This document shows positions 1 through 64,000 of a stretch of DNA of 64,000 nt, in pieces (position 1 is the stretch's first letter; every line of letters begins with the position of its first letter). This stretch comes from Reyranella massiliensis 521 (GTDB lineage: Bacteria; Pseudomonadota; Alphaproteobacteria; Reyranellales; Reyranellaceae). The DNA lies in assembly GCF_000312425.1 (NCBI RefSeq), contig NZ_HE997181.1:3968320-4032319 (forward strand), in the 5' to 3' direction. Position numbers and translations under genes: made by a program. The notes under the pieces were generated by a model. That model was given only the letters and a program-made list of their open reading frames with translations, did not search any database and was not told the origin of the DNA.

Positions 1-212
1 TCAATAACGGTCACCGTCGATTTATCGGGCAATCGCAAACAACCTACGCTGCGCAGTTGTTCGGCATTTGTTGCCGATATCGAAGTCTTGAGGGCACGCG
101 CAGTCGAGCATGCCACTTCGCCAAATTGCTTCATTCGACAGACGTCGTTTGCGATCGCCAATGTCGGCAGACCTGCACACAGAAACCCGCAAATTATGGA
201 TAGGCGGCCCAT
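1..212 (-). CDS. Partial secreted small protein, cut by the left edge
   Basis: An open frame starts at the ATG at 212 and runs off the window without a stop, giving about 70 visible residues. Residues 1-21 are a clear Sec signal peptide (short MGR start, hydrophobic core, AIA before Asn22). The mature part has Cys25, Cys35 and Cys58, which may form disulfides after export. A GAGGAA ribosome binding site lies eight bases upstream of the start. The next gene upstream on the same strand ends at 247, so the two may share a transcript. I do not recognise the family; the C-terminus is missing. Confidence 0.6.
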   Translation of the reverse strand, partial: MGRLSIICGFLCAGLPTLAIANDVCRMKQFGEVACSTARALKTSISATNAEQLRSVGCLRLPDKSTVTVI

Positions 213-246
213 AGATTGAGTTCCTCGATCGAAAGCGTATGCAAAG

Positions 247-828
247 TCAGCGCGTTTCGGTCCAGCTCTCGGAGAAAGCCAGCGCCGAGGTGCTGAAGGG
301 CCGACCTTCGCGATCGCGCGGCCAGGGTTTGCCGCGGGCCTGCTGGCCGTTCAGCGTCAGCCGGCCGGACAGCGCCGGCACCAGCACGGTGCAGACGCCA
401 TAGGGCCTGGGGTTCGGCGCCTGGTTGGGCTCGGTATGGATGAGCAGCGGATCGCCGATATCGTGCCAGGTGAGCGAGATCTCGGCGTCGGCGGCGGAGA
501 CATACTCGGTCCAGTAGTAGCGCGGGTCGCCGGCCTTGCTGAAGTCGGCGTCGACCACCGGGATCGAGGTATCCTTCAGCTCGGCATTGAGCATGCCCTG
601 CACGGTCTGCTGCAGCCAGCGCGCCATGGCGATGTTGTCGGAGTAGATGCGCCACTTGTTCTCGGTCAGCTCGCTCTTGAGATAGAGCACATGCCCCGGC
701 CCCGCCGGGCAGAACAGGATGCGCCAGTAGCTTGCATCCGTGGAATTGGGATCGCCGTCCTTTTCACTCAGACGCAGGAACGGGTTCTCGCCGGTGAGGA
801 TGACGCGATGCGGATCGGCTACGGGCAT
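247..828 (-). CDS. Hypothetical protein of 193 residues
   Basis: No family recognised. The start chosen is the ATG at 828, preceded by GGGAG seven bases upstream. An earlier ATG at 879 would overlap the dehydrogenase gene that ends at 840. The protein has no signal peptide or membrane segment, is rich in Trp, Tyr and Pro, and looks like a soluble globular protein (segments YWRILFCPAGPGHVLYL and RYYWTEYVSAADAEISLTW). It lies 11 bases behind the 2-hydroxyacid dehydrogenase on the same strand and is probably co-transcribed with it, which hints at a shared metabolic role, but nothing in the sequence names the substrate. Confidence 0.7.
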   Translation of the reverse strand: MPVADPHRVILTGENPFLRLSEKDGDPNSTDASYWRILFCPAGPGHVLYLKSELTENKWRIYSDNIAMARWLQQTVQGMLNAELKDTSIPVVDADFSKAGDPRYYWTEYVSAADAEISLTWHDIGDPLLIHTEPNQAPNPRPYGVCTVLVPALSGRLTLNGQQARGKPWPRDREGRPFSTSALAFSESWTETR

Positions 829-839
829 TTCCTGTCTCC

Positions 840-1808
840 CTAGAGTACCTGGTTGCGTAAGGTCTTCTCGCCACGCCACAGGCGGTCGAGATTCTCCATC
901 AGGATATCGAGCACATTGTCTTCGTAGGCCCGCGTCTCACCGGCCGTGTGCGGCGTGATGAAGACGTTGGGCATCGTCCAGAGCGGCGACGCAGCCGGCA
1001 GCGGTTCGTCGGCCGTGACATCGAGGGCCGCCGCCCAGATCTTGTTGCCCTGCATCGTCTTGATTAGGGCCTCCTCGTCCGCGACCTTGCCGCGCGCGAC
1101 GTTGACGAACACCGACGATGGTTTCATGGCGGCAAAGGCCGCCGCGCTCATCAGGCCCGTGGTCTCCGGCGTCAGCGCGCAGGTCAGCGCCACGAAATCG
1201 GCCTGCGGGACCAGCTTCACCAGATCGCCCATGCCGTGGATTTCGTCGGCGCCGTTCGTACCGGCCTTGGGGTCACGCCGGATGCCGACCACCTTCATGT
1301 CGAAGGCCTTGGCGAGCTTGGCGAGGTGGCTGCCGATGCGGCCCATGCCGACCACCAGCAGGGTCTTGCCGCCCAGTTCATCCTCGCGCTGCGTCAGGTC
1401 GCCCAGCATGCCGCGCCACACCTTCTGGTGCTGGTTGTCGCGTGCCTCGGGCAGACGCCGTGCGATCGCCAGGATCAGGGCGATGGCATGCTCTGCCACG
1501 GCGCGGGCATTCACGCCGGCGGCGCTCGCCAGCCGGATGCCCTTGGCGCCCAGCAGTTCCTTGGAATACTGGTCCATGCCCGAGCTGATGGACTGGATGA
1601 ACCTCAGCTTGCCGGCGTGCGGAATCAGGTCGTTCTTCCACATGCCCGACGCCAGCACCACGTCGGCCTCGCCAATGCGCTTCACCAGATCGTCATAGGC
1701 ACGGACTTCGAAGCACTTGATGCCGGTCTTGCGCAGCTCGAACCGGTCCATCATCCGATATGCCGCATGTGCAAAACAGATGGTCAGATTTTCTTTCGAC
1801 GGAAACAT
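840..1808 (-). CDS. D-isomer-specific 2-hydroxyacid dehydrogenase
   Basis: This is a 322-residue cytosolic NAD(P)-dependent oxidoreductase of the D-2-hydroxyacid dehydrogenase family, which interconverts a 2-keto acid and the D-2-hydroxy acid. The Rossmann motif GMGRIG is at 154-159. The catalytic set is Arg239 (NVARG), Glu268 (DEP) and His287 (PHTAG). GGGGGAG five bases before the ATG supports the start. It is transcribed divergently from an HpcH/HpaI-type aldolase 59 bases away; such pairs often act on small keto acids, since the aldolase can release or use pyruvate-like compounds. The true substrate cannot be read from the sequence. Confidence 0.9.
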   Translation of the reverse strand: MFPSKENLTICFAHAAYRMMDRFELRKTGIKCFEVRAYDDLVKRIGEADVVLASGMWKNDLIPHAGKLRFIQSISSGMDQYSKELLGAKGIRLASAAGVNARAVAEHAIALILAIARRLPEARDNQHQKVWRGMLGDLTQREDELGGKTLLVVGMGRIGSHLAKLAKAFDMKVVGIRRDPKAGTNGADEIHGMGDLVKLVPQADFVALTCALTPETTGLMSAAAFAAMKPSSVFVNVARGKVADEEALIKTMQGNKIWAAALDVTADEPLPAASPLWTMPNVFITPHTAGETRAYEDNVLDILMENLDRLWRGEKTLRNQVL

Positions 1809-1867
1809 GGAACTCCCCCTGCACGAGGTGCCACACTAGCCCGAACAACCGCCCCGGGGGAAACGCC

Positions 1868-2719
1868 ATGCGTCGCAATATTCTTCGTGAACGTCTCAAT
1901 GCCGGCCAGCCGACCGTCGGCACGCACATCCTGTCGGCCTGGCCGACCCTGGTCGAACTGATCGGTCACTCCAAGCAGTACGACTACGTCGAGTTCACCG
2001 CCGAATACGCGCCGTTCACGATGCACGATCTCGACAATCTCGGCCGCGCCTTCGAGCTGATGAATATGTCCGGCATGATCAAGATCGAGCAGACGCAATA
2101 TACCCATCAGGCGATGAGGGCGATTGGCTCGGGCTTCCAGAGCGTGCTCTTTGCCGACATCCGCTCGGTCGAGGACGCCAAGGCCGCCGTCGACGCCGTA
2201 CGCGCCGAGACGACGATGGCCAAGGGCGTGCGGAGCCGCGGACGAATGGGCGTCGGCATGCGCCGCGACGTCGGCACCGTCCGGGAAGGCGGCACGCCCG
2301 CCTATGTCGACGCGCTGGACGAGGTCGTGATCGCCATCATGGTCGAGAAGAAGTCCTGCGTGGACGATCTCGATGCCGTCCTCTCGGTACCGGGGATCGA
2401 CATGGTCCAGTTCGGCGCCTCCGACTTCTCCATGAGCATCGGCAAGACCGGTCAATATGCCGACGCCGAGGTCCTGGCGGCGGAGAAGAAGACCATCGAA
2501 ACGGCCCTGAAGAAGGGGCTCCATCCGCGAGTCGAGCTGCGCGATCCGAGCCAGGCCGGCAAATACCTCGACATGGGCGTGAAGCATTTCTGCATCGGCT
2601 GGGATGTCCGCATCCTGGCCGACTGGTGGGACAGCAAGGGCGCGGAAATGCGCGGCCTGCTCGACGGCAAGGCCGCCGCCCCGGCGAAAGCCCCCGCCAA
2701 AGCCGGCAACTACGCCTGA
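1868..2719 (+). CDS. HpcH/HpaI-family aldolase (class II, metal dependent)
   Basis: This 283-residue TIM-barrel protein belongs to the HpcH/HpaI aldolase and citrate lyase family, which cleaves 2-keto-3-deoxy or 4-hydroxy-2-keto acids to pyruvate and an aldehyde. Likely metal ligands are Glu160 (IMVE) and Asp186 (FGASDFS, the family G-x-x-D-x-S region). An in-frame ATG at 1760 would reach across the divergent promoter region into the neighbouring dehydrogenase gene; the ATG at 1868 has GGGGGA upstream and gives the usual family N-terminus (LRERLNAG). The last 20 residues are an Ala/Pro/Lys tail. The S9 peptidase starts eight bases downstream. Confidence 0.85.
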   Translation: MRRNILRERLNAGQPTVGTHILSAWPTLVELIGHSKQYDYVEFTAEYAPFTMHDLDNLGRAFELMNMSGMIKIEQTQYTHQAMRAIGSGFQSVLFADIRSVEDAKAAVDAVRAETTMAKGVRSRGRMGVGMRRDVGTVREGGTPAYVDALDEVVIAIMVEKKSCVDDLDAVLSVPGIDMVQFGASDFSMSIGKTGQYADAEVLAAEKKTIETALKKGLHPRVELRDPSQAGKYLDMGVKHFCIGWDVRILADWWDSKGAEMRGLLDGKAAAPAKAPAKAGNYA

Positions 2720-2726
2720 GAGACGA

Positions 2727-4814
2727 ATGAACAAACCGCCGATCGCGCCGCGGCGCCCCTCGCCGCGCCTCCTCCATGGGATCACCGTCGAAGACGACTA
2801 TGCCTGGCTGAAGGACGAGAAGTGGCAGGAGGTTCTGCGCGATCCGTCGCTCCTCGATCCCGACATCCGCACCTATCTCGAGGCCGAGAACCAGTACACC
2901 GAGACGCTGTTGGCCCCGACGCACGACCTGCAGAAGGCCCTGGTCGCGGAGATGCGCGGCCGCATCAAGGAGGACGATTCCGGCGTGCCGACGCCGGATG
3001 GTCCCTTCGCCTATCTCTGGAAGTTCCGCGAAGGCGGACAGCACGAGCAGATCGGCCGTACGCCGCGCAACGGCGGCGAGATGCAGACCGTCCTCGATGG
3101 CGATGCGCTGGCCCAGGCGTCCGACTATTTCAAGTTCGGCGGCACGCGCCATTCGCCGGATCACCGGCTCGTCGCCTGGAGCGCCGACCTGCGCGGCTCC
3201 GAATTCTTCACTCTGCGCGTGCGCCGCTGGGATACTGGCGAGGACTTGCCCGACATTCTGGAACAGACCGGCGGCCGGATCGTCTGGGGGCGCGACTCCT
3301 CGTTCTTCTACTACGTCCAGGTCGACGACAATCACCGTCCCCTGAAGGTCTTTCGCCATCGCCTAGGCACGCCGCAGATCGACGATGTCCTCGTCTACGA
3401 AGAGAAAGACGTCGGCTGGTTCACCCATATCGAGGAAAGCCCCAGCGGACGCTTTTGCGTGATCGCGGGCGGCGATCACGACACGACCGAGCAGCACCTG
3501 ATCGACCTCTCCGTGCCGGACGCGACACCTCGCCTGATCGCACCGCGACAGAAAGGTGTTCGTTACAGCGTCGCCGATCGCGGTGAGGAGCTGTTTATCC
3601 TGACCAACGAGGGCGGCGCCATCGACTTCCGCATCGCCACCGCACCGCTCGCAATGCCCGGCCGCGCAAACTGGCAGGAGCTGATCCCGCACCGGCCGGG
3701 CGTCTACATCCTCGGCATGGAGCTGTTCGCCGGCCATCTCGTGCGGCTGGAACGATCGAACGCCCTGCCGTCGATCGTGATCCGCGAACTAGACAGGGGC
3801 GGCGAGCATGTCATCGCCTTCGACGAAGCTGCCTACTCGCTCGACATGGCAGGCGGCTTCGAGTTCGACACGACCACGCTGCGCTTCGTCTATTCGTCGA
3901 TGACCACGCCGGCCGAAGTCTACGACTACGACATGGCGAGCCGCGAGCGCACCTTGCGCAAGCGCCAGCAGATCCCCTCCGGTCACAACCCGGCCGACTA
4001 TGCGACGACGCGCATCCTCGCGCGGTCGCACGACGGCGCCGAGGTGCCGGTATCGATCCTGCATCGCCGCGACTTCAAGAAGGACGGCGGCGCCCCGCTG
4101 CTCCTCTACGGCTATGGCTCCTACGGCATGGCCATGCCGGCGTCGTTCTCGGCCAACCGGCTGTCGCTGGTCGATCGCGGCTTCGTCTACGCCATCGCCC
4201 ATATCCGTGGTGGCTCGGACAAGGGCTGGTCGTGGTATCTCGACGGCAAGCGGGAGAAGAAGACCAACACCTTCGACGATTTCGCCGCGGCCGGCCGCGC
4301 GCTCATCGCCGGTGGCTATACCTCGGCCAAGCGCATCATCGGACATGGCGGCAGCGCGGGCGGCATGCTGATGGGCGCGGTGGCCAATCGCGCCAGCGAG
4401 CTGTTTGCCGGCATCGTCGCCGAAGTGCCTTTCGTCGACGTGCTGAACACGATGCTCGACGACAAGCTCCCGCTGACGCCGCCGGAATGGCCCGAGTGGG
4501 GCAACCCCATCACCGACGAAGCGGCGTTCCGCTACATCCTCTCCTATTCGCCCTACGACAATGTCGCCGCCCGGGACTATCCGGCGATCCTTGCCATGGC
4601 CGGCCTTACCGATCCGCGCGTCACCTACTGGGAACCGGCCAAGTGGGTCGCCCGGCTGCGCGCCACGATGACCGGCGGCGGGCCGGTGCTGTTGCGCACC
4701 AACATGGGCGCGGGACATGGCGGTTCGTCCGGACGGTTCAACCGGCTGGACGAGGTGGCGATTGCCTATGCCTTCGCGTTGCGCACGGTCGGCCTCGTCC
4801 CCGACAAGGCGTAA
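2727..4814 (+). CDS. S9 family peptidase, oligopeptidase B-like
   Basis: The 695-residue product matches the prolyl oligopeptidase family: an N-terminal segment (DDYAWLKDEKW), a beta-propeller in the middle, and a C-terminal alpha/beta-hydrolase domain. The catalytic triad is visible as Ser543 in GGSAGG, Asp629 in TDPRV and His664 in GAGHGG. The conserved EMRGRIKEDD stretch near residue 75 resembles oligopeptidase B, which cuts short peptides after basic residues. No signal peptide is seen, so a cytosolic location is likely. The ATG at 2727 is chosen because the open frame before it overlaps the aldolase gene. Confidence 0.9.
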   Translation: MNKPPIAPRRPSPRLLHGITVEDDYAWLKDEKWQEVLRDPSLLDPDIRTYLEAENQYTETLLAPTHDLQKALVAEMRGRIKEDDSGVPTPDGPFAYLWKFREGGQHEQIGRTPRNGGEMQTVLDGDALAQASDYFKFGGTRHSPDHRLVAWSADLRGSEFFTLRVRRWDTGEDLPDILEQTGGRIVWGRDSSFFYYVQVDDNHRPLKVFRHRLGTPQIDDVLVYEEKDVGWFTHIEESPSGRFCVIAGGDHDTTEQHLIDLSVPDATPRLIAPRQKGVRYSVADRGEELFILTNEGGAIDFRIATAPLAMPGRANWQELIPHRPGVYILGMELFAGHLVRLERSNALPSIVIRELDRGGEHVIAFDEAAYSLDMAGGFEFDTTTLRFVYSSMTTPAEVYDYDMASRERTLRKRQQIPSGHNPADYATTRILARSHDGAEVPVSILHRRDFKKDGGAPLLLYGYGSYGMAMPASFSANRLSLVDRGFVYAIAHIRGGSDKGWSWYLDGKREKKTNTFDDFAAAGRALIAGGYTSAKRIIGHGGSAGGMLMGAVANRASELFAGIVAEVPFVDVLNTMLDDKLPLTPPEWPEWGNPITDEAAFRYILSYSPYDNVAARDYPAILAMAGLTDPRVTYWEPAKWVARLRATMTGGGPVLLRTNMGAGHGGSSGRFNRLDEVAIAYAFALRTVGLVPDKA

Positions 4815-4882
4815 CGTCGAGCGATTCAGCTAGGCAGACCGTCCTTCGAAGGTTCATCCTGCCGCCAGCAGGAGGGAACGCC

Positions 4883-6046
4883 ATGAAGAATCAAGCAGAC
4901 ACGATATTGAAGGACGCCGTGGCTCGAGGCGACGTGCCCGGCGTGGTGGCGGTCGCGACCGACCGCAAGGGACAGACCTACGAAGGCGGGTTCGGCAAGC
5001 GGGTGCTGGGCGAAGCTGCCGACATGACGCCCGACACCGTCGCCTGGATCGCCTCGATGACCAAGGCGGTGACCGGGGCGGCCGCCATGCAACAGGTCGA
5101 ACGCGGCAAGCTCGACCTGGATACGCCGGCCAAGGCGATTCTGCCTGCCCTTGGCAACGTGGGCGTGCTCGAAGGTTTCGACGCTGGCGGCAAGCCCAAG
5201 CTGCGCAAGGCCAAGCGCGACATCACCTTGCGCCACCTGCTCACCCATACGGCGGGCTTCGGCTACGACATCTGGAACGCCGATCTCGCCAAGTATCAGG
5301 AGAGCGAGGGCGTGCCGGGAATCATTTCCTGCCAGAACAAGGCCTTGACCACGCCATTGCTCTTCGACCCGGGCGAGCGCTGGTACTACGGCATCAATAT
5401 CGACTGGGCCGGCAAGATGGTCGAAGCGGCGGCCGGCAAGAAGCTCGGCCAGGTGCTGCACGACGATCTGCTGGGGCCGCTCGGCATGAACGATACCGCC
5501 TTCCGCATCACCGACGGCATGCGCAAGCGGATGGCCAAGATCCATCATCGTGGCCCCGACGGCGCGCTGACGGCCGACCCGGCGCTGGAGATCCCGCAGG
5601 AACCGGAGTTCGAGATGGGCGGCGGCGGCCTCTATTCGACGGCCGGCGACTATCTCAAGTTCGTGCGCATGATGCTGAACGAGGGCAAGGCGGACGACGG
5701 CAAGCCCGTGCTGAAGCCCGAGACCGTGGCCACCATGTCGAAGAACGCCATGGGCGAGTCGCGCGTGACCCTGCTGAAGACGGCGGCGCCCCCCTTCTCC
5801 AACGATGCCGAGTTCTTTCCCGGCCTCGACAAGCAGTGGGGCCTCTCCTTCATGATCAACAACGAGGAAGCGCCGACCGGCCGCTCGGCCGGCGGACTCG
5901 CCTGGGCCGGCCTCGCCAACACCTACTACTGGATCGACCAGAAGAAGGGCATCGGCGGCGTCTACATCACCCAGATCCTGCCCTTCGCCGACGTGAAGTC
6001 GCTGCCGCTGTTCTACGCCTTCGAAAGCGCGGTCTACGGCAAGTAA
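4883..6046 (+). CDS. Serine hydrolase, class C beta-lactamase fold (esterase type)
   Basis: The 387-residue protein has the SxxK motif at Ser58-Met-Thr-Lys61 and a second motif in WYYGINIDWAGK near residue 170, the pattern of family VIII esterases and beta-lactamase-like hydrolases. No signal peptide is present, which argues for an intracellular esterase rather than a secreted beta-lactamase. GGAGGG seven bases upstream supports the ATG at 4883. The gene follows the S9 peptidase by 68 bases on the same strand and ends three bases before the convergent cyclase gene. The natural ester substrate is unknown. Confidence 0.85.
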   Translation: MKNQADTILKDAVARGDVPGVVAVATDRKGQTYEGGFGKRVLGEAADMTPDTVAWIASMTKAVTGAAAMQQVERGKLDLDTPAKAILPALGNVGVLEGFDAGGKPKLRKAKRDITLRHLLTHTAGFGYDIWNADLAKYQESEGVPGIISCQNKALTTPLLFDPGERWYYGINIDWAGKMVEAAAGKKLGQVLHDDLLGPLGMNDTAFRITDGMRKRMAKIHHRGPDGALTADPALEIPQEPEFEMGGGGLYSTAGDYLKFVRMMLNEGKADDGKPVLKPETVATMSKNAMGESRVTLLKTAAPPFSNDAEFFPGLDKQWGLSFMINNEEAPTGRSAGGLAWAGLANTYYWIDQKKGIGGVYITQILPFADVKSLPLFYAFESAVYGK

Positions 6047-6049
6047 GGA

Positions 6050-7267
6050 TCAGGCAAGACCGAACAGCTCGGTCTCCTCGCGTACGCCTCGCAGGCGGTG
6101 GCGCCCGAGAGAGACAAGGCGATCCCTACTGAGGGTCGCGGCCTCCGCGAAGGCCCGCGACACCAGAAGTTGACGGCCGAGCGGCTGGCAGAGCGCTTCG
6201 ATGCGCGACGCTTCGTTGACGGCGGGGCCGATCACGGTGAAGTCGAGCCGCGTATCGCTGCCGACATTGCCGTAGAGCACCTTGCCGATATGCAGCGAGA
6301 CATCGAGCCCGGCGGCCAGTTGGCCGTCGGCGTGCCGGCCCTTGTTTATCCGCTCGACGCGCGCCAGCGCTTCGATCGCCGCTTCCAGCGCGGCGGCGCA
6401 AACGGAGGCGCGGCCATCGAGCACGACGCCGAATGCCGCCAGCAACCCGTCACCCATGAACTTCAGCACCTCGCCGCCGTGCCTGACGACCGGTTGGACC
6501 ATGCAGCCGAAATAATCGTCGAGCAGCAGGATCAGGTCGCGGCCGGGCATCGTATCGGCGAGCGCAGTGAAGCCCTGCAGATCGGCAAAGAGCAGCACTG
6601 CCTCGACGCTCTGGACTTCGCCACGCAGCACGGTGCCGGCCAGCACGCGACTTGCCGGGTCGTTGCCGAGATAGGCTGCCAGCAGGCCATGGCTTAGGGC
6701 CCGCGCCGTCGCGGCCTTCGCAGCAACGGCGAAGCCGGGAACTGCCTGCCTGAGCGCCTCGGCATCTTCCGTGCGATAGCCGCCCGGCCGTCTCGTCGCG
6801 GCAGAGACCACTAGGAATCCCGACTCGGCATGTTCGACGTCGGTCGCATCGCCGATCCGCGGCGAAAGCTCGCCCAACGGCAGGACCCAGCCCATCCATT
6901 CGGTCGTTCCCACCGCGCGCAGCTCTTCGAAGACCGGCAGGTTGGGCACGTCGGCTCCCGTGTCGAAGCGGTAGCGTTGTTCGGTCAGGCCGTCGCGCAG
7001 CATGGCGGCGAACGGGCTCTGCCGGATCAGGAGCGAATCGATCTCCTCATGCGCGATCTCGAAATGCCGGGTGACCTGATGGCCGCGATCCCAGACCAGG
7101 CTGCGCGCCCGCATCATGGGGTGCAGTGTGTTCATGCCGACGAACAGGCGCTCGACCTCAAGGCCTGCTTCGTTGAGGCGACGACCAAACCCGTCGACCA
7201 TGTCCTCGAGCGGCATGTTGCGCAGGCCCGCCTGGGCCAACCACCCGGCGAGAGGGAGGGAATTCAT
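6050..7267 (-). CDS. Adenylate/guanylate cyclase domain protein (class III)
   Basis: The protein has about 405 residues. The C-terminal half (about 224-390) is a class III nucleotide cyclase domain, which makes cAMP or cGMP from ATP or GTP. The two metal Asp residues are at 229 (LLFADLQGF) and 273 (FMGDGLLAAFG), followed by the VIGPAVNEASRIEAL transition-state motif. The N-terminal half is a soluble sensor-like domain of unknown ligand, found with this cyclase type in alphaproteobacteria. The start at 7267 is uncertain; a longer open frame to 7420 would overlap the divergent pentapeptide gene. Confidence 0.85.
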   Translation of the reverse strand: MNSLPLAGWLAQAGLRNMPLEDMVDGFGRRLNEAGLEVERLFVGMNTLHPMMRARSLVWDRGHQVTRHFEIAHEEIDSLLIRQSPFAAMLRDGLTEQRYRFDTGADVPNLPVFEELRAVGTTEWMGWVLPLGELSPRIGDATDVEHAESGFLVVSAATRRPGGYRTEDAEALRQAVPGFAVAAKAATARALSHGLLAAYLGNDPASRVLAGTVLRGEVQSVEAVLLFADLQGFTALADTMPGRDLILLLDDYFGCMVQPVVRHGGEVLKFMGDGLLAAFGVVLDGRASVCAAALEAAIEALARVERINKGRHADGQLAAGLDVSLHIGKVLYGNVGSDTRLDFTVIGPAVNEASRIEALCQPLGRQLLVSRAFAEAATLSRDRLVSLGRHRLRGVREETELFGLA

Positions 7268-7346
7268 CGACAGGACACTCCACGCAGAAGCAGGACGAAC
7301 ATAGCCGAAGCCGCTACAAAGACAGCCCCTCGACGAGGAAGTTTCG

Positions 7347-8138
7347 ATGGCGAAGACCGATCCCGCACGCAAAACGCTTCGCCCGGACGAGGTCATGGGC
7401 CTGATGAAGGCGGGTCGCACTTTTCAGGCGGTGGCCTTTACTTCCGAGGTAGAGTTCGACGAACTCGACCTCTCGGAAGGCCGCTTCGAGGACTGCACCT
7501 TCGATCTGCCGAATATCCGAGGCACCGACTTTTCGGGAGCGCAATTCAAGGACTGCCGCTTTTCACCCGGGCGGTTCGCCAGTTGCAAGTTCGCCGGCGC
7601 CCGCTTCCAGGGCACCGGCTTTTTCGACACCGACCAGAAGAAAGGCTGCACCTTCGCCTTCTGCGATCTGCGGGACGTCGAAGCGGAGAAGTGCAACTTC
7701 GCGGTCGGCGCCTTCGAACGCTGCGACATGCACGACTTCCGCGCCAGGGAGTGCAGCTTCCGCGGGGTGCGCTTCCACGCCTCCACCTTCACCAAGGCCG
7801 TCTCGAAGCGGGTGATCGTCACGCGGGCGCGCTTCGAGACCTGCAACTTCACCTTCACGGACTTCTCCGGCGTGTCGCTCGAAACCTGCGAGTTCCAGAC
7901 CTGCAAGTTCCTCGACACGGCCCTCTTCGACGTCAATCTCACCGAGGCGATCCTGCGCGACTGCTCGCTCGACAAGGTCGAATGGGAACGGGCCAACCTG
8001 ACCCGCGCCGATCTTCGGGGCACGACGATTTCCGGACTGAACCTCGCCGTGCTGTCCGGCTACGCCGGGCTGATGATCGGCGAGAGCCAACAAACGGAAC
8101 TGCTCGAACGGCTGGGCGTCATCGTCAGCCTCGACTAG
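7347..8138 (+). CDS. Pentapeptide-repeat protein
   Basis: The 263-residue sequence is almost wholly pentapeptide-like repeats (patterns such as FEDCTF, FKDCRF, NLTRADLRG) from about residue 30 to 240, predicting a right-handed quadrilateral beta-helix. About twelve cysteines recur as C-x-F or C-x-L, as in Qnr/McbG-type proteins. The C-terminal segment ending ELLERLGVIVSLD is also found in relatives. No signal peptide is seen. Some relatives bind DNA gyrase, but that role is not shown here. AGGA eight bases before the ATG supports the start. Confidence 0.85.
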   Translation: MAKTDPARKTLRPDEVMGLMKAGRTFQAVAFTSEVEFDELDLSEGRFEDCTFDLPNIRGTDFSGAQFKDCRFSPGRFASCKFAGARFQGTGFFDTDQKKGCTFAFCDLRDVEAEKCNFAVGAFERCDMHDFRARECSFRGVRFHASTFTKAVSKRVIVTRARFETCNFTFTDFSGVSLETCEFQTCKFLDTALFDVNLTEAILRDCSLDKVEWERANLTRADLRGTTISGLNLAVLSGYAGLMIGESQQTELLERLGVIVSLD

Positions 8139-8141
8139 AGC

Positions 8142-9056
8142 CTAAGCCGGCGGCGGCACCATCGTGCCTTTGGGCAACGCCGCGCAATGGTCGTAGATGT
8201 CCGAGGGCCGCGCAAACCAGACCTTGTCCTTCTGCGGGTGGTTGGCGATGTGCTGCAGCGCCTCGCGCAGCATGCGCAGCCGATAGGGCTGCCCCACGAT
8301 CATCGTGTGCAGGGCGATGCCGCAGACCAGCGGCTGTTTGGCCGACTGACGCAGCAGTTCCTCGAACTGGCCAATAATGAAGTCGCGGAACTGCTCGGGC
8401 GTGTGATGGCGTACCAGCACCTGCGGGCTGTCGTTGATCTCGATGGGATAGGGCACGCTCATCAGCGGCCCCGAGCGCGTCTTCATCCAGAGCGGCTGGT
8501 CGTCGGCGGGCCAATCCATCAGGAAGTCGAAACCGACCTCCTTGAGAAGGTCGGGCGTCCAGCGCGTCGAGGCCATCCAGGGGGCCATCCAGCCGCGTGG
8601 CCGCTTGCCGCTCGCTTTCTCGATGGCGTCGCGCACTTCCTCAAGAAAGCGCTTCTCGTCAGCTTCCCACATATGGCCATGCCGTTCGGCATTGGTGCGG
8701 CCGTGCCCGATGAACTCGTCGCCGCGCGCCTTCAAGGCATCGACGATCTGCGGCGCGTAGTCGAACACCGTGGTGTTGATCAGGTGCGCGGCCGGCAGAT
8801 TGAGTTCGTCGAAGAGTTCAAGGCAACGCCACACGCCGACGCGGTTGCCGTAGTCGCGCCAGGCAAAGGTGCGCGGATCGGGTGGCGGATTGGCGACCGT
8901 GAGCAGATGTCCCTCGCCCGCTCCGAACGCGAAATGTTCGATGTTGAGACCGAGATAGACGGCCAGCCGCTTGCCCTCGGGCCAGGAATAGTCTTTGCGT
9001 TCGGTGATGGGGGAATAGGCATAGCGGTCGTGATACGGCAGGCGAATCGTGTGCAT
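8142..9056 (-). CDS. Polysaccharide deacetylase family protein (PuuE-like)
   Basis: This 304-residue NodB-homology protein starts with the subfamily signature RLPYHDRYAYSPI, and a likely active-site segment GDEFIGHGRTNAERH lies around residues 112-126. This subfamily includes metal-independent allantoinases and other amide hydrolases rather than true chitin deacetylases. No signal peptide is seen, so it likely acts in the cytosol. AGAGG five bases before the ATG supports the start. It follows the PhyH gene by two bases on the same strand, so SDR, PhyH and this gene form a probable three-gene operon. The substrate is unknown. Confidence 0.85.
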   Translation of the reverse strand: MHTIRLPYHDRYAYSPITERKDYSWPEGKRLAVYLGLNIEHFAFGAGEGHLLTVANPPPDPRTFAWRDYGNRVGVWRCLELFDELNLPAAHLINTTVFDYAPQIVDALKARGDEFIGHGRTNAERHGHMWEADEKRFLEEVRDAIEKASGKRPRGWMAPWMASTRWTPDLLKEVGFDFLMDWPADDQPLWMKTRSGPLMSVPYPIEINDSPQVLVRHHTPEQFRDFIIGQFEELLRQSAKQPLVCGIALHTMIVGQPYRLRMLREALQHIANHPQKDKVWFARPSDIYDHCAALPKGTMVPPPA

Positions 9057-9058
9057 GG

Positions 9059-9901
9059 CTACCTCTTGACGACCGCGACTTTGTTCTCGGTTTCACTGGC
9101 GTTCATGGCCCGGAAGCGCGCGACGGCATTGGCATGGAAAGCGCGTTCCTCCGCGCCGGCTTCCTGCACCGGGCGGCGCTCGTCGTCGAAGTGACCGTAC
9201 TTATCCTCGCCACGCACCAGCATCGCCGTCACACGGGTCGCCGACGTACAACGCGCCCAGGTCGGGATGTAGCTGATGCCGAGCCCGATGCGCCGGTCGT
9301 TGGAGCGGTTGGGCCGCGAGTTGTGCACGAGATGCGTATGGTGCAGCGAAAACTGTCCCGCCTTCACCGGCATGTAGGCCGTCTTTGTACGATCGACGTC
9401 GACGGCCAGCTCCTGGCCGCGCGACAGAAGATTTTCCGGATCCTGCATCTCCGCGTGCGGAAGCTGGCCGAGCCTGTGAGAGCCCGGCACCACTTCCATG
9501 CAACCCGCCTCGACCGGCGCATCGGTGAGCGCCACCCAGGCCGTGACATGACAGGCCGGCTCCAGGGCAAAGTAGGTCGCATCCTGGTGCCAGCTCACAT
9601 AGGCGCCGGAACCGGCATCCTTGGGCCAGACGGTGAGATGGAACAGCCGGATGTCGGGCCCGATCAGATCCTCGACGGCGTCGAGCACCTCGGGTGCATG
9701 CACGATCTCGTCGACCCAGGGAAAGAGGAGATGCGGCTTGAAATTATGGCCGCGCGTCATCTTCTGACCCTGCGCCTGCTCGAAGGCTTCGAGCCTGGCG
9801 CGCCAGGCGCGTGTCCGCTCCGTCGAGAAAGCATCGACGGGGCAGACATAGCCCTCGCGCTCGTATTGAGCGATTTGTTGAGCGGTGAGCTTCCGGGGCA
9901 T
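9059..9901 (-). CDS. Phytanoyl-CoA dioxygenase (PhyH) family protein
   Basis: The 280-residue product is an Fe(II)/2-oxoglutarate-dependent oxygenase. The iron facial triad is His105 and Asp107 (SWHQDATYF) with distal His193 in VHNSRPN; a nearby Arg can bind 2-oxoglutarate. Such enzymes hydroxylate small organic acids, CoA esters or natural products. The start ATG at 9901 overlaps the stop of the upstream SDR (TGATG), implying translational coupling. Together with the downstream deacetylase-fold hydrolase this suggests a short oxidative pathway, substrate unknown. Confidence 0.88.
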   Translation of the reverse strand: MPRKLTAQQIAQYEREGYVCPVDAFSTERTRAWRARLEAFEQAQGQKMTRGHNFKPHLLFPWVDEIVHAPEVLDAVEDLIGPDIRLFHLTVWPKDAGSGAYVSWHQDATYFALEPACHVTAWVALTDAPVEAGCMEVVPGSHRLGQLPHAEMQDPENLLSRGQELAVDVDRTKTAYMPVKAGQFSLHHTHLVHNSRPNRSNDRRIGLGISYIPTWARCTSATRVTAMLVRGEDKYGHFDDERRPVQEAGAEERAFHANAVARFRAMNASETENKVAVVKR

Positions 9902-10662
9902 CAGTGCGCCGTCCAGCCACCGTCGACGAACAGCAGCGTGCCGGTAACGAACGACGAGTCGTCGCTTGCCAGAAAGAGCGCCGCGCGCGCCACTTCCTCG
10001 GGCTTGCCGATACGGCCCAGCGGGTGACGCTGCTTCCAGAAGGCCTTCATCGCTTCCGGATCGTCGTAGCGTTTCAACGAGCGGGCCGGCATGGGCGTGT
10101 CGATGACGCCGGGCATAAGGGCGTTCACACGAATGCCCTGCGCCGCGTGATCGACCGCCATGGTCTTGGTGAAGGAAGCGATAGCGCCTTTGGAAGCGAC
10201 ATAGGCGGCGTTGCGACCGGGGCTCGACTGCGCGAGCTGCGATCCCACCGTGACGATTGCGCCCGAACCGGCAGCAATCATTGGCTGGATGGCGTGATGG
10301 ATCCAGAGATAGGTGCCCTTGACGTTGATGTCGAAGGTGCGATCCCAGGTCGCCTCGTCGACGGTGTCGACCGTGCCGCCCAAGGAAACACCGGCCGCCG
10401 TCATCAGCACATCGATGCGTCCCCACTGTTCCATGACATGGGCGACGCCGCCGCGCACCTGCTCGGCACGGCTGACATCGGCAGCGATGGCCAGCGCATG
10501 GCCGCCTTCGCTTTCGATTTCCGCTGCGACGTCGAGGATGCCGGCTTCGTCGAGATCGACCAGCGCCACGCGGGCGCCTTCGGCAGCGAACAGACGGGCA
10601 GAAGCGGCGCCGATGCCCGACGCGGCTCCCGTCACGATGACAACGCGATGCTCTAGCTTCAT
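9901..10662 (-). CDS. SDR family NAD(P)-dependent oxidoreductase
   Basis: This is a classical 253-residue short-chain dehydrogenase: cofactor motif TGAASGIG at 11-18, Asp36-Leu after beta-2 (favouring NAD), and catalytic Ser141, Tyr154 and Lys158 (YVASK). The C-terminal VDGGWT is typical of the family. It is first in the probable operon SDR-PhyH-deacetylase and overlaps the PhyH start by one base. No ribosome binding site is obvious at the chosen ATG. The specific alcohol or ketone is not predictable. Confidence 0.9.
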   Translation of the reverse strand: MKLEHRVVIVTGAASGIGAASARLFAAEGARVALVDLDEAGILDVAAEIESEGGHALAIAADVSRAEQVRGGVAHVMEQWGRIDVLMTAAGVSLGGTVDTVDEATWDRTFDINVKGTYLWIHHAIQPMIAAGSGAIVTVGSQLAQSSPGRNAAYVASKGAIASFTKTMAVDHAAQGIRVNALMPGVIDTPMPARSLKRYDDPEAMKAFWKQRHPLGRIGKPEEVARAALFLASDDSSFVTGTLLFVDGGWTAH

Positions 10663-10705
10663 GCGGCGAGCTTAGCGCGCCGCCGTACGGTCTGTCAGTG
10701 CACCT

Positions 10706-11461
10706 TCAACGCGGGCGTTTGCGCAACGGGCGTCTGCGCTGCGCGCGGCGGGCCAGCATGTTGAGCGCCTCGATCAGGCCGGAGAAGGCCATGGCGGCGT
10801 AGATGTAGCCCTTGGGCACATGGGCGCCCATGCCGTCGGCAATCAGCGTGGCGCCGATCATCAGCAGGAAGCCCAGCGCCAGCATCACGATGGTAGGATT
10901 GTGACCGATGAAGCGCGCCAGCGGATCGGCAGCGAGCAGCATCGTCCCAACCGCGACGATGACCGCGATCACCATAATCGGAATGTCATCTGTCATACCG
11001 ACCGCCGTGATGATGCTGTCGAGCGAGAAGACCAGGTCGAGGATCAGGATCTGGCCAATGACACCGGCAAATGTCGCCCCGACAACCGTGCCGGCGTCGG
11101 CTTCATGGTCTTGGCCGCCGGTGACATGGTCGTGAATCTCGCTGGTCGCCTTGTAGATCAGGAACAGGCCGCCAACGATCAGAATCAGGTCACGCCAGGA
11201 AAACCCATGCCCGAACAGGGAGAATATCGGTGTCGTGAGCTGCACGATGAAGGCGACGCCGCTCAGCAGGCCGAGACGCAAGATCACCGCCAGACCGATG
11301 CCAACCCGTCTGGCCTTCGATCTCTTCTCCTCGGGCAGTTTGTTGGTCAGAATGGAAATGAAGATCAGGTTGTCGATGCCCAGCACGACTTCCATGATCA
11401 CCAGCGTGGCCAGGGCCGCCCAGGCTTGCGGATCGCGGGCGAGGGCGAGGAGCTCTTCCAT
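10706..11461 (-). CDS. TerC family integral membrane protein
   Basis: This protein of about 250 residues has seven or so hydrophobic segments and the TerC hallmark [10 protein letters not shown] near the N-terminus, with a second acidic motif [12 protein letters not shown] in a later helix. TerC/Alx-type proteins are inner-membrane metal (manganese or calcium) exporters linked to tellurite resistance and to metallating exported proteins. Three clustered ATGs at 11482, 11464 and 11461 make the start uncertain; AGGGAG lies just before the last two. A short basic C-terminal tail ([14 protein letters not shown]) probably faces the cytosol. It is divergent from the MFS transporter. Confidence 0.85.
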
Positions 11462-11541
11462 CATCTCCCTACCATAAGACATTGCAGCCAGCGGCCAAGA
11501 GACCTTTCTTTTACGAAGCCGACCCGCTAAGCCCGCAGCCG

Positions 11542-12753
11542 ATGTCCGCCCCTGCCGCCCCGACGGCCGCCCCGCCGCTCGCGATAGCCCTTCTGTCGGT
11601 CGCGGCCTTCGCCGCGGCGGCCAACATGCGCGTCATCGACCCTCTGCTGGTGCAACTATCCGCCAGTTTCGGCGTCACTGTAGGCGAAGCATCGATTGCC
11701 GCCACGGTCTTCCTTTTCGCCAATGGGGTATTCGTGCTGGTGCACGGCCCCTTCGGCGACCGTTACGGCAAGATGCCGGTGGTCGCCATAGCCTGCGTCG
11801 GCGCCGCGGCCTGCTGCCTGCTCGGGGCCATCTCGACCTCGCTGAATATGCTCACCCTGGCGCGTTTCCTGACAGGGGTAACGAGTTCCGCCATCATCCC
11901 GCTCGCCATCGCCTGGGTGGGCGACAATGTAAGCTACGAGAAACGCCAGGCCACCCTTGCCCGTTTCCTCACCGGCCAGACGCTCGGCCTGATGACGGGC
12001 GCGGCGCTGGGCGGCGCGATCGGCGACTGGCTGGGCTGGCGCTCGGTCTTCTGGGTATTGGCCGGCATCTACGTCATGGCGGGCGTCGCCCTGCTCGCGG
12101 TCATGCGCGCGCGACCCGAGATTGCCCGGCGAACCGAACGCAGCCAGGGATCGATGATCGGGCAGATGTTCAGCGTTCTGCGCCGGCCGTGGGCCCTCAC
12201 AGTCATCCTCGTCGTTGCCCTGGAAGGCGGCGTCTTCTGGGGAGCCTTCACCTTCGTCGGCGCCGACCTACACCAGCGCTTCGACATGGGCTTTGCCGCG
12301 ATCGGGCTTGCTGTCGCCGCCTTCGGCGCCGGCGGCTTCCTCTACGTCATGGTAGCCCACCATCTCGTGCGCATCCTGGGCGAGCGCGGGCTTTGTACTT
12401 GGGGTGGCGTGGGCCTCGGCATCGCCTTTGCCGGCATGGCGCTTGCGCCGGTCGCCGAGGTCGAATTCGCGGCCATCGTGCTCTCGGGCGTGTCGTTCTA
12501 CATGCTGCACAACACGCTACAGACCAACGGCACGCAGATGGCACCCGAAGCACGCGGCGCCGGCATGGCTCTCTTCGCGCTCTGCCTTTTCATCGGCCAG
12601 GCGATCGGCGTGCCCATCGCCGCCCCAATTGTCGATCGCTGGGGCGCACCGCCCATCTTCTGGGCGGCTGCCGTCTTCCTGCCGCTGCTGGCCTTCTGGT
12701 TCTCGGCGGCGATCACGCGGCGCAGTCAGCTCTCCGGCGACACCCGGAACTGA
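11542..12753 (+). CDS. MFS transporter (drug or metabolite efflux type)
   Basis: The protein is a 402-residue, 12-helix major facilitator. The loop 2-3 motif is visible as [11 protein letters not shown] after the second helix, and [18 protein letters not shown] in helix 5 resembles the motif C region of drug/proton antiporters. The start at 11542 is chosen for its normal N-terminal length; an upstream ATG at 11482 overlaps the divergent TerC gene. Its 3' end overlaps the convergent aldo/keto reductase by 28 bases. The substrate is unknown. Confidence 0.85.
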
Positions 12754-13706
12754 TAGGGCAGCTCGAGCGCCTTGCACTCCTCCGCCGTCAGCACGATATC
12801 GGTCGACTTCGCGGCCGAGGTGAGCTGGTCCAGTCCGGTCGCGCCGATGATCGGCGCCCCCATGTAGGGCTTGTGCAGCAGCCAAGCGAGCGCCACCTGA
12901 GCAGGCGTCACGTCCTTCGCCCTGGCGATCTTTTTCAAGCGCTTCACGACTTCCCAATCGCAGTCGCGATAAGTGCCAGCCTGCACCACCGTATCGTTTT
13001 TCGAGCGCTCGGTGCTGCCTCCGCCCTCCTTGTTGCGATTGCCGGCCAGGAAGCCGCGCGCCAGCGGCGAATAGGGAATGAGGCCGACGCCTTGCTCGTG
13101 GCAGAGCCGGTTCATCTCCCGTTCCTCCTCGCGCTGGATCAGATTGTAGAGATTCTGCATGGCAATCGGCCGTGCGTAGCCCTTCCAGTCGGCAATCATC
13201 ACCATCTGGGCAAACTTGTAGGCCGGCATGGTCGAACCGCCGATGTAACGGACCTTGCCCGAACGGACGATCTGGTCGAGCGAATACATGGTCTCCTCGA
13301 TCGGCGTATGCGGATCGAGCCGGTGGACCTGATAGACATCGATATAGTCGGTCTGCAGGCGCTTGAGTTGGGCATCGACCGACGCCATCAGATGCTTGCG
13401 GCCAGTGCCGACGTCGTTGGCGACGCCGCTCATGCGGATGCCGACCTTGGTCGAGAGCACGATCTCCTCGCGCTTCGTCATCTTCATGAGCGTCGCGCCC
13501 ATGATCTCCTCGGAGCGGCCGAAATTGTAGGTGTCCGCCGTATCGAAGAAGGTGATGCCGACATCGAGCGCCCGCTTGAAGTAGGCCGGCGCTTCGGTCT
13601 CGTCGAACTTGCCCCAGCCGCGGCGGCCCTTGGCTCCCCAGGAATTGCCGCCGAGGCAAATCCTGCTGACGATCAGGCCCGAGCGGCCGAGCGGTCCGTA
13701 CTTCAT
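12726..13706 (-). CDS. Aldo/keto reductase
   Basis: The 326-residue TIM-barrel oxidoreductase carries the AKR catalytic tetrad Asp55 and Tyr60 (FFDTADTYNFG), Lys87 and His128 (VYQVHRLDP). Sequence style (GGNSWG start, GRSEEIMG) fits the AKR subfamily of Tas, YghZ and potassium-channel beta-subunit relatives. NADPH binding is expected near the C-terminal ATGLDQLT stretch. GGGGG about eight bases before the ATG supports the start. It is divergent from the selenoprotein gene 47 bases away and overlaps the MFS gene tail to tail. Confidence 0.92.
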   Translation of the reverse strand: MKYGPLGRSGLIVSRICLGGNSWGAKGRRGWGKFDETEAPAYFKRALDVGITFFDTADTYNFGRSEEIMGATLMKMTKREEIVLSTKVGIRMSGVANDVGTGRKHLMASVDAQLKRLQTDYIDVYQVHRLDPHTPIEETMYSLDQIVRSGKVRYIGGSTMPAYKFAQMVMIADWKGYARPIAMQNLYNLIQREEEREMNRLCHEQGVGLIPYSPLARGFLAGNRNKEGGGSTERSKNDTVVQAGTYRDCDWEVVKRLKKIARAKDVTPAQVALAWLLHKPYMGAPIIGATGLDQLTSAAKSTDIVLTAEECKALELPYQFRVSPES

Positions 13707-13753
13707 CGAGAATCCCCCTTGCCGGCGAGAGCTTAAGCTCCCACCTTCGACGA

Positions 13754-13987
13754 ATGAAAGTGCTGATCGAATATTGCGGCGCTTGAGGCTACAAGCCGCA
13801 AGCCCTCCGTGTGAGGGAACGCCTCGAGAAGCTGGGCCTCGAAAAGCTGGGTAGCGCCGACATCGAGCTGCGCCCCGGCAAATCCGGCCAGTTCGACATC
13901 ACTGTCGATGGCGAACTGAAGTACACCCGTCACAGCACCGGCCGCTTTCCGACCGATGCCGAGATCGAAGACCTGCTTCCGGACTGA
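13754..13987 (+). CDS. SelT/SelW/SelH (Rdx) family selenoprotein, UGA at codon 11 read as selenocysteine
   Basis: Reading from the ATG at 13754, codon 11 is TGA (13784-13786) and the frame then stays open to a second TGA at 13985. With the first UGA as Sec (U), residues 7-15 read YCGAUGYKP, near identical to the redox site of animal SelW, with Cys8 and Sec11 as the CxxU pair. The rest fits the small thioredoxin-like Rdx fold, including GQFDITVDGELKY at 45-57 and RFPTDAEIEDLL at the end. The length of 77 residues is normal for SelW. A 5-bp hairpin 16 bases after the UGA matches a bacterial SECIS. No strong ribosome binding site is seen. The Sec insertion genes (selA, selB, selC, selD) must lie elsewhere. 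A translation beginning after the UGA would lose the redox site. Confidence 0.85.
13803..13817 (+). promoter_or_regulatory. Candidate bacterial SECIS hairpin
   Basis: CCCTC at 13803-13807 pairs perfectly with GAGGG at 13813-13817 around the five-base loop CGTGT. Two further pairs (13798-13799 with 13821-13822) can form below a small internal loop. The loop has G as its second base, at 13809, 23 bases past the UGA. Known bacterial SECIS elements sit directly after the UGA, with a G among the first two loop bases at about 16-37 bases distance. SelB recognition is inferred, not shown. Confidence 0.6.
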
Positions 13988-13995
13988 CTCCGGCG

Positions 13996-14979
13996 TCAGG
14001 CCAGTATCTCTTTGTTCACGACATTGGCCGTGTTCGGCCGGCCATCGAAGACGCTGAGGATATTTTCGACGGCAGTGACGGCCATGCGGTCGCTGGCTTC
14101 CTTGGTGACGCCGGCCATGTGCGGGCTGAAGATCACGTTCTCCAGGCTGAACAGCTTGTTGGCAGGATCCGGCGGCTCCTTGTCGAGCACGTCGAGACCG
14201 GCGCCGCGCAGCTTGCCAGTCGAAAGCGCCGCGTAGAGCGCATCCTCGTTCACGATGCCGCCGCGCGCGGTGTTCACCAGGAAGGCCTCGGGCTTCATGA
14301 GACCGAGCGTCTCCGTGTTGAACATGTTCACCGTCTCGGGCGCCTTCGGACAATGAACCGAGACGAAGTCGACCTTGGGAAGGACGGCCTTGAGGTCGGT
14401 CACCTTGGTGGCACCCGCCTTCTTGATCTCGGCTTCGGAAATGTTGGGATCGAGCACGAAGACGTCCATTTCGAAGGCCACGCACCGCTTCACCGTGCGC
14501 GAGCCGATACGGCCCATGCCGACCACCAGGATCGACTTGCCCGAAAGATCGGCCGGCAGGTCGGAGAGGCGCTGGCCCCAGCCCTTCTCGCGCACGAAGC
14601 GGTCGTATTTCTTCACCAGGCGCGCCGAGGCCAGAAGCATGTACATCGCATGCTCGGCCACCGAGACGGAGTTGGCGATGCCGGTGGTCATCAACGGGAT
14701 CTTGCGCTTGTTCAGTGCCGGAATCTCCACGGCGTCGAAACCTACGCCGAGACGAGCCACCACCATCATGCCCGGTGCAGCATCGAGCTCGGCCTGGCGG
14801 AAGGGAGTCGCGCCCAGGGTCACCGCGTTGGCATCCTTCAGCTTGGGATGCAGGCTCGGCACCGTATCGTCGGTCAGGATTTCGTAATCGACATCGTCTC
14901 GCGTCTTCAGCACGTCGATCCCGGCCTGCGGCATGCGGCCGACAATCAGCACTTTCTTGCGATTTTTGCCCGTAGTCAT
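13996..14979 (-). CDS. 2-hydroxyacid dehydrogenase, phosphoglycerate dehydrogenase-like
   Basis: The 327-residue NAD-dependent dehydrogenase has GMGRIG at 154-159 and catalytic Arg239 (NTARGG), Glu268 (DKEPP) and His287 (PHMAG). Its style (LGVGFDAVEIPALN, GGIVNEDAL) is that of 3-phosphoglycerate dehydrogenase-like proteins, but it lacks the C-terminal ACT regulatory domain of true SerA, so it more likely acts on another 2-hydroxy acid. AGGGGAAACG before the ATG supports the start. It is convergent with the selenoprotein gene (eight bases apart) and divergent from nothing; the Lrp regulator lies upstream on the same strand, 62 bases away. Confidence 0.9.
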   Translation of the reverse strand: MTTGKNRKKVLIVGRMPQAGIDVLKTRDDVDYEILTDDTVPSLHPKLKDANAVTLGATPFRQAELDAAPGMMVVARLGVGFDAVEIPALNKRKIPLMTTGIANSVSVAEHAMYMLLASARLVKKYDRFVREKGWGQRLSDLPADLSGKSILVVGMGRIGSRTVKRCVAFEMDVFVLDPNISEAEIKKAGATKVTDLKAVLPKVDFVSVHCPKAPETVNMFNTETLGLMKPEAFLVNTARGGIVNEDALYAALSTGKLRGAGLDVLDKEPPDPANKLFSLENVIFSPHMAGVTKEASDRMAVTAVENILSVFDGRPNTANVVNKEILA

Positions 14980-15041
14980 CGTTTCCCCTGCAATCTTGCC
15001 GTGCGAACGGGCGCGATCCTAAAGGCCGTCGCCCCAAGGCG

Positions 15042-15521
15042 CTAGGGGAGGTAATTGAGCGGGAGCCGCGTGGTGGATTTGATCTCCTCCATGGCAAACA
15101 TCGAAGTGACGTCGGACAGTTCGACCCTGGCAATCAAGCGCTTGTAGAAGGCGTCGTAGGCTTCGATGTCGGGCAGAGCGAGCCGGATGAGGTAGTCGAT
15201 CTCACCGCTCATGCGATAGCAGTCCATCACCTCCGGAAACGAGGCAACGGCCTTGGCGAAGCGGGCGAGCCACTGGGCATTGTGCTGCGACGTGCGAACC
15301 GCAACGAACACCGTCACGCCGGCATTCACGGCCTTGCGATCCAGCAAGGCCACGCGCGCGCGCACGATGCCTGCTTCCTGCAATCGGTTGATTCGCCGCC
15401 AGCACGGCGTAGTCGACAGGCCAACGCGGCGGGCAATCTCGGCCAATGCCATATCGGCATTGTCCTGCAGGCAATCCAGAATCTTCCGGTCGAAGGAATC
15501 GAGCGACATTTTTGCGGCCAT
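15042..15521 (-). CDS. Lrp/AsnC family transcriptional regulator
   Basis: This is a 159-residue Lrp-type regulator: an N-terminal winged helix-turn-helix (DRKILDCLQDNADMALAEIARRVGLS, given here in two overlapping parts as DRKILDCLQDN and MALAEIARRVGLS, with TPCWRRINRLQ as recognition helix) followed by a RAM amino-acid-binding domain (CYRMSGEIDYLIRL). It probably senses an amino acid and controls nearby or unlinked metabolism. It reads toward the 2-hydroxyacid dehydrogenase. An alternative start is the ATG at 15509. A perfect inverted repeat 11 bases upstream of the start may be its own operator. Confidence 0.92.
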   Translation of the reverse strand: MAAKMSLDSFDRKILDCLQDNADMALAEIARRVGLSTTPCWRRINRLQEAGIVRARVALLDRKAVNAGVTVFVAVRTSQHNAQWLARFAKAVASFPEVMDCYRMSGEIDYLIRLALPDIEAYDAFYKRLIARVELSDVTSMFAMEEIKSTTRLPLNYLP

Positions 15522-15531
15522 AAGCGATCTC

Positions 15532-15548
15532 TGAGAATGAATTTCTCA
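15532..15548. promoter_or_regulatory. Inverted repeat, candidate Lrp-family operator
   Basis: TGAGAA at 15532-15537 and TTCTCA at 15543-15548 form a perfect 6-bp inverted repeat with a five-base AT-rich spacer. It sits 11-27 bases upstream of the Lrp-type start codon, in the divergent region shared with the DUF6356 gene. Lrp/AsnC regulators usually autoregulate through AT-rich palindromes of this size. Binding is inferred. Confidence 0.45.
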
Positions 15549-15612
15549 AATCTGCCGGGTTTAGCGCAAAGGTAGCAAGCCGTTTCCCGCTGCGACCGCT
15601 AGAATTCTGGTC

Positions 15613-15864
15613 ATGTTAAAGCGTTTCACTGATCATCCCGCCTCGGTCAACGAGACCTACCTGCAGCATATGGGTATGGCCTTCGGCTTCGGCGGGCGGA
15701 TGCTGGTCGGAGCTCTGGCCTGTTTCGTACACGGCATTTTTCCCTGGCTCTGTCTCACCAGGGGCAGCGACACTGTACGCACCCTCCATCACCGCATGGT
15801 GACCCATCGCACGGTGCAGCCGGCCAAGTCCGATCGCGCCACGGCCGTCGCAGCCGGCGACTGA
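15613..15864 (+). CDS. DUF6356 family small membrane protein
   Basis: The 83-residue protein begins MLKRFTDHPASVNETYLQHM, the DUF6356 signature, followed by one or two hydrophobic stretches (MAFGFGGRMLVGALACFVHG and IFPWLCL) and GSDTVRTLHHRMV. Members are small alphaproteobacterial proteins of unknown function, probably membrane associated. The gene is divergent from the Lrp-type regulator. The C-terminal 20 residues are polar and poorly conserved. Confidence 0.8.
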   Translation: MLKRFTDHPASVNETYLQHMGMAFGFGGRMLVGALACFVHGIFPWLCLTRGSDTVRTLHHRMVTHRTVQPAKSDRATAVAAGD

Positions 15865-15962
15865 CAGACGTATCGTCCGAGCAGGTTATTGGAGTCCGCA
15901 ACCACTCGCCGCCATGCTACGTTTGTCTCCATGGGGGAGTGGCGAAGCAGCGGAGAATTCCA

Positions 15963-16346
15963 GTGGAAACACCCGTACGGATCAGCTTTCAAGGCAGCAC
16001 GCCCAGCGAAGCGCTGAGCAACCTGATCTCCGAGCACCTCGAAACGCTGGAACGGCTGCATGGCCGGCTAACATCGTGCCAGGTCGTCGTACAAGTGCCC
16101 GATCGCCACCACCGGACCAGCAACCTCTACAGCATCAATATCCACCTCGTGCTGCCGGGCAATATCGACATCAATGTCGACCACACGCCCCAGGAAGATT
16201 CGCGTTTTTCCGACCCCGTGTTCGCCGTCAACGATGCCTTCCGCCGCGCGAAGCGTCTGATCAAGGAGAAGTCACGCAAGCAGCGCGGCGAGGTCAAGAA
16301 CCTGCACGAGCGGGTCGACCGAACGCTCGACCGGCCTCCGAGCTGA
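15963..16346 (+). CDS. HPF/RaiA (S30AE) family ribosome-associated protein
   Basis: About 127 residues with the S30AE domain pattern: ETPVRISFQG strand, an amphipathic helix (EALSNLISEHLETLERL), then strands and a long basic C-terminal helix (AFRRAKRLIKEKSRK). Relatives bind the 30S subunit and hibernate or protect ribosomes; this short form lacks the HPF-long C-terminal domain. Two GTG starts are possible: 15939 and 15963. The second is preferred because GGAG lies eight bases upstream and the protein then starts at the first strand, as in relatives. Confidence 0.8.
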   Translation: METPVRISFQGSTPSEALSNLISEHLETLERLHGRLTSCQVVVQVPDRHHRTSNLYSINIHLVLPGNIDINVDHTPQEDSRFSDPVFAVNDAFRRAKRLIKEKSRKQRGEVKNLHERVDRTLDRPPS

Positions 16347-16353
16347 GGTCGTC

Positions 16354-16971
16354 CTAGGCGCCGACCCGGCGGCGGGTGACGCCTTTTTCATCCAGCCGTT
16401 CGCGCAGCAGGAAGATCCGATCACCCCCCCAAAATAGCTCCCCATCGAAGACGAAGGACGGCACGCCGAAGATTCCCGAGGCCTCGGCCTCGGTGCGGAG
16501 CTGGTCGTGTCTGGCGCCTCCCTCGCCCGCGTAGAAGGATGCGAAACCGGCAGGCGCGCCGCACTGCTCCAGCAACGCACCGACGGCCTCGACACTTTCG
16601 GGATCGAGGTCGCGACGCCAGAACCGCTCGAAGGCACGGTCGTTGTAGGCTTGGAACACGCCGTGATCCTGGGCATAGAGCATGCCGGCATTGACCGGAC
16701 GGGCGTAGAAGATCTTCTTCGGCCCCATCAGGGTCAGGCCCTGCTTGTTGGCGAAGCGGCGCGCATCCATGTAGGCATAGCGCACCCGCCGCCAGTGATG
16801 CGGATCGCGCTGCTCGACCGATCCCTGGAACGACGCGATATCCAGCGTGTAGGGCCGCCAGTCGAGCGTGAGGTCGTAGTCCGCCTCGAGGGTATAGGCC
16901 CAGGCCTTGGCGACGAAGGCGTAGGGGCTGATGTAGTCGCTCCAGACGATGACCGTAGAACGGTCGCTCAT
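16354..16971 (-). CDS. DsbA-family protein, 2-hydroxychromene-2-carboxylate isomerase-like
   Basis: The 205-residue protein has a thioredoxin fold with helical insert. The active-site region near the N-terminus reads SDYISPYAF, with Ser rather than a CxxC pair, as in the kappa-class GST/2-hydroxychromene-2-carboxylate isomerase branch that uses glutathione for aromatic-ring catabolism. The cis-Pro loop is visible as FGVPSFVFDGELFWG. No signal peptide is present, so it is cytosolic. Its ATG overlaps the stop of the membrane protein gene upstream (ATGA). The exact isomerase substrate is not established. Confidence 0.82.
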   Translation of the reverse strand: MSDRSTVIVWSDYISPYAFVAKAWAYTLEADYDLTLDWRPYTLDIASFQGSVEQRDPHHWRRVRYAYMDARRFANKQGLTLMGPKKIFYARPVNAGMLYAQDHGVFQAYNDRAFERFWRRDLDPESVEAVGALLEQCGAPAGFASFYAGEGGARHDQLRTEAEASGIFGVPSFVFDGELFWGGDRIFLLRERLDEKGVTRRRVGA

Positions 16972-17489
16972 CCCTTGCTCCCCTCTTGGCGCCGCAGCCA
17001 GAAGAAGGCTGCCGCGACGACCACGATCATGACGCAGGCAACCAGCAGGAACATTGCCGAATCCTGAACCCAGGCCACGGCCGGCACCGCAAGCGCCAGG
17101 AACACGCCGACAAGGCATATACGCCAGACCCGGGCGTGGACGCCCGCCACGAAGGTACCCAGAGCCAGCAGGATCAGGAGCGCAAGGCTGGTCGCATTGT
17201 CGTTCACGACACCGCGCACTTCCGGCATGAACATCAGCGACATCGCCACCAGAAAGGCCAGCCAGTGCAGTGCCTGGGTAACGATCAGCCGGACATGGTC
17301 GGCGGTCTTCTCGGTCACCCGCCAACCGGAGAGGATGCAGGCGAGACCGTATATCGGGGCCAACGCCATCCAGTAGTAATAGGTCGTGAGGCCCCGGAAT
17401 CCCGACAGCACTATGCCGCCGACGGCCAGGGCCAGCATGGCCACATACGGCAGTTCCCGCAGTAGCCAGTGTTTGTTCTGCTCGCTCAA
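16968..17489 (-). CDS. Hypothetical integral membrane protein
   Basis: The product has about 173 residues and five hydrophobic segments (for example LPYVAMLALAVGGIVL, YYYWMALAPIYGLACIL, LHWLAFLVAMSLMF, ALLILLALGTFVAGV, AMFLLVACVMIVVVAAAFF) and a basic tail RRQEGSKG. I prefer a TTG start at 17489: AAGGA lies seven bases upstream and TTGA overlaps the stop of the M20 hydrolase gene. An ATG at 17531 is the alternative and would overlap that gene by 46 bases. No family recognised. It sits between the M20 hydrolase and the DsbA-like gene in a coupled run. Confidence 0.75.
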   Translation of the reverse strand: MSEQNKHWLLRELPYVAMLALAVGGIVLSGFRGLTTYYYWMALAPIYGLACILSGWRVTEKTADHVRLIVTQALHWLAFLVAMSLMFMPEVRGVVNDNATSLALLILLALGTFVAGVHARVWRICLVGVFLALAVPAVAWVQDSAMFLLVACVMIVVVAAAFFWLRRQEGSKG

Positions 17490-18661
17490 CGTGCGTCCTT
17501 CGCCAGCCGCTTCTCGACGACGCGTGCCCACAGGGTCGAGCCCAGCGTGAGCGCCTCGTCGTTGAAGTCGTATCCCGGATTGTGCACCTCGCAGCCACCT
17601 TCGCCACCACCGTTGCCGATGTTGATGAAAGCGCCCGGCACTTGTTCGAGCATGTAGGAGAAATCCTCGGAGGCCATCACATAGGGGCCCTCGCGGTTCA
17701 TGTTCTCCGGTCCCACGATCTCGGCAGCGACATCGGCGATGAACTTCACGGCGTTGGGATCGTTCACCAGCGGCGGGAAGACGACCCGTACATCGGCCTT
17801 GGCCGTACCGCCCATGGTCTTGGCGATGCCGGTCGAGATCGTCTCGATGCGCTCCTTGACCAGCGCCATCGTCTCCTTGCGGAAGGCCCGGATGGTGCCG
17901 CGCAGGACGGCCTCCTGCGGGATCACGTTATAGGCGTCGCCGGCATGCATCTGCGTCACCGAGATCACGGCCGAATCGAGCGGCGACACGTTGCGCGAGA
18001 CCACGCTTTGCAGGGCCGAGATGATTTGGGTTGCGATGATCACCGGGTCGATTCCGCTCTCGGGCCGCGCGCCATGGGCGCCCTTGCCCGTGATGTGGAT
18101 GTCGAACAGGCCGCCGCCCGCCATCTGCGGGCCGGAGCGAATCGCGAACTTGCCGACGTCGAGCTTCGGCCTGTTGTGCATGCCGAAGATGATCTCGCAG
18201 GGAAATTTCTGGAACAGCCCATCCTTCACCATCGCCTCGGCCCCGCCACGGCCCTCCTCGGCGGGCTGAAAGATGAAGTGCACCGTGCCGTCGAAATTGC
18301 GCGTGGCCGAGAGATACCTGGCGGCGCCCAGTAGCATCGCCGTATGGCCATCGTGACCGCAGGCATGCATGCGGCCGGCATGGCGGCTGCGATGGTCAAA
18401 GGTGTTGTGCTCGTCCATTGGCAGCGCGTCCATGTCGGCCCTGAGGCCGATGGCACGCGGATTGTTGCCCACGCGGATCGTGCCGACGACGCCGGTCTTG
18501 CCGATGCCGGTCGTGACCTCGCAGCCCCACTCTTTCAGCTTCTGCGCCACGATAGTGCTGGTCCGCTCCTCCTCGAAGCCGAGCTCGGGATGGGCGTGGA
18601 TGTCGCGCCGGATGGCGGTCAGCTCGGCGGCGGCGGCGGCAATCTGCGGTTCGATCTTCAT
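17486..18661 (-). CDS. M20 family metallopeptidase/amidohydrolase (hippurate hydrolase type)
   Basis: This 391-residue M20D enzyme hydrolyses N-acyl amino acids or similar amides to acid plus amino acid. The two-metal site is seen in HACGHDGHT (Cys101, His103) and QPAEEGRGG (Glu135, Glu136), with further ligands in GKGAHGARPE and the C-terminal MASEDFSYML segment. It is cytosolic. The ATG at 18661 lies five bases after the alpha/beta hydrolase stop, so the hydrolase, this gene, the membrane protein and the DsbA-like gene form a likely four-gene operon. Confidence 0.92.
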   Translation of the reverse strand: MKIEPQIAAAAAELTAIRRDIHAHPELGFEEERTSTIVAQKLKEWGCEVTTGIGKTGVVGTIRVGNNPRAIGLRADMDALPMDEHNTFDHRSRHAGRMHACGHDGHTAMLLGAARYLSATRNFDGTVHFIFQPAEEGRGGAEAMVKDGLFQKFPCEIIFGMHNRPKLDVGKFAIRSGPQMAGGGLFDIHITGKGAHGARPESGIDPVIIATQIISALQSVVSRNVSPLDSAVISVTQMHAGDAYNVIPQEAVLRGTIRAFRKETMALVKERIETISTGIAKTMGGTAKADVRVVFPPLVNDPNAVKFIADVAAEIVGPENMNREGPYVMASEDFSYMLEQVPGAFINIGNGGGEGGCEVHNPGYDFNDEALTLGSTLWARVVEKRLAKDAR

Positions 18662-18666
18662 TGGCT

Positions 18667-19461
18667 TCAGGACTCCAGCAGGAAGGAGGTCATTACACGA
18701 CGAAATTCGCCGCCATGCACGTTCGGATATGCATGGCCGCCGTCCGGCAGCACATAGGCCCGCGCGCCCGGGATCAGCCGGACCAACTCCTCGGTGAAAT
18801 AGAGCGGCGTCACCATGTCGTCGCGGGCGCAGATCACGAGCGTCGGCGCCTGGACCTTCTGCAGTTGCTCGCGCCTGTCGTGCGCGACGATGGCGGCGAT
18901 GCGCGACAGCACGATCTCGGGGATCGGGATGGTTTCCTGGGCCTTGGCTTCGGCCGCCACCAGGTCGGCATCGTGGTCGCGTATCCAGGACGGCATGTTG
19001 AGCGCCAGCGCACTGGACTTGAGATAGGCCGCCGGTCCCAGTTCCCTCAGCAGCAGGGAACGCACCTCGAACAGACGCCTGAAGAAGGCGTCGGTCTTGG
19101 CCCAGGTGGCGCTCAGCACCAGCCGGTCCACTCGCTCCGGATGCTCGATCGCCAGGACCTGGCCCATCGCGCCGCCGGTGGAATGGCCGCACCAATGGAC
19201 CTTGTCGTAGCCCAGCCCTTCGATGAGCTGCAGCGCATCGTCAGCCATCTGACCGACGCTGTAGGTGATTCTCGACAGGCTGCTGCGCCCAGTGCCCCGA
19301 TGATCGTGCACGACGACTGTGAACCGGCGCGCCAGCTCTGCGGCGTTTTCGCCCCACCAGCGGCTGTCGCCGCCGAGGCCAGGGACCAGAAACAGCGGCG
19401 GGCCGCTACCCAGCTGCTCGTAGTAGAGGTCGGCGCCGTCGCGCAGTTTGAACAGGGGCAT
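18667..19461 (-). CDS. Alpha/beta-fold hydrolase
   Basis: The 264-residue hydrolase has an oxyanion region at PGLGGDSRWW, the nucleophile Ser94 in GHSTGG, a probable acid in CARDDMVTP and the catalytic His in PDGGHAYPN. It resembles 3-oxoadipate enol-lactonase and RutD-like hydrolases, but the context (M20 amidohydrolase next) does not settle the substrate. The open frame extends upstream to 19629, but that part overlaps the divergent lipoprotein gene; the ATG at 19461 gives the family N-terminus (LFKLRDGADLYYE). Confidence 0.88.
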   Translation of the reverse strand: MPLFKLRDGADLYYEQLGSGPPLFLVPGLGGDSRWWGENAAELARRFTVVVHDHRGTGRSSLSRITYSVGQMADDALQLIEGLGYDKVHWCGHSTGGAMGQVLAIEHPERVDRLVLSATWAKTDAFFRRLFEVRSLLLRELGPAAYLKSSALALNMPSWIRDHDADLVAAEAKAQETIPIPEIVLSRIAAIVAHDRREQLQKVQAPTLVICARDDMVTPLYFTEELVRLIPGARAYVLPDGGHAYPNVHGGEFRRVMTSFLLES

Positions 19462-19513
19462 TCCGTCTCCTCGGCGATTTGCGTATGGTCCCGCCGCAGG
19501 AGGAAAGCGCACG

Positions 19514-19861
19514 ATGAAGCGTCTGTCGATTGCCGCGATGATTCTGGTGGCTGGATGCACCAGCCAGCAACAGCCGGTGACGACCACCATCCCGCGTCCC
19601 GCGCCGGATGAAGCGGCGCCCACCGGCATTGCCTATCTTTGCGATGGCCGCAAGGAAGTGACTGTGGTCTACGCCCGCAATCGCGCCTCCGTAACCCAGG
19701 GCGACAAGACCTGGCGGCTCGAATATCAGGCGACCGGCCAGGGCTTCCGCTATGCCGACTCGACCTACGAGTGGAGCGGACGCGATGACATCGCCGTATT
19801 GAAGCCCATTGCCGGCGCTCCGGTTGCCTTCAATTGCCGGCCGACACGCCGCACGACCTAG
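19514..19861 (+). CDS. Lipoprotein with MliC-like lysozyme-inhibitor domain
   Basis: The 115-residue precursor has a lipoprotein signal with lipobox LVAGC (Cys15). The rest follows the MliC/PliC pattern: YLCDGRKEVTVVY, a core WRLEY, YADSTYEWSG and a final Cys in AFNCRP, giving the conserved Cys pair. MliC proteins sit in the outer membrane and inhibit C-type lysozyme. AGGAGG ten bases before the ATG supports this start rather than an earlier ATG at 19448. It converges with the cytochrome bd operon, six bases away. Confidence 0.78.
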   Translation: MKRLSIAAMILVAGCTSQQQPVTTTIPRPAPDEAAPTGIAYLCDGRKEVTVVYARNRASVTQGDKTWRLEYQATGQGFRYADSTYEWSGRDDIAVLKPIAGAPVAFNCRPTRRTT

Positions 19862-19867
19862 AGGCCG

Positions 19868-19969
19868 CTACTTCAGCCAGATCTTGATCGCGTAGCCGAC
19901 GAGCGCCGTGGCGCCGACTCCGGCTACCCAGAGACCGACGAACCACAGCCACTGCCGGGGCGCCGGCAT
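19868..19969 (-). CDS. DUF2474 family small subunit of cytochrome bd/CIO
   Basis: A 33-residue single-span protein with core WLWFVGLWVAGVGATALV fits DUF2474, a tiny membrane protein encoded after CioAB-type oxidases and regarded as a CydX-like accessory subunit. Its ATG overlaps the cydB stop (TGATG), so translation is probably coupled. Its position as the last gene of the oxidase operon is the family norm. It is too short for most gene finders. Confidence 0.8.
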   Translation of the reverse strand: MPAPRQWLWFVGLWVAGVGATALVGYAIKIWLK

Positions 19970-20976
19970 CAGTGGTAGCCCTCGTGGCCGGTCTTGCCGC
20001 GGAACACCCAATAGGAATAGCCCGTGTAGGCCAGGATGATCGGCACCATGATCAGTGCCCCGGGCAGCATGAACTTCAGGCTCGGATCGGGGGCAGCTGC
20101 CTCCCAGATCGTGACGACCGGCGGCACCACATAGGGGAAGAGACTGATGCCGAGGCCGGTGAGGCCGAGCGCAAACAACGCCAGCGCCATCAGAAACGGC
20201 GTGTAGTGGTGAAGCCGCTTCAGGCTCCAGAAGAAGACGACCGTGGCGATGGCGACCAGCAACGGCACCTGCGCGGTGAACAACACCTGCGGCCAGGCGA
20301 ACCAGCGTTGCCAATAGGCGTCGCGCAGGAACGGTGTCGCAGCACTCACCGCCGCCATGGCGATGATCACGCCGATGCCGAGCCCGAAGGCCAGCCGATA
20401 GCAGCGCGCCTGCAGCGAATCCTCGCTTTTCATGATCAGCCACGTCGCGCCCAGCAGGGCATAGCCAACCAGCAGGCTCACGCCGACCAGGACGCTGAAC
20501 GGCGTCAGCCAGTCGAACCAGCCGCCGACATAGCCACGGCCTTCGACGGCGATCCCCTGGAGCAACGCGCCCAGAGTGACGCCCTGTGCGAAGGTCGCGA
20601 CAATCGAGCCGAAGCTGAACGCAAAATCCCAGGCCGCACGATGGCCAGGATCGCGCCAGCGGAACTCGAAGGCGACACCGCGAAAGATCAGCGCCAATAG
20701 CATGGCGATGATCGGCGCATAGAGCGCCGACAGGATCATGCCGTAGGCCAGCGGAAAGGCCGCCAGCAGGCCACCGCCGCCCAGTACCAGCCAGGTTTCG
20801 TTGCCGTCCCAGACGGGGGCGATCGAGTTCATGGCACTGTCGCGTTCGCGTCCTACAGGCAGCGCCGGGAACAAGATGCCGATACCAAGATCGAAACCAT
20901 CCATCACGACGTAGGCGAAAATCGCGAAGGCGATGATGAAAGCCCAGATGGTGGGCAGGTCGAGACCGAGGATCAT
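19969..20976 (-). CDS. cydB: Cytochrome d ubiquinol oxidase subunit II
   Basis: The 335-residue polytopic protein starts ILGLDLPTIWAFIIAFAIF and has the CydB motif YVVMDGFDLGIGIL and WDGNETWLVLGGGGLLAAFP. It is the second subunit of the bd-type quinol oxidase that reduces oxygen to water at the inner membrane without pumping protons. AAGGAGG seven bases upstream supports the ATG at 20976. The gene begins two bases after cydA. Together with DUF2474 this fits the cyanide-insensitive oxidase (CioAB) branch. Confidence 0.96.
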   Translation of the reverse strand: MILGLDLPTIWAFIIAFAIFAYVVMDGFDLGIGILFPALPVGRERDSAMNSIAPVWDGNETWLVLGGGGLLAAFPLAYGMILSALYAPIIAMLLALIFRGVAFEFRWRDPGHRAAWDFAFSFGSIVATFAQGVTLGALLQGIAVEGRGYVGGWFDWLTPFSVLVGVSLLVGYALLGATWLIMKSEDSLQARCYRLAFGLGIGVIIAMAAVSAATPFLRDAYWQRWFAWPQVLFTAQVPLLVAIATVVFFWSLKRLHHYTPFLMALALFALGLTGLGISLFPYVVPPVVTIWEAAAPDPSLKFMLPGALIMVPIILAYTGYSYWVFRGKTGHEGYH

Positions 20977-20978
20977 GA

Positions 20979-22397
20979 TCAGGCCTCCTTGCCGCCGGCG
21001 ACTGATTCGGCAACCGCGGATGCCGGCGTGATACCGGCCGCGCGCACCGGCTGGCCGCGCTCCGGTCCCTCTTCACCACGATGCGGCGAATGGCTCATCA
21101 GTTTCAAGATGTAGTAGACGCCCGCACCGAAGACGATGAAGTAGACGACGATAAAGGCCAGCAGCGACGCACCGACGGCCGGTGCCGCAAGCGGCGAGGC
21201 GGAGTCTACCGTCCGCAACAGCCCGTAGACCGTGAAGGGCTGGCGCCCGACCTCGGTCGTCACCCAACCGGCGATCACGGCCACAAATCCGGCCGGCCCC
21301 ATCGCAAGCGCGAAGCGATGCAGCAAGGTCCAGTCGTAAAGCCGCTTGCGGACACGGGCGAGCAGACTGAAGGCCGCCAACGCCAGCATCAGCATGCCGA
21401 GCCCGACCATGATGCGGAAAGCCCAGAACACGATCGCTATCGGCGGCCAATCCTTGCGATCGACCGACTCGAATCCCTCGAGGGGCGCGTCCCAGGCGTG
21501 CTTCAGGATCAGCGACGACGCTTTGGGAATCTCCACCGAGTACTTCATCTCGCCCGCCGCCTGGTCAGGCCAGCCGAACAGCACCAGCGGCGCACCGTCA
21601 GGGTAGTTCTTGAAGTGCCCCTCCATGGCCATGACCTTGACCGGCTGATGCTCCAGCGTGTTCAAGCCGTGCTGGTCGCCCGCGAAGATCTGCAAGGGCG
21701 CCACGACCGTGATCATGCCCATCGCCATCGAGAACATGACGCGCGCGCCTTCGTTGCCGCGTTCGCGCAGGAGATGCCACGCCGCGACGCCGCCAACCAC
21801 CAATGCCGTCGTCAGATAGGCCGCGAAGACCGTGTGGACGAGGCGGTAGGGGAAGGACGGATTGAAGATGATTGCCCACCAATCCTCCGGAACGAACTGG
21901 CCGGCGGCACTGATCACATGGCCGGTCGGCGTCTGCATCCAGCTATTGGCGGAGAGAATCCAGAAAGCGGAGATGAAGGTGCCGACCGCAACGGCGAGCG
22001 TCGCCACGAAATGCAGCGACTTGCCGACCCTGTTCATGCCGAACAGCATGACGCCCAGGAATCCCGCTTCGAGGAAGAAGGCCGTCAGCACCTCGTAGGC
22101 CATCAGCGGCCCGATCACCGGCCCCGCTTTGTCGGAGAAGACCGACCAGTTGGTGCCGAACTGGTAGGACATGACGATGCCCGACACGACTCCCATGCCG
22201 AAGGTGAGCGCGAAGATCTTCAGCCAGTATTTGAAGAGATCGAGATAGACCGAACGGCCCGTCCACAGCCACAGCCCCTCGAGCACCGCGAGATAGCTTG
22301 CCAGCCCGATCGAGAATGACGGGAAGATGAAATGGAACGACACCGTGAAGGCGAACTGCAGTCTTGCGAGAAAGACTGCATCGAAGGATTCGAACAT
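20979..22397 (-). CDS. cydA: Cytochrome ubiquinol oxidase subunit I, CIO type
   Basis: The 472-residue subunit carries the haems of the bd oxidase. Conserved features are His22 (SFHFIFPSFSIG), Glu102 and Glu110 (AYEVLTAFFLEAGF), His188 (RLVHTVFAAYL) and the quinol-side region GDQHGLNTLEHQPVK. The Q-loop is short, as in CioA rather than E. coli CydA. AAGGAG eight bases before the ATG supports the start. The C-terminal 30 residues are a polar tail. The MocR-type regulator ends only 26 bases upstream on the same strand, so regulator and oxidase may be co-transcribed. Confidence 0.95.
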   Translation of the reverse strand: MFESFDAVFLARLQFAFTVSFHFIFPSFSIGLASYLAVLEGLWLWTGRSVYLDLFKYWLKIFALTFGMGVVSGIVMSYQFGTNWSVFSDKAGPVIGPLMAYEVLTAFFLEAGFLGVMLFGMNRVGKSLHFVATLAVAVGTFISAFWILSANSWMQTPTGHVISAAGQFVPEDWWAIIFNPSFPYRLVHTVFAAYLTTALVVGGVAAWHLLRERGNEGARVMFSMAMGMITVVAPLQIFAGDQHGLNTLEHQPVKVMAMEGHFKNYPDGAPLVLFGWPDQAAGEMKYSVEIPKASSLILKHAWDAPLEGFESVDRKDWPPIAIVFWAFRIMVGLGMLMLALAAFSLLARVRKRLYDWTLLHRFALAMGPAGFVAVIAGWVTTEVGRQPFTVYGLLRTVDSASPLAAPAVGASLLAFIVVYFIVFGAGVYYILKLMSHSPHRGEEGPERGQPVRAAGITPASAVAESVAGGKEA

Positions 22398-22423
22398 GAT
22401 GTTCTCCTTGGCAGTAGATCGCC

Positions 22424-23797
22424 TCAGACGATGCGCGACGCATAAGTCGGTGAACGCAACGCCGTCGTCAACAGATCGAGAGCAACGACGAGGTCGGAGC
22501 GGCTGCGTGCCGCACCGAGCGCAATACGAATTGCATGTTCGGGATGATCGTCGACGCTGAAGCTGTCGCTGGTGACCACGGCGAGCCCCTGTCGCTGAAT
22601 ATGCGCGGCGAACTCCGCTCGGGTCCATGCCGGGGGCAGCGCCAACCAGACGTGAAGCCCTTTTGGATGCGCGTGATAATTGTACCCCGAAAGCGCCTTT
22701 GCGGCCAGCCGCTGCCTCGCCGCAGCCTCGGCCGTGATCGCCGATACAATTGCGTCGGCGCTCCCGTCGATCAGCCAACGCACGACGAGCGCGACCATCA
22801 AAGGCACCGGCATCTGCGCGACAGTGCGAATCGCATTGGCAAGCGCCGCAGCCGCAGCACGATCGGGCGTCAACAGAAACGACACACGCAAGCCCGGCGT
22901 GATGCACTTGGAAAGGCTCACGGCGAGATAGCTGCGTTCCGGGATGAGCACCGCGATCGGCTGTGCCTTCGGATCGAGGCAACCATAGGCATCGTCTTCG
23001 AAGAGCAGAAGATCGCATCGGCGAATCGTCGCGGCGAGGTCTTCGCGTCGCTTCGTGCCGATGGTAAGCATCGTCGGATTGTGCATCGTCGGAATGAGAT
23101 AGACGGCTTTTGCACGATGGCGCTGCGCAGCTTCCGCCAACGCTTCCGGGATCATCCCCTCACCGTCTGCTTCGACACCGACCAGGCGCACGCCCAGCGC
23201 TGCTGCCGCCGTTTTGAATCCCGGATAGGTCAGTCGATCGACGAGCACGACATCGCCAGGACTCGTCGTCGCGAGCAGCAGGGCCGTAAGCGTTGTCTGC
23301 GTTCCGGGTGCCACCAGCAGCCTGTCGGCCTCGGACGTACGCACGCGGCGACGCAACCACTGCGCCGCCGTGCTCCGGTCTGCATCGCTGCCACCGGCAT
23401 ACTGGTAGTTCAGGAACTCGGAGAGCCCGTGGTCGCGCTGGAGTGTGGCAAGGCCGCGCGAAATACGCCCCTCGAGATCGGCCTCGATTGGCTGCGGCGG
23501 AAGATTCATCGAAAGATCGATGGCGATGCCAGCGGTGGCCCGGACCGGCCGTGACCGGCTTTCCGCCACGAAGGTCCCCTGCCCGACCCTCGCATCGGTC
23601 AGGCCACGCCGTCGCGCTTCGTTGTACGCGCGCGTGACTGTAGTGAGATCGACTCCCAGCGTCCGCGCCAGCGCACGATGGGTCGGCAGGCGCTGCCCCC
23701 GGCGGAGGCGGCCTGAGGCGATATCGCGATCCAAGGCCTCGACGATACCCTCATAGACTGGCCCGTCCGCAGCGTCGATTGTAGGGCTCCAATCCAT
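22424..23797 (-). CDS. MocR-type PLP-dependent transcriptional regulator
   Basis: The 457-residue fusion has an N-terminal GntR winged helix-turn-helix (about 13-79, with LPTHRALARTLGVDLTTV) and an aminotransferase-fold domain with the PLP lysine at 297 (VSLSKCITPGLR) and cofactor contact at FEDDAYG. MocR proteins use PLP or an aldimine to control genes, usually divergently placed ones. Here it is divergent from the DUF983 gene and directly upstream of cydAB on the same strand. Palindromic TGTATG/CATACA motifs lie in the divergent gap. Confidence 0.9.
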   Translation of the reverse strand: MDWSPTIDAADGPVYEGIVEALDRDIASGRLRRGQRLPTHRALARTLGVDLTTVTRAYNEARRRGLTDARVGQGTFVAESRSRPVRATAGIAIDLSMNLPPQPIEADLEGRISRGLATLQRDHGLSEFLNYQYAGGSDADRSTAAQWLRRRVRTSEADRLLVAPGTQTTLTALLLATTSPGDVVLVDRLTYPGFKTAAAALGVRLVGVEADGEGMIPEALAEAAQRHRAKAVYLIPTMHNPTMLTIGTKRREDLAATIRRCDLLLFEDDAYGCLDPKAQPIAVLIPERSYLAVSLSKCITPGLRVSFLLTPDRAAAAALANAIRTVAQMPVPLMVALVVRWLIDGSADAIVSAITAEAAARQRLAAKALSGYNYHAHPKGLHVWLALPPAWTRAEFAAHIQRQGLAVVTSDSFSVDDHPEHAIRIALGAARSRSDLVVALDLLTTALRSPTYASRIV

Positions 23798-23847
23798 ACA
23801 ATTCTCCTACATATGCTTGAATGTATGCCCGTCCGTATGGACATACA
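23795..23847. promoter_or_regulatory. Cluster of TGTATG/CATACA half-sites, candidate MocR operator
   Basis: CATACA occurs at 23795-23800 (covering the regulator start codon), TGTATG at 23822-23827 and CATACA at 23842-23847. The last two form an inverted repeat, with the smaller repeat GTCC-GTAT-GGAC inside it. They occupy the gap between the MocR-type regulator and the DUF983 gene. MocR regulators usually bind repeated half-sites in such gaps; binding here is inferred from position only. Confidence 0.4.
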
Positions 23848-23872
23848 AGACACCGAACTGGAGGACGACAAA

Positions 23873-24250
23873 ATGCCCGGCAAAGGCGGTCTCTATCTGT
23901 GGCGCGGCTTTCGCGGACGCTGCCCCGCCTGTGGCGAAGGCCGCCTGTTCCGTGCCTTCGTAAAGGTCGCGGACCGCTGCAACGTCTGCGGCGAGGACCT
24001 GCACCATCACCGCGCCGACGACTTCCCGGCCTATCTCACCATCTTCATCGTCGGCCACGTGGTCGTGCCACTCGCGATGTTCGTGGAGATCGCCTACATG
24101 CCGTCCTACTGGCTGCACACGCTCCTATGGACGCCCCTGGTGATCGGCCTGTCCGTTGGCCTGCTGCAGCCGATCAAGGGCACCATCGTCGCGCTGCAAT
24201 GGCACATGGGCATGCACGGCTTCGCCGAAGCGAAGCAGGCGCGAACCTAG
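23873..24250 (+). CDS. DUF983 family zinc-ribbon membrane protein
   Basis: This 125-residue protein has two CxxC pairs (Cys17/Cys20 in CPAC, Cys36/Cys39 in CNVC) followed by two hydrophobic segments, the normal DUF983 layout. Function is unknown; members are common in alphaproteobacteria and sometimes lie near oxidase genes. GGAGG eight bases before the ATG at 23873 supports this start over ATGs at 23813 and 23837. It is divergent from the MocR-type regulator. Confidence 0.85.
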   Translation: MPGKGGLYLWRGFRGRCPACGEGRLFRAFVKVADRCNVCGEDLHHHRADDFPAYLTIFIVGHVVVPLAMFVEIAYMPSYWLHTLLWTPLVIGLSVGLLQPIKGTIVALQWHMGMHGFAEAKQART

Positions 24251-24260
24251 TCGCGCAGCC

Positions 24261-25283
24261 CTAGGCCCAGGCGTCGAAGACCTCGATGATCGCCGGCCGA
24301 TCCAGGCCGGCGCGCAGACAGGTTTCGAGCAGCACGCGCGCCTTCAGGGGATTGAGGCGCCCGCCCCATATGAGCCCGGCCTTGCGCAGCACGATTTCCG
24401 AACTCGGGCCGCCATAGGTCTGCTGCAGCAGCGGCCCGCCACCTGCGCGCGGCGACACGACCACCGGCAAGACCTCGGCGAGCTGCGTGATCAGCGGCGC
24501 GACCCGCTCCGGCACATGACCACCGCCCATCGCCCCCAGCACGATGCCGCGATAGCCGAGCTGGTCGCGGTGATCGACCAGCACTTCCAGCAGATAGCCC
24601 GGCTCGTCGAGCGCCATCCACAGCAAGGCGACAGGCTGTTCCCGACCAGTGTCGGTCAACGCGCCGAGCCGCTTGCGCGCAGCTTCGACCGGCGTGCGCA
24701 CGGGCAACGACAATGGCACCACGCGATCCTCGACCAGCGCCGCCAACGGCCCCGTCTGCGGCGAGGCAAAGGCGTTGAGCCGCGTGGGATGGGTCTTCAG
24801 CACGTCGCTCGCGGCATAGACCTCGTCCAGCATCACGGCGATCACGCCCAGCGCCTTGGCGTGGGCACGCACCCAGGGATCGCAGGCCACCCGCACGGCC
24901 GCCAGAAGGTTGCCGGGACCGTCGGGCGAGGTCAGCGCGGGATTGCGCATCGCCGCCGTCACGATGACGGGAATGTCGCGCTCGACCAGCAGATCGAGCA
25001 GGAAGCTCGTTTCCTCGAGCGTGTCGGTTCCCTGGGTCACGATCACGCCGTCGACGTCGAGCGTCCTGATCTTCGCCGCCAACGCATGGAGCTGATCGAA
25101 CGACAGCGAATGGCTGCCGACCCTCGACACCGTCTCGGCGCGGATATCCGCGAGCTGTGCAAGCAAGGGAACGGCGGCCACCAGATCGTCGGCCCCCAGT
25201 CCCATCTGCATGGCGCCGGAAGCGTCGGGACGCGTGGCGATGGTTCCGCCCAGCGCCAGGATGTGAATACGCGGCAAGGTCAT
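24261..25283 (-). CDS. Asparaginase
   Basis: The 340-residue enzyme hydrolyses asparagine (possibly glutamine or D-forms) to aspartate and ammonia. The first catalytic Thr is Thr14 in GGTIAT and the second motif is TQGTDTLEE with Thr86 and Asp87. There is no signal peptide, so it is a cytosolic type I-like form. The start ATG overlaps the stop of the secreted-protein gene upstream (ATGA), placing it last in a run HyuB, secreted protein, asparaginase. Confidence 0.92.
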   Translation of the reverse strand: MTLPRIHILALGGTIATRPDASGAMQMGLGADDLVAAVPLLAQLADIRAETVSRVGSHSLSFDQLHALAAKIRTLDVDGVIVTQGTDTLEETSFLLDLLVERDIPVIVTAAMRNPALTSPDGPGNLLAAVRVACDPWVRAHAKALGVIAVMLDEVYAASDVLKTHPTRLNAFASPQTGPLAALVEDRVVPLSLPVRTPVEAARKRLGALTDTGREQPVALLWMALDEPGYLLEVLVDHRDQLGYRGIVLGAMGGGHVPERVAPLITQLAEVLPVVVSPRAGGGPLLQQTYGGPSSEIVLRKAGLIWGGRLNPLKARVLLETCLRAGLDRPAIIEVFDAWA

Positions 25284-25807
25284 GACAGCAATCTCAAGGA
25301 GCGGAAGAAACGTTCGGCCTCCGGCGCCCGCATGGCGTCGGCCGGCGCCATATAGCCCAGCGACACGTAGCGACTACCTTTCAACACAACGAGCTGACGC
25401 AGCGCATTGCCGCCCGGCAGCGGCCCGGTCGATTCAACGGCAGGAGCGCCCTGCAGGGATTTCCAGTCGACCTGGGTCCACCTGCCGCCCGCCAGCCGCT
25501 GCGCGCGATCGTCGAGCGCGGACTGGAGATTGAGCCTGGGTTGACGCACGTCGACATCGGCGGGATAGAGCGCGGTCTGCGCCACGAAAGAAAGGCGTCG
25601 ATATTCGAGGCTGTAGGAGTGATAGGCGAACGGCGTGCCGCCGGGCGAGGTCGTATCGAGAATCTTGTAGACCGGCGCACCGGGCATCTCGACGAAGAAC
25701 GACTTGTCGGCACCTTCGAGCGGATACCAGGCCGCAAGCTGCGCGGCAGCTTCGCCTGCCGCCAGCAGCACCGGCAGCGCGAGGAACGAACGCCTGAACT
25801 GGGTCAT
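25280..25807 (-). CDS. Secreted hypothetical protein
   Basis: The 175-residue product has an N-terminal signal peptide (MTQFRRSFLALPVLLAAGEAAAQ in two parts: basic MTQFRR, then a hydrophobic core ending AAA-Q). An RR pair precedes the core but without a full Tat motif. The mature domain has a repeat-poor alpha/beta look (KSFFVEMPGAPVYKI, RRLSFVAQTALYP, RYVSLGYMAP). Both ends overlap neighbours by ATGA, with HyuB before and asparaginase after, so it is translated in a coupled run. No family recognised. Confidence 0.75.
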   Translation of the reverse strand: MTQFRRSFLALPVLLAAGEAAAQLAAWYPLEGADKSFFVEMPGAPVYKILDTTSPGGTPFAYHSYSLEYRRLSFVAQTALYPADVDVRQPRLNLQSALDDRAQRLAGGRWTQVDWKSLQGAPAVESTGPLPGGNALRQLVVLKGSRYVSLGYMAPADAMRAPEAERFFRSLRLLS

Positions 25808-27513
25808 TCTGCAGCGCGCGCCCGACCGAACTTCTCGTACGCCTCGGCCTCCGTGTAGTAGCCGCGCGCGATGTCGCGCGCGATGGCGAACGGCGCACGA
25901 CGAGCCGGATCGCCGAAGCCGCCGCCACCCGGCGTGGAGACGCGCACAACGTCGCCGACGCCGATTTCGATGTCCTGATCCTTGGAGAGATGCGGCGGCC
26001 GATAGCTCGCGCCACCCTGCTCGATCAGCACCGTGTTGGTGCCGCCATCCTTCCCGCCCAGGACGCCCTGCGGGCCGGTGCGGCCATGATCCATCACCAT
26101 CGAGACCCGCGCCTCGCCGCGCCGCAGCTTGATCGCGTAGTTGATGCCGAAGCCGCCGCGGAACTCGCCGGCCCCACCCGATCCTTCGCGCAACGAGAAT
26201 TCCTCGAACAGCACGGGATAGAACTGCTCCAGCACCTCGACGGGCGGCATCTTGGAGATGCCGATGGTCGAGCAGCCATTGCTGAGGCCGTCGCCCCCTT
26301 GAAAGCCGCCGTAACCGCCGCCGGTAAAGAGATACATGATGTAGTTGCGCCGGCGCTCGGGATCGTAGCCGCCAATGCCGAGATTGCCCGACGTCCCGGC
26401 GGGCGCCGCAAACAGCAGATCGGGGATCGCCTTGGTGAGCGTTGCGAACACCGCCTCGGCGATGCGCTGGCTCACTTCGGCGGCACAGCCCGACACCGGC
26501 CGCGGATACTTGGCATAGAGGAACGTGCCTTCCGGCTCGACGATGTGCAGCGGCTCGAAGGTGCCGGCATTGATCGGCACGTCGGGGAAGATGTGCTTTA
26601 CCGCCAGATAGATCGCCGACTTGGTCGTGGCGATGACGCTGTTCATCGGACCGCGACACGGCGGGCTCGATCCCGTCATGTCGAAGGTGAGGTCCTCGCC
26701 CTTCTTGGTGATCTTCATGCGGATCGTCAGCGGCTCGTCGACCACGCCGTCGCTGTCGACCTGGGAGGTGCCTTCGTAGACGCCGTCGGGAATGCCCGCG
26801 ATCTTGGCGCGCATCTGACGCTCGGCGCGGTGGCGCATCTCCGCGATCGCGGCTTTCACGACGGAAGCACCGTAGCGGTCGACGAGATCGGTCAGTCGCT
26901 GTTCGCCCGTCGTAAGCGCGGCAGCCTGGGCCTTGATGTCGCCGATACGCTGATCGGCGATGCGGATGTTGGACAGGATGATCGACAGGATCTCCTGGTC
27001 CATCTCGCCCTTCTTGAAGAACTTCACCGGCGGGAGACGCAGCCCCTCCTGCTCGACCTCGGTGGCGCTGGCCGAGAAACCGCCCGGCACCATGCCGCCG
27101 ACATCGGGCCAGTGGCCCGTGTTGGCCAGCCAGGCGAAGAGTTCGCCCTTGTAGAAGAACGGCTTCACGAACCGCACATCCATCAGGTGCGTGCCGCCAA
27201 GATAGGGATCGTTGACGATGAAGACGTCGCCCGGCTCGACCTTGCCGGCATAGTGACTCTTCACGCGCTCGATCACGGCGCGCGTCGAGAACTGCATCGT
27301 GCCGACGAAGACCGGCAGGCCCAGTTCGCCCTGAGCAATAAGCGCGCCATCGGCGGCATCGTAGATGCCATCGGAGCGGTCCATGCCTTCCGAGATCACC
27401 GGCGAGAAGGCCGCGCGCACGAAAGCGAGGTCCATTTCATTGCAGACCTGGATCAGGCCGTTCTGAATGACAGTCAGGGTGACGGGATCGAGGTTCGCCG
27501 CAGGGTTCGACAT
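25804..27513 (-). CDS. Hydantoinase B/oxoprolinase family protein
   Basis: The 569-residue protein matches HyuB, the B subunit of ATP-dependent hydantoinase or acetophenone carboxylase-like enzymes. Visible marks are EGMDRSDGIYDA near the start, NDPYLGGTHLMDV, and a Gly-rich C-terminal VSTPGGGGFGDP. HyuB normally works with HyuA; no HyuA is in this window. It is divergent from the CoxL-type gene, 78 bases away. The start at 27513 gives the usual MSNPA...DPVTLTVI onset; an ATG at 27531 also exists. Confidence 0.88.
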   Translation of the reverse strand: MSNPAANLDPVTLTVIQNGLIQVCNEMDLAFVRAAFSPVISEGMDRSDGIYDAADGALIAQGELGLPVFVGTMQFSTRAVIERVKSHYAGKVEPGDVFIVNDPYLGGTHLMDVRFVKPFFYKGELFAWLANTGHWPDVGGMVPGGFSASATEVEQEGLRLPPVKFFKKGEMDQEILSIILSNIRIADQRIGDIKAQAAALTTGEQRLTDLVDRYGASVVKAAIAEMRHRAERQMRAKIAGIPDGVYEGTSQVDSDGVVDEPLTIRMKITKKGEDLTFDMTGSSPPCRGPMNSVIATTKSAIYLAVKHIFPDVPINAGTFEPLHIVEPEGTFLYAKYPRPVSGCAAEVSQRIAEAVFATLTKAIPDLLFAAPAGTSGNLGIGGYDPERRRNYIMYLFTGGGYGGFQGGDGLSNGCSTIGISKMPPVEVLEQFYPVLFEEFSLREGSGGAGEFRGGFGINYAIKLRRGEARVSMVMDHGRTGPQGVLGGKDGGTNTVLIEQGGASYRPPHLSKDQDIEIGVGDVVRVSTPGGGGFGDPARRAPFAIARDIARGYYTEAEAYEKFGRARAAE

Positions 27514-27591
27514 GGCAGCAATGACTAGCACAGGCCCCGGGGTCCTGCGCTATGATCGGTGGGAAATTTCCCTCCTTTCCAGCGGATGCCC

Positions 27592-29928
27592 ATGAACGCG
27601 CCTCTTGCCGCCGACTCTCTCAATTTGATGAAATTCGGCGTCGGCCAGCCCGTGCCGCGCCAGGAAGACCCGACCCTGCTGCGGGGTCAGGGCCGCTACA
27701 GCGACGATATCAAGCTCGAAGGCCTCGCCTATTGCGCGATGGTGCGCAGCCAGGTGGCGCATGGGCTGATCAAGAGCATCGACATTTCCGAGGCCAAGAC
27801 GATGCCGGGCGTGCTCGGTGTCTGGACGGGCGCGGATCTCGAGGCCGCCAGCTACGGCACGCTCAAGACCGTACTGCCGGTGCCCAATCGCGATGGCTCG
27901 CCCATGAAGACGCCGGCGCGTCCCTCGCTCGCCACCGACAAGGTCCGCTTCGTCGGCGATCCGGTGGCCTTCGTGGTCGCCGAGACAGCCGCACAGGCGC
28001 GCGATGCCGCCGAGGCCGTGATGGTCGATATCGAATCGCTGCCGGCCGTTACCGACGCGCGCGCGGCTGCGCAGCCTGGAGCACCGCTAGTGTTCGACGA
28101 CGTGCCGGGCAATATCGGCGTCGATTTCCACTATGGCGACACAGCCAAGGTCGACGAGGCCTTTGCCAAGGCGGCCCACGTCTCGCGTCTGCGTCTGATC
28201 AGCAACCGCATCGTCGTCTGCGCCATGGAGCCTCGTTCGGCGACCGGCCACTACGACGCCAAGACCGATCGCTACACGCTCTACGCCGGCAACCAGGGCG
28301 CATTCGGCCTGAAGAACCAGATGGCCGCGCTGCTGAACATCAAGCCAGCGCAGATGCGCATCCTTACCGGCAATGTCGGTGGCTCGTTCGGCATGAAGGG
28401 CTCGCCCTATCCCGAGTATGCCGGCTTGTTCCATGCCTCCAAGCTGCTCGGCCGGCCGGTCAAATGGACCGACGATCGCAGCGGTGCCTTCCTCAGCGAC
28501 CAGCATGGCCGCGACCACGACTTCGATGCCGAGCTGGCGCTCGACAAGGACGGTACCTTCCTTGCCGTTCGCCTCAATGGCTATGCCAATCTCGGCGCCT
28601 ATCTCGCCAATGTCGGCGCGGCGATGGGGTCGATGGGCGTCACGCGCAATCTCGCCGCGGTCTACCGCACGCCGTTGATCGAGGTCTCGACCAAGGTGGT
28701 GTTCACGCATACCTCGTCGGTCGGTGCCTATCGCGGCGCCGGGCGACCGGAAGCCAACTACTTCATGGAACGGCTGATCGACACGGCCGCCCGCGAGATG
28801 GGCATCGACCAGGTCGAGATGCGCCGCCGCAACCATATCCGCCCCGAGGAGATGCCCTACAAGACGGCCTCCGGCACCACCTACGACAGCGGTGAGTTCA
28901 CCATCCTGCTCGACAAGGCGCTGGAGCTGGCCGACGTCGCGGGCTTCGCCGCCCGCAAGGCCGAAAGCAAGGCGCGCGGCAGGCTGCGCGGGCTGGGCAT
29001 CGGCGACTATCTCGAAGTCACGGCGCCGCCGACCAAGGAAATGGGCGGCATCCGCTTCGAGCCGAACGGCGACGTCTCGATCATCACCGGCACCCTCGAC
29101 TACGGCCAGGGCCATTGGTCGGCTTTCGCCCAGGTGCTGACCGAGAAGCTCGGCGTGCCGTTCCATCGGATCAAGCTGATCCAGGGCGACAGCGACCTGC
29201 TGATCGCAGGCGGCGGCACCGGCGGCTCCAAGTCGATCATGGCGTCGGGCGCGGCGATAGTCGAAGCCTCGGACAAGGTGATCGACAAGGGCAAGCAGAT
29301 CGCCGGCGTCGCCCTCGAAGCCTCGGCGGCCGACATCGAGTTCAAGACAGGCCGCTTCACCATCGTCGGCACCGACCGCGGCATCGGCATCATGGAGCTG
29401 GCCGAGAAGCTGCGCGGCGGCATGGCGCTGCCGGAGGGTGTGCCCGACACGCTCGACGTCAGCCACGTCCATGAGGCGGCGCCTTCGGCCTTCCCTAACG
29501 GCACGCATGTCGCGGAAGTCGAGATCGACCCCGATACCGGCGTCGTCGAGGTCGTGAAGTACACGATGGTCGGCGACTTCGGCACCGTCATTAACCCGCT
29601 GCTGGTCGAAGGCCAGAGCCACGGCGGCGTGGTGCAGGGCATCGGACAAGCGATGTTCGAGCATGTGGTCTACAGCGAAGAGGGCCAGCCGCTCACCGGC
29701 AGCTTCACCGACTACGCCCTGCCGCGCGCCGCAGACACGCCGTTCTTCCACATCGACTATCACTCGGTGCCGGCCAAGACCAACGTGCTGGGCGCCAAGG
29801 GCTGCGGCGAGGCAGGCTGTGCGGGTTCGCTGCCCTCGGTGATGAACGCCATCGTCGATGCGCTGGGCGGCCGTCACATCAATATGCCGGCCACGCCCGA
29901 GCGGGTGTGGGAAGCGCTCAACTCCTGA
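27592..29928 (+). CDS. Xanthine dehydrogenase family molybdopterin-binding subunit (CoxL-like)
   Basis: This is a 778-residue large subunit of a molybdenum hydroxylase. It has the GQGRYSDDI N-terminal motif, the cofactor segment AYRGAGRPE (from Ala379) and the catalytic Glu740 in GCGEAG. Such subunits hydroxylate aldehydes, purines or N-heterocycles. The FeS and FAD subunits (CoxS, CoxM) that pass electrons are absent nearby, so it must borrow partners or be encoded apart from them. The start is the second of two close ATGs (27586, 27592). The next gene starts inside its 3' end. Confidence 0.92.
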   Translation: MNAPLAADSLNLMKFGVGQPVPRQEDPTLLRGQGRYSDDIKLEGLAYCAMVRSQVAHGLIKSIDISEAKTMPGVLGVWTGADLEAASYGTLKTVLPVPNRDGSPMKTPARPSLATDKVRFVGDPVAFVVAETAAQARDAAEAVMVDIESLPAVTDARAAAQPGAPLVFDDVPGNIGVDFHYGDTAKVDEAFAKAAHVSRLRLISNRIVVCAMEPRSATGHYDAKTDRYTLYAGNQGAFGLKNQMAALLNIKPAQMRILTGNVGGSFGMKGSPYPEYAGLFHASKLLGRPVKWTDDRSGAFLSDQHGRDHDFDAELALDKDGTFLAVRLNGYANLGAYLANVGAAMGSMGVTRNLAAVYRTPLIEVSTKVVFTHTSSVGAYRGAGRPEANYFMERLIDTAAREMGIDQVEMRRRNHIRPEEMPYKTASGTTYDSGEFTILLDKALELADVAGFAARKAESKARGRLRGLGIGDYLEVTAPPTKEMGGIRFEPNGDVSIITGTLDYGQGHWSAFAQVLTEKLGVPFHRIKLIQGDSDLLIAGGGTGGSKSIMASGAAIVEASDKVIDKGKQIAGVALEASAADIEFKTGRFTIVGTDRGIGIMELAEKLRGGMALPEGVPDTLDVSHVHEAAPSAFPNGTHVAEVEIDPDTGVVEVVKYTMVGDFGTVINPLLVEGQSHGGVVQGIGQAMFEHVVYSEEGQPLTGSFTDYALPRAADTPFFHIDYHSVPAKTNVLGAKGCGEAGCAGSLPSVMNAIVDALGGRHINMPATPERVWEALNS

Positions 29929-31355
29929 CCGACGTCGCCACTGTCGCAAGCGACGTCGCCATCGTCGGCTGCGGGCCGGTCGGCGCTCTGCTGGCCAACC
30001 TGCTGGGCCAAGCCGGACTCGCGGTCGAGATCTTCGACCGCGAGCGCGAGATCTATCCACTGCCGCGCGCCGTGCATTTCGACGGCGAAATCATGCGTAT
30101 CTTTCAGGCGGCGGGGCTTGCCGACCACATCGCCGCCGTAGCCCGCGCCTCGTCGAAAGGCATGCATTTCGTCAATGCCGAAGGCCGCACCCTCATGGTC
30201 CGCCGCGGCATCGACGGGCCGGGGCCACATGGCTGGGCCGGCAACTGGTACTTCCATCAGCCCGAACTCGAACGGATTCTACGGGACGGCCTGACGCGCT
30301 TTCCCAATGTGCGCGTTCAACTCGGGCACGACGTCGGATCGGTCGACGAACTCAACGCGCGCTATGTCGTCGGCTGCGACGGCGCGCGCTCGCTGGTGCG
30401 TCGCGCCATCGGCAGCCGTCGGGTCGATCTCGGCCTGCATCAGCCCTGGCTGGTCGTCGATCTCATCTGCGATCCGGACGCGCCCCGCGTGCGCGCCCTG
30501 CCCGACCATTCGGTGCAGCTCTGCGATCCGGCCCGGCCGATGACGATCGTGAATGTCGGGACCGCGCTGGGCGGCCTTCGCCGACGCTGGGAGATCATGC
30601 TGATGCCCGGCGACGATCCCGCTCGCGTGACCGAGCCCGATCTCTTCTGGCCGATGATCGCACGCTGGCTGGGACCGCAGGATGCTCGGCCGGAAAGGGC
30701 GGCCGTCTACACCTTCCACTCGGTCGTGCAGGAAGGCTGGCGCAAGGGCCGGCTGCTGCTCGCGGGAGACGCCTGTCACCAGACGCCGCCTTTTCTTGGC
30801 CAGGGCATGTGCGCAGGCATGCGCGATGCCGCCAACCTCGCCTGGAAACTCGCCGCTGTCGTGACAGGCAGTGCCCCAGATGCGCTGCTCGACTCCTACG
30901 AAAGCGAGCGGCTGCCGCATGTCCGCACCTTCATAGACCTCGCCGTGCGCCTGGGAGCCGTGCTGCAGGAAACCGATCGCGATGCCGCCCGTGCGCGCGA
31001 CCGGCGCTTCGCGGCGGGGGCCGAGATGTTCGACTATCCGCAGCCGCAACTGGGGCCGGGCTGCCGTCTCGATGCACTACCGCCCGTCGGCACCATCTTC
31101 CCGCAGCCGCGCCTCGGCGACGGTCGCTTGATGGACGACGCCATCGGCCAGCGCTTCGCCGTGGTCGGCGAGGCCGCGTTGCTCGACGGCCTGCAGACCG
31201 ATGCGGTGCTGTTGCCCGGCGTCGGCCTGGAGTGGCTGGCATCCCACGAAAAACGGGCCGCAGTGCTGCGGCCCGATCGTTATGTCTTTGCAGTCGCCTC
31301 GGACCGCGCCGAGCTGGTCGACGCGGTCGCGGCCCTGCCGGTCAGGCCGGCGTAA
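29907..31355 (+). CDS. FAD-dependent monooxygenase, MhpA-like
   Basis: The 482-residue flavoprotein resembles 3-(3-hydroxyphenyl)propionate hydroxylase. It shows the Rossmann GCGPVG at 21-26, the DG motif VVGCDGARSLVRR and the FAD ribityl motif GDACHQTPPFLGQG near residue 290. It uses NAD(P)H and oxygen to hydroxylate a phenolic ring. The start is a GTG at 29907, 22 bases inside the CoxL-like gene, so the two are probably translated together. Its end overlaps the convergent DUF35 gene by 14 bases. Confidence 0.87.
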   Translation: MGSAQLLTDVATVASDVAIVGCGPVGALLANLLGQAGLAVEIFDREREIYPLPRAVHFDGEIMRIFQAAGLADHIAAVARASSKGMHFVNAEGRTLMVRRGIDGPGPHGWAGNWYFHQPELERILRDGLTRFPNVRVQLGHDVGSVDELNARYVVGCDGARSLVRRAIGSRRVDLGLHQPWLVVDLICDPDAPRVRALPDHSVQLCDPARPMTIVNVGTALGGLRRRWEIMLMPGDDPARVTEPDLFWPMIARWLGPQDARPERAAVYTFHSVVQEGWRKGRLLLAGDACHQTPPFLGQGMCAGMRDAANLAWKLAAVVTGSAPDALLDSYESERLPHVRTFIDLAVRLGAVLQETDRDAARARDRRFAAGAEMFDYPQPQLGPGCRLDALPPVGTIFPQPRLGDGRLMDDAIGQRFAVVGEAALLDGLQTDAVLLPGVGLEWLASHEKRAAVLRPDRYVFAVASDRAELVDAVAALPVRPA

Positions 31356-31737
31356 ACATCGGCAGCGGCGGGCCACCGTCGGTCGGCTTGAAGACCAGCT
31401 TCACCGGCTGGTCGCACTTCAGCTTGTCGAAGTCGCAATCGACGATGTTGGTCACCATGCGCGGGCCTTCGGCCAGGGTCACGTAGGCCATGGCGTAGGG
31501 CACCGGCGCGCGACGCATGACGCTGAAGGAATAGATCGTGCCCTTGCCCGAGGCTTCGGTCCATTCGGTCTTGTCGCTGAAGCAGAACGGGCAGATCGGC
31601 CGCGGATAATGATGTGCCTCGCCGCAGGAAGTGCACTTCTTCACCAGCAGCTTGCCCTTGCCCGCCGCATCCCAATAGGCCTGCGTCTCGGGGCTGATCG
31701 CCGGGGCCGGCAACTTGCGCTCTTTGGTGTCGGCCAT
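31342..31737 (-). CDS. DUF35 Zn-ribbon/OB-fold protein, thiolase partner
   Basis: This 131-residue protein has a rubredoxin-like zinc ribbon (Cys35, Cys38, Cys49, Cys52 in CTSCGEAHHYPRPICPFC) followed by an OB-fold. DUF35 proteins bind acyl-CoA and form complexes with thiolase-fold enzymes, for example the Ltp2 aldolase of steroid side-chain breakdown. It starts three bases after the thiolase-fold gene, so the two are one unit. Confidence 0.9.
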   Translation of the reverse strand: MADTKERKLPAPAISPETQAYWDAAGKGKLLVKKCTSCGEAHHYPRPICPFCFSDKTEWTEASGKGTIYSFSVMRRAPVPYAMAYVTLAEGPRMVTNIVDCDFDKLKCDQPVKLVFKPTDGGPPLPMFTPA

Positions 31738-31740
31738 GAC

Positions 31741-32913
31741 TTACTCCCTTTCCAGAATGACGGTGGCGCTGCCGTGGCGCAGGCCAAGTGAACCGCCGGT
31801 GCCGTGCGCGATGGCGAGATCGCAGTTCTTCACCTGCACCTTGGGGTGCGCTTCGCCGCGGAGCTGACGCACCGCTTCGAGCACCTTGGTGAGGCCACCG
31901 CGGTTGGCCGGATGGTTGGAACAGAGCCCGCCGCCGTCGGTGTTGAACGGCAGCTTGCCAGTGCCCGAGATCAGGTTGCCGTCGGCCACGAACGCGCCGC
32001 CCTTGCCCTTCTCGCAGAAGCCGAGATCCTCAAGCTGCATCAGCACCGTGATGGTGAAGCTGTCGTAGATCGAGGCGTACTTGATGTCGGCAGGCTTCAC
32101 GCCGGCCTCGGCAAAGGCCGCCGCGCCGGTGAAGCGCGCGCCCGAGTAAGTGAGATCGACCTTGCCGCCCATCTGCGTCTTGATGAACTCCGACGCGCCC
32201 AGCAGCTTGATCTTCGGCCGCTTGAGCTTGGCCGCGATTTCCGGCGCCACGACCACGATCGCGCCGCCGCCGTCGGTAATGACGCAGCAGTCGAGCCGGT
32301 GCAGCGGATCGGAGATCATCGGCGAGTTCACGACGTCTTCGACCGTGACCACGTCCTTTAGCAGCGCATGCGGGTTGTACTGCGCATGGTGCGACGCCGC
32401 GACCTTGATCCAGGCGAGCTGTTCGGAGGTCGTGCCGAATTCGTGCATGTGGCGCATGGCGCACATGGCGTACATGTTCACGACGGTCGGCCCATAAGGG
32501 AACTCGAACGGCTCGTCGGGCGTCGGCGTGCCCCCGCGACTGCGCGGCACGGTGCCGGTCGCCATGCCCTCGGCGCGCGGCCGGCCAGCCAGGGTGATCA
32601 GCGCCACCTTGCACTTGCCCGCGGCGATCGCCTCAGCGGCATGGCCGACATGCAGCACGTAGGACGAGCCGCCGGTGTCGGTCGAATCGACGTGGCGGAC
32701 CTTGAGGCCCATGTACTCGACCATCGACATCGGGCCGAGACCCGGCGCGTCACCGGCGCAGAAATAGCCGTCGACATCGTCCTTGGTGAGGCCGGCATCC
32801 TCCAGTGCGCCCTTGGCCACTTCGGCGTGGATCTGGGCCAGCGAAAGATCCTTCGCAAGACGCGTCGGATGTTCGTAGATGCCGGCAATATACGCTTTGC
32901 CCTTGATGCTCAT
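31741..32913 (-). CDS. Thiolase-fold protein (SCP-x/Ltp type), possibly a retro-aldolase
   Basis: The 390-residue protein has the thiolase fold of the lipid-transfer protein/SCP-x branch: the C-terminal motifs SNHPANRGG and AIAHGTGGSLGLRHG are clear. At the usual nucleophile position the sequence reads DTGGSSYVLHVG (Ser83, Ser84), so the thiolase Cys is absent. Ltp2-type aldolases also lack this Cys and act with a DUF35 partner, which is encoded directly downstream here. It could cleave a beta-hydroxyacyl-CoA side chain. The ATG at 32913 is preferred to one at 32982, as it gives the normal SIKGKAYIAG onset. Confidence 0.88.
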   Translation of the reverse strand: MSIKGKAYIAGIYEHPTRLAKDLSLAQIHAEVAKGALEDAGLTKDDVDGYFCAGDAPGLGPMSMVEYMGLKVRHVDSTDTGGSSYVLHVGHAAEAIAAGKCKVALITLAGRPRAEGMATGTVPRSRGGTPTPDEPFEFPYGPTVVNMYAMCAMRHMHEFGTTSEQLAWIKVAASHHAQYNPHALLKDVVTVEDVVNSPMISDPLHRLDCCVITDGGGAIVVVAPEIAAKLKRPKIKLLGASEFIKTQMGGKVDLTYSGARFTGAAAFAEAGVKPADIKYASIYDSFTITVLMQLEDLGFCEKGKGGAFVADGNLISGTGKLPFNTDGGGLCSNHPANRGGLTKVLEAVRQLRGEAHPKVQVKNCDLAIAHGTGGSLGLRHGSATVILERE

Positions 32914-33038
32914 CGGCGGGCTCTCTCCTCTTTTTTGCTGCACTGCATCGTGGCCGAGGAGCGGCTCACGGAAAAGCGACAACTTCCGCCCTGAAGAACC
33001 ATGTTAGGCTTTGCAGAATTAAATCAGGGATAATCACG

Positions 33039-33845
33039 ATGGTCCGCCTCATCGCCTTCATCCTGGGTGCAAGCCTGTGGTTCAGCGCCGCACATGCGCA
33101 AGGCAAGCCCGAACTGCAATGGTTCGGCCAGTCCGCCTTCAAGCTCACCACGGCGGGCGGCAAGGTGATCATGATCGATCCCTGGATCATGGCGAACCCG
33201 AAGACGCCGCAGGAGCTCAAAAACCTCGATGCGCTGGGCAAAGTCGACCTGATCCTGGTGACTCATGGCCACGGCGATCATCTCGGCGATGCCGTCGAAC
33301 TCGCCAAGAAGCACAATGTGCCGATGTGGGCGCCGGCGGGCCTCAACCAGACGCTGACGACCCTGGGCGTCTTGCCGGCCAATCTGGGGCCGCGCATGAA
33401 CAAGTCGGGCACGATCGAGCCCTTCCCCGGCGTGAAGATCACCCAGGTCCATGCCGAGCATTCATCGGAGATGGTGCTGAAGGATCCGGCCACCGGAAAA
33501 GACACGGTCTATGCGGCTGGCGAACCCGTGGGCTTCATCATCGAACTCGAGAACGGCTTCAAGATCTACCAGATGGGCGACACCGGCCTGTTCGGCGACA
33601 TGAAGCTGATCGGCGACTACTACAAGCCCGACCTGATCCTGATCCCGATCGGCGGCCACTTCGTCATGAGCCCCAAGGACGCCGCCTACGCCACCAAGGA
33701 AATGTTGAAGCCCAAGATGGCGTTGCCGGTCCACTACGGCACCAACCCGTTCCTCCGCGGAACGCCGGCGGAGTACAAGACGGCCTTGGGCCAGACCGCC
33801 ACCGAGGTTCTGGAGATGAACCCCGGCGACAAGAAGACGTTCTAG
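33039..33845 (+). CDS. Exported metal-dependent hydrolase, UPF0173-like MBL fold
   Basis: The 268-residue precursor has a signal peptide (MVRLIAFILGASLWFSAAHA, 20 residues). The mature domain is a metallo-beta-lactamase fold with ligands His76, His78, Asp80 and His81 (THGHGDH) and a distal MGDTGLFGDM and ALPVHYGT. Relatives are UPF0173 hydrolases and ascorbate-phosphate lactonases, but this copy is periplasmic. It is transcribed alone, divergent from the thiolase-fold gene. Confidence 0.85.
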   Translation: MVRLIAFILGASLWFSAAHAQGKPELQWFGQSAFKLTTAGGKVIMIDPWIMANPKTPQELKNLDALGKVDLILVTHGHGDHLGDAVELAKKHNVPMWAPAGLNQTLTTLGVLPANLGPRMNKSGTIEPFPGVKITQVHAEHSSEMVLKDPATGKDTVYAAGEPVGFIIELENGFKIYQMGDTGLFGDMKLIGDYYKPDLILIPIGGHFVMSPKDAAYATKEMLKPKMALPVHYGTNPFLRGTPAEYKTALGQTATEVLEMNPGDKKTF

Positions 33846-33864
33846 TCTTCGTCAGCAACAACGA

Positions 33865-35079
33865 TCAGTCGTTTGCGACATCGCGGGCGCCGGGCGTGCG
33901 GGCGCGGAACTCCTCCGGCGCTTCGCGGCCGGCATCGGTGAAGGCTTTCTTCACGGCGGCCACGTTGGGACCGAAGATTCCCTTGCGGTTGTCCTTGGCC
34001 CACTGGTTCGAATTGACGATCGTGTCGAGCGAACCCTGGAAACGCGGCATCACGTAGCGCGCGAAGAGTTCGTAGGAGCGCATCGTCTGCTCGCGCGTCG
34101 CCCATTCGTGCGCACGGAACAGCACACCGCCAAACCCGCCGTTGGAGAAACCGAGCAGCCGTTCGATGCCCTTGGCGACCGTATCGGGGCTGCCGACCAG
34201 GGTCGTGCCCATCTTCACGCCGTCGCGCAGCGGGTCGTCGGCGCGTCCCGGCGGACGGCCGAGCGTATCCTCGAAGTAGGTAACAGTCTCGCGACGCTCG
34301 CCGGCATGGACCTCGCGCAACGCCTGCTCGTCGTCCTCGGCAATATGGGCATTCACCACGACGCGCCACTTGCCGCGATCCGCCGTCTTGCCGTGCTTGG
34401 CCGCCGTCTCCTCGTAGATGCCCCACTGCTTGCCGAGCATCTCAGGCCCGCCGGGAATGCCGGCGCCGATCGAGAGCACGCCGAGACCGTGCTTGCCGGC
34501 AGCGATCATGCCCGAGGGCGTGATGGTGCTGGCGCAGGCGATCGGGAAATGTGGATAGCTGTACGGCGCAAGATGCAGCCGCGCTTCCTTCAACTCGAAC
34601 CAGTCGGTCTTCATGGTGACCGGCTCCTCGCACTTCAGCAGCGCCATGATGGCGGCCAGCGCCTCCTCCATGCGCGGCCGCTGCGTCGAGGGTTCGATGC
34701 CCATCATGTAGGCGTCGGACGGCAGTGCGCCCGGACCGCAGCCCAGCATGGTGCGGCCACGCGACATGTGATCGAGCTGCACGAAGCGGTTCGCGACCAT
34801 CAGCGGATGGTGATACGGCAGGCTGGTCACGCCCGAACCCAGGCGGATGTAGCGCGTGCGTTCGATGGCGGCGCCGATGAAGATTTCCGGCGAGGCGATG
34901 GTTTCCCAACCGGCGGAATGGTGCTCACCGATCCAGGCCTCGTCGAAGCCCAGCTCGTCGATCCACTCGATCAGCTCCATGTCGCGCGCCATCGCGAGCG
35001 TCGGGTTCTCGCCCACGCGGTGGAACGGCGCCAGGAAGATGCCGAATGAGAGCCCCTTATGATTGCCGGTCTGTGCCAT
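33865..35079 (-). CDS. LLM class flavin-dependent oxidoreductase
   Basis: The 404-residue luciferase-like TIM barrel has EAWIGEHHSAGW, RTRYIRLGSGVTSLPYHHP and GRTMLGCGPG, the normal bacterial luciferase family marks. It uses reduced FMN and oxygen to oxygenate a ketone, terpene or similar substrate, and needs a separate flavin reductase. An open frame extends to 35385, but that part overlaps the divergent nitronate monooxygenase; the ATG at 35079 gives the family start. It could feed the catabolic operon downstream, but its substrate is unknown. Confidence 0.9.
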   Translation of the reverse strand: MAQTGNHKGLSFGIFLAPFHRVGENPTLAMARDMELIEWIDELGFDEAWIGEHHSAGWETIASPEIFIGAAIERTRYIRLGSGVTSLPYHHPLMVANRFVQLDHMSRGRTMLGCGPGALPSDAYMMGIEPSTQRPRMEEALAAIMALLKCEEPVTMKTDWFELKEARLHLAPYSYPHFPIACASTITPSGMIAAGKHGLGVLSIGAGIPGGPEMLGKQWGIYEETAAKHGKTADRGKWRVVVNAHIAEDDEQALREVHAGERRETVTYFEDTLGRPPGRADDPLRDGVKMGTTLVGSPDTVAKGIERLLGFSNGGFGGVLFRAHEWATREQTMRSYELFARYVMPRFQGSLDTIVNSNQWAKDNRKGIFGPNVAAVKKAFTDAGREAPEEFRARTPGARDVAND

Positions 35080-35191
35080 GAAGTCCTCCGTGGACCGCAA
35101 CCTTAGCACAGGCCACCATGTGCCCAGATGACCCAATTGATTGCCGCCACCACTGCCGCGAAGCGGAAACCCAAACCACACCGAATCGACC

Positions 35192-36172
35192 ATGCCACGC
35201 GCTGACGTGCACAGGTTGATGGAGCGCATGGCGATCCCCGCCATCGCCGCTCCGATGTTCCTGGTTTCCAACCCTGCCCTGGCACTCGCCTGTTGCGGCG
35301 AAGGGATCATGGGAAGCTTCCCCGCGCACGGCACCCGCAGCCGCGAGGAGTTCCAGCACTGGCTCGACGAGATGGTCGAGGGCATGAGGCGACTGGAGGA
35401 TGCCGGCCGGCAGCCCGCACCCTGGGCGGTGAACCTCGTCGTGCATGCGTCGAACCCGCGCTATCCCCGCGATCTCGAACTGGTCGAGAAATACAAGGTA
35501 CCCGTCGTGCTGACCTCGAAGGGCGCCCCGGGCGACGCGATCAAACGCATCCACGGCTGGGGCGCCGTCGCCTTGCACGATATCGCCAACCGGCGCCACG
35601 CCGAGAAGGCACTGGAGGCCGGAGTCGATGGCGTCATCGCGGTCGCCGGCGGTGCCGGCGGCCACACCGGCACGATCAATCCCTTCGCATTGATGAATGA
35701 AGTGCGGCAACTGGGTGACAGCTTCGCCGTGGTGCTGGCGGGCGGCCAGACGACGGGACGCGACGTACTGGCAGCCGAAGCGATGGGCGCGGACCTCGCC
35801 TATATCGGCACGCGCTTCATTGCGACGCGGGAAGCAATGGCGGCCCAGGCGCACAAGGAGATGATCCTGAACACCCGCGCCACAGACGTCTTTTTCACCG
35901 CCTCCATCGACGGCGCGCCGGCCAACTGGCTGACGCCCAGCCTGCTCGCCGCCGGCATCGACCTCGACGTGCTGCGCACAACACTTCCCGGCAAGATCGT
36001 CGATTCGCGGGAGAACAAGAAGCGCTGGAAGGACATCTATACGGCCGGCCACGGCGTCGGGAACATCGAGGACGTGCCGACTGTTGCGGATCTTTGCCGT
36101 CGCCTGATCTCGCAGTATCGCGAGGCGAAGTCTGAAATGGCGCGAGCGCTCGCCGGTCGCCCCACGGCGTAG
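35192..36172 (+). CDS. Nitronate monooxygenase family protein
   Basis: The 326-residue FMN-dependent TIM barrel has the family phosphate-binding motif GGAGGHTG at 153-160 (with the catalytic-region His158) and GGQTTGRDV plus [11 protein letters not shown]. Members oxidise alkyl nitronates or act as NADH:quinone reductases. The start at 35192 fits the IPAIAAPMF onset; a longer frame from 35141 has no support. It is divergent from the LLM gene and precedes the formaldehyde dehydrogenase by 52 bases on the same strand. Confidence 0.88.
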
Positions 36173-36224
36173 ACTAGAACCGCTCCCCTGTTTAGGCTTC
36201 GCGCCACAGCACGGGGAGTTCAGC

Positions 36225-37337
<1,113 letters not shown>

Positions 37338-37353
37338 GGAAGGAAGCCACGCC

Positions 37354-38250
37354 ATGACCGTTCGCCGGATCGGCGGAGCCACCATCGAGAAGGTCGAGGA
37401 ACTGTGTGCGGCGGGCTTTCGTCCCAACCGCATGTTCCCGAGGTTCGACCAGCAGGCCTTCGATGCGCAGAAGCACTGGATGGTGCCGACGCATGTCGAG
37501 GCAGGCTCGGATCGTCTTGTCGGGTCGGTCCATACCTGGATCGTGAAGACCGGCCGCCACACCATCCTGATCGACACCTGCCTCGGCAACGACAAGCAGC
37601 GGCACAATCCCGGTTGGAACAAGCTCGACACGCCGTTCCTCAACCGGCTGCGCGCCTGCGGCTGCCCGCCCGAGTCGGTCGACTTCGTGATGTGCACGCA
37701 CCTGCATGTCGACCATGTCGGCTGGAACACCAAGCTGGAGAACGGCCGCTGGGTGCCGACGTTTCCCAACGCCAAGTATCTGTTCGGCAAGCGTGAATAC
37801 GCACACTGGGAAACCGAGCGCGGCGCGCAGGGCGAAGGCAAGGTGAACGACGGTTCGTTCGACGATTCGGTGCTGCCGATCGTCGAGGCGGGCAAGGCCG
37901 TGATGATCGAGAGCGATCACCAGCCCGACCCGCTGCTCACCATCAAGGACTATCCCGGCCACACACCGGGTTCGATCGCGATCAACCTGAAGGATGGCGG
38001 GCGCACCGCGACCTTCTCGGGCGATATCATGCATCATCCGATCCAGGTCTATCACCCCGACTGGTCGAGCCAGTTCTGCTGGGACCAGGACATGTCGGCA
38101 CGCTCGCGCCGCGCGCTGCTGGAGGATTGCGTCGAAAGCAACGCGCTCCTCTGCCCCGCCCATTTCCCGGGCGCCAACGCCGGCTACATCAAGCCCGAAG
38201 GCAACTCTTTCCGCATTGAATGGGACGAGCAAGGGGGTGGGCAACGATGA
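37354..38250 (+). CDS. MBL-fold metallo-hydrolase (quorum-quenching lactonase-like)
   Basis: The 298-residue enzyme has the metal site His116, His118, Asp120 and His121 (THLHVDH) and later YPGHTPGS and FSGDIMHHP. It resembles the AttM/AiiB-type and methyl parathion hydrolase-like branch, which open lactones or esters. No signal peptide is present. AAGGAAG before the ATG supports the start. Its stop overlaps the SMP-30 start (ATGA), so two different lactonase-type enzymes are coupled. Confidence 0.88.
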   Translation: MTVRRIGGATIEKVEELCAAGFRPNRMFPRFDQQAFDAQKHWMVPTHVEAGSDRLVGSVHTWIVKTGRHTILIDTCLGNDKQRHNPGWNKLDTPFLNRLRACGCPPESVDFVMCTHLHVDHVGWNTKLENGRWVPTFPNAKYLFGKREYAHWETERGAQGEGKVNDGSFDDSVLPIVEAGKAVMIESDHQPDPLLTIKDYPGHTPGSIAINLKDGGRTATFSGDIMHHPIQVYHPDWSSQFCWDQDMSARSRRALLEDCVESNALLCPAHFPGANAGYIKPEGNSFRIEWDEQGGGQR

Positions 38251-39086
38251 AGCTCCAACCGCTCCTCACCGGGCTGAGCTTCGGCGAAGGGCCGCGCTGG
38301 CGCGACGGCAAGCTGTGGTTCTCGGATTTCTACGTCCACCAGGTGCGGACGGTCGACGAGGCGGGCAAGGCCGAAACCATCGTCGAGGTGCCGGGCCAGC
38401 CGTCCGGCCTCGGCTGGCGGCCCGACGGCACGATGCTGATCGTCAGCATGACCGATCGTCGGTTGATGCGCTTTGCCGACGGCAAGCTTTCGGTCGAAGC
38501 CGAACTCAAGCCGCTCGCCACCGGCCATTGCAACGACATGATCGTCGACGCCAAGGGCCGCGCCTATGTCGGCAACTTCGGCTTCGATCGCCATGCCGGC
38601 GAGGAGCCGCGCGCCGCCGTGCTCGTTCGCGTCGATCCCGACCGTTCGGTGCACCGGGCAGCCGACGGACTGATGTTCCCCAACGGCACCGTCATCACAC
38701 CCGACGGTAAGACGATGATCATCGGCGAAACCTTCGCCAAGCGTCTGACGGCGTTCGACATCGCTCCCGACGGCACGCTCTCGAACCGCCGCGTCTGGGC
38801 GGAAACGCCCAACTGCAACCCCGACGGCATCTGCCTCGACGCGGAAGGTGGCATCTGGGTCACTGGCGCCTTCACCCATCACATGATCCGCGTTCTGGAA
38901 GGTGGCAAGGTCACCCACGACCTCGATCTCGGGGCACGCGCGGCCTATGCCTGCATGCTGGGCGGCCAGGACCGACGCACCCTGTTCGTCGTCACCAACA
39001 GCGGCAGCGGCCCCGCCATCGCCGACAAGCGCGACGGCCGGATCGAAACCATGCGAGTCGACGTACCCGGCGCCGGATTGCCGTAA
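38247..39086 (+). CDS. SMP-30/gluconolactonase/LRE family protein
   Basis: This 279-residue six-bladed beta-propeller has FGEGPRWRDGKLWFSD near the start, a likely metal-binding Glu15 there, CNDMIVDAKGRAYVGNFG and NPDGICLDAEGGIWV. Members hydrolyse sugar acid or other lactones with a divalent metal. It overlaps the MBL gene by four bases and precedes an SDR by ten. Within the operon it probably opens a lactone made by one of the dehydrogenases. Confidence 0.9.
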   Translation: MKLQPLLTGLSFGEGPRWRDGKLWFSDFYVHQVRTVDEAGKAETIVEVPGQPSGLGWRPDGTMLIVSMTDRRLMRFADGKLSVEAELKPLATGHCNDMIVDAKGRAYVGNFGFDRHAGEEPRAAVLVRVDPDRSVHRAADGLMFPNGTVITPDGKTMIIGETFAKRLTAFDIAPDGTLSNRRVWAETPNCNPDGICLDAEGGIWVTGAFTHHMIRVLEGGKVTHDLDLGARAAYACMLGGQDRRTLFVVTNSGSGPAIADKRDGRIETMRVDVPGAGLP

Positions 39087-39096
39087 GGAGAATGCA

Positions 39097-39909
39097 ATGA
39101 AGGGTCCCGAGGACGATGCCGGCCTGTCCGGCAAGGTCGCGATCATCGCCGGCGGTGGGGCTGCAGGCGATGGCATCGGCAATGGCCGTGCCGCCGCCAT
39201 CCTGCTGGCGCGTGCGGGCACGCATGTGCTGGTAGCCGACCGCGAGCTGAAGCTCGCGGAACGGACCGTCGAAATGATCAAGGCCGAAGGCGGCCATGCG
39301 GCGGCATTCGCCGGCGACCTGACCAACGAGGCGGAGTGCAAGCAGCTGGTCGACGCCGCAATCGATCACTGGGGCCGCCTCGACTTCCTCGACAACAATA
39401 TCGGCATCGGCAGCCGCGGCTCGGTCGTGGAGGAGAAGCCTGAGGAGTTTCGCCGCGTCATGCAGGTCAACGTCGAGACGATGTTCCTGGTCTCCAAGCA
39501 TGCGATTCCCGCGATGATCAAGACGGCCAAAGGCGGTTCGATCGTCAACATCTCCTCGATCTCGGCCTTACGGCCGCGCGGCCTCACGACCTACACCACA
39601 TCGAAAGCCGCCGTAATCGGGCTGACCAAGGCGATGGCGGTCGACCATGGCAAGGACAATATCCGCGTCAACTGCATCTGCCCCGGCCCGATGTATACGC
39701 CCATGGTCTATGCCCGCGGCATGAGCGATGCCGCGAGGTCCCAGCGCGCCAGGGCGTCGGTGCTGAAGACCGAAGGCACCGGCTGGGACGTCGGCCATGC
39801 CGTGCGCTTCCTGCTGTCGGCGCACGCCCGCTACATCACCGGCCAGGTACTGACCGTCGACGGCGGCGTGACCCTGCAGGGTCCGGAGCGCGATTCGCAA
39901 GACCACTGA
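39097..39909 (+). CDS. SDR family oxidoreductase with extended cofactor loop
   Basis: The 270-residue SDR has Ser154, Tyr166 and Lys170 (YTTSK) and the NNIGIG strand. Its cofactor-binding turn is longer than usual: GGGAAGDGIGNGRA replaces the simple TGxxxGIG. The second SDR of this operon has the same long turn, so they are sister enzymes. AAGGAG six bases before the ATG supports the start. Role in the operon: probable oxidation of an alcohol intermediate. Confidence 0.9.
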   Translation: MKGPEDDAGLSGKVAIIAGGGAAGDGIGNGRAAAILLARAGTHVLVADRELKLAERTVEMIKAEGGHAAAFAGDLTNEAECKQLVDAAIDHWGRLDFLDNNIGIGSRGSVVEEKPEEFRRVMQVNVETMFLVSKHAIPAMIKTAKGGSIVNISSISALRPRGLTTYTTSKAAVIGLTKAMAVDHGKDNIRVNCICPGPMYTPMVYARGMSDAARSQRARASVLKTEGTGWDVGHAVRFLLSAHARYITGQVLTVDGGVTLQGPERDSQDH

Positions 39910-39927
39910 CACCCGAGGGAAACAACG

Positions 39928-40482
39928 ATGGCTCGCCTGCCGTATCTGGAGGCCGATCAAGTCGCGCCCGAATACCGCGACATGCTGAAGCGCAACACCA
40001 ACCTGCACAAGCTGCTGGTGAATTCGCCGGACATGGCGCGCGCCTTCAACGGCATGGGCGGCTTCATCCGCTTTAAGAGCAAGCTCGATCCGCGGCTGCG
40101 CGAGTTGGCAATCCTGCAAGTCGGCTGGATGGAGAAGTCGGAATACGAGTTCACCCATCACGTGAAGATCGGCAAGGAATTCGGCGTCACCGACGACGAC
40201 ATCAAGGCTCTGATGGCCGAGACCGAAGGCAAGCCCAGCAATCTCGAGCCGCTGGCCAAGGCGATCCTGAAGGGCGCCCGCGAGATGGTGAAGGACCTCG
40301 CCATGTCCGACGCCACTTTCGCCGAGATCAAGAAGGACCTCTCCAACGAGCACATGACCGACCTGGTGCTCACCATCGCCTTCTACTGTGCGGTCGTGCG
40401 GGTGCTCGCCACCATGCAGATCGACAACGAGCCCCACTACAAGGAAGTGCTGAAGCAGTATCCAATCCCCGGAGTGAAGTGA
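39928..40482 (+). CDS. Carboxymuconolactone decarboxylase family protein
   Basis: The 184-residue all-helical protein has the CMD pattern LDPRLRELAILQVGWMEKSEYEFTHH (in parts: RLRELAILQVGW, then SEYEFTHHVKIG). It has E-x-x-x-H instead of the CxxC of AhpD peroxidases, so a decarboxylase or isomerase-like role is more likely than peroxidase activity. It starts 18 bases after the SDR and ends one base before the next SDR. Its exact reaction is unknown. Confidence 0.88.
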   Translation: MARLPYLEADQVAPEYRDMLKRNTNLHKLLVNSPDMARAFNGMGGFIRFKSKLDPRLRELAILQVGWMEKSEYEFTHHVKIGKEFGVTDDDIKALMAETEGKPSNLEPLAKAILKGAREMVKDLAMSDATFAEIKKDLSNEHMTDLVLTIAFYCAVVRVLATMQIDNEPHYKEVLKQYPIPGVK

Positions 40483-40483
40483 C

Positions 40484-41284
40484 ATGCGTCTCAAGGATCG
40501 CGTCGCCATCGTCGTCGGCGCCGGACAGAGCCCGGGCGAAGGCATGGGCAATGGCCGCGCCACCGCCCTCACTTTCGCGCGCGAAGGCGCCAAGGTGCTG
40601 TGCGTCGATCACAATCTCGCGTCGGCCCAGGAAACCGTCGACCTGATCCGCCAGGGCCAGGGCGTCGCCGAGGCCTTCAAGGCGGACGTCACCAAGGAAG
40701 GCGACATCAAGAAGATGGTCGCCGATGCTCACGGGCGCTGGGGGCGCATCGACATCCTGCACAACAATGTCGGCGTCTCGCTGTCCGGCGGCGATGCCGA
40801 GCTGGGCGACATCACCGAAGAGGCGTTCGATCGCTGCACCGCGATCAACCTCAAGAGCTGCATCTTTGCCGCCAAGCATGTGCTGCCGATCATGCGAAAG
40901 CAGCAGAGCGGCGTGATCATCAACATCTCCTCGATGGCCGTGATCACGACCTATCCCTATGTCGCCTACAAGGCGACCAAGGCCGCGATGGTCGCCTTCA
41001 CTGAGCAGCTTGCCTATCAGAATGCCCAGTACGGCATCCGCGCTAATGTCATCCTGCCCGGCCTGATGAACACGCCGATGGCCGTCGACACGCGGGCCCG
41101 CGAATTCAAGAAGACCCGCGCCGAGGTCGAGGCCGAGCGCGACTCCAAGGTGCCGCTGCGCAAGAAGATGGGCACCGGCTGGGACGTCGCCAATGCCGCA
41201 CTGTTTCTGGCCTCCGACGAGGCCAACTTCATCACCGGCGTGACGTTGCCGGTGGACGGCGGCGCGAGCGTGCGCCGGGGGTAG
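40484..41284 (+). CDS. SDR family oxidoreductase, sister of the SDR at 39097
   Basis: The 266-residue SDR has Ser150, Tyr162 and Lys166 (YKATK) and NNVGVS. The cofactor turn GAGQSPGEGMGNGRA is long, like that of the other SDR in this operon; the two also share TGWDV near residue 235. GGAG nine bases upstream supports the ATG. It is the last gene of the operon and overlaps the convergent LysR gene by 53 bases. Confidence 0.9.
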   Translation: MRLKDRVAIVVGAGQSPGEGMGNGRATALTFAREGAKVLCVDHNLASAQETVDLIRQGQGVAEAFKADVTKEGDIKKMVADAHGRWGRIDILHNNVGVSLSGGDAELGDITEEAFDRCTAINLKSCIFAAKHVLPIMRKQQSGVIINISSMAVITTYPYVAYKATKAAMVAFTEQLAYQNAQYGIRANVILPGLMNTPMAVDTRAREFKKTRAEVEAERDSKVPLRKKMGTGWDVANAALFLASDEANFITGVTLPVDGGASVRRG

Positions 41285-42149
41285 TCGCCAGGAGGCCGCT
41301 CAGCTCCGCGAGGAAGGCCCGGACCAAGCGTGCGTTCTGCCGTTCGCGCAGATGCACGACATGGGCGTAGGTGTAGATCTCCGCATCCGATACCTGCAGC
41401 GCACGGATGCGCGGATCGGGAATGAATTCCATCTCCGAGACGACGCCGAGGCCGATGCCCTTGGCCACGGCCTCGCGGATCGATTCGCGGCTGCCGATCT
41501 CCATCACCACCTTCGGCCGCACGTCCTTTTCGCGCATCGCCTGGTCGAAGGCGCGGCGCGTGGTCGAACCAGCCTCGCGCACGATCAACCGCTCGCCTTC
41601 CATATCGCGCGCCCGGATCGCGCGCCGACTGGCGAACGCGTGATCGGCCGGACACATCACCACGACGCGATGCTTTCGGTACGGGATCGCGACAAGGCGG
41701 GTATCGGGATCGACATGCGCCAGCACCGCCACATCAGTGCGATAGTCCAGCAGGTCGCGCAACGTGTCGCGCGAATTGCCGACGGTCACTGAGACGTAGA
41801 TTCCCGGATAACGGGCATTGAAGGCCGCCAGCATGTCGGTGACATGATATGGGCCAACCGCGCCGACCCTCAGATGCCCCGTCTTGAGGCCGCGAGTCTC
41901 GTTGAGATAGTCGGCAGCCTCCTTCTCGTCGGCGAACAGCCGCCGCGTGATGTCGAGCAGACCGTCGCCTGTTTCGGTGAGTTCGATGCGCCGGCCTCTG
42001 CGTACGAACAGCTCGACACCGAACTCCTGCTCCAGCGACTTCACCTGCGTGGTGATGGTGGGCTGGCTGACGCCCAGCTCGCGGGCCGCAACGGTGAAGC
42101 TCATACGCTGGGCGACGGCATGGAAGGACCGGAGCTGAGTGTGCCGCAT
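41232..42149 (-). CDS. LysR family transcriptional regulator
   Basis: This 305-residue LysR protein has the N-terminal winged helix (LRSFHAVAQRMSF, ARELGVSQPTITTQV) and a C-terminal effector domain starting near residue 90 (TGHLRVGAVGPYH). It is divergent from the iron alcohol dehydrogenase and phnDCE, so it most likely controls that unit, perhaps in response to a phosphonate. A perfect inverted repeat lies directly before its start codon. The 3' end overlaps the SDR gene. Confidence 0.92.
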   Translation of the reverse strand: MRHTQLRSFHAVAQRMSFTVAARELGVSQPTITTQVKSLEQEFGVELFVRRGRRIELTETGDGLLDITRRLFADEKEAADYLNETRGLKTGHLRVGAVGPYHVTDMLAAFNARYPGIYVSVTVGNSRDTLRDLLDYRTDVAVLAHVDPDTRLVAIPYRKHRVVVMCPADHAFASRRAIRARDMEGERLIVREAGSTTRRAFDQAMREKDVRPKVVMEIGSRESIREAVAKGIGLGVVSEMEFIPDPRIRALQVSDAEIYTYAHVVHLRERQNARLVRAFLAELSGLLATTPGARSRRRPPATSRR

Positions 42150-42164
42150 ATTGATTTTTTCAAT
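42150..42164. promoter_or_regulatory. Inverted repeat, candidate LysR operator
   Basis: ATTGA at 42150-42154 and TCAAT at 42160-42164 form a perfect inverted repeat around five T bases, touching the LysR start codon at 42149. It is AT-rich inside GC-rich DNA and includes a T-N11-A arrangement, the usual core for LysR binding. It lies in the divergent region before the iron alcohol dehydrogenase and phnDCE. Binding is inferred. Confidence 0.45.
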
Positions 42165-42253
42165 GCCAGAGTGATTTCGTTTGAATTGGATAAATGTGAG
42201 GTCGGGCCCGAGGATTGTCCACCAAGGAACAAGAATTTTCGGGAGAAGCGCGG

Positions 42254-43366
42254 ATGTGGCGCTACCGCAATCCGGTCGACGTGCAGTTCGGCACAGGTGC
42301 GTTCGAACGCATCGGCGATGTCCTGGCCGGACGCTCCTATTGCCTCGTTACCTATGACGACGCCAATGGCGGCCGCGTCTTCGCCGAGCTGACGCGGCGC
42401 CTTGCGGCGCTCGCCGGCGAGCCCGCCGCCCTGGTCCGCAATATCGGTCCCAACCCCGATTTTATCGGCCTCACCGAGTCCTGCCGGCTCTACGCGGCCG
42501 CGGACAAGCCCATCGAGGCCATTGTCGCCCTGGGCGGCGGCTCGGTCATCGACGCCGCCAAGGTGCTGGCCGCCGCATCGGGAGACTTCTCGCGCGTCCG
42601 CACCTTCCTCGAAACGGGCAAGGGCGGCGAGGCACTGGGCACCACGCCGATCATCGCCATTCCGACGACGTCTGGAACCGGCAGCGAGGTCACGAGCTGG
42701 GCCACGGTGTGGGATACCGAGGCGAAGAACAAATATTCGCTCGCACGCTTCAGCCTCCATCCTGAGGTCGCGCTCGTCGATCCGCTGCTGACGGTCGGCC
42801 TGCCGCGCGGCATCACCGTCAGCACCGGGCTCGATGCGCTCAGCCATGCTCTGGAAAGCATCTGGAACGTCAACGCCAACCCGGTTTCGACGGCGCTCGC
42901 CGAGCAGGCCGCGCGCGGGGTGCTGGAAGCCCTGCCGGCCCTGGCCGACAATCTCCGCGACACCGAGCTGCGATCGAGGCTCTCGCGCGCCAGCCTGTTT
43001 GCCGGGCTCGCCTTCTCCAACACCAAGACCTCGCTCGCCCACTCGCTTTCCTATCATCTCACCCTGCATCACGGCGTGCCGCACGGCATCGCCTGTTCCT
43101 TCAGCCTGCCCATGGTGATGCGCGCCGTCATCGGCTGCGATCTGGCCTGCGACGCAGCCCTGAAGAACATCTTCGGCTCCAACCTGCAGGCCGGCGCCGC
43201 ACGCCTCGAAGCGACATTGGAAAAGCTCGGCGTGTCGACACGCGCCACCGACCACGGCATCGCCGCCAGAGACTGGACGGCCCTCGTCGATCACGCGCTC
43301 GCCGGCGAGCGCGGACGCAACTTCATCGGACGCCGGGAGGCGCTGTTGGCCGCAATGGCCGCGTAA
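42254..43366 (+). CDS. Iron-containing alcohol dehydrogenase, possible phosphonoacetaldehyde reductase
   Basis: The 370-residue group III alcohol dehydrogenase has the NAD motif GGGSVID at 94-100 and iron ligands Asp194, His198, His263 and His277 (GLDALSHALES, AHSLSYHLTLHHGVPHG). Direct linkage to phnDCE suggests it acts on a phosphonate such as phosphonoacetaldehyde, as PhpC-type reductases do; this is an inference from context. GGGAG before the ATG at 42254 supports the start; a TTG at 42215 is the alternative. It leads the unit phnD, phnC, phnE. Confidence 0.88.
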   Translation: MWRYRNPVDVQFGTGAFERIGDVLAGRSYCLVTYDDANGGRVFAELTRRLAALAGEPAALVRNIGPNPDFIGLTESCRLYAAADKPIEAIVALGGGSVIDAAKVLAAASGDFSRVRTFLETGKGGEALGTTPIIAIPTTSGTGSEVTSWATVWDTEAKNKYSLARFSLHPEVALVDPLLTVGLPRGITVSTGLDALSHALESIWNVNANPVSTALAEQAARGVLEALPALADNLRDTELRSRLSRASLFAGLAFSNTKTSLAHSLSYHLTLHHGVPHGIACSFSLPMVMRAVIGCDLACDAALKNIFGSNLQAGAARLEATLEKLGVSTRATDHGIAARDWTALVDHALAGERGRNFIGRREALLAAMAA

Positions 43367-43401
43367 ACAAGCAAAGAAAAGACACAAGGAGGAAACAAGC
43401 C

Positions 43402-44283
43402 ATGATCAGGATCACGCGTCGAGACTTCGGGTTCCTTTCCGCCAGTTCGCTCCTCGCCGGCTCCATGGCCGGCAGCGGCGGCGCCCATGCCCAACAGGTC
43501 CTGAAGGTGGGGCTGATTCCTTCCGAGGATTCGCGTGCCATGCTGGCGCAGAGCAAGGACATCCTCGACGCGGTCGAGAAGAATTCCGGCCTCAAGGTTC
43601 AGGGCTTCGTCGCCACCGATTATAACGGCGTCATCGAAGCACTGCGCGCCAAGCATCTCGACATCGCCTATCTCGGGCCCTTCTCCTATGTGCTGGCCAC
43701 CACGGTGACGCCGGTCGAGGCCTTCGCCATCGCCGAGACGGCCAAGGCGGGCCGCACCTACTATCACAGCCAGATCATCGCCCTGAAATCGAGCGGCATC
43801 AAAAAGCTCGACGATCTCAAGGGCAAGAACTTCGCCTTCGTCGATCCTGCGTCGACCTCGGGTTACGCGTTCCCCCTGGCCGGATTGATCAAGGCCGGCA
43901 TCGATCCCAAGCGCGACTTCAAGACGGTGATCTTCACCGGCGCGCATGACGCCAATGCGCTGGCCGTCGCCAACGGCAAGGTCGATGCCGCGACCATCGC
44001 CGACCGCATCCTCGATGCCGCCATCGCAAAGGGCCACATCAAAGCCGACCAGATCGAAGTCGTCTGGCGTTCCCCGCCGATCCCCGAGTCGCCCATGGTG
44101 TGGCGCAAGGACCTCTCACCCGAGATGAAGGCCAAGGTCAAAGCGGCCTTCCTAGGCATCAAGGACCTCAACTGGTCCGACCAGGGCAAGCTGAACGGCT
44201 TCAAGGAAACCAACGATCAAGCCTACGACGTGGTTCGCGAGACAGCCAAACTCGCCAACATCGACCTCAAGAAGCAGAAGTAG
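43402..44283 (+). CDS. phnD: Phosphonate/phosphite ABC transporter substrate-binding protein
   Basis: This 293-residue PhnD-type periplasmic binding protein has a Tat-like signal (TRRDFGFLSASS, Arg6-Arg7, then a hydrophobic core ending AHAQ). The mature part has the PhnD marks GLIPSEDSRAML, FVDPASTSGYAFP and PPIPESPMVW. It binds phosphonates, phosphite or phosphate and delivers them to PhnE. AAGGAGG ten bases before the ATG supports the start. It follows the alcohol dehydrogenase by 35 bases. Confidence 0.93.
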   Translation: MIRITRRDFGFLSASSLLAGSMAGSGGAHAQQVLKVGLIPSEDSRAMLAQSKDILDAVEKNSGLKVQGFVATDYNGVIEALRAKHLDIAYLGPFSYVLATTVTPVEAFAIAETAKAGRTYYHSQIIALKSSGIKKLDDLKGKNFAFVDPASTSGYAFPLAGLIKAGIDPKRDFKTVIFTGAHDANALAVANGKVDAATIADRILDAAIAKGHIKADQIEVVWRSPPIPESPMVWRKDLSPEMKAKVKAAFLGIKDLNWSDQGKLNGFKETNDQAYDVVRETAKLANIDLKKQK

Positions 44284-44300
44284 CGGCGGGAGATCGCGAC

Positions 44301-45146
<846 letters not shown>

Positions 45147-45148
45147 CC

Positions 45149-45952
45149 ATGTCGATCGGCACCCTGCAATTCGTGGTCAACAAGCCGCGTGGACCGCTCG
45201 GCTGGTGGATCCTTGTACCAATTCTCGGCTTGTCGCTCGCCGTGCTGTGGTGGGCGGCGCTGGGTACGCAGCTCAGCGTGTCGGGCCTGATTGGCGGCTT
45301 GCCGTGGATCGGCGATTTCATCGGGCGCATGCTGCCCCCCAACTTCGCCTTCATGCAGAAGCTGGTGCGGCCGGCTGTCGAAACCGTTCAGATCGCCCTG
45401 TGGGGTACCTTGCTCGGCGTCTTACTGGCCCTGCCGGTCTGTTTCTTCGCCGCGCGAAATCTCTCGCCCTATGCCTGGGTGTTCCATGGTCTACGCCAGG
45501 TCCTGAACGTGATGCGCGGCATCAACGAAATCATCCTGGCGCTGATCTTCGTGGCCGCGGTCGGCCTCGGTCCCTTCGCCGGCGTGCTGGCCATCGCCAT
45601 TCACGGTGCCGGCATGCTGGGCAAGTTCTTCGCAGAAGCCATCGAGGAAATCGACGAAGGCCCGCTCGATGCGCTGCGTGCTGCCGGCGCCGGAACCTTG
45701 CAGCGCATCGTCTTCGGCGTATTGCCGCAGGTCTTGCCGGCATGGATCGGCGTCGTGCTCTATCGCTTCGAAACCAACATCCGCGTCTCCACGGTGCTGG
45801 GCATGGTGGGCGCAGGCGGCATCGGTTTCGAGCTCATCAGCTCGATGAAGCTCTTTGCCTACGAAGACACTGCCGCATGTGTAATCGTGATCCTGATCCT
45901 TGTGCTCGCCGCGGATCTGCTATCCTCAAAACTGCGCGCAATGATCCGCTAG
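45149..45952 (+). CDS. phnE: Phosphonate ABC transporter permease
   Basis: The 267-residue inner-membrane permease has about six membrane segments and the PhnE EAA-like loop EAIEEIDEGPLDALRAAGAG, followed by FGVLPQVLPAWIG and FETNIRVSTVLGMVGAGGIG. GGGAGG eight bases before the ATG supports the start. Only one PhnE copy is present. No C-P lyase, phnX, phnW or phnZ gene is within the window, so phosphonate breakdown must be encoded elsewhere. Confidence 0.95.
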   Translation: MSIGTLQFVVNKPRGPLGWWILVPILGLSLAVLWWAALGTQLSVSGLIGGLPWIGDFIGRMLPPNFAFMQKLVRPAVETVQIALWGTLLGVLLALPVCFFAARNLSPYAWVFHGLRQVLNVMRGINEIILALIFVAAVGLGPFAGVLAIAIHGAGMLGKFFAEAIEEIDEGPLDALRAAGAGTLQRIVFGVLPQVLPAWIGVVLYRFETNIRVSTVLGMVGAGGIGFELISSMKLFAYEDTAACVIVILILVLAADLLSSKLRAMIR

Positions 45953-46024
45953 CCGGAAGCCGGCTCTCGACGCCTCCTCCCTCTCGCGTCACTTTCGCCG
46001 CCGACGCAACCAGGGAGGAACAAC

Positions 46025-47614
46025 ATGCGTATTTGTGGTGTGCTCGGTGCCGTCGCAGCACTCGGCTTGATAGCGACGCCGGCACTCGCGCAGAAGAGCG
46101 GTGGCGTGATGAAGATGTACATTCACGACAATCCGCCCAGCGCGTCGATTCATGAGGAAGCAACGACCTCGACCGTCGTGCCGTTCATGGGCCTCTACAA
46201 CAATCTGGTGCTGTTCGATCAGCAGATTCCGCAGAACAGCCTCGAGACCATTCGCCCCGATCTTGCCGAAAGCTGGAGCTGGAGCGACGATGGCAAGAAC
46301 CTCACCTTCAAGCTGGTCGACAATGCCAAGTGGCACGACGGCAAGCCGTTCACCGCGGCCGACGTGAAGTGCACATGGGACATGTTAACCGGCAAGAGCG
46401 AGACGCAGAAGCTGCGCAAGAACCCGCGCGCCTCGTGGTACTGGAACCTCGACAAAGTCACGACCAACGGTGACCGTGAAGTCACCTTTCATCTCGGCCA
46501 GCCGCAGCCCTCGTTCCTTGTGCTGCTCGCCTCGGGCTACAGTCCTGTCTATTCCTGCCACGTGCCGACGGCGCAGATGCGCACCAAGCCGATCGGCACG
46601 GGCCCCTTCAAGCTCGCCGAATTCAGGCAGAAGGAGAGCATCAAGCTCACGCGGAACAAGGACTATTTCAAGAAGGGCAAACCCCGTCTTGACGGCATCG
46701 AGTTCTCGCTCGTGCCCGCCCGTGGCACGGCGATCCTCGGCTTCGTATCGGGCCGCTACGACATAACCTCGCCTTATGGCGTCACCATTCCGCTGCTCAA
46801 GGACGTCAAGGCGCAGGCGGCAGACGCGGTCTGCAAGGTCGCGGCGATGAACAACAACACCAACCTGATCCTGAACCGCGACGCGCCGCCGTTCGACAAT
46901 CCCGAAGTTCGCCGCGCCATGCTGCTCAGCCTCGATCGCAAGGCGTTCATCGACATCATCACCCAGGGCCAGTCCGACGTCGGCGGTGTCATGGAGCCCG
47001 CGCCCAACGGCGTCTGGGGTCTGCCCAAGGAGATGTACGACCAGATCTCGGGCTATGGGCCGGATGTGGAAAAGAACCGTGCCGAGGGCCGCAAGATCAT
47101 GGAGAAGCTGGGCTACGGGCCCGACAACAAGCTGAAGCTCAAGGTCTCGACCCGCAACCATCTGCTCTATCGCGATCCGGCGGTCATCCTGATCGACCAG
47201 CTCAAGGAAGTGTATTTCGAGGGCGAGCTCGACCTGGTCGACACGGCCCTCTGGTACGCCAAGGTGGCACGCAAGGATTACGCAATCGGTCTCAACACCA
47301 CTGGCAACGGCGTGGACGATCCCGACCAGAACTACTTCGAGAACTATGCCTGCAAGTCGGAGCGCAACTACACCGGCTACTGCAGCCCCGAGATCGAGAA
47401 GCTGTTCGTCGCGCAATCGGCCGAGCGCGATCTCGAGAAGCGCAAGAAGATCGTCTGGGATATCGACCGCAAACTGCTCGAAGACGGCGCACGGCCGGTC
47501 ATCATGTGGAATGCGTCGGGCACCTGCTGGCACCCCCATGTGAAGGGCTACGCACCGATGGTGAACAGCCTCTACAACGGGTCGCGCTTCGAAGAAGTCT
47601 GGCTCGACAAATAG
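46025..47614 (+). CDS. ABC transporter substrate-binding protein, family 5 (peptide type)
   Basis: The 529-residue protein has a signal peptide (MRICGVLGAVAALGLIATPALA) and the SBP_bac_5 layout: PDLAESWSWSDDGKNLTFKL, AKWHDGKPFTAADVKCTWDML (each part of the family signature), GTGPFKL and VRRAMLLSLDRKAF. Members bind peptides, nickel, opines or other solutes for ABC import. No permease or ATPase of that family follows, so it is an orphan. GGGAGG before the ATG supports the start. It follows phnE by 72 bases on the same strand. Confidence 0.92.
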   Translation: MRICGVLGAVAALGLIATPALAQKSGGVMKMYIHDNPPSASIHEEATTSTVVPFMGLYNNLVLFDQQIPQNSLETIRPDLAESWSWSDDGKNLTFKLVDNAKWHDGKPFTAADVKCTWDMLTGKSETQKLRKNPRASWYWNLDKVTTNGDREVTFHLGQPQPSFLVLLASGYSPVYSCHVPTAQMRTKPIGTGPFKLAEFRQKESIKLTRNKDYFKKGKPRLDGIEFSLVPARGTAILGFVSGRYDITSPYGVTIPLLKDVKAQAADAVCKVAAMNNNTNLILNRDAPPFDNPEVRRAMLLSLDRKAFIDIITQGQSDVGGVMEPAPNGVWGLPKEMYDQISGYGPDVEKNRAEGRKIMEKLGYGPDNKLKLKVSTRNHLLYRDPAVILIDQLKEVYFEGELDLVDTALWYAKVARKDYAIGLNTTGNGVDDPDQNYFENYACKSERNYTGYCSPEIEKLFVAQSAERDLEKRKKIVWDIDRKLLEDGARPVIMWNASGTCWHPHVKGYAPMVNSLYNGSRFEEVWLDK

Positions 47615-47629
47615 GTCGGGTCAGTGGCT

Positions 47630-47655
47630 GTCATGGTGCCGCTCGGCACCATGAC
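47630..47655. terminator. Perfect 12-bp palindromic hairpin between convergent genes
   Basis: GTCATGGTGCCG at 47630-47641 is followed by CT and its exact reverse complement at 47644-47655. It lies 16 bases after the peptide-type binding protein stop and 49 bases before the convergent adenine deaminase stop, the usual place for a bidirectional terminator. No T-run follows on either strand, so a protein-binding or repeat-element role is possible. Confidence 0.5.
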
Positions 47656-47703
47656 CTGCCGATAGCCGCATTGATCGAGGCTTGTCGTCGCCTCCCGAAC
47701 AGA

Positions 47704-49419
47704 TCAGCCGACCAGTTCGAAACGGTCCACGTCGACCAGGCCCTTGTCGGTGATCCTGAGATGCGGGATCACCGGGAGCGGCAGGAAGGCCATCTGCAAG
47801 AAGGGTTCATGCAGTTCAGTACCCAGTGCGCGAACCGCGGCGCGCAGCCGGCGCAACCCCTGCTCGACCTCCTCGAATGGCCGCTCGCTCATCAGGCCGG
47901 CAATGGGCAATGCCAGTTCGGCTACGATCTTGCCGTCGGCCGCAGCCGCGAATCCTCCCCGCAGCTCGATCAGCCGATTCACAGCCGTTTCCATGTCGCG
48001 GTCGTCGCAGCCGATGACGCAGATATTGTGACTGTCATGGCCGACCGATGACGCGATCGCACCGCGCTTCAATCCGAAACCTTTGACGAAGCCGCGACCG
48101 ACATTGCCGTTGTCGTTGTGACGGCCCAGCACGGCGATCTTGAGCACGTCGCGGGAAATGTCCGCCACGAGAGTGTCGCCACGTCGAGCCACCTCGACAT
48201 CCAGCCGGTCCGTCAGGATCTGCCCCGGCCGAATGCCGATCACCGGCGGCGACGCGCCCGCGCCGGCCGCAACGTGAAAGGTCGCCGCCGTCACCGGCCT
48301 GAGCTTTACCGAATCGAGCCCGACCGGCGGAACATCCGGCCGCGTCCTGAACCGATCCGGCGTCACCGGCGCCCCGCGGCAGATCACGGAATGGACCTTG
48401 CAGGTCGCGAGGTCTTCCAGAAGCACGATGTCTGCGCGCTGCCCCGGCGCCACCAGCCCGCGGTCGAACAGGCCGAAGTGCCGTGCCGCCGACCAGGTCG
48501 CTGCCCGATAGGCATCGAGCGGCCGGACACCACGGCCGATGGCCGCGCGAATCAGGTAGTCGACATGGCCTTCCTCGGCGATGTCGAGCGGGTTGCGATC
48601 GTCGGTGCAGAATGCCAGGAACGGCGCACGTTCCGTCGTGATCAGCTCGGAAAGTGCGGCGAGATCCTTGGAGACCGTCCCCTCGCGGACCAGCACCTGC
48701 ATGCCCTTGGCGAGCTTCTCGCGCGCCTCTGCCGCCGAGGTCGTCTCGTGGCAGTTGCGCACGCCCGCCGCGATGTAGGCATTGAGGTCGTAGGACGAGA
48801 GCAGCGGCGAATGACCGTCGATCTGAACATCCGAGAAGGCTGATAGCTTCGCGAGCACCGCCGGGTCCTTGTTCAGCACGCCGGGAACGTTCATGAACTC
48901 GGCCAGCCCCAGCACTTTGGGATGATGCTTGAAGGGCAGCAGGTCTTCCGCCTCCAGCCGTGCGCCCGACGTCTCCAGGTGGGTTGCCGGCACGCACGAC
49001 GAAAGCTGAACCCGCAGGTCCATCACCGTGACGGCGGCACATTCGAGAAAGTACTTCAGGCCCGTGAGGCCGAGCACGTTGCAGATTTCGTGGGGGTCGC
49101 AGATCGCCGTCGTGGTGCCGCGCGGTGTCACGCAGCGGTCGAACTCCAGCGGCGGCACCAGCGTCGACTCGCAATGGACATGGCTGTCGATGAAGCCCGG
49201 CACGGCGACCAGCCCGCGCCCGTCGATTTCCGTGGCGCCTCGATAGGTCTCGTGAATGCCCACGATGCGATCGCCCGCGACCGCGATATCGCCCACCGTC
49301 ACCTCGCCCGACGTCAAATCGAGAATACCGACCGACTTGACGACAAGGTCCGCCGGCACCTTGCCGCGCGCCTGATCGACGATATCTGCGAGCCGTGAAG
49401 GGGAAAGAGGAGCCCTCAT
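47704..49419 (-). CDS. ade: Adenine deaminase
   Basis: The 571-residue metal-dependent amidohydrolase converts adenine to hypoxanthine and ammonia. It has the metal site His80, His82 and Glu84 (SHVHCES), the DPHEICNVLG segment, DDRNPLDI and the ADE C-terminal motif SSVGHDSHNICVIG. The ATG at 49419 is preferred; the frame extends to 49482 without support. It is transcribed alone, converging on the peptide-type binding protein and divergent from the Bug-type gene. It fits with the urea and asparaginase genes as nitrogen salvage. Confidence 0.93.
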   Translation of the reverse strand: MRAPLSPSRLADIVDQARGKVPADLVVKSVGILDLTSGEVTVGDIAVAGDRIVGIHETYRGATEIDGRGLVAVPGFIDSHVHCESTLVPPLEFDRCVTPRGTTTAICDPHEICNVLGLTGLKYFLECAAVTVMDLRVQLSSCVPATHLETSGARLEAEDLLPFKHHPKVLGLAEFMNVPGVLNKDPAVLAKLSAFSDVQIDGHSPLLSSYDLNAYIAAGVRNCHETTSAAEAREKLAKGMQVLVREGTVSKDLAALSELITTERAPFLAFCTDDRNPLDIAEEGHVDYLIRAAIGRGVRPLDAYRAATWSAARHFGLFDRGLVAPGQRADIVLLEDLATCKVHSVICRGAPVTPDRFRTRPDVPPVGLDSVKLRPVTAATFHVAAGAGASPPVIGIRPGQILTDRLDVEVARRGDTLVADISRDVLKIAVLGRHNDNGNVGRGFVKGFGLKRGAIASSVGHDSHNICVIGCDDRDMETAVNRLIELRGGFAAAADGKIVAELALPIAGLMSERPFEEVEQGLRRLRAAVRALGTELHEPFLQMAFLPLPVIPHLRITDKGLVDVDRFELVG

Positions 49420-49556
49420 GGACAGGAGATAGGGCGGCCACCCGGAGAAGGCAACATTATCGGCTGGCGATGCGAGGTACACAAAGCCATCTTGCCGCCA
49501 TCCCTGTGGCTGACTAAGGGGCTCGTAAATCAGTCGTAAGAAAGGGAGGAATCTTC

Positions 49557-50525
49557 ATGTTTACCCGCCGTACCCTCGTGACCGGCGCCCTCGCCGCCAC
49601 GGCCCTGCCGACCATTGCGTCTGCGCAGGTCTCGGCCAGCCAGATCCGCCTCGTTGTTCCCTATGGCCCCGGCGGCTCGACCGATACGTCGGCGCGCGTT
49701 CTGGCGGAACGCATGGCAGCCGATACCGGCAAGTCGATCATCGTCGAGAACCGGCCGGGCGGCGGCACCATGATCGGCATGGCCAACGTCGCCAAGAGCA
49801 AGCCCGACGGCACGAGCCTGCTACTGCTGACGACGACCGCGGCCCTGCTGCCCGCCTTCGATATCCCGCTGCAGATCGATCCGCAGAAGGACTTGGCGAT
49901 GGTCTCGCAGCTCGCCGATATCCCCTGCGTGCTGGCCGTCAACGCCAAGCACCCGGCGAAGACCTTCCCCGAATTCCTCGAATGGGTGAAGGCGCAGCCG
50001 GGCCCCGTGCACTATGCGACGTCGAGCTCCGGCGGCCTGCCGCATCTCTGGGGCGAACTGATCAGCACGAAGGCGGGCGGCAAGCTCCAGCACATTCCAT
50101 ACAAGGCCGCGGCCGAGGCGCTGCGCGATACCGTCGCCGGCCATACCCAGGTGTTCGTCGACGTGACCATGCCGGTCGATGCCCAGATCAACGCCGGCAC
50201 GATGCGCGGCCTGATCTGCGGCGCGCAGAAGCGGGTGGCGAACGTGTCGAGCGTGCCGACCGCCAGCGAGCTCGGCATGCCCGACCTCGAGGCCGCCGTG
50301 TACTTCGGCGTCGCCACGACTGCCGGCACCGCCCCCGACGTCATCGCCTACTACAACACCGCCATCAACGCCGCGCTGAAGGTCCCGGCGGTGCAGGAGC
50401 GCCTGGCGTCGATGGGCTATATCCCGACCGGCGGCACGCCGGAGGCTTATACGAAGCGGCTGGCGGACGAGACGGTGCGGTGGCGCAAGGTCATCAAGGC
50501 CGCGAACATCCCCGCGCCGACCTGA
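49557..50525 (+). CDS. Tripartite tricarboxylate transporter family (Bug) substrate-binding protein
   Basis: The 322-residue binding protein has a short signal with an RR pair (MFTRRTLVTGALAATALPT, cleaved near ASA-Q) and the Bug motifs RLVVPYGPGGSTDTSAR, ENRPGGGTMIG and PDG. Bug proteins feed TctAB permeases with carboxylates or act as solute sensors; no tctA or tctB is present here. GGGAGGA seven bases before the ATG supports the start. Confidence 0.92.
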   Translation: MFTRRTLVTGALAATALPTIASAQVSASQIRLVVPYGPGGSTDTSARVLAERMAADTGKSIIVENRPGGGTMIGMANVAKSKPDGTSLLLLTTTAALLPAFDIPLQIDPQKDLAMVSQLADIPCVLAVNAKHPAKTFPEFLEWVKAQPGPVHYATSSSGGLPHLWGELISTKAGGKLQHIPYKAAAEALRDTVAGHTQVFVDVTMPVDAQINAGTMRGLICGAQKRVANVSSVPTASELGMPDLEAAVYFGVATTAGTAPDVIAYYNTAINAALKVPAVQERLASMGYIPTGGTPEAYTKRLADETVRWRKVIKAANIPAPT

Positions 50526-50732
50526 TCGCTGGCGACACAAATTAGAATTGCGAACAACTCGCAATTCATGGGTCTGCAGCCGGCCGAATATTCGTCCGCC
50601 ATCGTGTCGGGGGCTGGCTGCAGTGAGTGCGTTTAGAAACGAGGCTGTCCCGCCGGTCTATCCTGGGACTGACGACAGTTCGCCAACAACCGCGACAGTG
50701 AGGAGAATGCCTTCGTCGAACAGACGAAAGCG
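50526..50732. other. 207-base gap between convergent genes with two hairpins
   Basis: No gene is supported here. It holds a perfect 9-bp inverted repeat (GAATTGCGA at 50545-50553 and TCGCAATTC at 50559-50567), 19 bases after the Bug gene stop, which may act as a terminator. A second repeat pairs CTGCAGCCGGCC at 50574-50585 with GGCTGGCTGCAG at 50612-50623 (12 bp with one G-U). The 10-base palindrome CGAATATTCG begins at 50585. A 67-codon plus-strand frame here looks random. Confidence 0.5.
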
Positions 50733-51248
50733 TCAGCGCAGCCCGCCGTGACGGCGGCCGCTGCCCGTCGATGTCAGATCGAGCGCCCACGCCGTCTGCA
50801 GACAGAGGAACGCCAGGATCGCACCGATGGCGCGCGCATGGTTCCACGAAGTCCACGGGCCGGAGAATTCACGCCATGTGCCGGCCGCCGTCGCCTCGCT
50901 TGCCGCGACGGTCGCCAGCGTCTCGTTGAGCGGCACGTTCACCTGCAGGGTGACGCCAACCACCGCAATCGCCTGGATGACCGCCGCCAGGAAGGCGAGC
51001 CGCGCCGCGCCACGATGTCCGGCCGAGCGCGCCCCGAGAGCAGCCAGCAGAGGCAGAACCAGCGCACCGAAGAACACCGCGGCGAACAGGGCGTTGCGCA
51101 CGACGGTGTTGATGCCCTGCATGGTATGGATCGCCGACAAGGCGCCGCCGAGGTCGAGCCCCGGCATGACGATGGTCGAGAAGGCATAGAAGATGCCCGC
51201 GCTCAGCGCGGTGCACAGCAGGGCCAGGACGAAGAACAGGTGTCGCAT
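50733..51248 (-). CDS. DUF1772 (anthrone oxygenase-like) membrane protein
   Basis: The 171-residue protein has four hydrophobic segments and the DUF1772 marks AGIFYAFSTIVMPGL, AIHTMQGINTVVRN and NVPLNETLATV, with WREFSGPWTSWNHAR before the last helix. Members include fungal anthrone oxygenases and many bacterial membrane proteins of unknown function. It is a single gene, converging on the Bug gene and following the hydroxylase gene by 43 bases on the same strand. Confidence 0.85.
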   Translation of the reverse strand: MRHLFFVLALLCTALSAGIFYAFSTIVMPGLDLGGALSAIHTMQGINTVVRNALFAAVFFGALVLPLLAALGARSAGHRGAARLAFLAAVIQAIAVVGVTLQVNVPLNETLATVAASEATAAGTWREFSGPWTSWNHARAIGAILAFLCLQTAWALDLTSTGSGRRHGGLR

Positions 51249-51291
51249 GTGCGGGCTCCCTCCGGCGGCGCATCCTACGGAAAAAGTCGCC

Positions 51292-52470
51292 TCAGTCGAG
51301 CCCGTTGCCGCCGTAGAGCCAGTCGAGCGTATCGAGCCACTGATCCTGGGTCTTGGCGCTCATCATCGCATTGCGCAACGCCGCATGCGGTCCATCGGGG
51401 TGATAGACATGATCGCCCATCGCCCGCGACATCAACTGCACACGCGCCGTGCGCAACACACGGCGGTCGCGATAGGTCGTGAGTCCGGCCTTGAGAGACT
51501 GCGTCTTCGACAGTGAATCGGCCAGGCACACCGCATCTTCCATGGCCATGCAGGCGCCCTGCGCCATGTATTGCATCATGGGGTGCGCAGCATCTCCCAG
51601 CAGCGCCACGCGGCCGTCGATCCACCGCTCGACCGGGTCACGATCGCACAGCACCCACATGTGCCAGTCCTTGCCGTGGCGGATGATGTTCTGCGCCCGC
51701 TTGCAGACATGCGTGAAGCCTCTGCGCACCTCTTCGACCGACACGGGCTTGCCGGCGACCGGCTCGGGCGCATGGTTGTGGTAGGTAACGACGAGGTTGA
51801 ACACCTTCCACCCTGACAGTGGATAGTGGACGATGTGGCACTTGGGACCGGCCCACAGGGTGGCCGCGTTCCAGCGCAGATCCTCCGGCATCTGTTCCGT
51901 CGGGATCACCGAGCGATAGGTCGTGTGCCCCGAGACGCGCGGCGGGATATCGCCGACGACCTGGCGACGGACGTTCGACCAGAGCCCGTCGGCGCCGATC
52001 AACGCACGTCCGCGCACCGTTTCACCAGTGGCGAGCTTCGCGGCGACACCCTTGTCGTCCTGGTCGTAGCCCGTGACCTCCGCCGCCGACTTGAGATCGA
52101 TCAGCGCGTGATCGCGGCAGCCCTGCAGCAGCACCCCGTGCAGGTCGCCGCGATGGACGACGGCATAGGGATTGCCGAAGCGGGCGCGGAACCTCTCGCC
52201 GAGGTCGATATGACAGATTTCGCCGTCGGCCATCGCATCCATGAGGCGCAGCGAATCGATATAGACGGCCATGCCGCGCGCCGCGGGGCCGACGCCCAAT
52301 CTATCGAAGCAATGAAAGGCATTGGGCCCGAGCTGAATGCCGGCGCCGATCTCGCCGAAGCGGGAGGACCGCTCCAGCACCAAAGTGGGGATGCCCTGCT
52401 GGGCAAGCGCCAGGGCGGCAGCGAGGCCACCGATGCCACCACCGGCGATCAGGATTCTATCTTGGTCCAC
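51292..52470 (-). CDS. FAD-dependent monooxygenase, 3-hydroxybenzoate 6-hydroxylase-like
   Basis: The 392-residue flavoprotein has the N-terminal GGGIGGLAAALALAQ, the DG motif GADGLWSNVRR and the GD motif ALLGDAAHPMMQYMAQGA. The closest style is that of salicylate and 3-hydroxybenzoate 6-hydroxylases, which make gentisate or catechol. I prefer a GTG start at 52470 with AGAAGG six bases upstream; an ATG at 52488 is the alternative. Either start overlaps the end of the CoA transferase gene, so both are coupled. Confidence 0.85.
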   Translation of the reverse strand: MDQDRILIAGGGIGGLAAALALAQQGIPTLVLERSSRFGEIGAGIQLGPNAFHCFDRLGVGPAARGMAVYIDSLRLMDAMADGEICHIDLGERFRARFGNPYAVVHRGDLHGVLLQGCRDHALIDLKSAAEVTGYDQDDKGVAAKLATGETVRGRALIGADGLWSNVRRQVVGDIPPRVSGHTTYRSVIPTEQMPEDLRWNAATLWAGPKCHIVHYPLSGWKVFNLVVTYHNHAPEPVAGKPVSVEEVRRGFTHVCKRAQNIIRHGKDWHMWVLCDRDPVERWIDGRVALLGDAAHPMMQYMAQGACMAMEDAVCLADSLSKTQSLKAGLTTYRDRRVLRTARVQLMSRAMGDHVYHPDGPHAALRNAMMSAKTQDQWLDTLDWLYGGNGLD

Positions 52471-53671
52471 CCACCACCTTCTCGTCATGCAGGCGGGCGA
52501 TCTCGGAGCCCGGCAGACCGAGAATACCGGAAAGAATCTCGTCCGTATGCTGGCCCAGCACCGGCGCCGTCTTCGGCGGCTGGCGCGGCACGGCGCCGAA
52601 CTGCAACGGCGAGGCCGCGACGGGATAGCGGCCGATGCCCGGCTGGTCGAGGATCGTGAACATCGGATTGTCGAGCACGGCCTCGCGGTCCGCCGCCAGT
52701 TCGCGGAAGGTCTTGTAGGGGGCCCAGAGCGCCCCAGCCTTCTTCAGGGCCGCACCCACCTCCTCCGCCGTATGCCGGGCGGCCCAGGGCTCGATCACGG
52801 CGCACAGCCGATCGCGCGCATGCCAGCGACCGGCATCGCTCTTGAGGTCGAAGCCGGTGTCCTTCTCGATGGTCGCGAAGGCCTGCTTGAACCCTCCGGC
52901 ACTGGCCAGCGCATCGACATGGCGGTCGGAGAAGATGCAGATCATGACGAACCGGCCGTCCTTGGTGCGGAAGTCGCGGCCGAAGGTGCCGAAAATCTCG
53001 TTCCCGACGCGCGGGCGGTCGACTTTGTTGACCACCGCTTCGCCGATGTAGCCCAGCGCCGACGTTGCCGCGAGCGCCATATCCTGCAGCGGCAGGACGA
53101 TGCGCTGGCCCTGCCCGGTCAGGCGGCGGTGCCGTTCGGCGGCGAGAATCGCCATGGCGCCCGCATACGCCGTGGCCAGATCCCAAGGCGGTGCCACGGC
53201 ATTCACCGGCTCCGCATGATCGACAGGCCCCGTGACCATGGGAAAGCCGGTGATGGCGTTCACCGTGTAGTCGACATGCGCACTGCCATCGCGCGCGCCG
53301 ACGATGTTGAGCGCGATCAGGTCGGCACGCTTCTTCGCCAGCTCCTCGTAGGCGAGCCAGCCGCGCGCCGGCATGTTGGTGGTGAAGATGCCGGCCCCTT
53401 CGCCCGGCGCCGTGATCAGGGCTGTGAGAATTTCCCGGCCCTTCGGGTTGCGCAGATCGACAGCGATGGAGCGCTTGCCCTTGTTGAGGCCAGCCCAATA
53501 GATCGACCGACCGTCCTTCGTGACCGGCCAGCGGTCGCTATCGAGGCCGCCGTTGATATCGTCGAAGCGGATCACGTCCGCGCCGAGCTGGGCCAGCGTC
53601 ATGCCGCCCAGCGGTGCTGCGATAAAGGCCGATCCTTCGACGATGCGAAGGCCGGCAAGAATGCCTGTCAT
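52457..53671 (-). CDS. mct: CaiB/BaiF CoA transferase, 2-methylfumaryl-CoA isomerase (Mct) homologue
   Basis: The 404-residue class III CoA transferase closely follows the Chloroflexus mesaconyl-C1-CoA C1-C4 CoA transferase as I recall it: GLRIVEGSAFIAAPLGGMTL, ADVIRFDDINGGLDSDRWP, WAGLNKGKRS, ITGFPMVTGPV and RPRVGNEIFGTFGRDF. That enzyme moves CoA within mesaconyl-CoA in the 3-hydroxypropionate bicycle. No other bicycle gene is here. Its gene overlaps the hydroxylase downstream, so it may act in an aromatic or C5-dicarboxylate pathway. The identity rests on memory of the family, not on a search. Confidence 0.75.
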   Translation of the reverse strand: MTGILAGLRIVEGSAFIAAPLGGMTLAQLGADVIRFDDINGGLDSDRWPVTKDGRSIYWAGLNKGKRSIAVDLRNPKGREILTALITAPGEGAGIFTTNMPARGWLAYEELAKKRADLIALNIVGARDGSAHVDYTVNAITGFPMVTGPVDHAEPVNAVAPPWDLATAYAGAMAILAAERHRRLTGQGQRIVLPLQDMALAATSALGYIGEAVVNKVDRPRVGNEIFGTFGRDFRTKDGRFVMICIFSDRHVDALASAGGFKQAFATIEKDTGFDLKSDAGRWHARDRLCAVIEPWAARHTAEEVGAALKKAGALWAPYKTFRELAADREAVLDNPMFTILDQPGIGRYPVAASPLQFGAVPRQPPKTAPVLGQHTDEILSGILGLPGSEIARLHDEKVVGGPR

Positions 53672-53696
53672 TGTGCGTTTCCATGTCTTGTTTTGC

Positions 53697-54818
53697 TTAT
53701 TTACGTCCGAGCGTGTGTTCACGCTTCTCCAGCCACCAGCCGTACTCCGGTGTCCAAAGGTCGAAGTCGGGATCGCAACCCAGCGCCTGCGCGGCATGCA
53801 AAGCCCAGAAGGGTTCGTAAAGCGCCTGCCGCCCGATCGCGATCAGGTCGGCATCGCCGGCCTGCAGGATCGCCTCGGCCTGCGGGCCATCGAGGATCAA
53901 CCCAACGGCCATGGTCGGGATACCGGCCCGCTTCTTGACCGCCGACGCGAACGGCACCTGGAAGCCCAGGCCGCGCTTCACGCCGGCCGCCGTCGCCGCG
54001 CCCGCAATGCCACCCGAAGAGCAATCGACGACATCCACACCGAGCGCTTTCAGCTCCTGCGCGAAGGCAACGGTATCGTCGACATCCCAGCCGCCGCCGC
54101 CATCGACCGCGGAGACACGCACGAACAGCGGCTTGTTCTCGGGCCACACCTGGCGTACCGCGCGCACCACATCGAGCGGGAAGCGCATGCGGCCGGCGCG
54201 GTCGCCGCCGTACTTGTCGTTGCGCGTATTGCTGATCGACGACAGGAACTGCGCCAACAGATAGCCGTGCGCGCCATGGATTTCGAGCACGTCGTAGCCC
54301 GCCGCATCGGCCCGCTTCGCCGCGGCAGCGAACTTCGTCACCAGCTCCTCGATTTCCACCGCCGACAAGGCGCGCGGCTTCAGCCAGCCGTCGGCGGCAG
54401 GCAGATCGGTCGGACCGACCACTTCCCACTTCTTCCAGCCCGCGCCCGGGGGCCCCAGTTCACCCGGCTTGTCGAAGGTACGCGGCGTCGAGCCCTTCCG
54501 GCCGGAATGCGTGATCTGCGTCGCAGCCAGCGCCCCCTCGCCCTTGATGAAGGCGGTGAGCCGCTTGTGGCTTGCGATCTGGCTATCGTCCCATAGACCG
54601 AGATCGCCTTGCGTCACCCGTCCGCGCGGCTCGACGGCGCAGTTCTCGGTGAAGACTATGCCGAATTTGCCCAGCGCGAACTTGCCGAGGTGCACGAGAT
54701 GGAAGTCGTTCACCAATCCATCCGTCGCGCGGAACTGGACCATGGGAGAGACCACACAGCGGTTCGGCGCGGTGACACCGCGCAGCTTCAGGGGCGAGAA
54801 GAGGAGCGGTTTCTGCAA
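53697..54818 (-). CDS. NADH:flavin oxidoreductase, Old Yellow Enzyme family
   Basis: The 373-residue FMN TIM barrel has NRCVVSPMVQFRATDG, the substrate His pair in YDVLEIHGAHGYLLAQFLS, TRNDKYGGDRAGRMRF and IAIGRQALYEP. It is of the YqjM-like class and reduces activated double bonds (enones, 2-enoates) with NAD(P)H. The start is a TTG at 54818, with GGGAG eight bases upstream; the open frame goes on to 55844 but only as antisense of the D-aminoacylase. It lies 25 bases before the CoA transferase on the same strand. Confidence 0.9.
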   Translation of the reverse strand: MQKPLLFSPLKLRGVTAPNRCVVSPMVQFRATDGLVNDFHLVHLGKFALGKFGIVFTENCAVEPRGRVTQGDLGLWDDSQIASHKRLTAFIKGEGALAATQITHSGRKGSTPRTFDKPGELGPPGAGWKKWEVVGPTDLPAADGWLKPRALSAVEIEELVTKFAAAAKRADAAGYDVLEIHGAHGYLLAQFLSSISNTRNDKYGGDRAGRMRFPLDVVRAVRQVWPENKPLFVRVSAVDGGGGWDVDDTVAFAQELKALGVDVVDCSSGGIAGAATAAGVKRGLGFQVPFASAVKKRAGIPTMAVGLILDGPQAEAILQAGDADLIAIGRQALYEPFWALHAAQALGCDPDFDLWTPEYGWWLEKREHTLGRK

Positions 54819-54896
54819 AGGTCGATCTCCCGAACGGGATGGCTTCAAGGGCGTCAAACATAGACTGGTGCATGCACCCCGGCCTATCCTTCCTCC

Positions 54897-56603
54897 ATGT
54901 TTGACCTCGTCATCCGAAACGGAATCGTGATCGATGGATCGGGCGCAGAGCGCCGGATCGCCGATGTTGCAGTGCAAGAGGGCCGCATCGCCGCGGTCGG
55001 ACCGAAGCTCGGCGCCGGCAAACGCGAGATCGATGCCGCCGGGCTCGTCGTGGCGCCGGGCTTCGTCGACATCCACACGCATTACGACGGCCAGGCAACC
55101 TGGGACCCGTTCGTCACGCCCTCCTCTTGGCATGGCGTCACCACGACTGTATTCGGCAATTGCGGCGTCGGCTTCGCGCCGGTGCGCCCGGGCGCGTCGG
55201 GCTATCTCATCAACCTGATGGAAGGCGTCGAGGACATTCCCGGCACCGTTCTCAGCGAAGGCGTGAAGTTCAACTGGGAGTCCTTCCCCGACTATCTCGA
55301 TGCGCTGGCCTCGATGGATCGCGCCGTCGACGTCGCGGCCCAGCTCCCGCATGGCGCGCTGCGCTTCTACGTGATGGGCGATCGCGGTGCGGACCATGCC
55401 GAGGTGCCGACCGAACGCGAGATCGAGGAGATGGCGAAGCTCACCGAGGAAGCGCTGCACGCCGGCGCCATGGGCTTCACCACCTCGCGCACCACCAAGC
55501 ACAAGGCGCGCGATGGTCGCTTCACGCCGTCGCTCAGCGCCCGCGAGGCCGAGCTGCTGGGCATCGCCCAGGGCATGAAGCGCGCAGGCCGCGGCGTGCT
55601 GCAGGTCAACTCCGATTTCGGGCCGGGCGAGTTCGAGGCCCTGGAAGCGGCGGCCAAGCTGGCCGGTCGGCCCCTCTCCTGCCTGCTGGTTCAGGTCGAC
55701 GCCCAGCCGAAGCTGTGGCGCGAGACGCTCGACCAGATCCATGGCGTGCGCCAGGCTGGCCGCATGGCCAACGCGCAGGTGGGCTCGCGGCCCATCGGCG
55801 TGATCATGGGCCTCGAGACGACGGCGCATCCTTTCGCGGCGCATCCGGCCTGGCTGGAAATGCGCCAGCTTTCACCCCAGGAGCGCTACCAGCGCCTCGC
55901 AGCGGATGCCGATTTGCGGCGACGCCTGGTCGAAACGCCGGCCGGCGGTGGCCCCCGCGCCTTCATGGCCGAGTCGTTCCACAAGATGTTCCCGATCGGC
56001 GAACGGCCCGACTACGAACCCGACGCCAAGAACTCTATCTCGGCAATCGCCGAGCGCAGCGGACGCACCCCGCAGGCCGTGGCGCTGGACGAGATGATGG
56101 CGCGCGACGGCAAGGGCCTGTTGATGCTGCCCTTCGAGAACTACGCCTATGGCAGCCTCGACGTGGTGCACGAGATGATCACCGATCCGGCAACGGTGCT
56201 GGGCGTGGCCGATGGCGGCGCCCATGTCGGCGTGATCTGCGATGCCTCCTCGCCGACGTCGCTGCTGACCCTGTGGGGACGAGACCGCACGCGCGGCCCG
56301 AAGCTCGGGCTCGAATTCCTGATCGCAAAGCAAACACGCGGCACGGCAGAAGCCTATGGCCTGATGGATCGCGGCCTGCTGGCGCCCGGCCACAAGGCCG
56401 ATATCAACTTGATCGACTTCGACGCCCTGACACTGAAGCGGCCCGAAGTGGTCTACGACCTGCCGGCCGGCGGCCGTCGCCTGATCCAGCGCGCGTCAGG
56501 CTATCGGCACACGTTCAACGCGGGTGTCGAGACAATGCAGAACGACGAGCTGACCGGCGAGCGGCCGGGCCGCCTCGTGCGAGGCGCGCAGACGCCCGCC
56601 TAG
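54897..56603 (+). CDS. N-acyl-D-amino-acid deacylase (D-aminoacylase) family amidohydrolase
   Basis: The 568-residue amidohydrolase has the metal motif His60 and His62 (DIHTHYDGQATWDP), TTTVFGNCGVGFAPV, GFTTSRT and the C-terminal VADGGAHVGVICDAS and GHKADINLID. Members hydrolyse N-acyl-D-amino acids or related amides. It is divergent from the OYE gene, and its stop overlaps that of urtE by three bases, tail to tail. No ribosome binding site is obvious before the ATG. Confidence 0.9.
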   Translation: MFDLVIRNGIVIDGSGAERRIADVAVQEGRIAAVGPKLGAGKREIDAAGLVVAPGFVDIHTHYDGQATWDPFVTPSSWHGVTTTVFGNCGVGFAPVRPGASGYLINLMEGVEDIPGTVLSEGVKFNWESFPDYLDALASMDRAVDVAAQLPHGALRFYVMGDRGADHAEVPTEREIEEMAKLTEEALHAGAMGFTTSRTTKHKARDGRFTPSLSAREAELLGIAQGMKRAGRGVLQVNSDFGPGEFEALEAAAKLAGRPLSCLLVQVDAQPKLWRETLDQIHGVRQAGRMANAQVGSRPIGVIMGLETTAHPFAAHPAWLEMRQLSPQERYQRLAADADLRRRLVETPAGGGPRAFMAESFHKMFPIGERPDYEPDAKNSISAIAERSGRTPQAVALDEMMARDGKGLLMLPFENYAYGSLDVVHEMITDPATVLGVADGGAHVGVICDASSPTSLLTLWGRDRTRGPKLGLEFLIAKQTRGTAEAYGLMDRGLLAPGHKADINLIDFDALTLKRPEVVYDLPAGGRRLIQRASGYRHTFNAGVETMQNDELTGERPGRLVRGAQTPA

Positions 56604-57295
56604 ACTGTCATGTGACGGCGCACGGCTTCCGCGTCGAAGGTCTCGCGGGTGCCGGACATCACGACTTCGCCGCGGTCCATGACGGCGAAGTCGTCGGCAA
56701 GTTCGTGCGCGAAGTCGAGATACTGCTCGACCAGCAGGATCGCCATGTCGCCGCGCTGACGCAGGAAGGTGATGGCGCGGCCGATATCCTTGATGACGGA
56801 CGGCTGGATGCCTTCGGTCGGCTCGTCGAGCACCAGCAGCTTCGGCCGCATGGTGAGCGCGCGGCCGATGGCGAGCTGTTGCTGCTGGCCGCCCGAGAGA
56901 TCGCCGCCGCGGCGCTTCAGCATGGATTGCAGCACGGGAAAGAGCTCGAACACTTCGTCCGGTATCTTCTTGTGCTCGCGTCTGACCGGCGCGAAGCCGG
57001 TCTCCAGATTCTCCTTCACCGTCAGCAGCGGGAAGATCTCGCGCCCCTGCGGCACCAGCGCCACGCCGCGTCGTGCCCGATCGTAGGGCGCCAGCTTCGA
57101 GACATCCTGTCCATCGAGCGAGATCGAGCCCGACGCGATCGGCTGAAGACCGCTGATGGCGCGCAGGAGGCTGGTCTTGCCGACGCCGTTGCGGCCCAGC
57201 AGGCAGGTCACCCGGCCGATGGCGGCCTTCAGCGACACGCCGCGCAATGCCTGCGCCGCACCGTAGTAGAGGTTGACGTTCTCGACCGCGAGCAT
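56600..57295 (-). CDS. urtE: Urea ABC transporter ATP-binding subunit
   Basis: The 231-residue ATPase has Walker A GRNGVGKTS at 34-42, signature LSGGQQQQLAIGRAL and Walker B LLVLDEPTEGIQPS, the UrtE/LivF style. It is the second ATPase of the urea importer and the last gene of urtABCDE. It starts two bases after urtD. The EGIQPSVIKDI segment is typical of UrtE rather than LivF. Confidence 0.95.
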   Translation of the reverse strand: MLAVENVNLYYGAAQALRGVSLKAAIGRVTCLLGRNGVGKTSLLRAISGLQPIASGSISLDGQDVSKLAPYDRARRGVALVPQGREIFPLLTVKENLETGFAPVRREHKKIPDEVFELFPVLQSMLKRRGGDLSGGQQQQLAIGRALTMRPKLLVLDEPTEGIQPSVIKDIGRAITFLRQRGDMAILLVEQYLDFAHELADDFAVMDRGEVVMSGTRETFDAEAVRRHMTV

Positions 57296-57297
57296 CG

Positions 57298-58044
57298 TTA
57301 GCGCCCCAGATAGACTTCGACGACACGCGGATCGGCGCTCACCTGGTCGAGCGTGCCTTCGGCCAGCATCGAACCCTCGTGCAGCACCGTCACCTTGACG
57401 CCCAAGGCACGCACGAAACTCATATCGTGCTCGACCACGACGACGGAATGGCTGCGATTGATCTCGCGCAATACCTGCGCCGTGGTCTCGGTCTCGACGT
57501 CGGTCATGCCGGCCACCGGCTCGTCGACCAGCAGGAGCTTCGGATCCTGGGCCAGCAGCATGCCGATTTCCAGCCACTGCTTCTGGCCGTGGCTCAGTCG
57601 GGCCGCCAGCATATGCTGCTGGTCGGTCATGCGGATGATCGTCAGGATCTCGTCGAGTCGGTCCTTCTCGGCCTTCGTGGGGGCCGCGAGCAGGAGCTTG
57701 TACCAGCTCCGCAGGCCCGACAGCGCCAGCAGGAGATTGTCGCGCACCGTGTGGGTCTCGAACACGGTGGGCTTCTGGAACTTGCGGCCAATGCCCAACG
57801 TGGCGATGTCGGCCTCGTCGAGCTTGGTGAGATCGGACTTGCCGTCGAACACCACTTCGCCCTCGTCGGGCCGGGTCTTGCCGGTGATGACATCCATCAT
57901 CGTGGTCTTGCCTGCGCCGTTCGGGCCGATGATGGCGCGCATCTCGCCGGGCTCGACCAGCAACGAGAGATTGTTCAGCGCCTTGAAGCCGTCGAAGGAG
58001 ACGGTGACGCCGCTGAGGTAAAGGAGCGCGGAGGTGCTTCTCAT
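57298..58044 (-). CDS. urtD: Urea ABC transporter ATP-binding subunit
   Basis: The 248-residue ATPase has Walker A GPNGAGKTT near residue 40, the UrtD-typical GRKFQKPTVFETHTVRDNL, signature LSHGQKQWLEIGMLL and Walker B LLLVDEPVAGMTD. The start overlaps the urtC stop by ATGA. It energises high-affinity urea uptake, which is normally induced under nitrogen limitation. Confidence 0.96.
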   Translation of the reverse strand: MRSTSALLYLSGVTVSFDGFKALNNLSLLVEPGEMRAIIGPNGAGKTTMMDVITGKTRPDEGEVVFDGKSDLTKLDEADIATLGIGRKFQKPTVFETHTVRDNLLLALSGLRSWYKLLLAAPTKAEKDRLDEILTIIRMTDQQHMLAARLSHGQKQWLEIGMLLAQDPKLLLVDEPVAGMTDVETETTAQVLREINRSHSVVVVEHDMSFVRALGVKVTVLHEGSMLAEGTLDQVSADPRVVEVYLGR

Positions 58045-59204
58045 GCCGGCGCCCCCGCCTTGCTCGCTTCGGCCTTGTCCGTCCCCGACTTAGCTCCCTG
58101 CGCCTTGCGCGCCTGCGAGCGATCCCGGATCTGGCCCCAAAGACCCATGATGCCCTTGGGCAGCAGCAGGGTGACGACGATGAACAGCGCACCCAGCGCG
58201 AACAGCCAGAATTCGGGCAACGCGCCGGTAAGCCAGGTCTTGCCGAAGTTGACCAGGAAGGCGCCGATCACCGGCCCGATCAAGGTGCCACGCCCGCCGA
58301 CCGCCACCCAGAGCACGGCTTCGATCGAATTGCCTGGCGCGAACTCGCTGGGATTGATGATGCCCACCTGCGGCACATAGAGCGCGCCGGCGACGCCCGA
58401 CATGGCGGCCGATAGCACGAAGACGAAGAGCTTGAAGCCTTCGACCCTATAGCCGAGGAAACGCATGCGGCTCTCGGCGTCGCGCACTGCCGTCAGCGCC
58501 TTGCCGAAGCGCGAGCCGACGATGGCCGCGGAAATCACCAGACCCAGCGCCAGTGCCACCGCCGACGCAAAGCACAGGGCGGCGCGCGTGCCGTCCGCCT
58601 GGACCGGGAAGCCCAGGATCTCCTTGAAGTCGGTCATGCCGTTGTTGCCGCCCAGCCCCATATCGTTGCGGAAGAAGGCCAGCATCAGCGCGAAGGTCAT
58701 CGCTTGGGTGATGATCGAGAGATAGACGCCGGTGACGCGGCTGCGGAACGCGAACCAGCCCAGCGCGAAGGCGAGCACGCTCGGCACCAGCAGGATCATG
58801 ATGGCGGCGAACCAGAACTGGTCGAAGCCGTGCCAGAACCAGGGGAGCTGCTTGTAGTTCAGGAACACCATGAAGTCGGGCAGCAGCGGATTGCCGTAGA
58901 CGCCGCGACTGCCGATCTGGCGCATCAGGTACATGCCCATGCAGTAGCCGCCCAGCGCGAAGAAGGCGCCGTGGCCCAGCGAAAGGATGCCGCAGAAGCC
59001 CCAGACCAGGTCGACCGCCAGCGCCAGCAGCGCGTAGCAGAGATACTTGCCGATGAGTTGCAGCACCCAGGCCGGCACGTGGAACGGGCTGCTGGGCGGC
59101 AGGAGCTGGTTGGCGAGCGGCAACAGGATGCCGACCACCAGCACCAGCAAGGTGAAGAGGCGCAGGCCCGGCCCCATGCCCTGCCAGAGGAAGCGCGTGA
59201 TCAT
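58041..59204 (-). CDS. urtC: Urea ABC transporter permease
   Basis: This 387-residue inner-membrane permease has LivM-type membrane segments (about ten) and the motifs YALLALAVDLVWGFCGILSLGHGAFFALGGYCMGMY in its first third (shown by its core GILSLGHGAFFALGGY) and NNGMTDFKEILGF. The C-terminal polar tail is rich in Lys, Ala and Gln. It is UrtC by style and place, ten bases after urtB, overlapping urtD by four bases. Confidence 0.95.
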   Translation of the reverse strand: MITRFLWQGMGPGLRLFTLLVLVVGILLPLANQLLPPSSPFHVPAWVLQLIGKYLCYALLALAVDLVWGFCGILSLGHGAFFALGGYCMGMYLMRQIGSRGVYGNPLLPDFMVFLNYKQLPWFWHGFDQFWFAAIMILLVPSVLAFALGWFAFRSRVTGVYLSIITQAMTFALMLAFFRNDMGLGGNNGMTDFKEILGFPVQADGTRAALCFASAVALALGLVISAAIVGSRFGKALTAVRDAESRMRFLGYRVEGFKLFVFVLSAAMSGVAGALYVPQVGIINPSEFAPGNSIEAVLWVAVGGRGTLIGPVIGAFLVNFGKTWLTGALPEFWLFALGALFIVVTLLLPKGIMGLWGQIRDRSQARKAQGAKSGTDKAEASKAGAPA

Positions 59205-59214
59205 TCGCCAGTAC

Positions 59215-60828
59215 TCATTCGACGGAGCGACCCTTCAACGCGAATAGGCCGCGCGGACGGCGCTGGATGAACAGGATGATGAAGACCAGCACGAGGATCT
59301 TGCCCAGCACCGCGCCGGCATAGGGTTCGAGGAACTTGTTGACGACGCCGAGCGTCAACGCGCCGATCAGGGTACCGAAGAGATTGCCGACGCCACCGAA
59401 CACCACGACCATGAAGGAGTCGATGATGTAGCCCTGGCCGAGGTTGGGGCTGACATTGTCGATCTGGCTCAGCGCCACGCCGGCCAGACCGGCAATGCCC
59501 GAACCGAGGCCGAAAGTCAGCGCATCGACCCGCGGCGTGCGAATGCCGACGGCCGAGGCCATCGGCCGGTTCTGCGTGACCGCACGCATGTAGAGGCCGA
59601 GCGACGTCTTGCGCAGCAGCAGGATCAACGAGGCGAAGACCACCAGGGCGAAGATCACGATCCAGAGCCGGCCGTAGGTCACGTTGATCTGGCCGACCTG
59701 GAACGCACCCGACATCCAGGACGGCGCACCGACCTCGCGGTTGCTCGAGCCGAAGATCGAACGCACGGCCTGTTGCAGGACCAGCGACAGCCCCCATGTC
59801 GCGAGCAAGGTGTCGAGCGGTCGACCGTAGAGGAAACGGATGATGCCGCGCTCGATCAGGATGCCGACGCCGCCTGCCACCAGGAAGGCGAGTGGCAGGG
59901 CGATCAGCAGCGAGGTGTCGAAGAGGTGCGGCGCCGAGGTGCGGATGATCTCCTGCACCACGAAGGTCGTGTAGGCACCCAGCATCACCATCTCGCCATG
60001 CGCCATGTTGATGACGCCCATGGTGCCGAAGGTGATGGCAAGTCCGATGGCCGCTAGCAGCAGCACGGAACCGAGCGAGATGCCGTACCAGACGTTCTGC
60101 GCCGCCTCCCAGGCGGCCAGCGTCTGGCGCACCGACTCGGCGGCGGCAACGGCTGCCGCCTTGACCTCGGGTTCCTTGGCGTTGTTGGCCGCACCTTGCA
60201 GGACGCTCAGCGCCTCGCGGTCGCCGCGGTCGCGGACAATGCCGATCGCGTCGATCTTCTGCGGGACCGTTGCATCGGAGGCGAGCACGACGGCGGCGCG
60301 CGCTTCGGCGAAGGCCTGCTTCACGCGCGCGTCCTTCTCGCCGGCAATGGCCGCGTCGAGCGGCCCCAGCGCGGCGGGTTCGGGCCGCTTGAAGAGGGAA
60401 TCGGCCGCGCCGCGACGGACGCGGGCATCGGGGCTCATGAGGGTGAGCGAACCGACGGCTGCTTCGATCACGCCGCGCAGGCGGTTGTTGACCCTGACCC
60501 GCTCCAGTTCGGATTCGGTCGCCGTGCCCGCGGCCGCGCCCGACACCGCCTCGGTGAGCGCGAGCTGATTGCCGCTGGGCTTGCCGATGACGACCTGCTT
60601 GTCGGACGTGCGGACATAGAGCTGGCCGGCGCCCAGCGCTTCCAGAATGGGCGCGGCGCGGGCATCGCCCGAAGCGGCCAGCGCGCCGATCGCGGTCTCG
60701 CGATCACCGAAGCTGCCGGCCGTGAGGTTGGTCACGAGGGACTGCAAGTCTGCGGCCAGGGCGGCGACGGCAATCGTCAGCGAAGCCAGCGCAGAAAACA
60801 GCACCGCGAGCGAGCGCAAGTGGAACAT
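59215..60828 (-). CDS. urtB: Urea ABC transporter permease with N-terminal periplasmic-like domain
   Basis: The 537-residue protein has a signal peptide (MFHLRSLAVLF to ALAAD), an about 220-residue HEAT-like helical domain (repeats such as GDARAAPILEALG and PEVKAAAVAAAESVR) and a C-terminal LivH-type permease (GVINMAHGEMVMLGAY, GRPLDTLLATWGLSLVLQQ). This extra N-terminal domain is standard for UrtB. The start at 60828 has no clear ribosome binding site. The gap to urtA holds a stable hairpin. Confidence 0.94.
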   Translation of the reverse strand: MFHLRSLAVLFSALASLTIAVAALAADLQSLVTNLTAGSFGDRETAIGALAASGDARAAPILEALGAGQLYVRTSDKQVVIGKPSGNQLALTEAVSGAAAGTATESELERVRVNNRLRGVIEAAVGSLTLMSPDARVRRGAADSLFKRPEPAALGPLDAAIAGEKDARVKQAFAEARAAVVLASDATVPQKIDAIGIVRDRGDREALSVLQGAANNAKEPEVKAAAVAAAESVRQTLAAWEAAQNVWYGISLGSVLLLAAIGLAITFGTMGVINMAHGEMVMLGAYTTFVVQEIIRTSAPHLFDTSLLIALPLAFLVAGGVGILIERGIIRFLYGRPLDTLLATWGLSLVLQQAVRSIFGSSNREVGAPSWMSGAFQVGQINVTYGRLWIVIFALVVFASLILLLRKTSLGLYMRAVTQNRPMASAVGIRTPRVDALTFGLGSGIAGLAGVALSQIDNVSPNLGQGYIIDSFMVVVFGGVGNLFGTLIGALTLGVVNKFLEPYAGAVLGKILVLVFIILFIQRRPRGLFALKGRSVE

Positions 60829-60857
60829 AGGTCTGGGAATTTGCCCGGAGGTGAGAA

Positions 60858-60881
60858 CGGGGCGACCTGGAAGTCGCCCCG
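60858..60881 (-). terminator. Intercistronic hairpin between urtA and urtB
   Basis: CGGGGCGAC at 60858-60866 and GTCGCCCCG at 60873-60881 form a perfect 9-bp GC-rich inverted repeat with a six-base loop, in the 92-base gap between urtA and urtB. Such hairpins after a binding-protein gene usually protect its mRNA end or stop part of transcription, so that the binding protein exceeds the permeases. No T-run follows. Confidence 0.55.
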
Positions 60882-60920
60882 CCCCTGTGGGTTGCAACTT
60901 AGAGACGGTGGCGCGGGGAC

Positions 60921-62216
60921 CTACTTGCCCTTACCGCCGCACTTGCCCGTGGCGACATTGAAGTTGCCGCAGTTCATGGGCTTGCGCCAATCGGAGATCA
61001 GGTCCTTCGAGTCCGGCAGGTAGTCGGACCACTCGTCGCCCAGCACCAGACCGTTGGTCTGCGAGACGACGTCGAACTGACCGTTGCCTTGGATCTCGCC
61101 GATCAGCACCGGCTTGGTGATGTGATGGTTCGGCAGCATTGCCGAGTAGCCACCCGTCAGGTTCGGTACCGAGACACCGATCATCGCATCGATGACGGCG
61201 TCGGAGTCGGTGGTACCGGCCTTCTTCACCGCTTCGATCCACATGTTGAAGCCGATCACATGGGCTTCCATCGGATCGTTGGTCACCCGCTTGGGGTTCT
61301 TGGTGAAGGTCTGCCAGGTCTTGATGAAGGCCTCGTTGGTCGGGTTCTTTACGGACTGGAAGTAGTTCCAGGCGGCGAGATGGCCAACCAGCGGCTTGGT
61401 GTCGATGCCGGCCAGTTCTTCCTCGCCGACGGAGAAGGCGACGACCGGGATGTCCTTGGCCTTGATGCCCTGGTTGCCGAGTTCCTTGTAGAACGGGACG
61501 TTGGCGTCGCCGTTGATGGTCGAGACCACGGCGGTCTTCTTGCCGGCCGAGCCGAACTTCTTGATGTCGGCTACGATCGACTGCCAGTCGGAGTGACCGA
61601 ACGGCGTGTAGTTGATCAGGATGTCTTCCTGCGCGACGCCCTTGGACTTGAGATAGGCTTCGAGGATCTTGTTGGTCGTGCGGGGATAGACGTAGTCGGT
61701 ACCCGCCAGAACCCAGCGCTGCACCTTCTCGTTGGCCATCAGATAGTCGACGGCCGGGATCGCCTGCTGGTTCGGAGCAGCACCGGTGTAGAACACGTTG
61801 CGCGAGCTTTCCTCGCCCTCGTACTGGACCGGGTAGAAGAGGATGCCGTTCAGCTCCTCGAACACCGGCAGCACCGACTTGCGGCTGACCGAGGTCCAGC
61901 AGCCAAACACCGCCGCGACCTTGTCCTTCTGCAGGAGTTCGCGGGCCTTTTCGGCGAACAGCGGCCAGTTCGACGCCGGGTCGACGACGACCGGCTCGAG
62001 CTTGCGCCCGAGAACGCCACCCTTCTTGTTCTGCTCTTCGATCAGCATCAGCATGACGTCCTTCAAGGTCGTCTCGCTGATCGCCATGGTGCCGGACAGT
62101 GAATGCAGAATGCCGACCTTGATCGGCGGTGCCCCTTGCGCGAGCGCGCCGGTCGCGGCGCCGGCCAGCAGGCCGGCGGCCACGAGGCCCGTGCGCATGA
62201 TCGTTCCCAAGTTCAT
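60921..62216 (-). CDS. urtA: Urea ABC transporter substrate-binding protein
   Basis: The 431-residue binding protein has a signal peptide (cleaved at GALA-Q, residue 26) and the UrtA sequence style: VGILHSLSGTMAISE, DPASNWPLFAEKARELL, GCWTSVSRKSVLPVFEE, LFYPVQYEGEE and GTDYVYPRTTNKIL. It binds urea in the periplasm. AAGGAG seven bases before the ATG supports the start; this site lies in one arm of an inverted repeat. A sigma-54 promoter sits just upstream, fitting nitrogen control. Confidence 0.96.
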   Translation of the reverse strand: MNLGTIMRTGLVAAGLLAGAATGALAQGAPPIKVGILHSLSGTMAISETTLKDVMLMLIEEQNKKGGVLGRKLEPVVVDPASNWPLFAEKARELLQKDKVAAVFGCWTSVSRKSVLPVFEELNGILFYPVQYEGEESSRNVFYTGAAPNQQAIPAVDYLMANEKVQRWVLAGTDYVYPRTTNKILEAYLKSKGVAQEDILINYTPFGHSDWQSIVADIKKFGSAGKKTAVVSTINGDANVPFYKELGNQGIKAKDIPVVAFSVGEEELAGIDTKPLVGHLAAWNYFQSVKNPTNEAFIKTWQTFTKNPKRVTNDPMEAHVIGFNMWIEAVKKAGTTDSDAVIDAMIGVSVPNLTGGYSAMLPNHHITKPVLIGEIQGNGQFDVVSQTNGLVLGDEWSDYLPDSKDLISDWRKPMNCGNFNVATGKCGGKGK

Positions 62217-62223
62217 CCCGCTC

Positions 62224-62266
62224 TCCTTGATCTTCCCGACGGAATCTCCCCGCCGAAGATCAAGGA
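62224..62266 (-). repeat. Perfect 12-bp inverted repeat covering the urtA ribosome binding site
   Basis: TCCTTGATCTTC at 62224-62235 and GAAGATCAAGGA at 62255-62266 (plus-strand reading) are exact reverse complements with a 19-base spacer. In RNA read toward urtA, the arm nearest the gene contains AAGGA of the ribosome binding site, seven bases before the ATG, and the other arm would pair with it. It may be a translation-blocking hairpin or a DNA-level binding site. Confidence 0.6.
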
Positions 62267-62283
62267 AGCGAAAGCCGTGCCAA
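62267..62283 (-). promoter_or_regulatory. Sigma-54 (RpoN) promoter of urtABCDE
   Basis: On the minus strand the sequence reads TTGGCACG, four bases, TCGCT. The -24 element is a perfect match and the -12 element has one mismatch to TTGCT; GG and GC are ten bases apart, as required. The transcription start would fall near 62256, 40 bases before urtA. Sigma-54 with NtrC commonly drives urea transporter genes under nitrogen limitation. No NtrC site was identified. Confidence 0.72.
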
Positions 62284-62309
62284 ACCCGAAAAGAGGCCTG
62301 TTGAAGGGC

Positions 62310-62879
62310 TCAGTTGGCGATCAAGGCCAACGCACCGCCGGCCATGACGGCGCCGCCGAGTGCCCGCAATCCCAGGTCGCCGACCGCCGACCTTGCGATC
62401 CATCCGAGTCCCAGGCCGATCGCATTAAGCAGGATGGTGGCCGCCGTGAAGCCCAGGATGAACCCGCCGGTGCCGACCGAGGGCGCCTCTATGGCATGCG
62501 CATAACCGTGGAAAATGGCGAACAGGCCGACTACCGCCATGGCAGCCGCCGACGGCACACGGACTGCACCCACAACGAGCGCGCCCAGAACCAGTACCGA
62601 CACGGCAATTGCCGCCTCAACGAGAGGCAGTTTTATGCCCGCGAATCCGGCAGCTGCCCCGAGAAGCATCATGACGACGAAGGCCGAGGGCACCAGATAG
62701 GCTGCGGCCGGCCGCTTGGCCGCCAGCAGCGAGGCCCACAGACCGACACCCACCATGGCCAGCAGATGGTCCCAGCCCGTGAAAGGATGGGCAAAACCCG
62801 ACGTGTCGTGGCCCGGATGAGCCAGGGCCGGACTGGCGGCTGCGCAAAGGAGAATGATGAGGGAGACGATCCTGGACAT
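62310..62879 (-). CDS. HupE/UreJ family protein
   Basis: The 189-residue membrane protein has a signal peptide (MSRIVSLIILLCAAASPALA) and the HupE/UreJ signature HPFTGWDHLLAMVGVG, about six membrane segments and FHGYAHAIEAP. UreJ/HupE proteins are probable nickel permeases supplying urease or hydrogenase; the ureG neighbour favours urease. It lies 26 bases after ureG and 93 bases before urtA, all on the same strand. Confidence 0.9.
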   Translation of the reverse strand: MSRIVSLIILLCAAASPALAHPGHDTSGFAHPFTGWDHLLAMVGVGLWASLLAAKRPAAAYLVPSAFVVMMLLGAAAGFAGIKLPLVEAAIAVSVLVLGALVVGAVRVPSAAAMAVVGLFAIFHGYAHAIEAPSVGTGGFILGFTAATILLNAIGLGLGWIARSAVGDLGLRALGGAVMAGGALALIAN

Positions 62880-62905
62880 GGGTACACCGCTTCGCTTTGA
62901 AAGCT

Positions 62906-63528
<623 letters not shown>

Positions 63529-63532
<4 letters not shown>

Positions 63533-63957
63533 AGCTCGAGTTCTCCGGCCGCGAGGGCGATGTAGCCTACACCCATCAGCAGGCAGTAGGGCGAATAGTA
63601 CTTCCTGTTCCGGGTGGCAAAGGGCTCGGCTGTGAAGTGGGTTCTCCAGCGCATGCTGTAGCCGGCCACGCAGCGGGCGACGAAGATGCCGGCGATGACA
63701 TAGGTGCCGGCCAGAACGCGCGGCTCGGTCATGCGACCTAGCGCATACCAGGGCCAAAGCGCCATCACGGCCAGAACCAGCGCGATGGCGAAGCACTGCC
63801 AGGCCGGCGGCATGCGGCGCCGACCGTCGCCCACAACGGCACGGGCCAGCGCTTCCTCGCTCTCTTCGGGCCAATGGCTGCCCAGTCCCCACATGGCATG
63901 CATGACTGCGATGGCGCCGACCCCAATGGTCAACAACAAGGCCAGCAATATCGTCAT
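63529..63957 (-). CDS. DUF3995 family membrane protein in the urease cluster
   Basis: The 142-residue protein has about four membrane segments and the DUF3995 marks [11 protein letters not shown] near the start and [17 protein letters not shown] at the end. It overlaps ureG by four bases (ATGA) and so is translated with it. Its role in urease maturation or nickel handling is unproven. The bases to its right (63958-64000) hold only leader or the tail of another gene. Confidence 0.82.
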
Positions 63958-64000
63958 GAACGGAAAAGCCTCGTGTACTGTGTTTCATGTCGCAGCGAGC

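Follow-up and report, generated by a model that had tools for sequence, protein, structure and literature searches.

Bacterial SelW-like selenoproteins with a CxxU motif have long been known. They formed the most abundant selenoprotein family of the Sargasso Sea set, with 48 genes (PMC1088965, in its accessible part), and are also listed in the accessible parts of PMC1794560, PMC9312934, PMC5029168 (counts 35 and 35) and PMC13188914, there as PF10262 with CxxU. Their function is described as unclear in the accessible text of PMC1088965, where a redox role is suggested from the CXXU motif and an interaction with glutathione is mentioned. For the Sec-decoding Alphaproteobacteria studied by 2006, fdhA was given as the sole selenoprotein (PMC1794560, in the part available). 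Formate dehydrogenase is nevertheless not the sole recorded selenoprotein of the class, because three known selenoprotein genes are listed for the alphaproteobacterium Afipia carboxidovorans (PMC12013277, in the part available). A search of the open literature found no paper naming a SelW from Reyranella, and the gene described here adds a member to the bacterial set.

The window that we analysed is a stretch of 64,000 nucleotides from Reyranella massiliensis 521, of a genus placed in the Alphaproteobacteria by NCBI; the host genome is one contig of 5.79 Mb. The selW-like gene sits between an aldo/keto reductase gene and a 2-hydroxyacid dehydrogenase gene, both on the minus strand, and the features of the locus are as follows.

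12726..13706, minus strand: aldo/keto reductase, divergent neighbour of selW (Pfam PF00248; context only).
13754..13987, plus strand: selW-like selenoprotein gene of the Rdx family, 77 residues, Sec at codon 11 (from frame translation, profile and fold matches, and genus conservation).
13784..13786, plus strand: TGA within the frame, predicted to be decoded as Sec and giving U in the CxxU motif (same codon in genus and class copies).
13803..13817, plus strand: SECIS-like hairpin CCCUC-CGUGU-GAGGG (from covariation, fixed position and near-frozen genus codons).
13823..13852, plus strand: 15-nt in-frame near-perfect tandem duplication, giving LEKLG twice (this copy alone; absent in the other 25 genus genes aligned).
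13996..14979, minus strand: D-isomer specific 2-hydroxyacid dehydrogenase, convergent neighbour of selW (Pfam PF02826, PF00389; context only).

A plain stop-to-stop reading of the gene ends at codon 11. The earlier note had instead claimed a frame running from ATG through TGA at codon 11 to a second TGA 66 codons on, with YCGAUGYKP at residues 7-15, and we found it exactly as described: the frame starts with ATG, meets TGA as its eleventh codon, continues for 66 sense codons and stops at a TGA, codon 78, with the nine-residue stretch read in the translation when TGA is taken as U, CGAU being residues 8-11. We are highly confident that 13754-13987 is a functional SelW-like selenoprotein gene, with SelB-dependent insertion of Sec at UGA 11 as the best explanation; the gene is real and easily missed, and its family is one already described among bacterial selenoproteins. 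As to its upstream bases, CCACCTT occurs within 25 nt of the ATG (here 13730-13753) in 19/26 genus copies and AGGAG or GGAGG in just 2/26, while AGGAG-like sequence was seen by eye before the start in many copies from other genera of the class.

To assign the product to a family, Cys was written in place of Sec in all models and searches. The 77 residues matched Pfam Rdx (PF10262) over residues 2-75 with E=5.6e-16 and a score of 59 bits (cut-off 22.6), which makes the frame more than a chance one, and this was the single Rdx match in the whole genome, with one TGA inside it. The product also scored above the cut-off of TIGR02174 (45.1 vs 34.2) and below that of the narrower NCBIfam NF041051 (69.9 vs 88). 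A sequence search with a 78-residue query, the stop codon entering as an extra residue, gave mouse SelW (2npb) at E 1.1e-6 and then other Rdx chains. In the AlphaFold2 model, built from nine aligned sequences (mean pLDDT 88.9), a predicted strand at residues 2-7 and helix at 14-31 place the CxxU after the first strand of the Rdx fold. All 23 PDB matches of this model at E 0.001 or better were chains of eight Rdx/SelW-type proteins, including mouse SelW and MIEN1, with thioredoxins coming weakly after them. Pfam Rdx, TIGR02174, the mouse SelW sequence match and the fold matches thus upheld the SelW/Rdx identity that had been claimed from the letters.

A selenoprotein gene implies genes for Sec incorporation, and the earlier note had proposed a search for them, with absence of selB and selC as a point against its reading. 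Indeed, all four genes are present: a profile search of the genome gave selB (455 bits, the single match above cut-off), selA (556) and selD (288), all above their cut-offs, and the gene for tRNA-Sec (selC), with anticodon TCA and above the Rfam cut-off, is separated from selB by a few hundred bases. A second site above the Rfam tRNA-Sec cut-off (L011, genome 2115356-2115441, 52.7 vs 47 bits) is perhaps another long-arm tRNA. Adjoining selB and selA are fdhE and formate dehydrogenase subunits, and the formate dehydrogenase-N alpha gene (TIGR01553, 1444 bits) has an in-frame TGA at codon 202 and an Rfam SECIS_3 barely above cut-off (65.4 vs 63). The selW gene raises the likely selenoproteome of the organism to at least two proteins. 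The machinery also bears on the idea that a near-cognate tRNA, for Trp or Cys, reads the UGA in place of Sec. Cys does stand at the place of the UGA in the ten stop-free class relatives that we read and in L095, a locus from Herpetosiphonaceae, but with the full Sec machinery in the genome, the UGA at the Sec position of SelW, and the selB association and the hairpin at SECIS spacing described below, we regard such readthrough as highly improbable.

Within the genus, an Rdx match was found in 43 of 61 genomes (the host included), each of the 43 with exactly one TGA, and in every one of the 26 genes that were read, the window's own among them, codon 11 was TGA and codon 8 encoded Cys. The site was TGA in 46 of 47 named-record loci and Cys in L095; these loci were found with patterns having C for U, which possibly left out the window's own record, and several are on the same contigs as loci of the genus search. 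Records of Reyranella soli and Enhydrobacter aerosaccus ATCC 27094 are among those with the gene. The UGA is thus kept at the same place in relatives, and other Rdx proteins carry Cys there, the two outcomes for which the earlier note had suggested looking. After the TGA, dN/dS had a median of 0.25 over 325 genus pairs (highest single pair 1.23) and was 0.15-0.51 for the window's copy against its 25 relatives. The median, together with the TGA at one codon in 26/26 genes and alone in 43/43 matches, the covarying hairpin and the tracking of TGA carriers by selB, argues against a pseudogene, in which a nonsense mutation would have disabled an Rdx gene and left a 10-residue peptide as the sole product. 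Such a pseudogene would agree with the plain reading that stops at codon 11, and copies that look broken do exist, namely a TAA in the Rdx frame of the class relative G397 and L098, a genus-like copy from a groundwater MAG that has the TGA and ends early; for the Reyranella gene, we consider it very improbable. L098 was the one case of a degraded downstream frame, which had been named in advance as evidence against a selenoprotein, and the genus genomes without the gene show an empty slot. The LEKLG-LEKLG duplication lies after the hairpin, and another genus-like copy, L066, has a different five-residue insert a few residues beyond the position of the duplication.

The gene is dispensable, as 18 of the 61 genus genomes have no Rdx match. 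The flanking dehydrogenase is present in 16 of these, with the aldo/keto reductase beside it in 14 (fetched loci), and in these 14 testable genomes of the 18 a tblastn search with E up to 1 found no SelW frame between the flanking genes, whose matches lie 64-102 bases apart vs 289 in the window. In one of them, L143, a stretch like the beginning of selW (GTGAAAGTG) seems, by eye, to persist, and the bases upstream of it are similar too; this would suggest that selW was lost by deletion. Also by eye, the slot in L133-L137, L139, L142 and L144-L146 has a GC-rich inverted repeat of the GCGGCACCGGTCG...CGACCGATGCCGC type, perhaps a terminator. Presence of selW does not track selB within the genus (selB in 41/43 genomes with Rdx vs 17/18 without), as would be expected if formate dehydrogenase keeps selB; the class comparison alone is informative. 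The 17 selB-keeping genomes without the gene, and the five-codon duplication found in this copy alone, could also be taken to mean that formate dehydrogenase alone maintains the Sec machinery and that the selW copy here has fallen out of use. Against this, frame and hairpin are intact, the dN/dS of the copy is 0.15-0.51 over all 25 comparisons, and no decaying frame was found in the genomes without the gene, and we think disuse very unlikely.

In the class sample, Rdx was found in 46 of 385 genomes, with one TGA in 28, no stop in 17 and a TAA in one. Two of the 28 TGA carriers are in the genus, and the remaining 26, all of which were read (L022 from G072 among them), have CxxU in every case, while the ten stop-free genes read of the 17 are all of a longer type with CxxC. 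A selB match was present in 24/26 non-genus TGA carriers vs 1/17 stop-free carriers (Fisher p 9e-9, with related genomes counted as independent). Part of this association may be shared descent, because of that counting and because the stop-free Rdx genes are of the longer type and not Cys orthologues. Carriers without a selB match are G040 and G046 in the genus (2/43) and G072 and G410 outside it (2/26); G040 (60%) and G072 (77%) are incomplete, while G046 (96%) and G410 (95%) are not, but both of the latter are in hundreds of contigs. Two further genomes of the class were noted: G365 has a stop-free Rdx gene and a full-length selB match, and in G397 the TAA stands just ahead of the CxxC (L125; a broken gene or a sequencing error), with a partial selB match, below cut-off, at a contig end. 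Overall, TGA-bearing Rdx genes were found in Reyranella's own family and in twelve family groups of the class (f13, f36, f55, f58, f67, f68, f81, f94, f96, f103, f129 and f149).

Downstream of the UGA, 16 nt precede a hairpin with a 5-bp stem, and 21 nt separate the UGA from its 5-nt loop. The bSECIS model, as given in the accessible part of PMC13188914, has a loop of 3-9 nt with G in the first two positions, a stem of 4-16 bp, 16-37 nt from UGA to loop and an MFE of -7.5 kcal/mol or lower, and the selW hairpin, with G at loop position 2, fits its geometry. On energy, an identical 15-nt hairpin alone (in L101) gave -6.2 kcal/mol, short of -7.5, and a 44-nt segment with a further hairpin inside it gave -14.1 kcal/mol. 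Single-sequence folding showed no significant hairpin signal (z -0.40, -0.35 and -1.00), and no Rfam SECIS was found in the selW gene at E up to 5, and the case for the hairpin therefore rests on covariation. The hairpin is at the same place in 27/27 copies listed from the first locus set. Among 56 distinct hairpin sequences (25 from the class, L022, three outside loci and the rest genus-type copies), all five pairs form in 52 and one mispair occurs in the other four; of the class sequences, 21/25 are fully paired, and G is at loop position 2 in 56/56. The covariation alignment held 39 of the 56: L022 and all class and outside sequences were included together with 10 of the genus-type copies, and the 17 omitted ones share the commonest stem. 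In it we observed two-sided changes at 5/5 pairs, in 17 cells, and 97.9% of cells paired, as against 37-58% in slid controls with the partner moved by 1-3 columns; none of 500 shuffles reached the observed value on any of five measures. Stem variants in the class are CGCUC/GAGCG, CUCUC/GAGAG, CCCGC/GCGGG and CUCGC/GCGAG, and outside it UUGAA/UUCAA (a Neomarinimicrobiota copy) and CCGCC/GGCGG (an unclassified bacterial MAG) stand at the same place. The Arg21 codon is AGG in 26/26 genus genes, as the stem pairing needs. Synonymous change at codons 14-21 was also low (mean 0.098 vs 0.249 elsewhere, p 0.01), but this window was picked after viewing the codon table and another eight-codon window, columns 44-51, was nearly as low (0.102), so that synonymous constraint here is suggestive only.

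From these data we infer the following course of events in the cell. The ribosome would meet the UGA at codon 11, where SelB, sitting on the hairpin that follows, would hand over Sec-tRNA-Sec. SelA would make this charged tRNA, using selenophosphate supplied by SelD. Translation would then continue past the UGA to the real stop with Sec in the protein itself. The predicted product is a small thioredoxin-like protein of about 8 kDa with the C8-x-x-U11 pair after the first strand. A role in thiol redox chemistry is likely, because the CxxU is in a thioredoxin-like fold, and in such a redox cycle C8 and U11 would probably form a reversible selenenylsulfide.

Taken over the class, the data make it fairly likely that SelW is a widespread second alphaproteobacterial selenoprotein beside formate dehydrogenase, that its covarying SECIS is compact (5 bp, with CGUG[CU] as the usual loop) and differs from that of formate dehydrogenase, both being read by the same single SelB, and that position and pairing persist in copies from a Planctomycetota, a Neomarinimicrobiota and an unclassified bacterial MAG. 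We rate this reading slightly lower than we otherwise might because of the three genes listed for Afipia carboxidovorans (PMC12013277, in the part available). The covarying SECIS set, drawn from the twelve further family groups in the class sample, could help to find such short genes. The finding opens no new kind of system.

The locus shares with the described bacterial SelW-like selenoproteins the Rdx domain, the UGA-coded U in CxxU, a hairpin within the coding sequence downstream of the UGA and a Sec-decoding host (accessible parts of PMC1088965, PMC1794560 and PMC13188914), and differs in that the present host is an alphaproteobacterium, a class credited with fdhA alone in 2006 (available text of PMC1794560). 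With the formate dehydrogenase SECIS of the same genome (SECIS_3), the selW element has in common a hairpin right after the Sec UGA and presumably the same SelB, but the SECIS_3 stem is longer and of other sequence, and the selW element has no Rfam SECIS match. The longer CxxC Rdx proteins of bacteria, such as Agrobacterium Atu0228 (2fa8) and Streptomyces SAV_2001 (3dex), have the same fold (TM-score 0.72-0.84 by query length) and Cys where the Reyranella SelW has Sec; in the ten class relatives of this type that were read, the C-terminal tail is longer, and selB is absent in 16/17 of the hosts. Lastly, animal SelW shares the GA(C/U)GYKP stretch and the fold, the mouse structure 2npb having C at the Sec place, whereas the fold-match identity of 2npb to the Reyranella product is 34% and the eukaryotic SECIS is in the 3' UTR (PMC13188914, in its accessible part) and not in the coding region as here.
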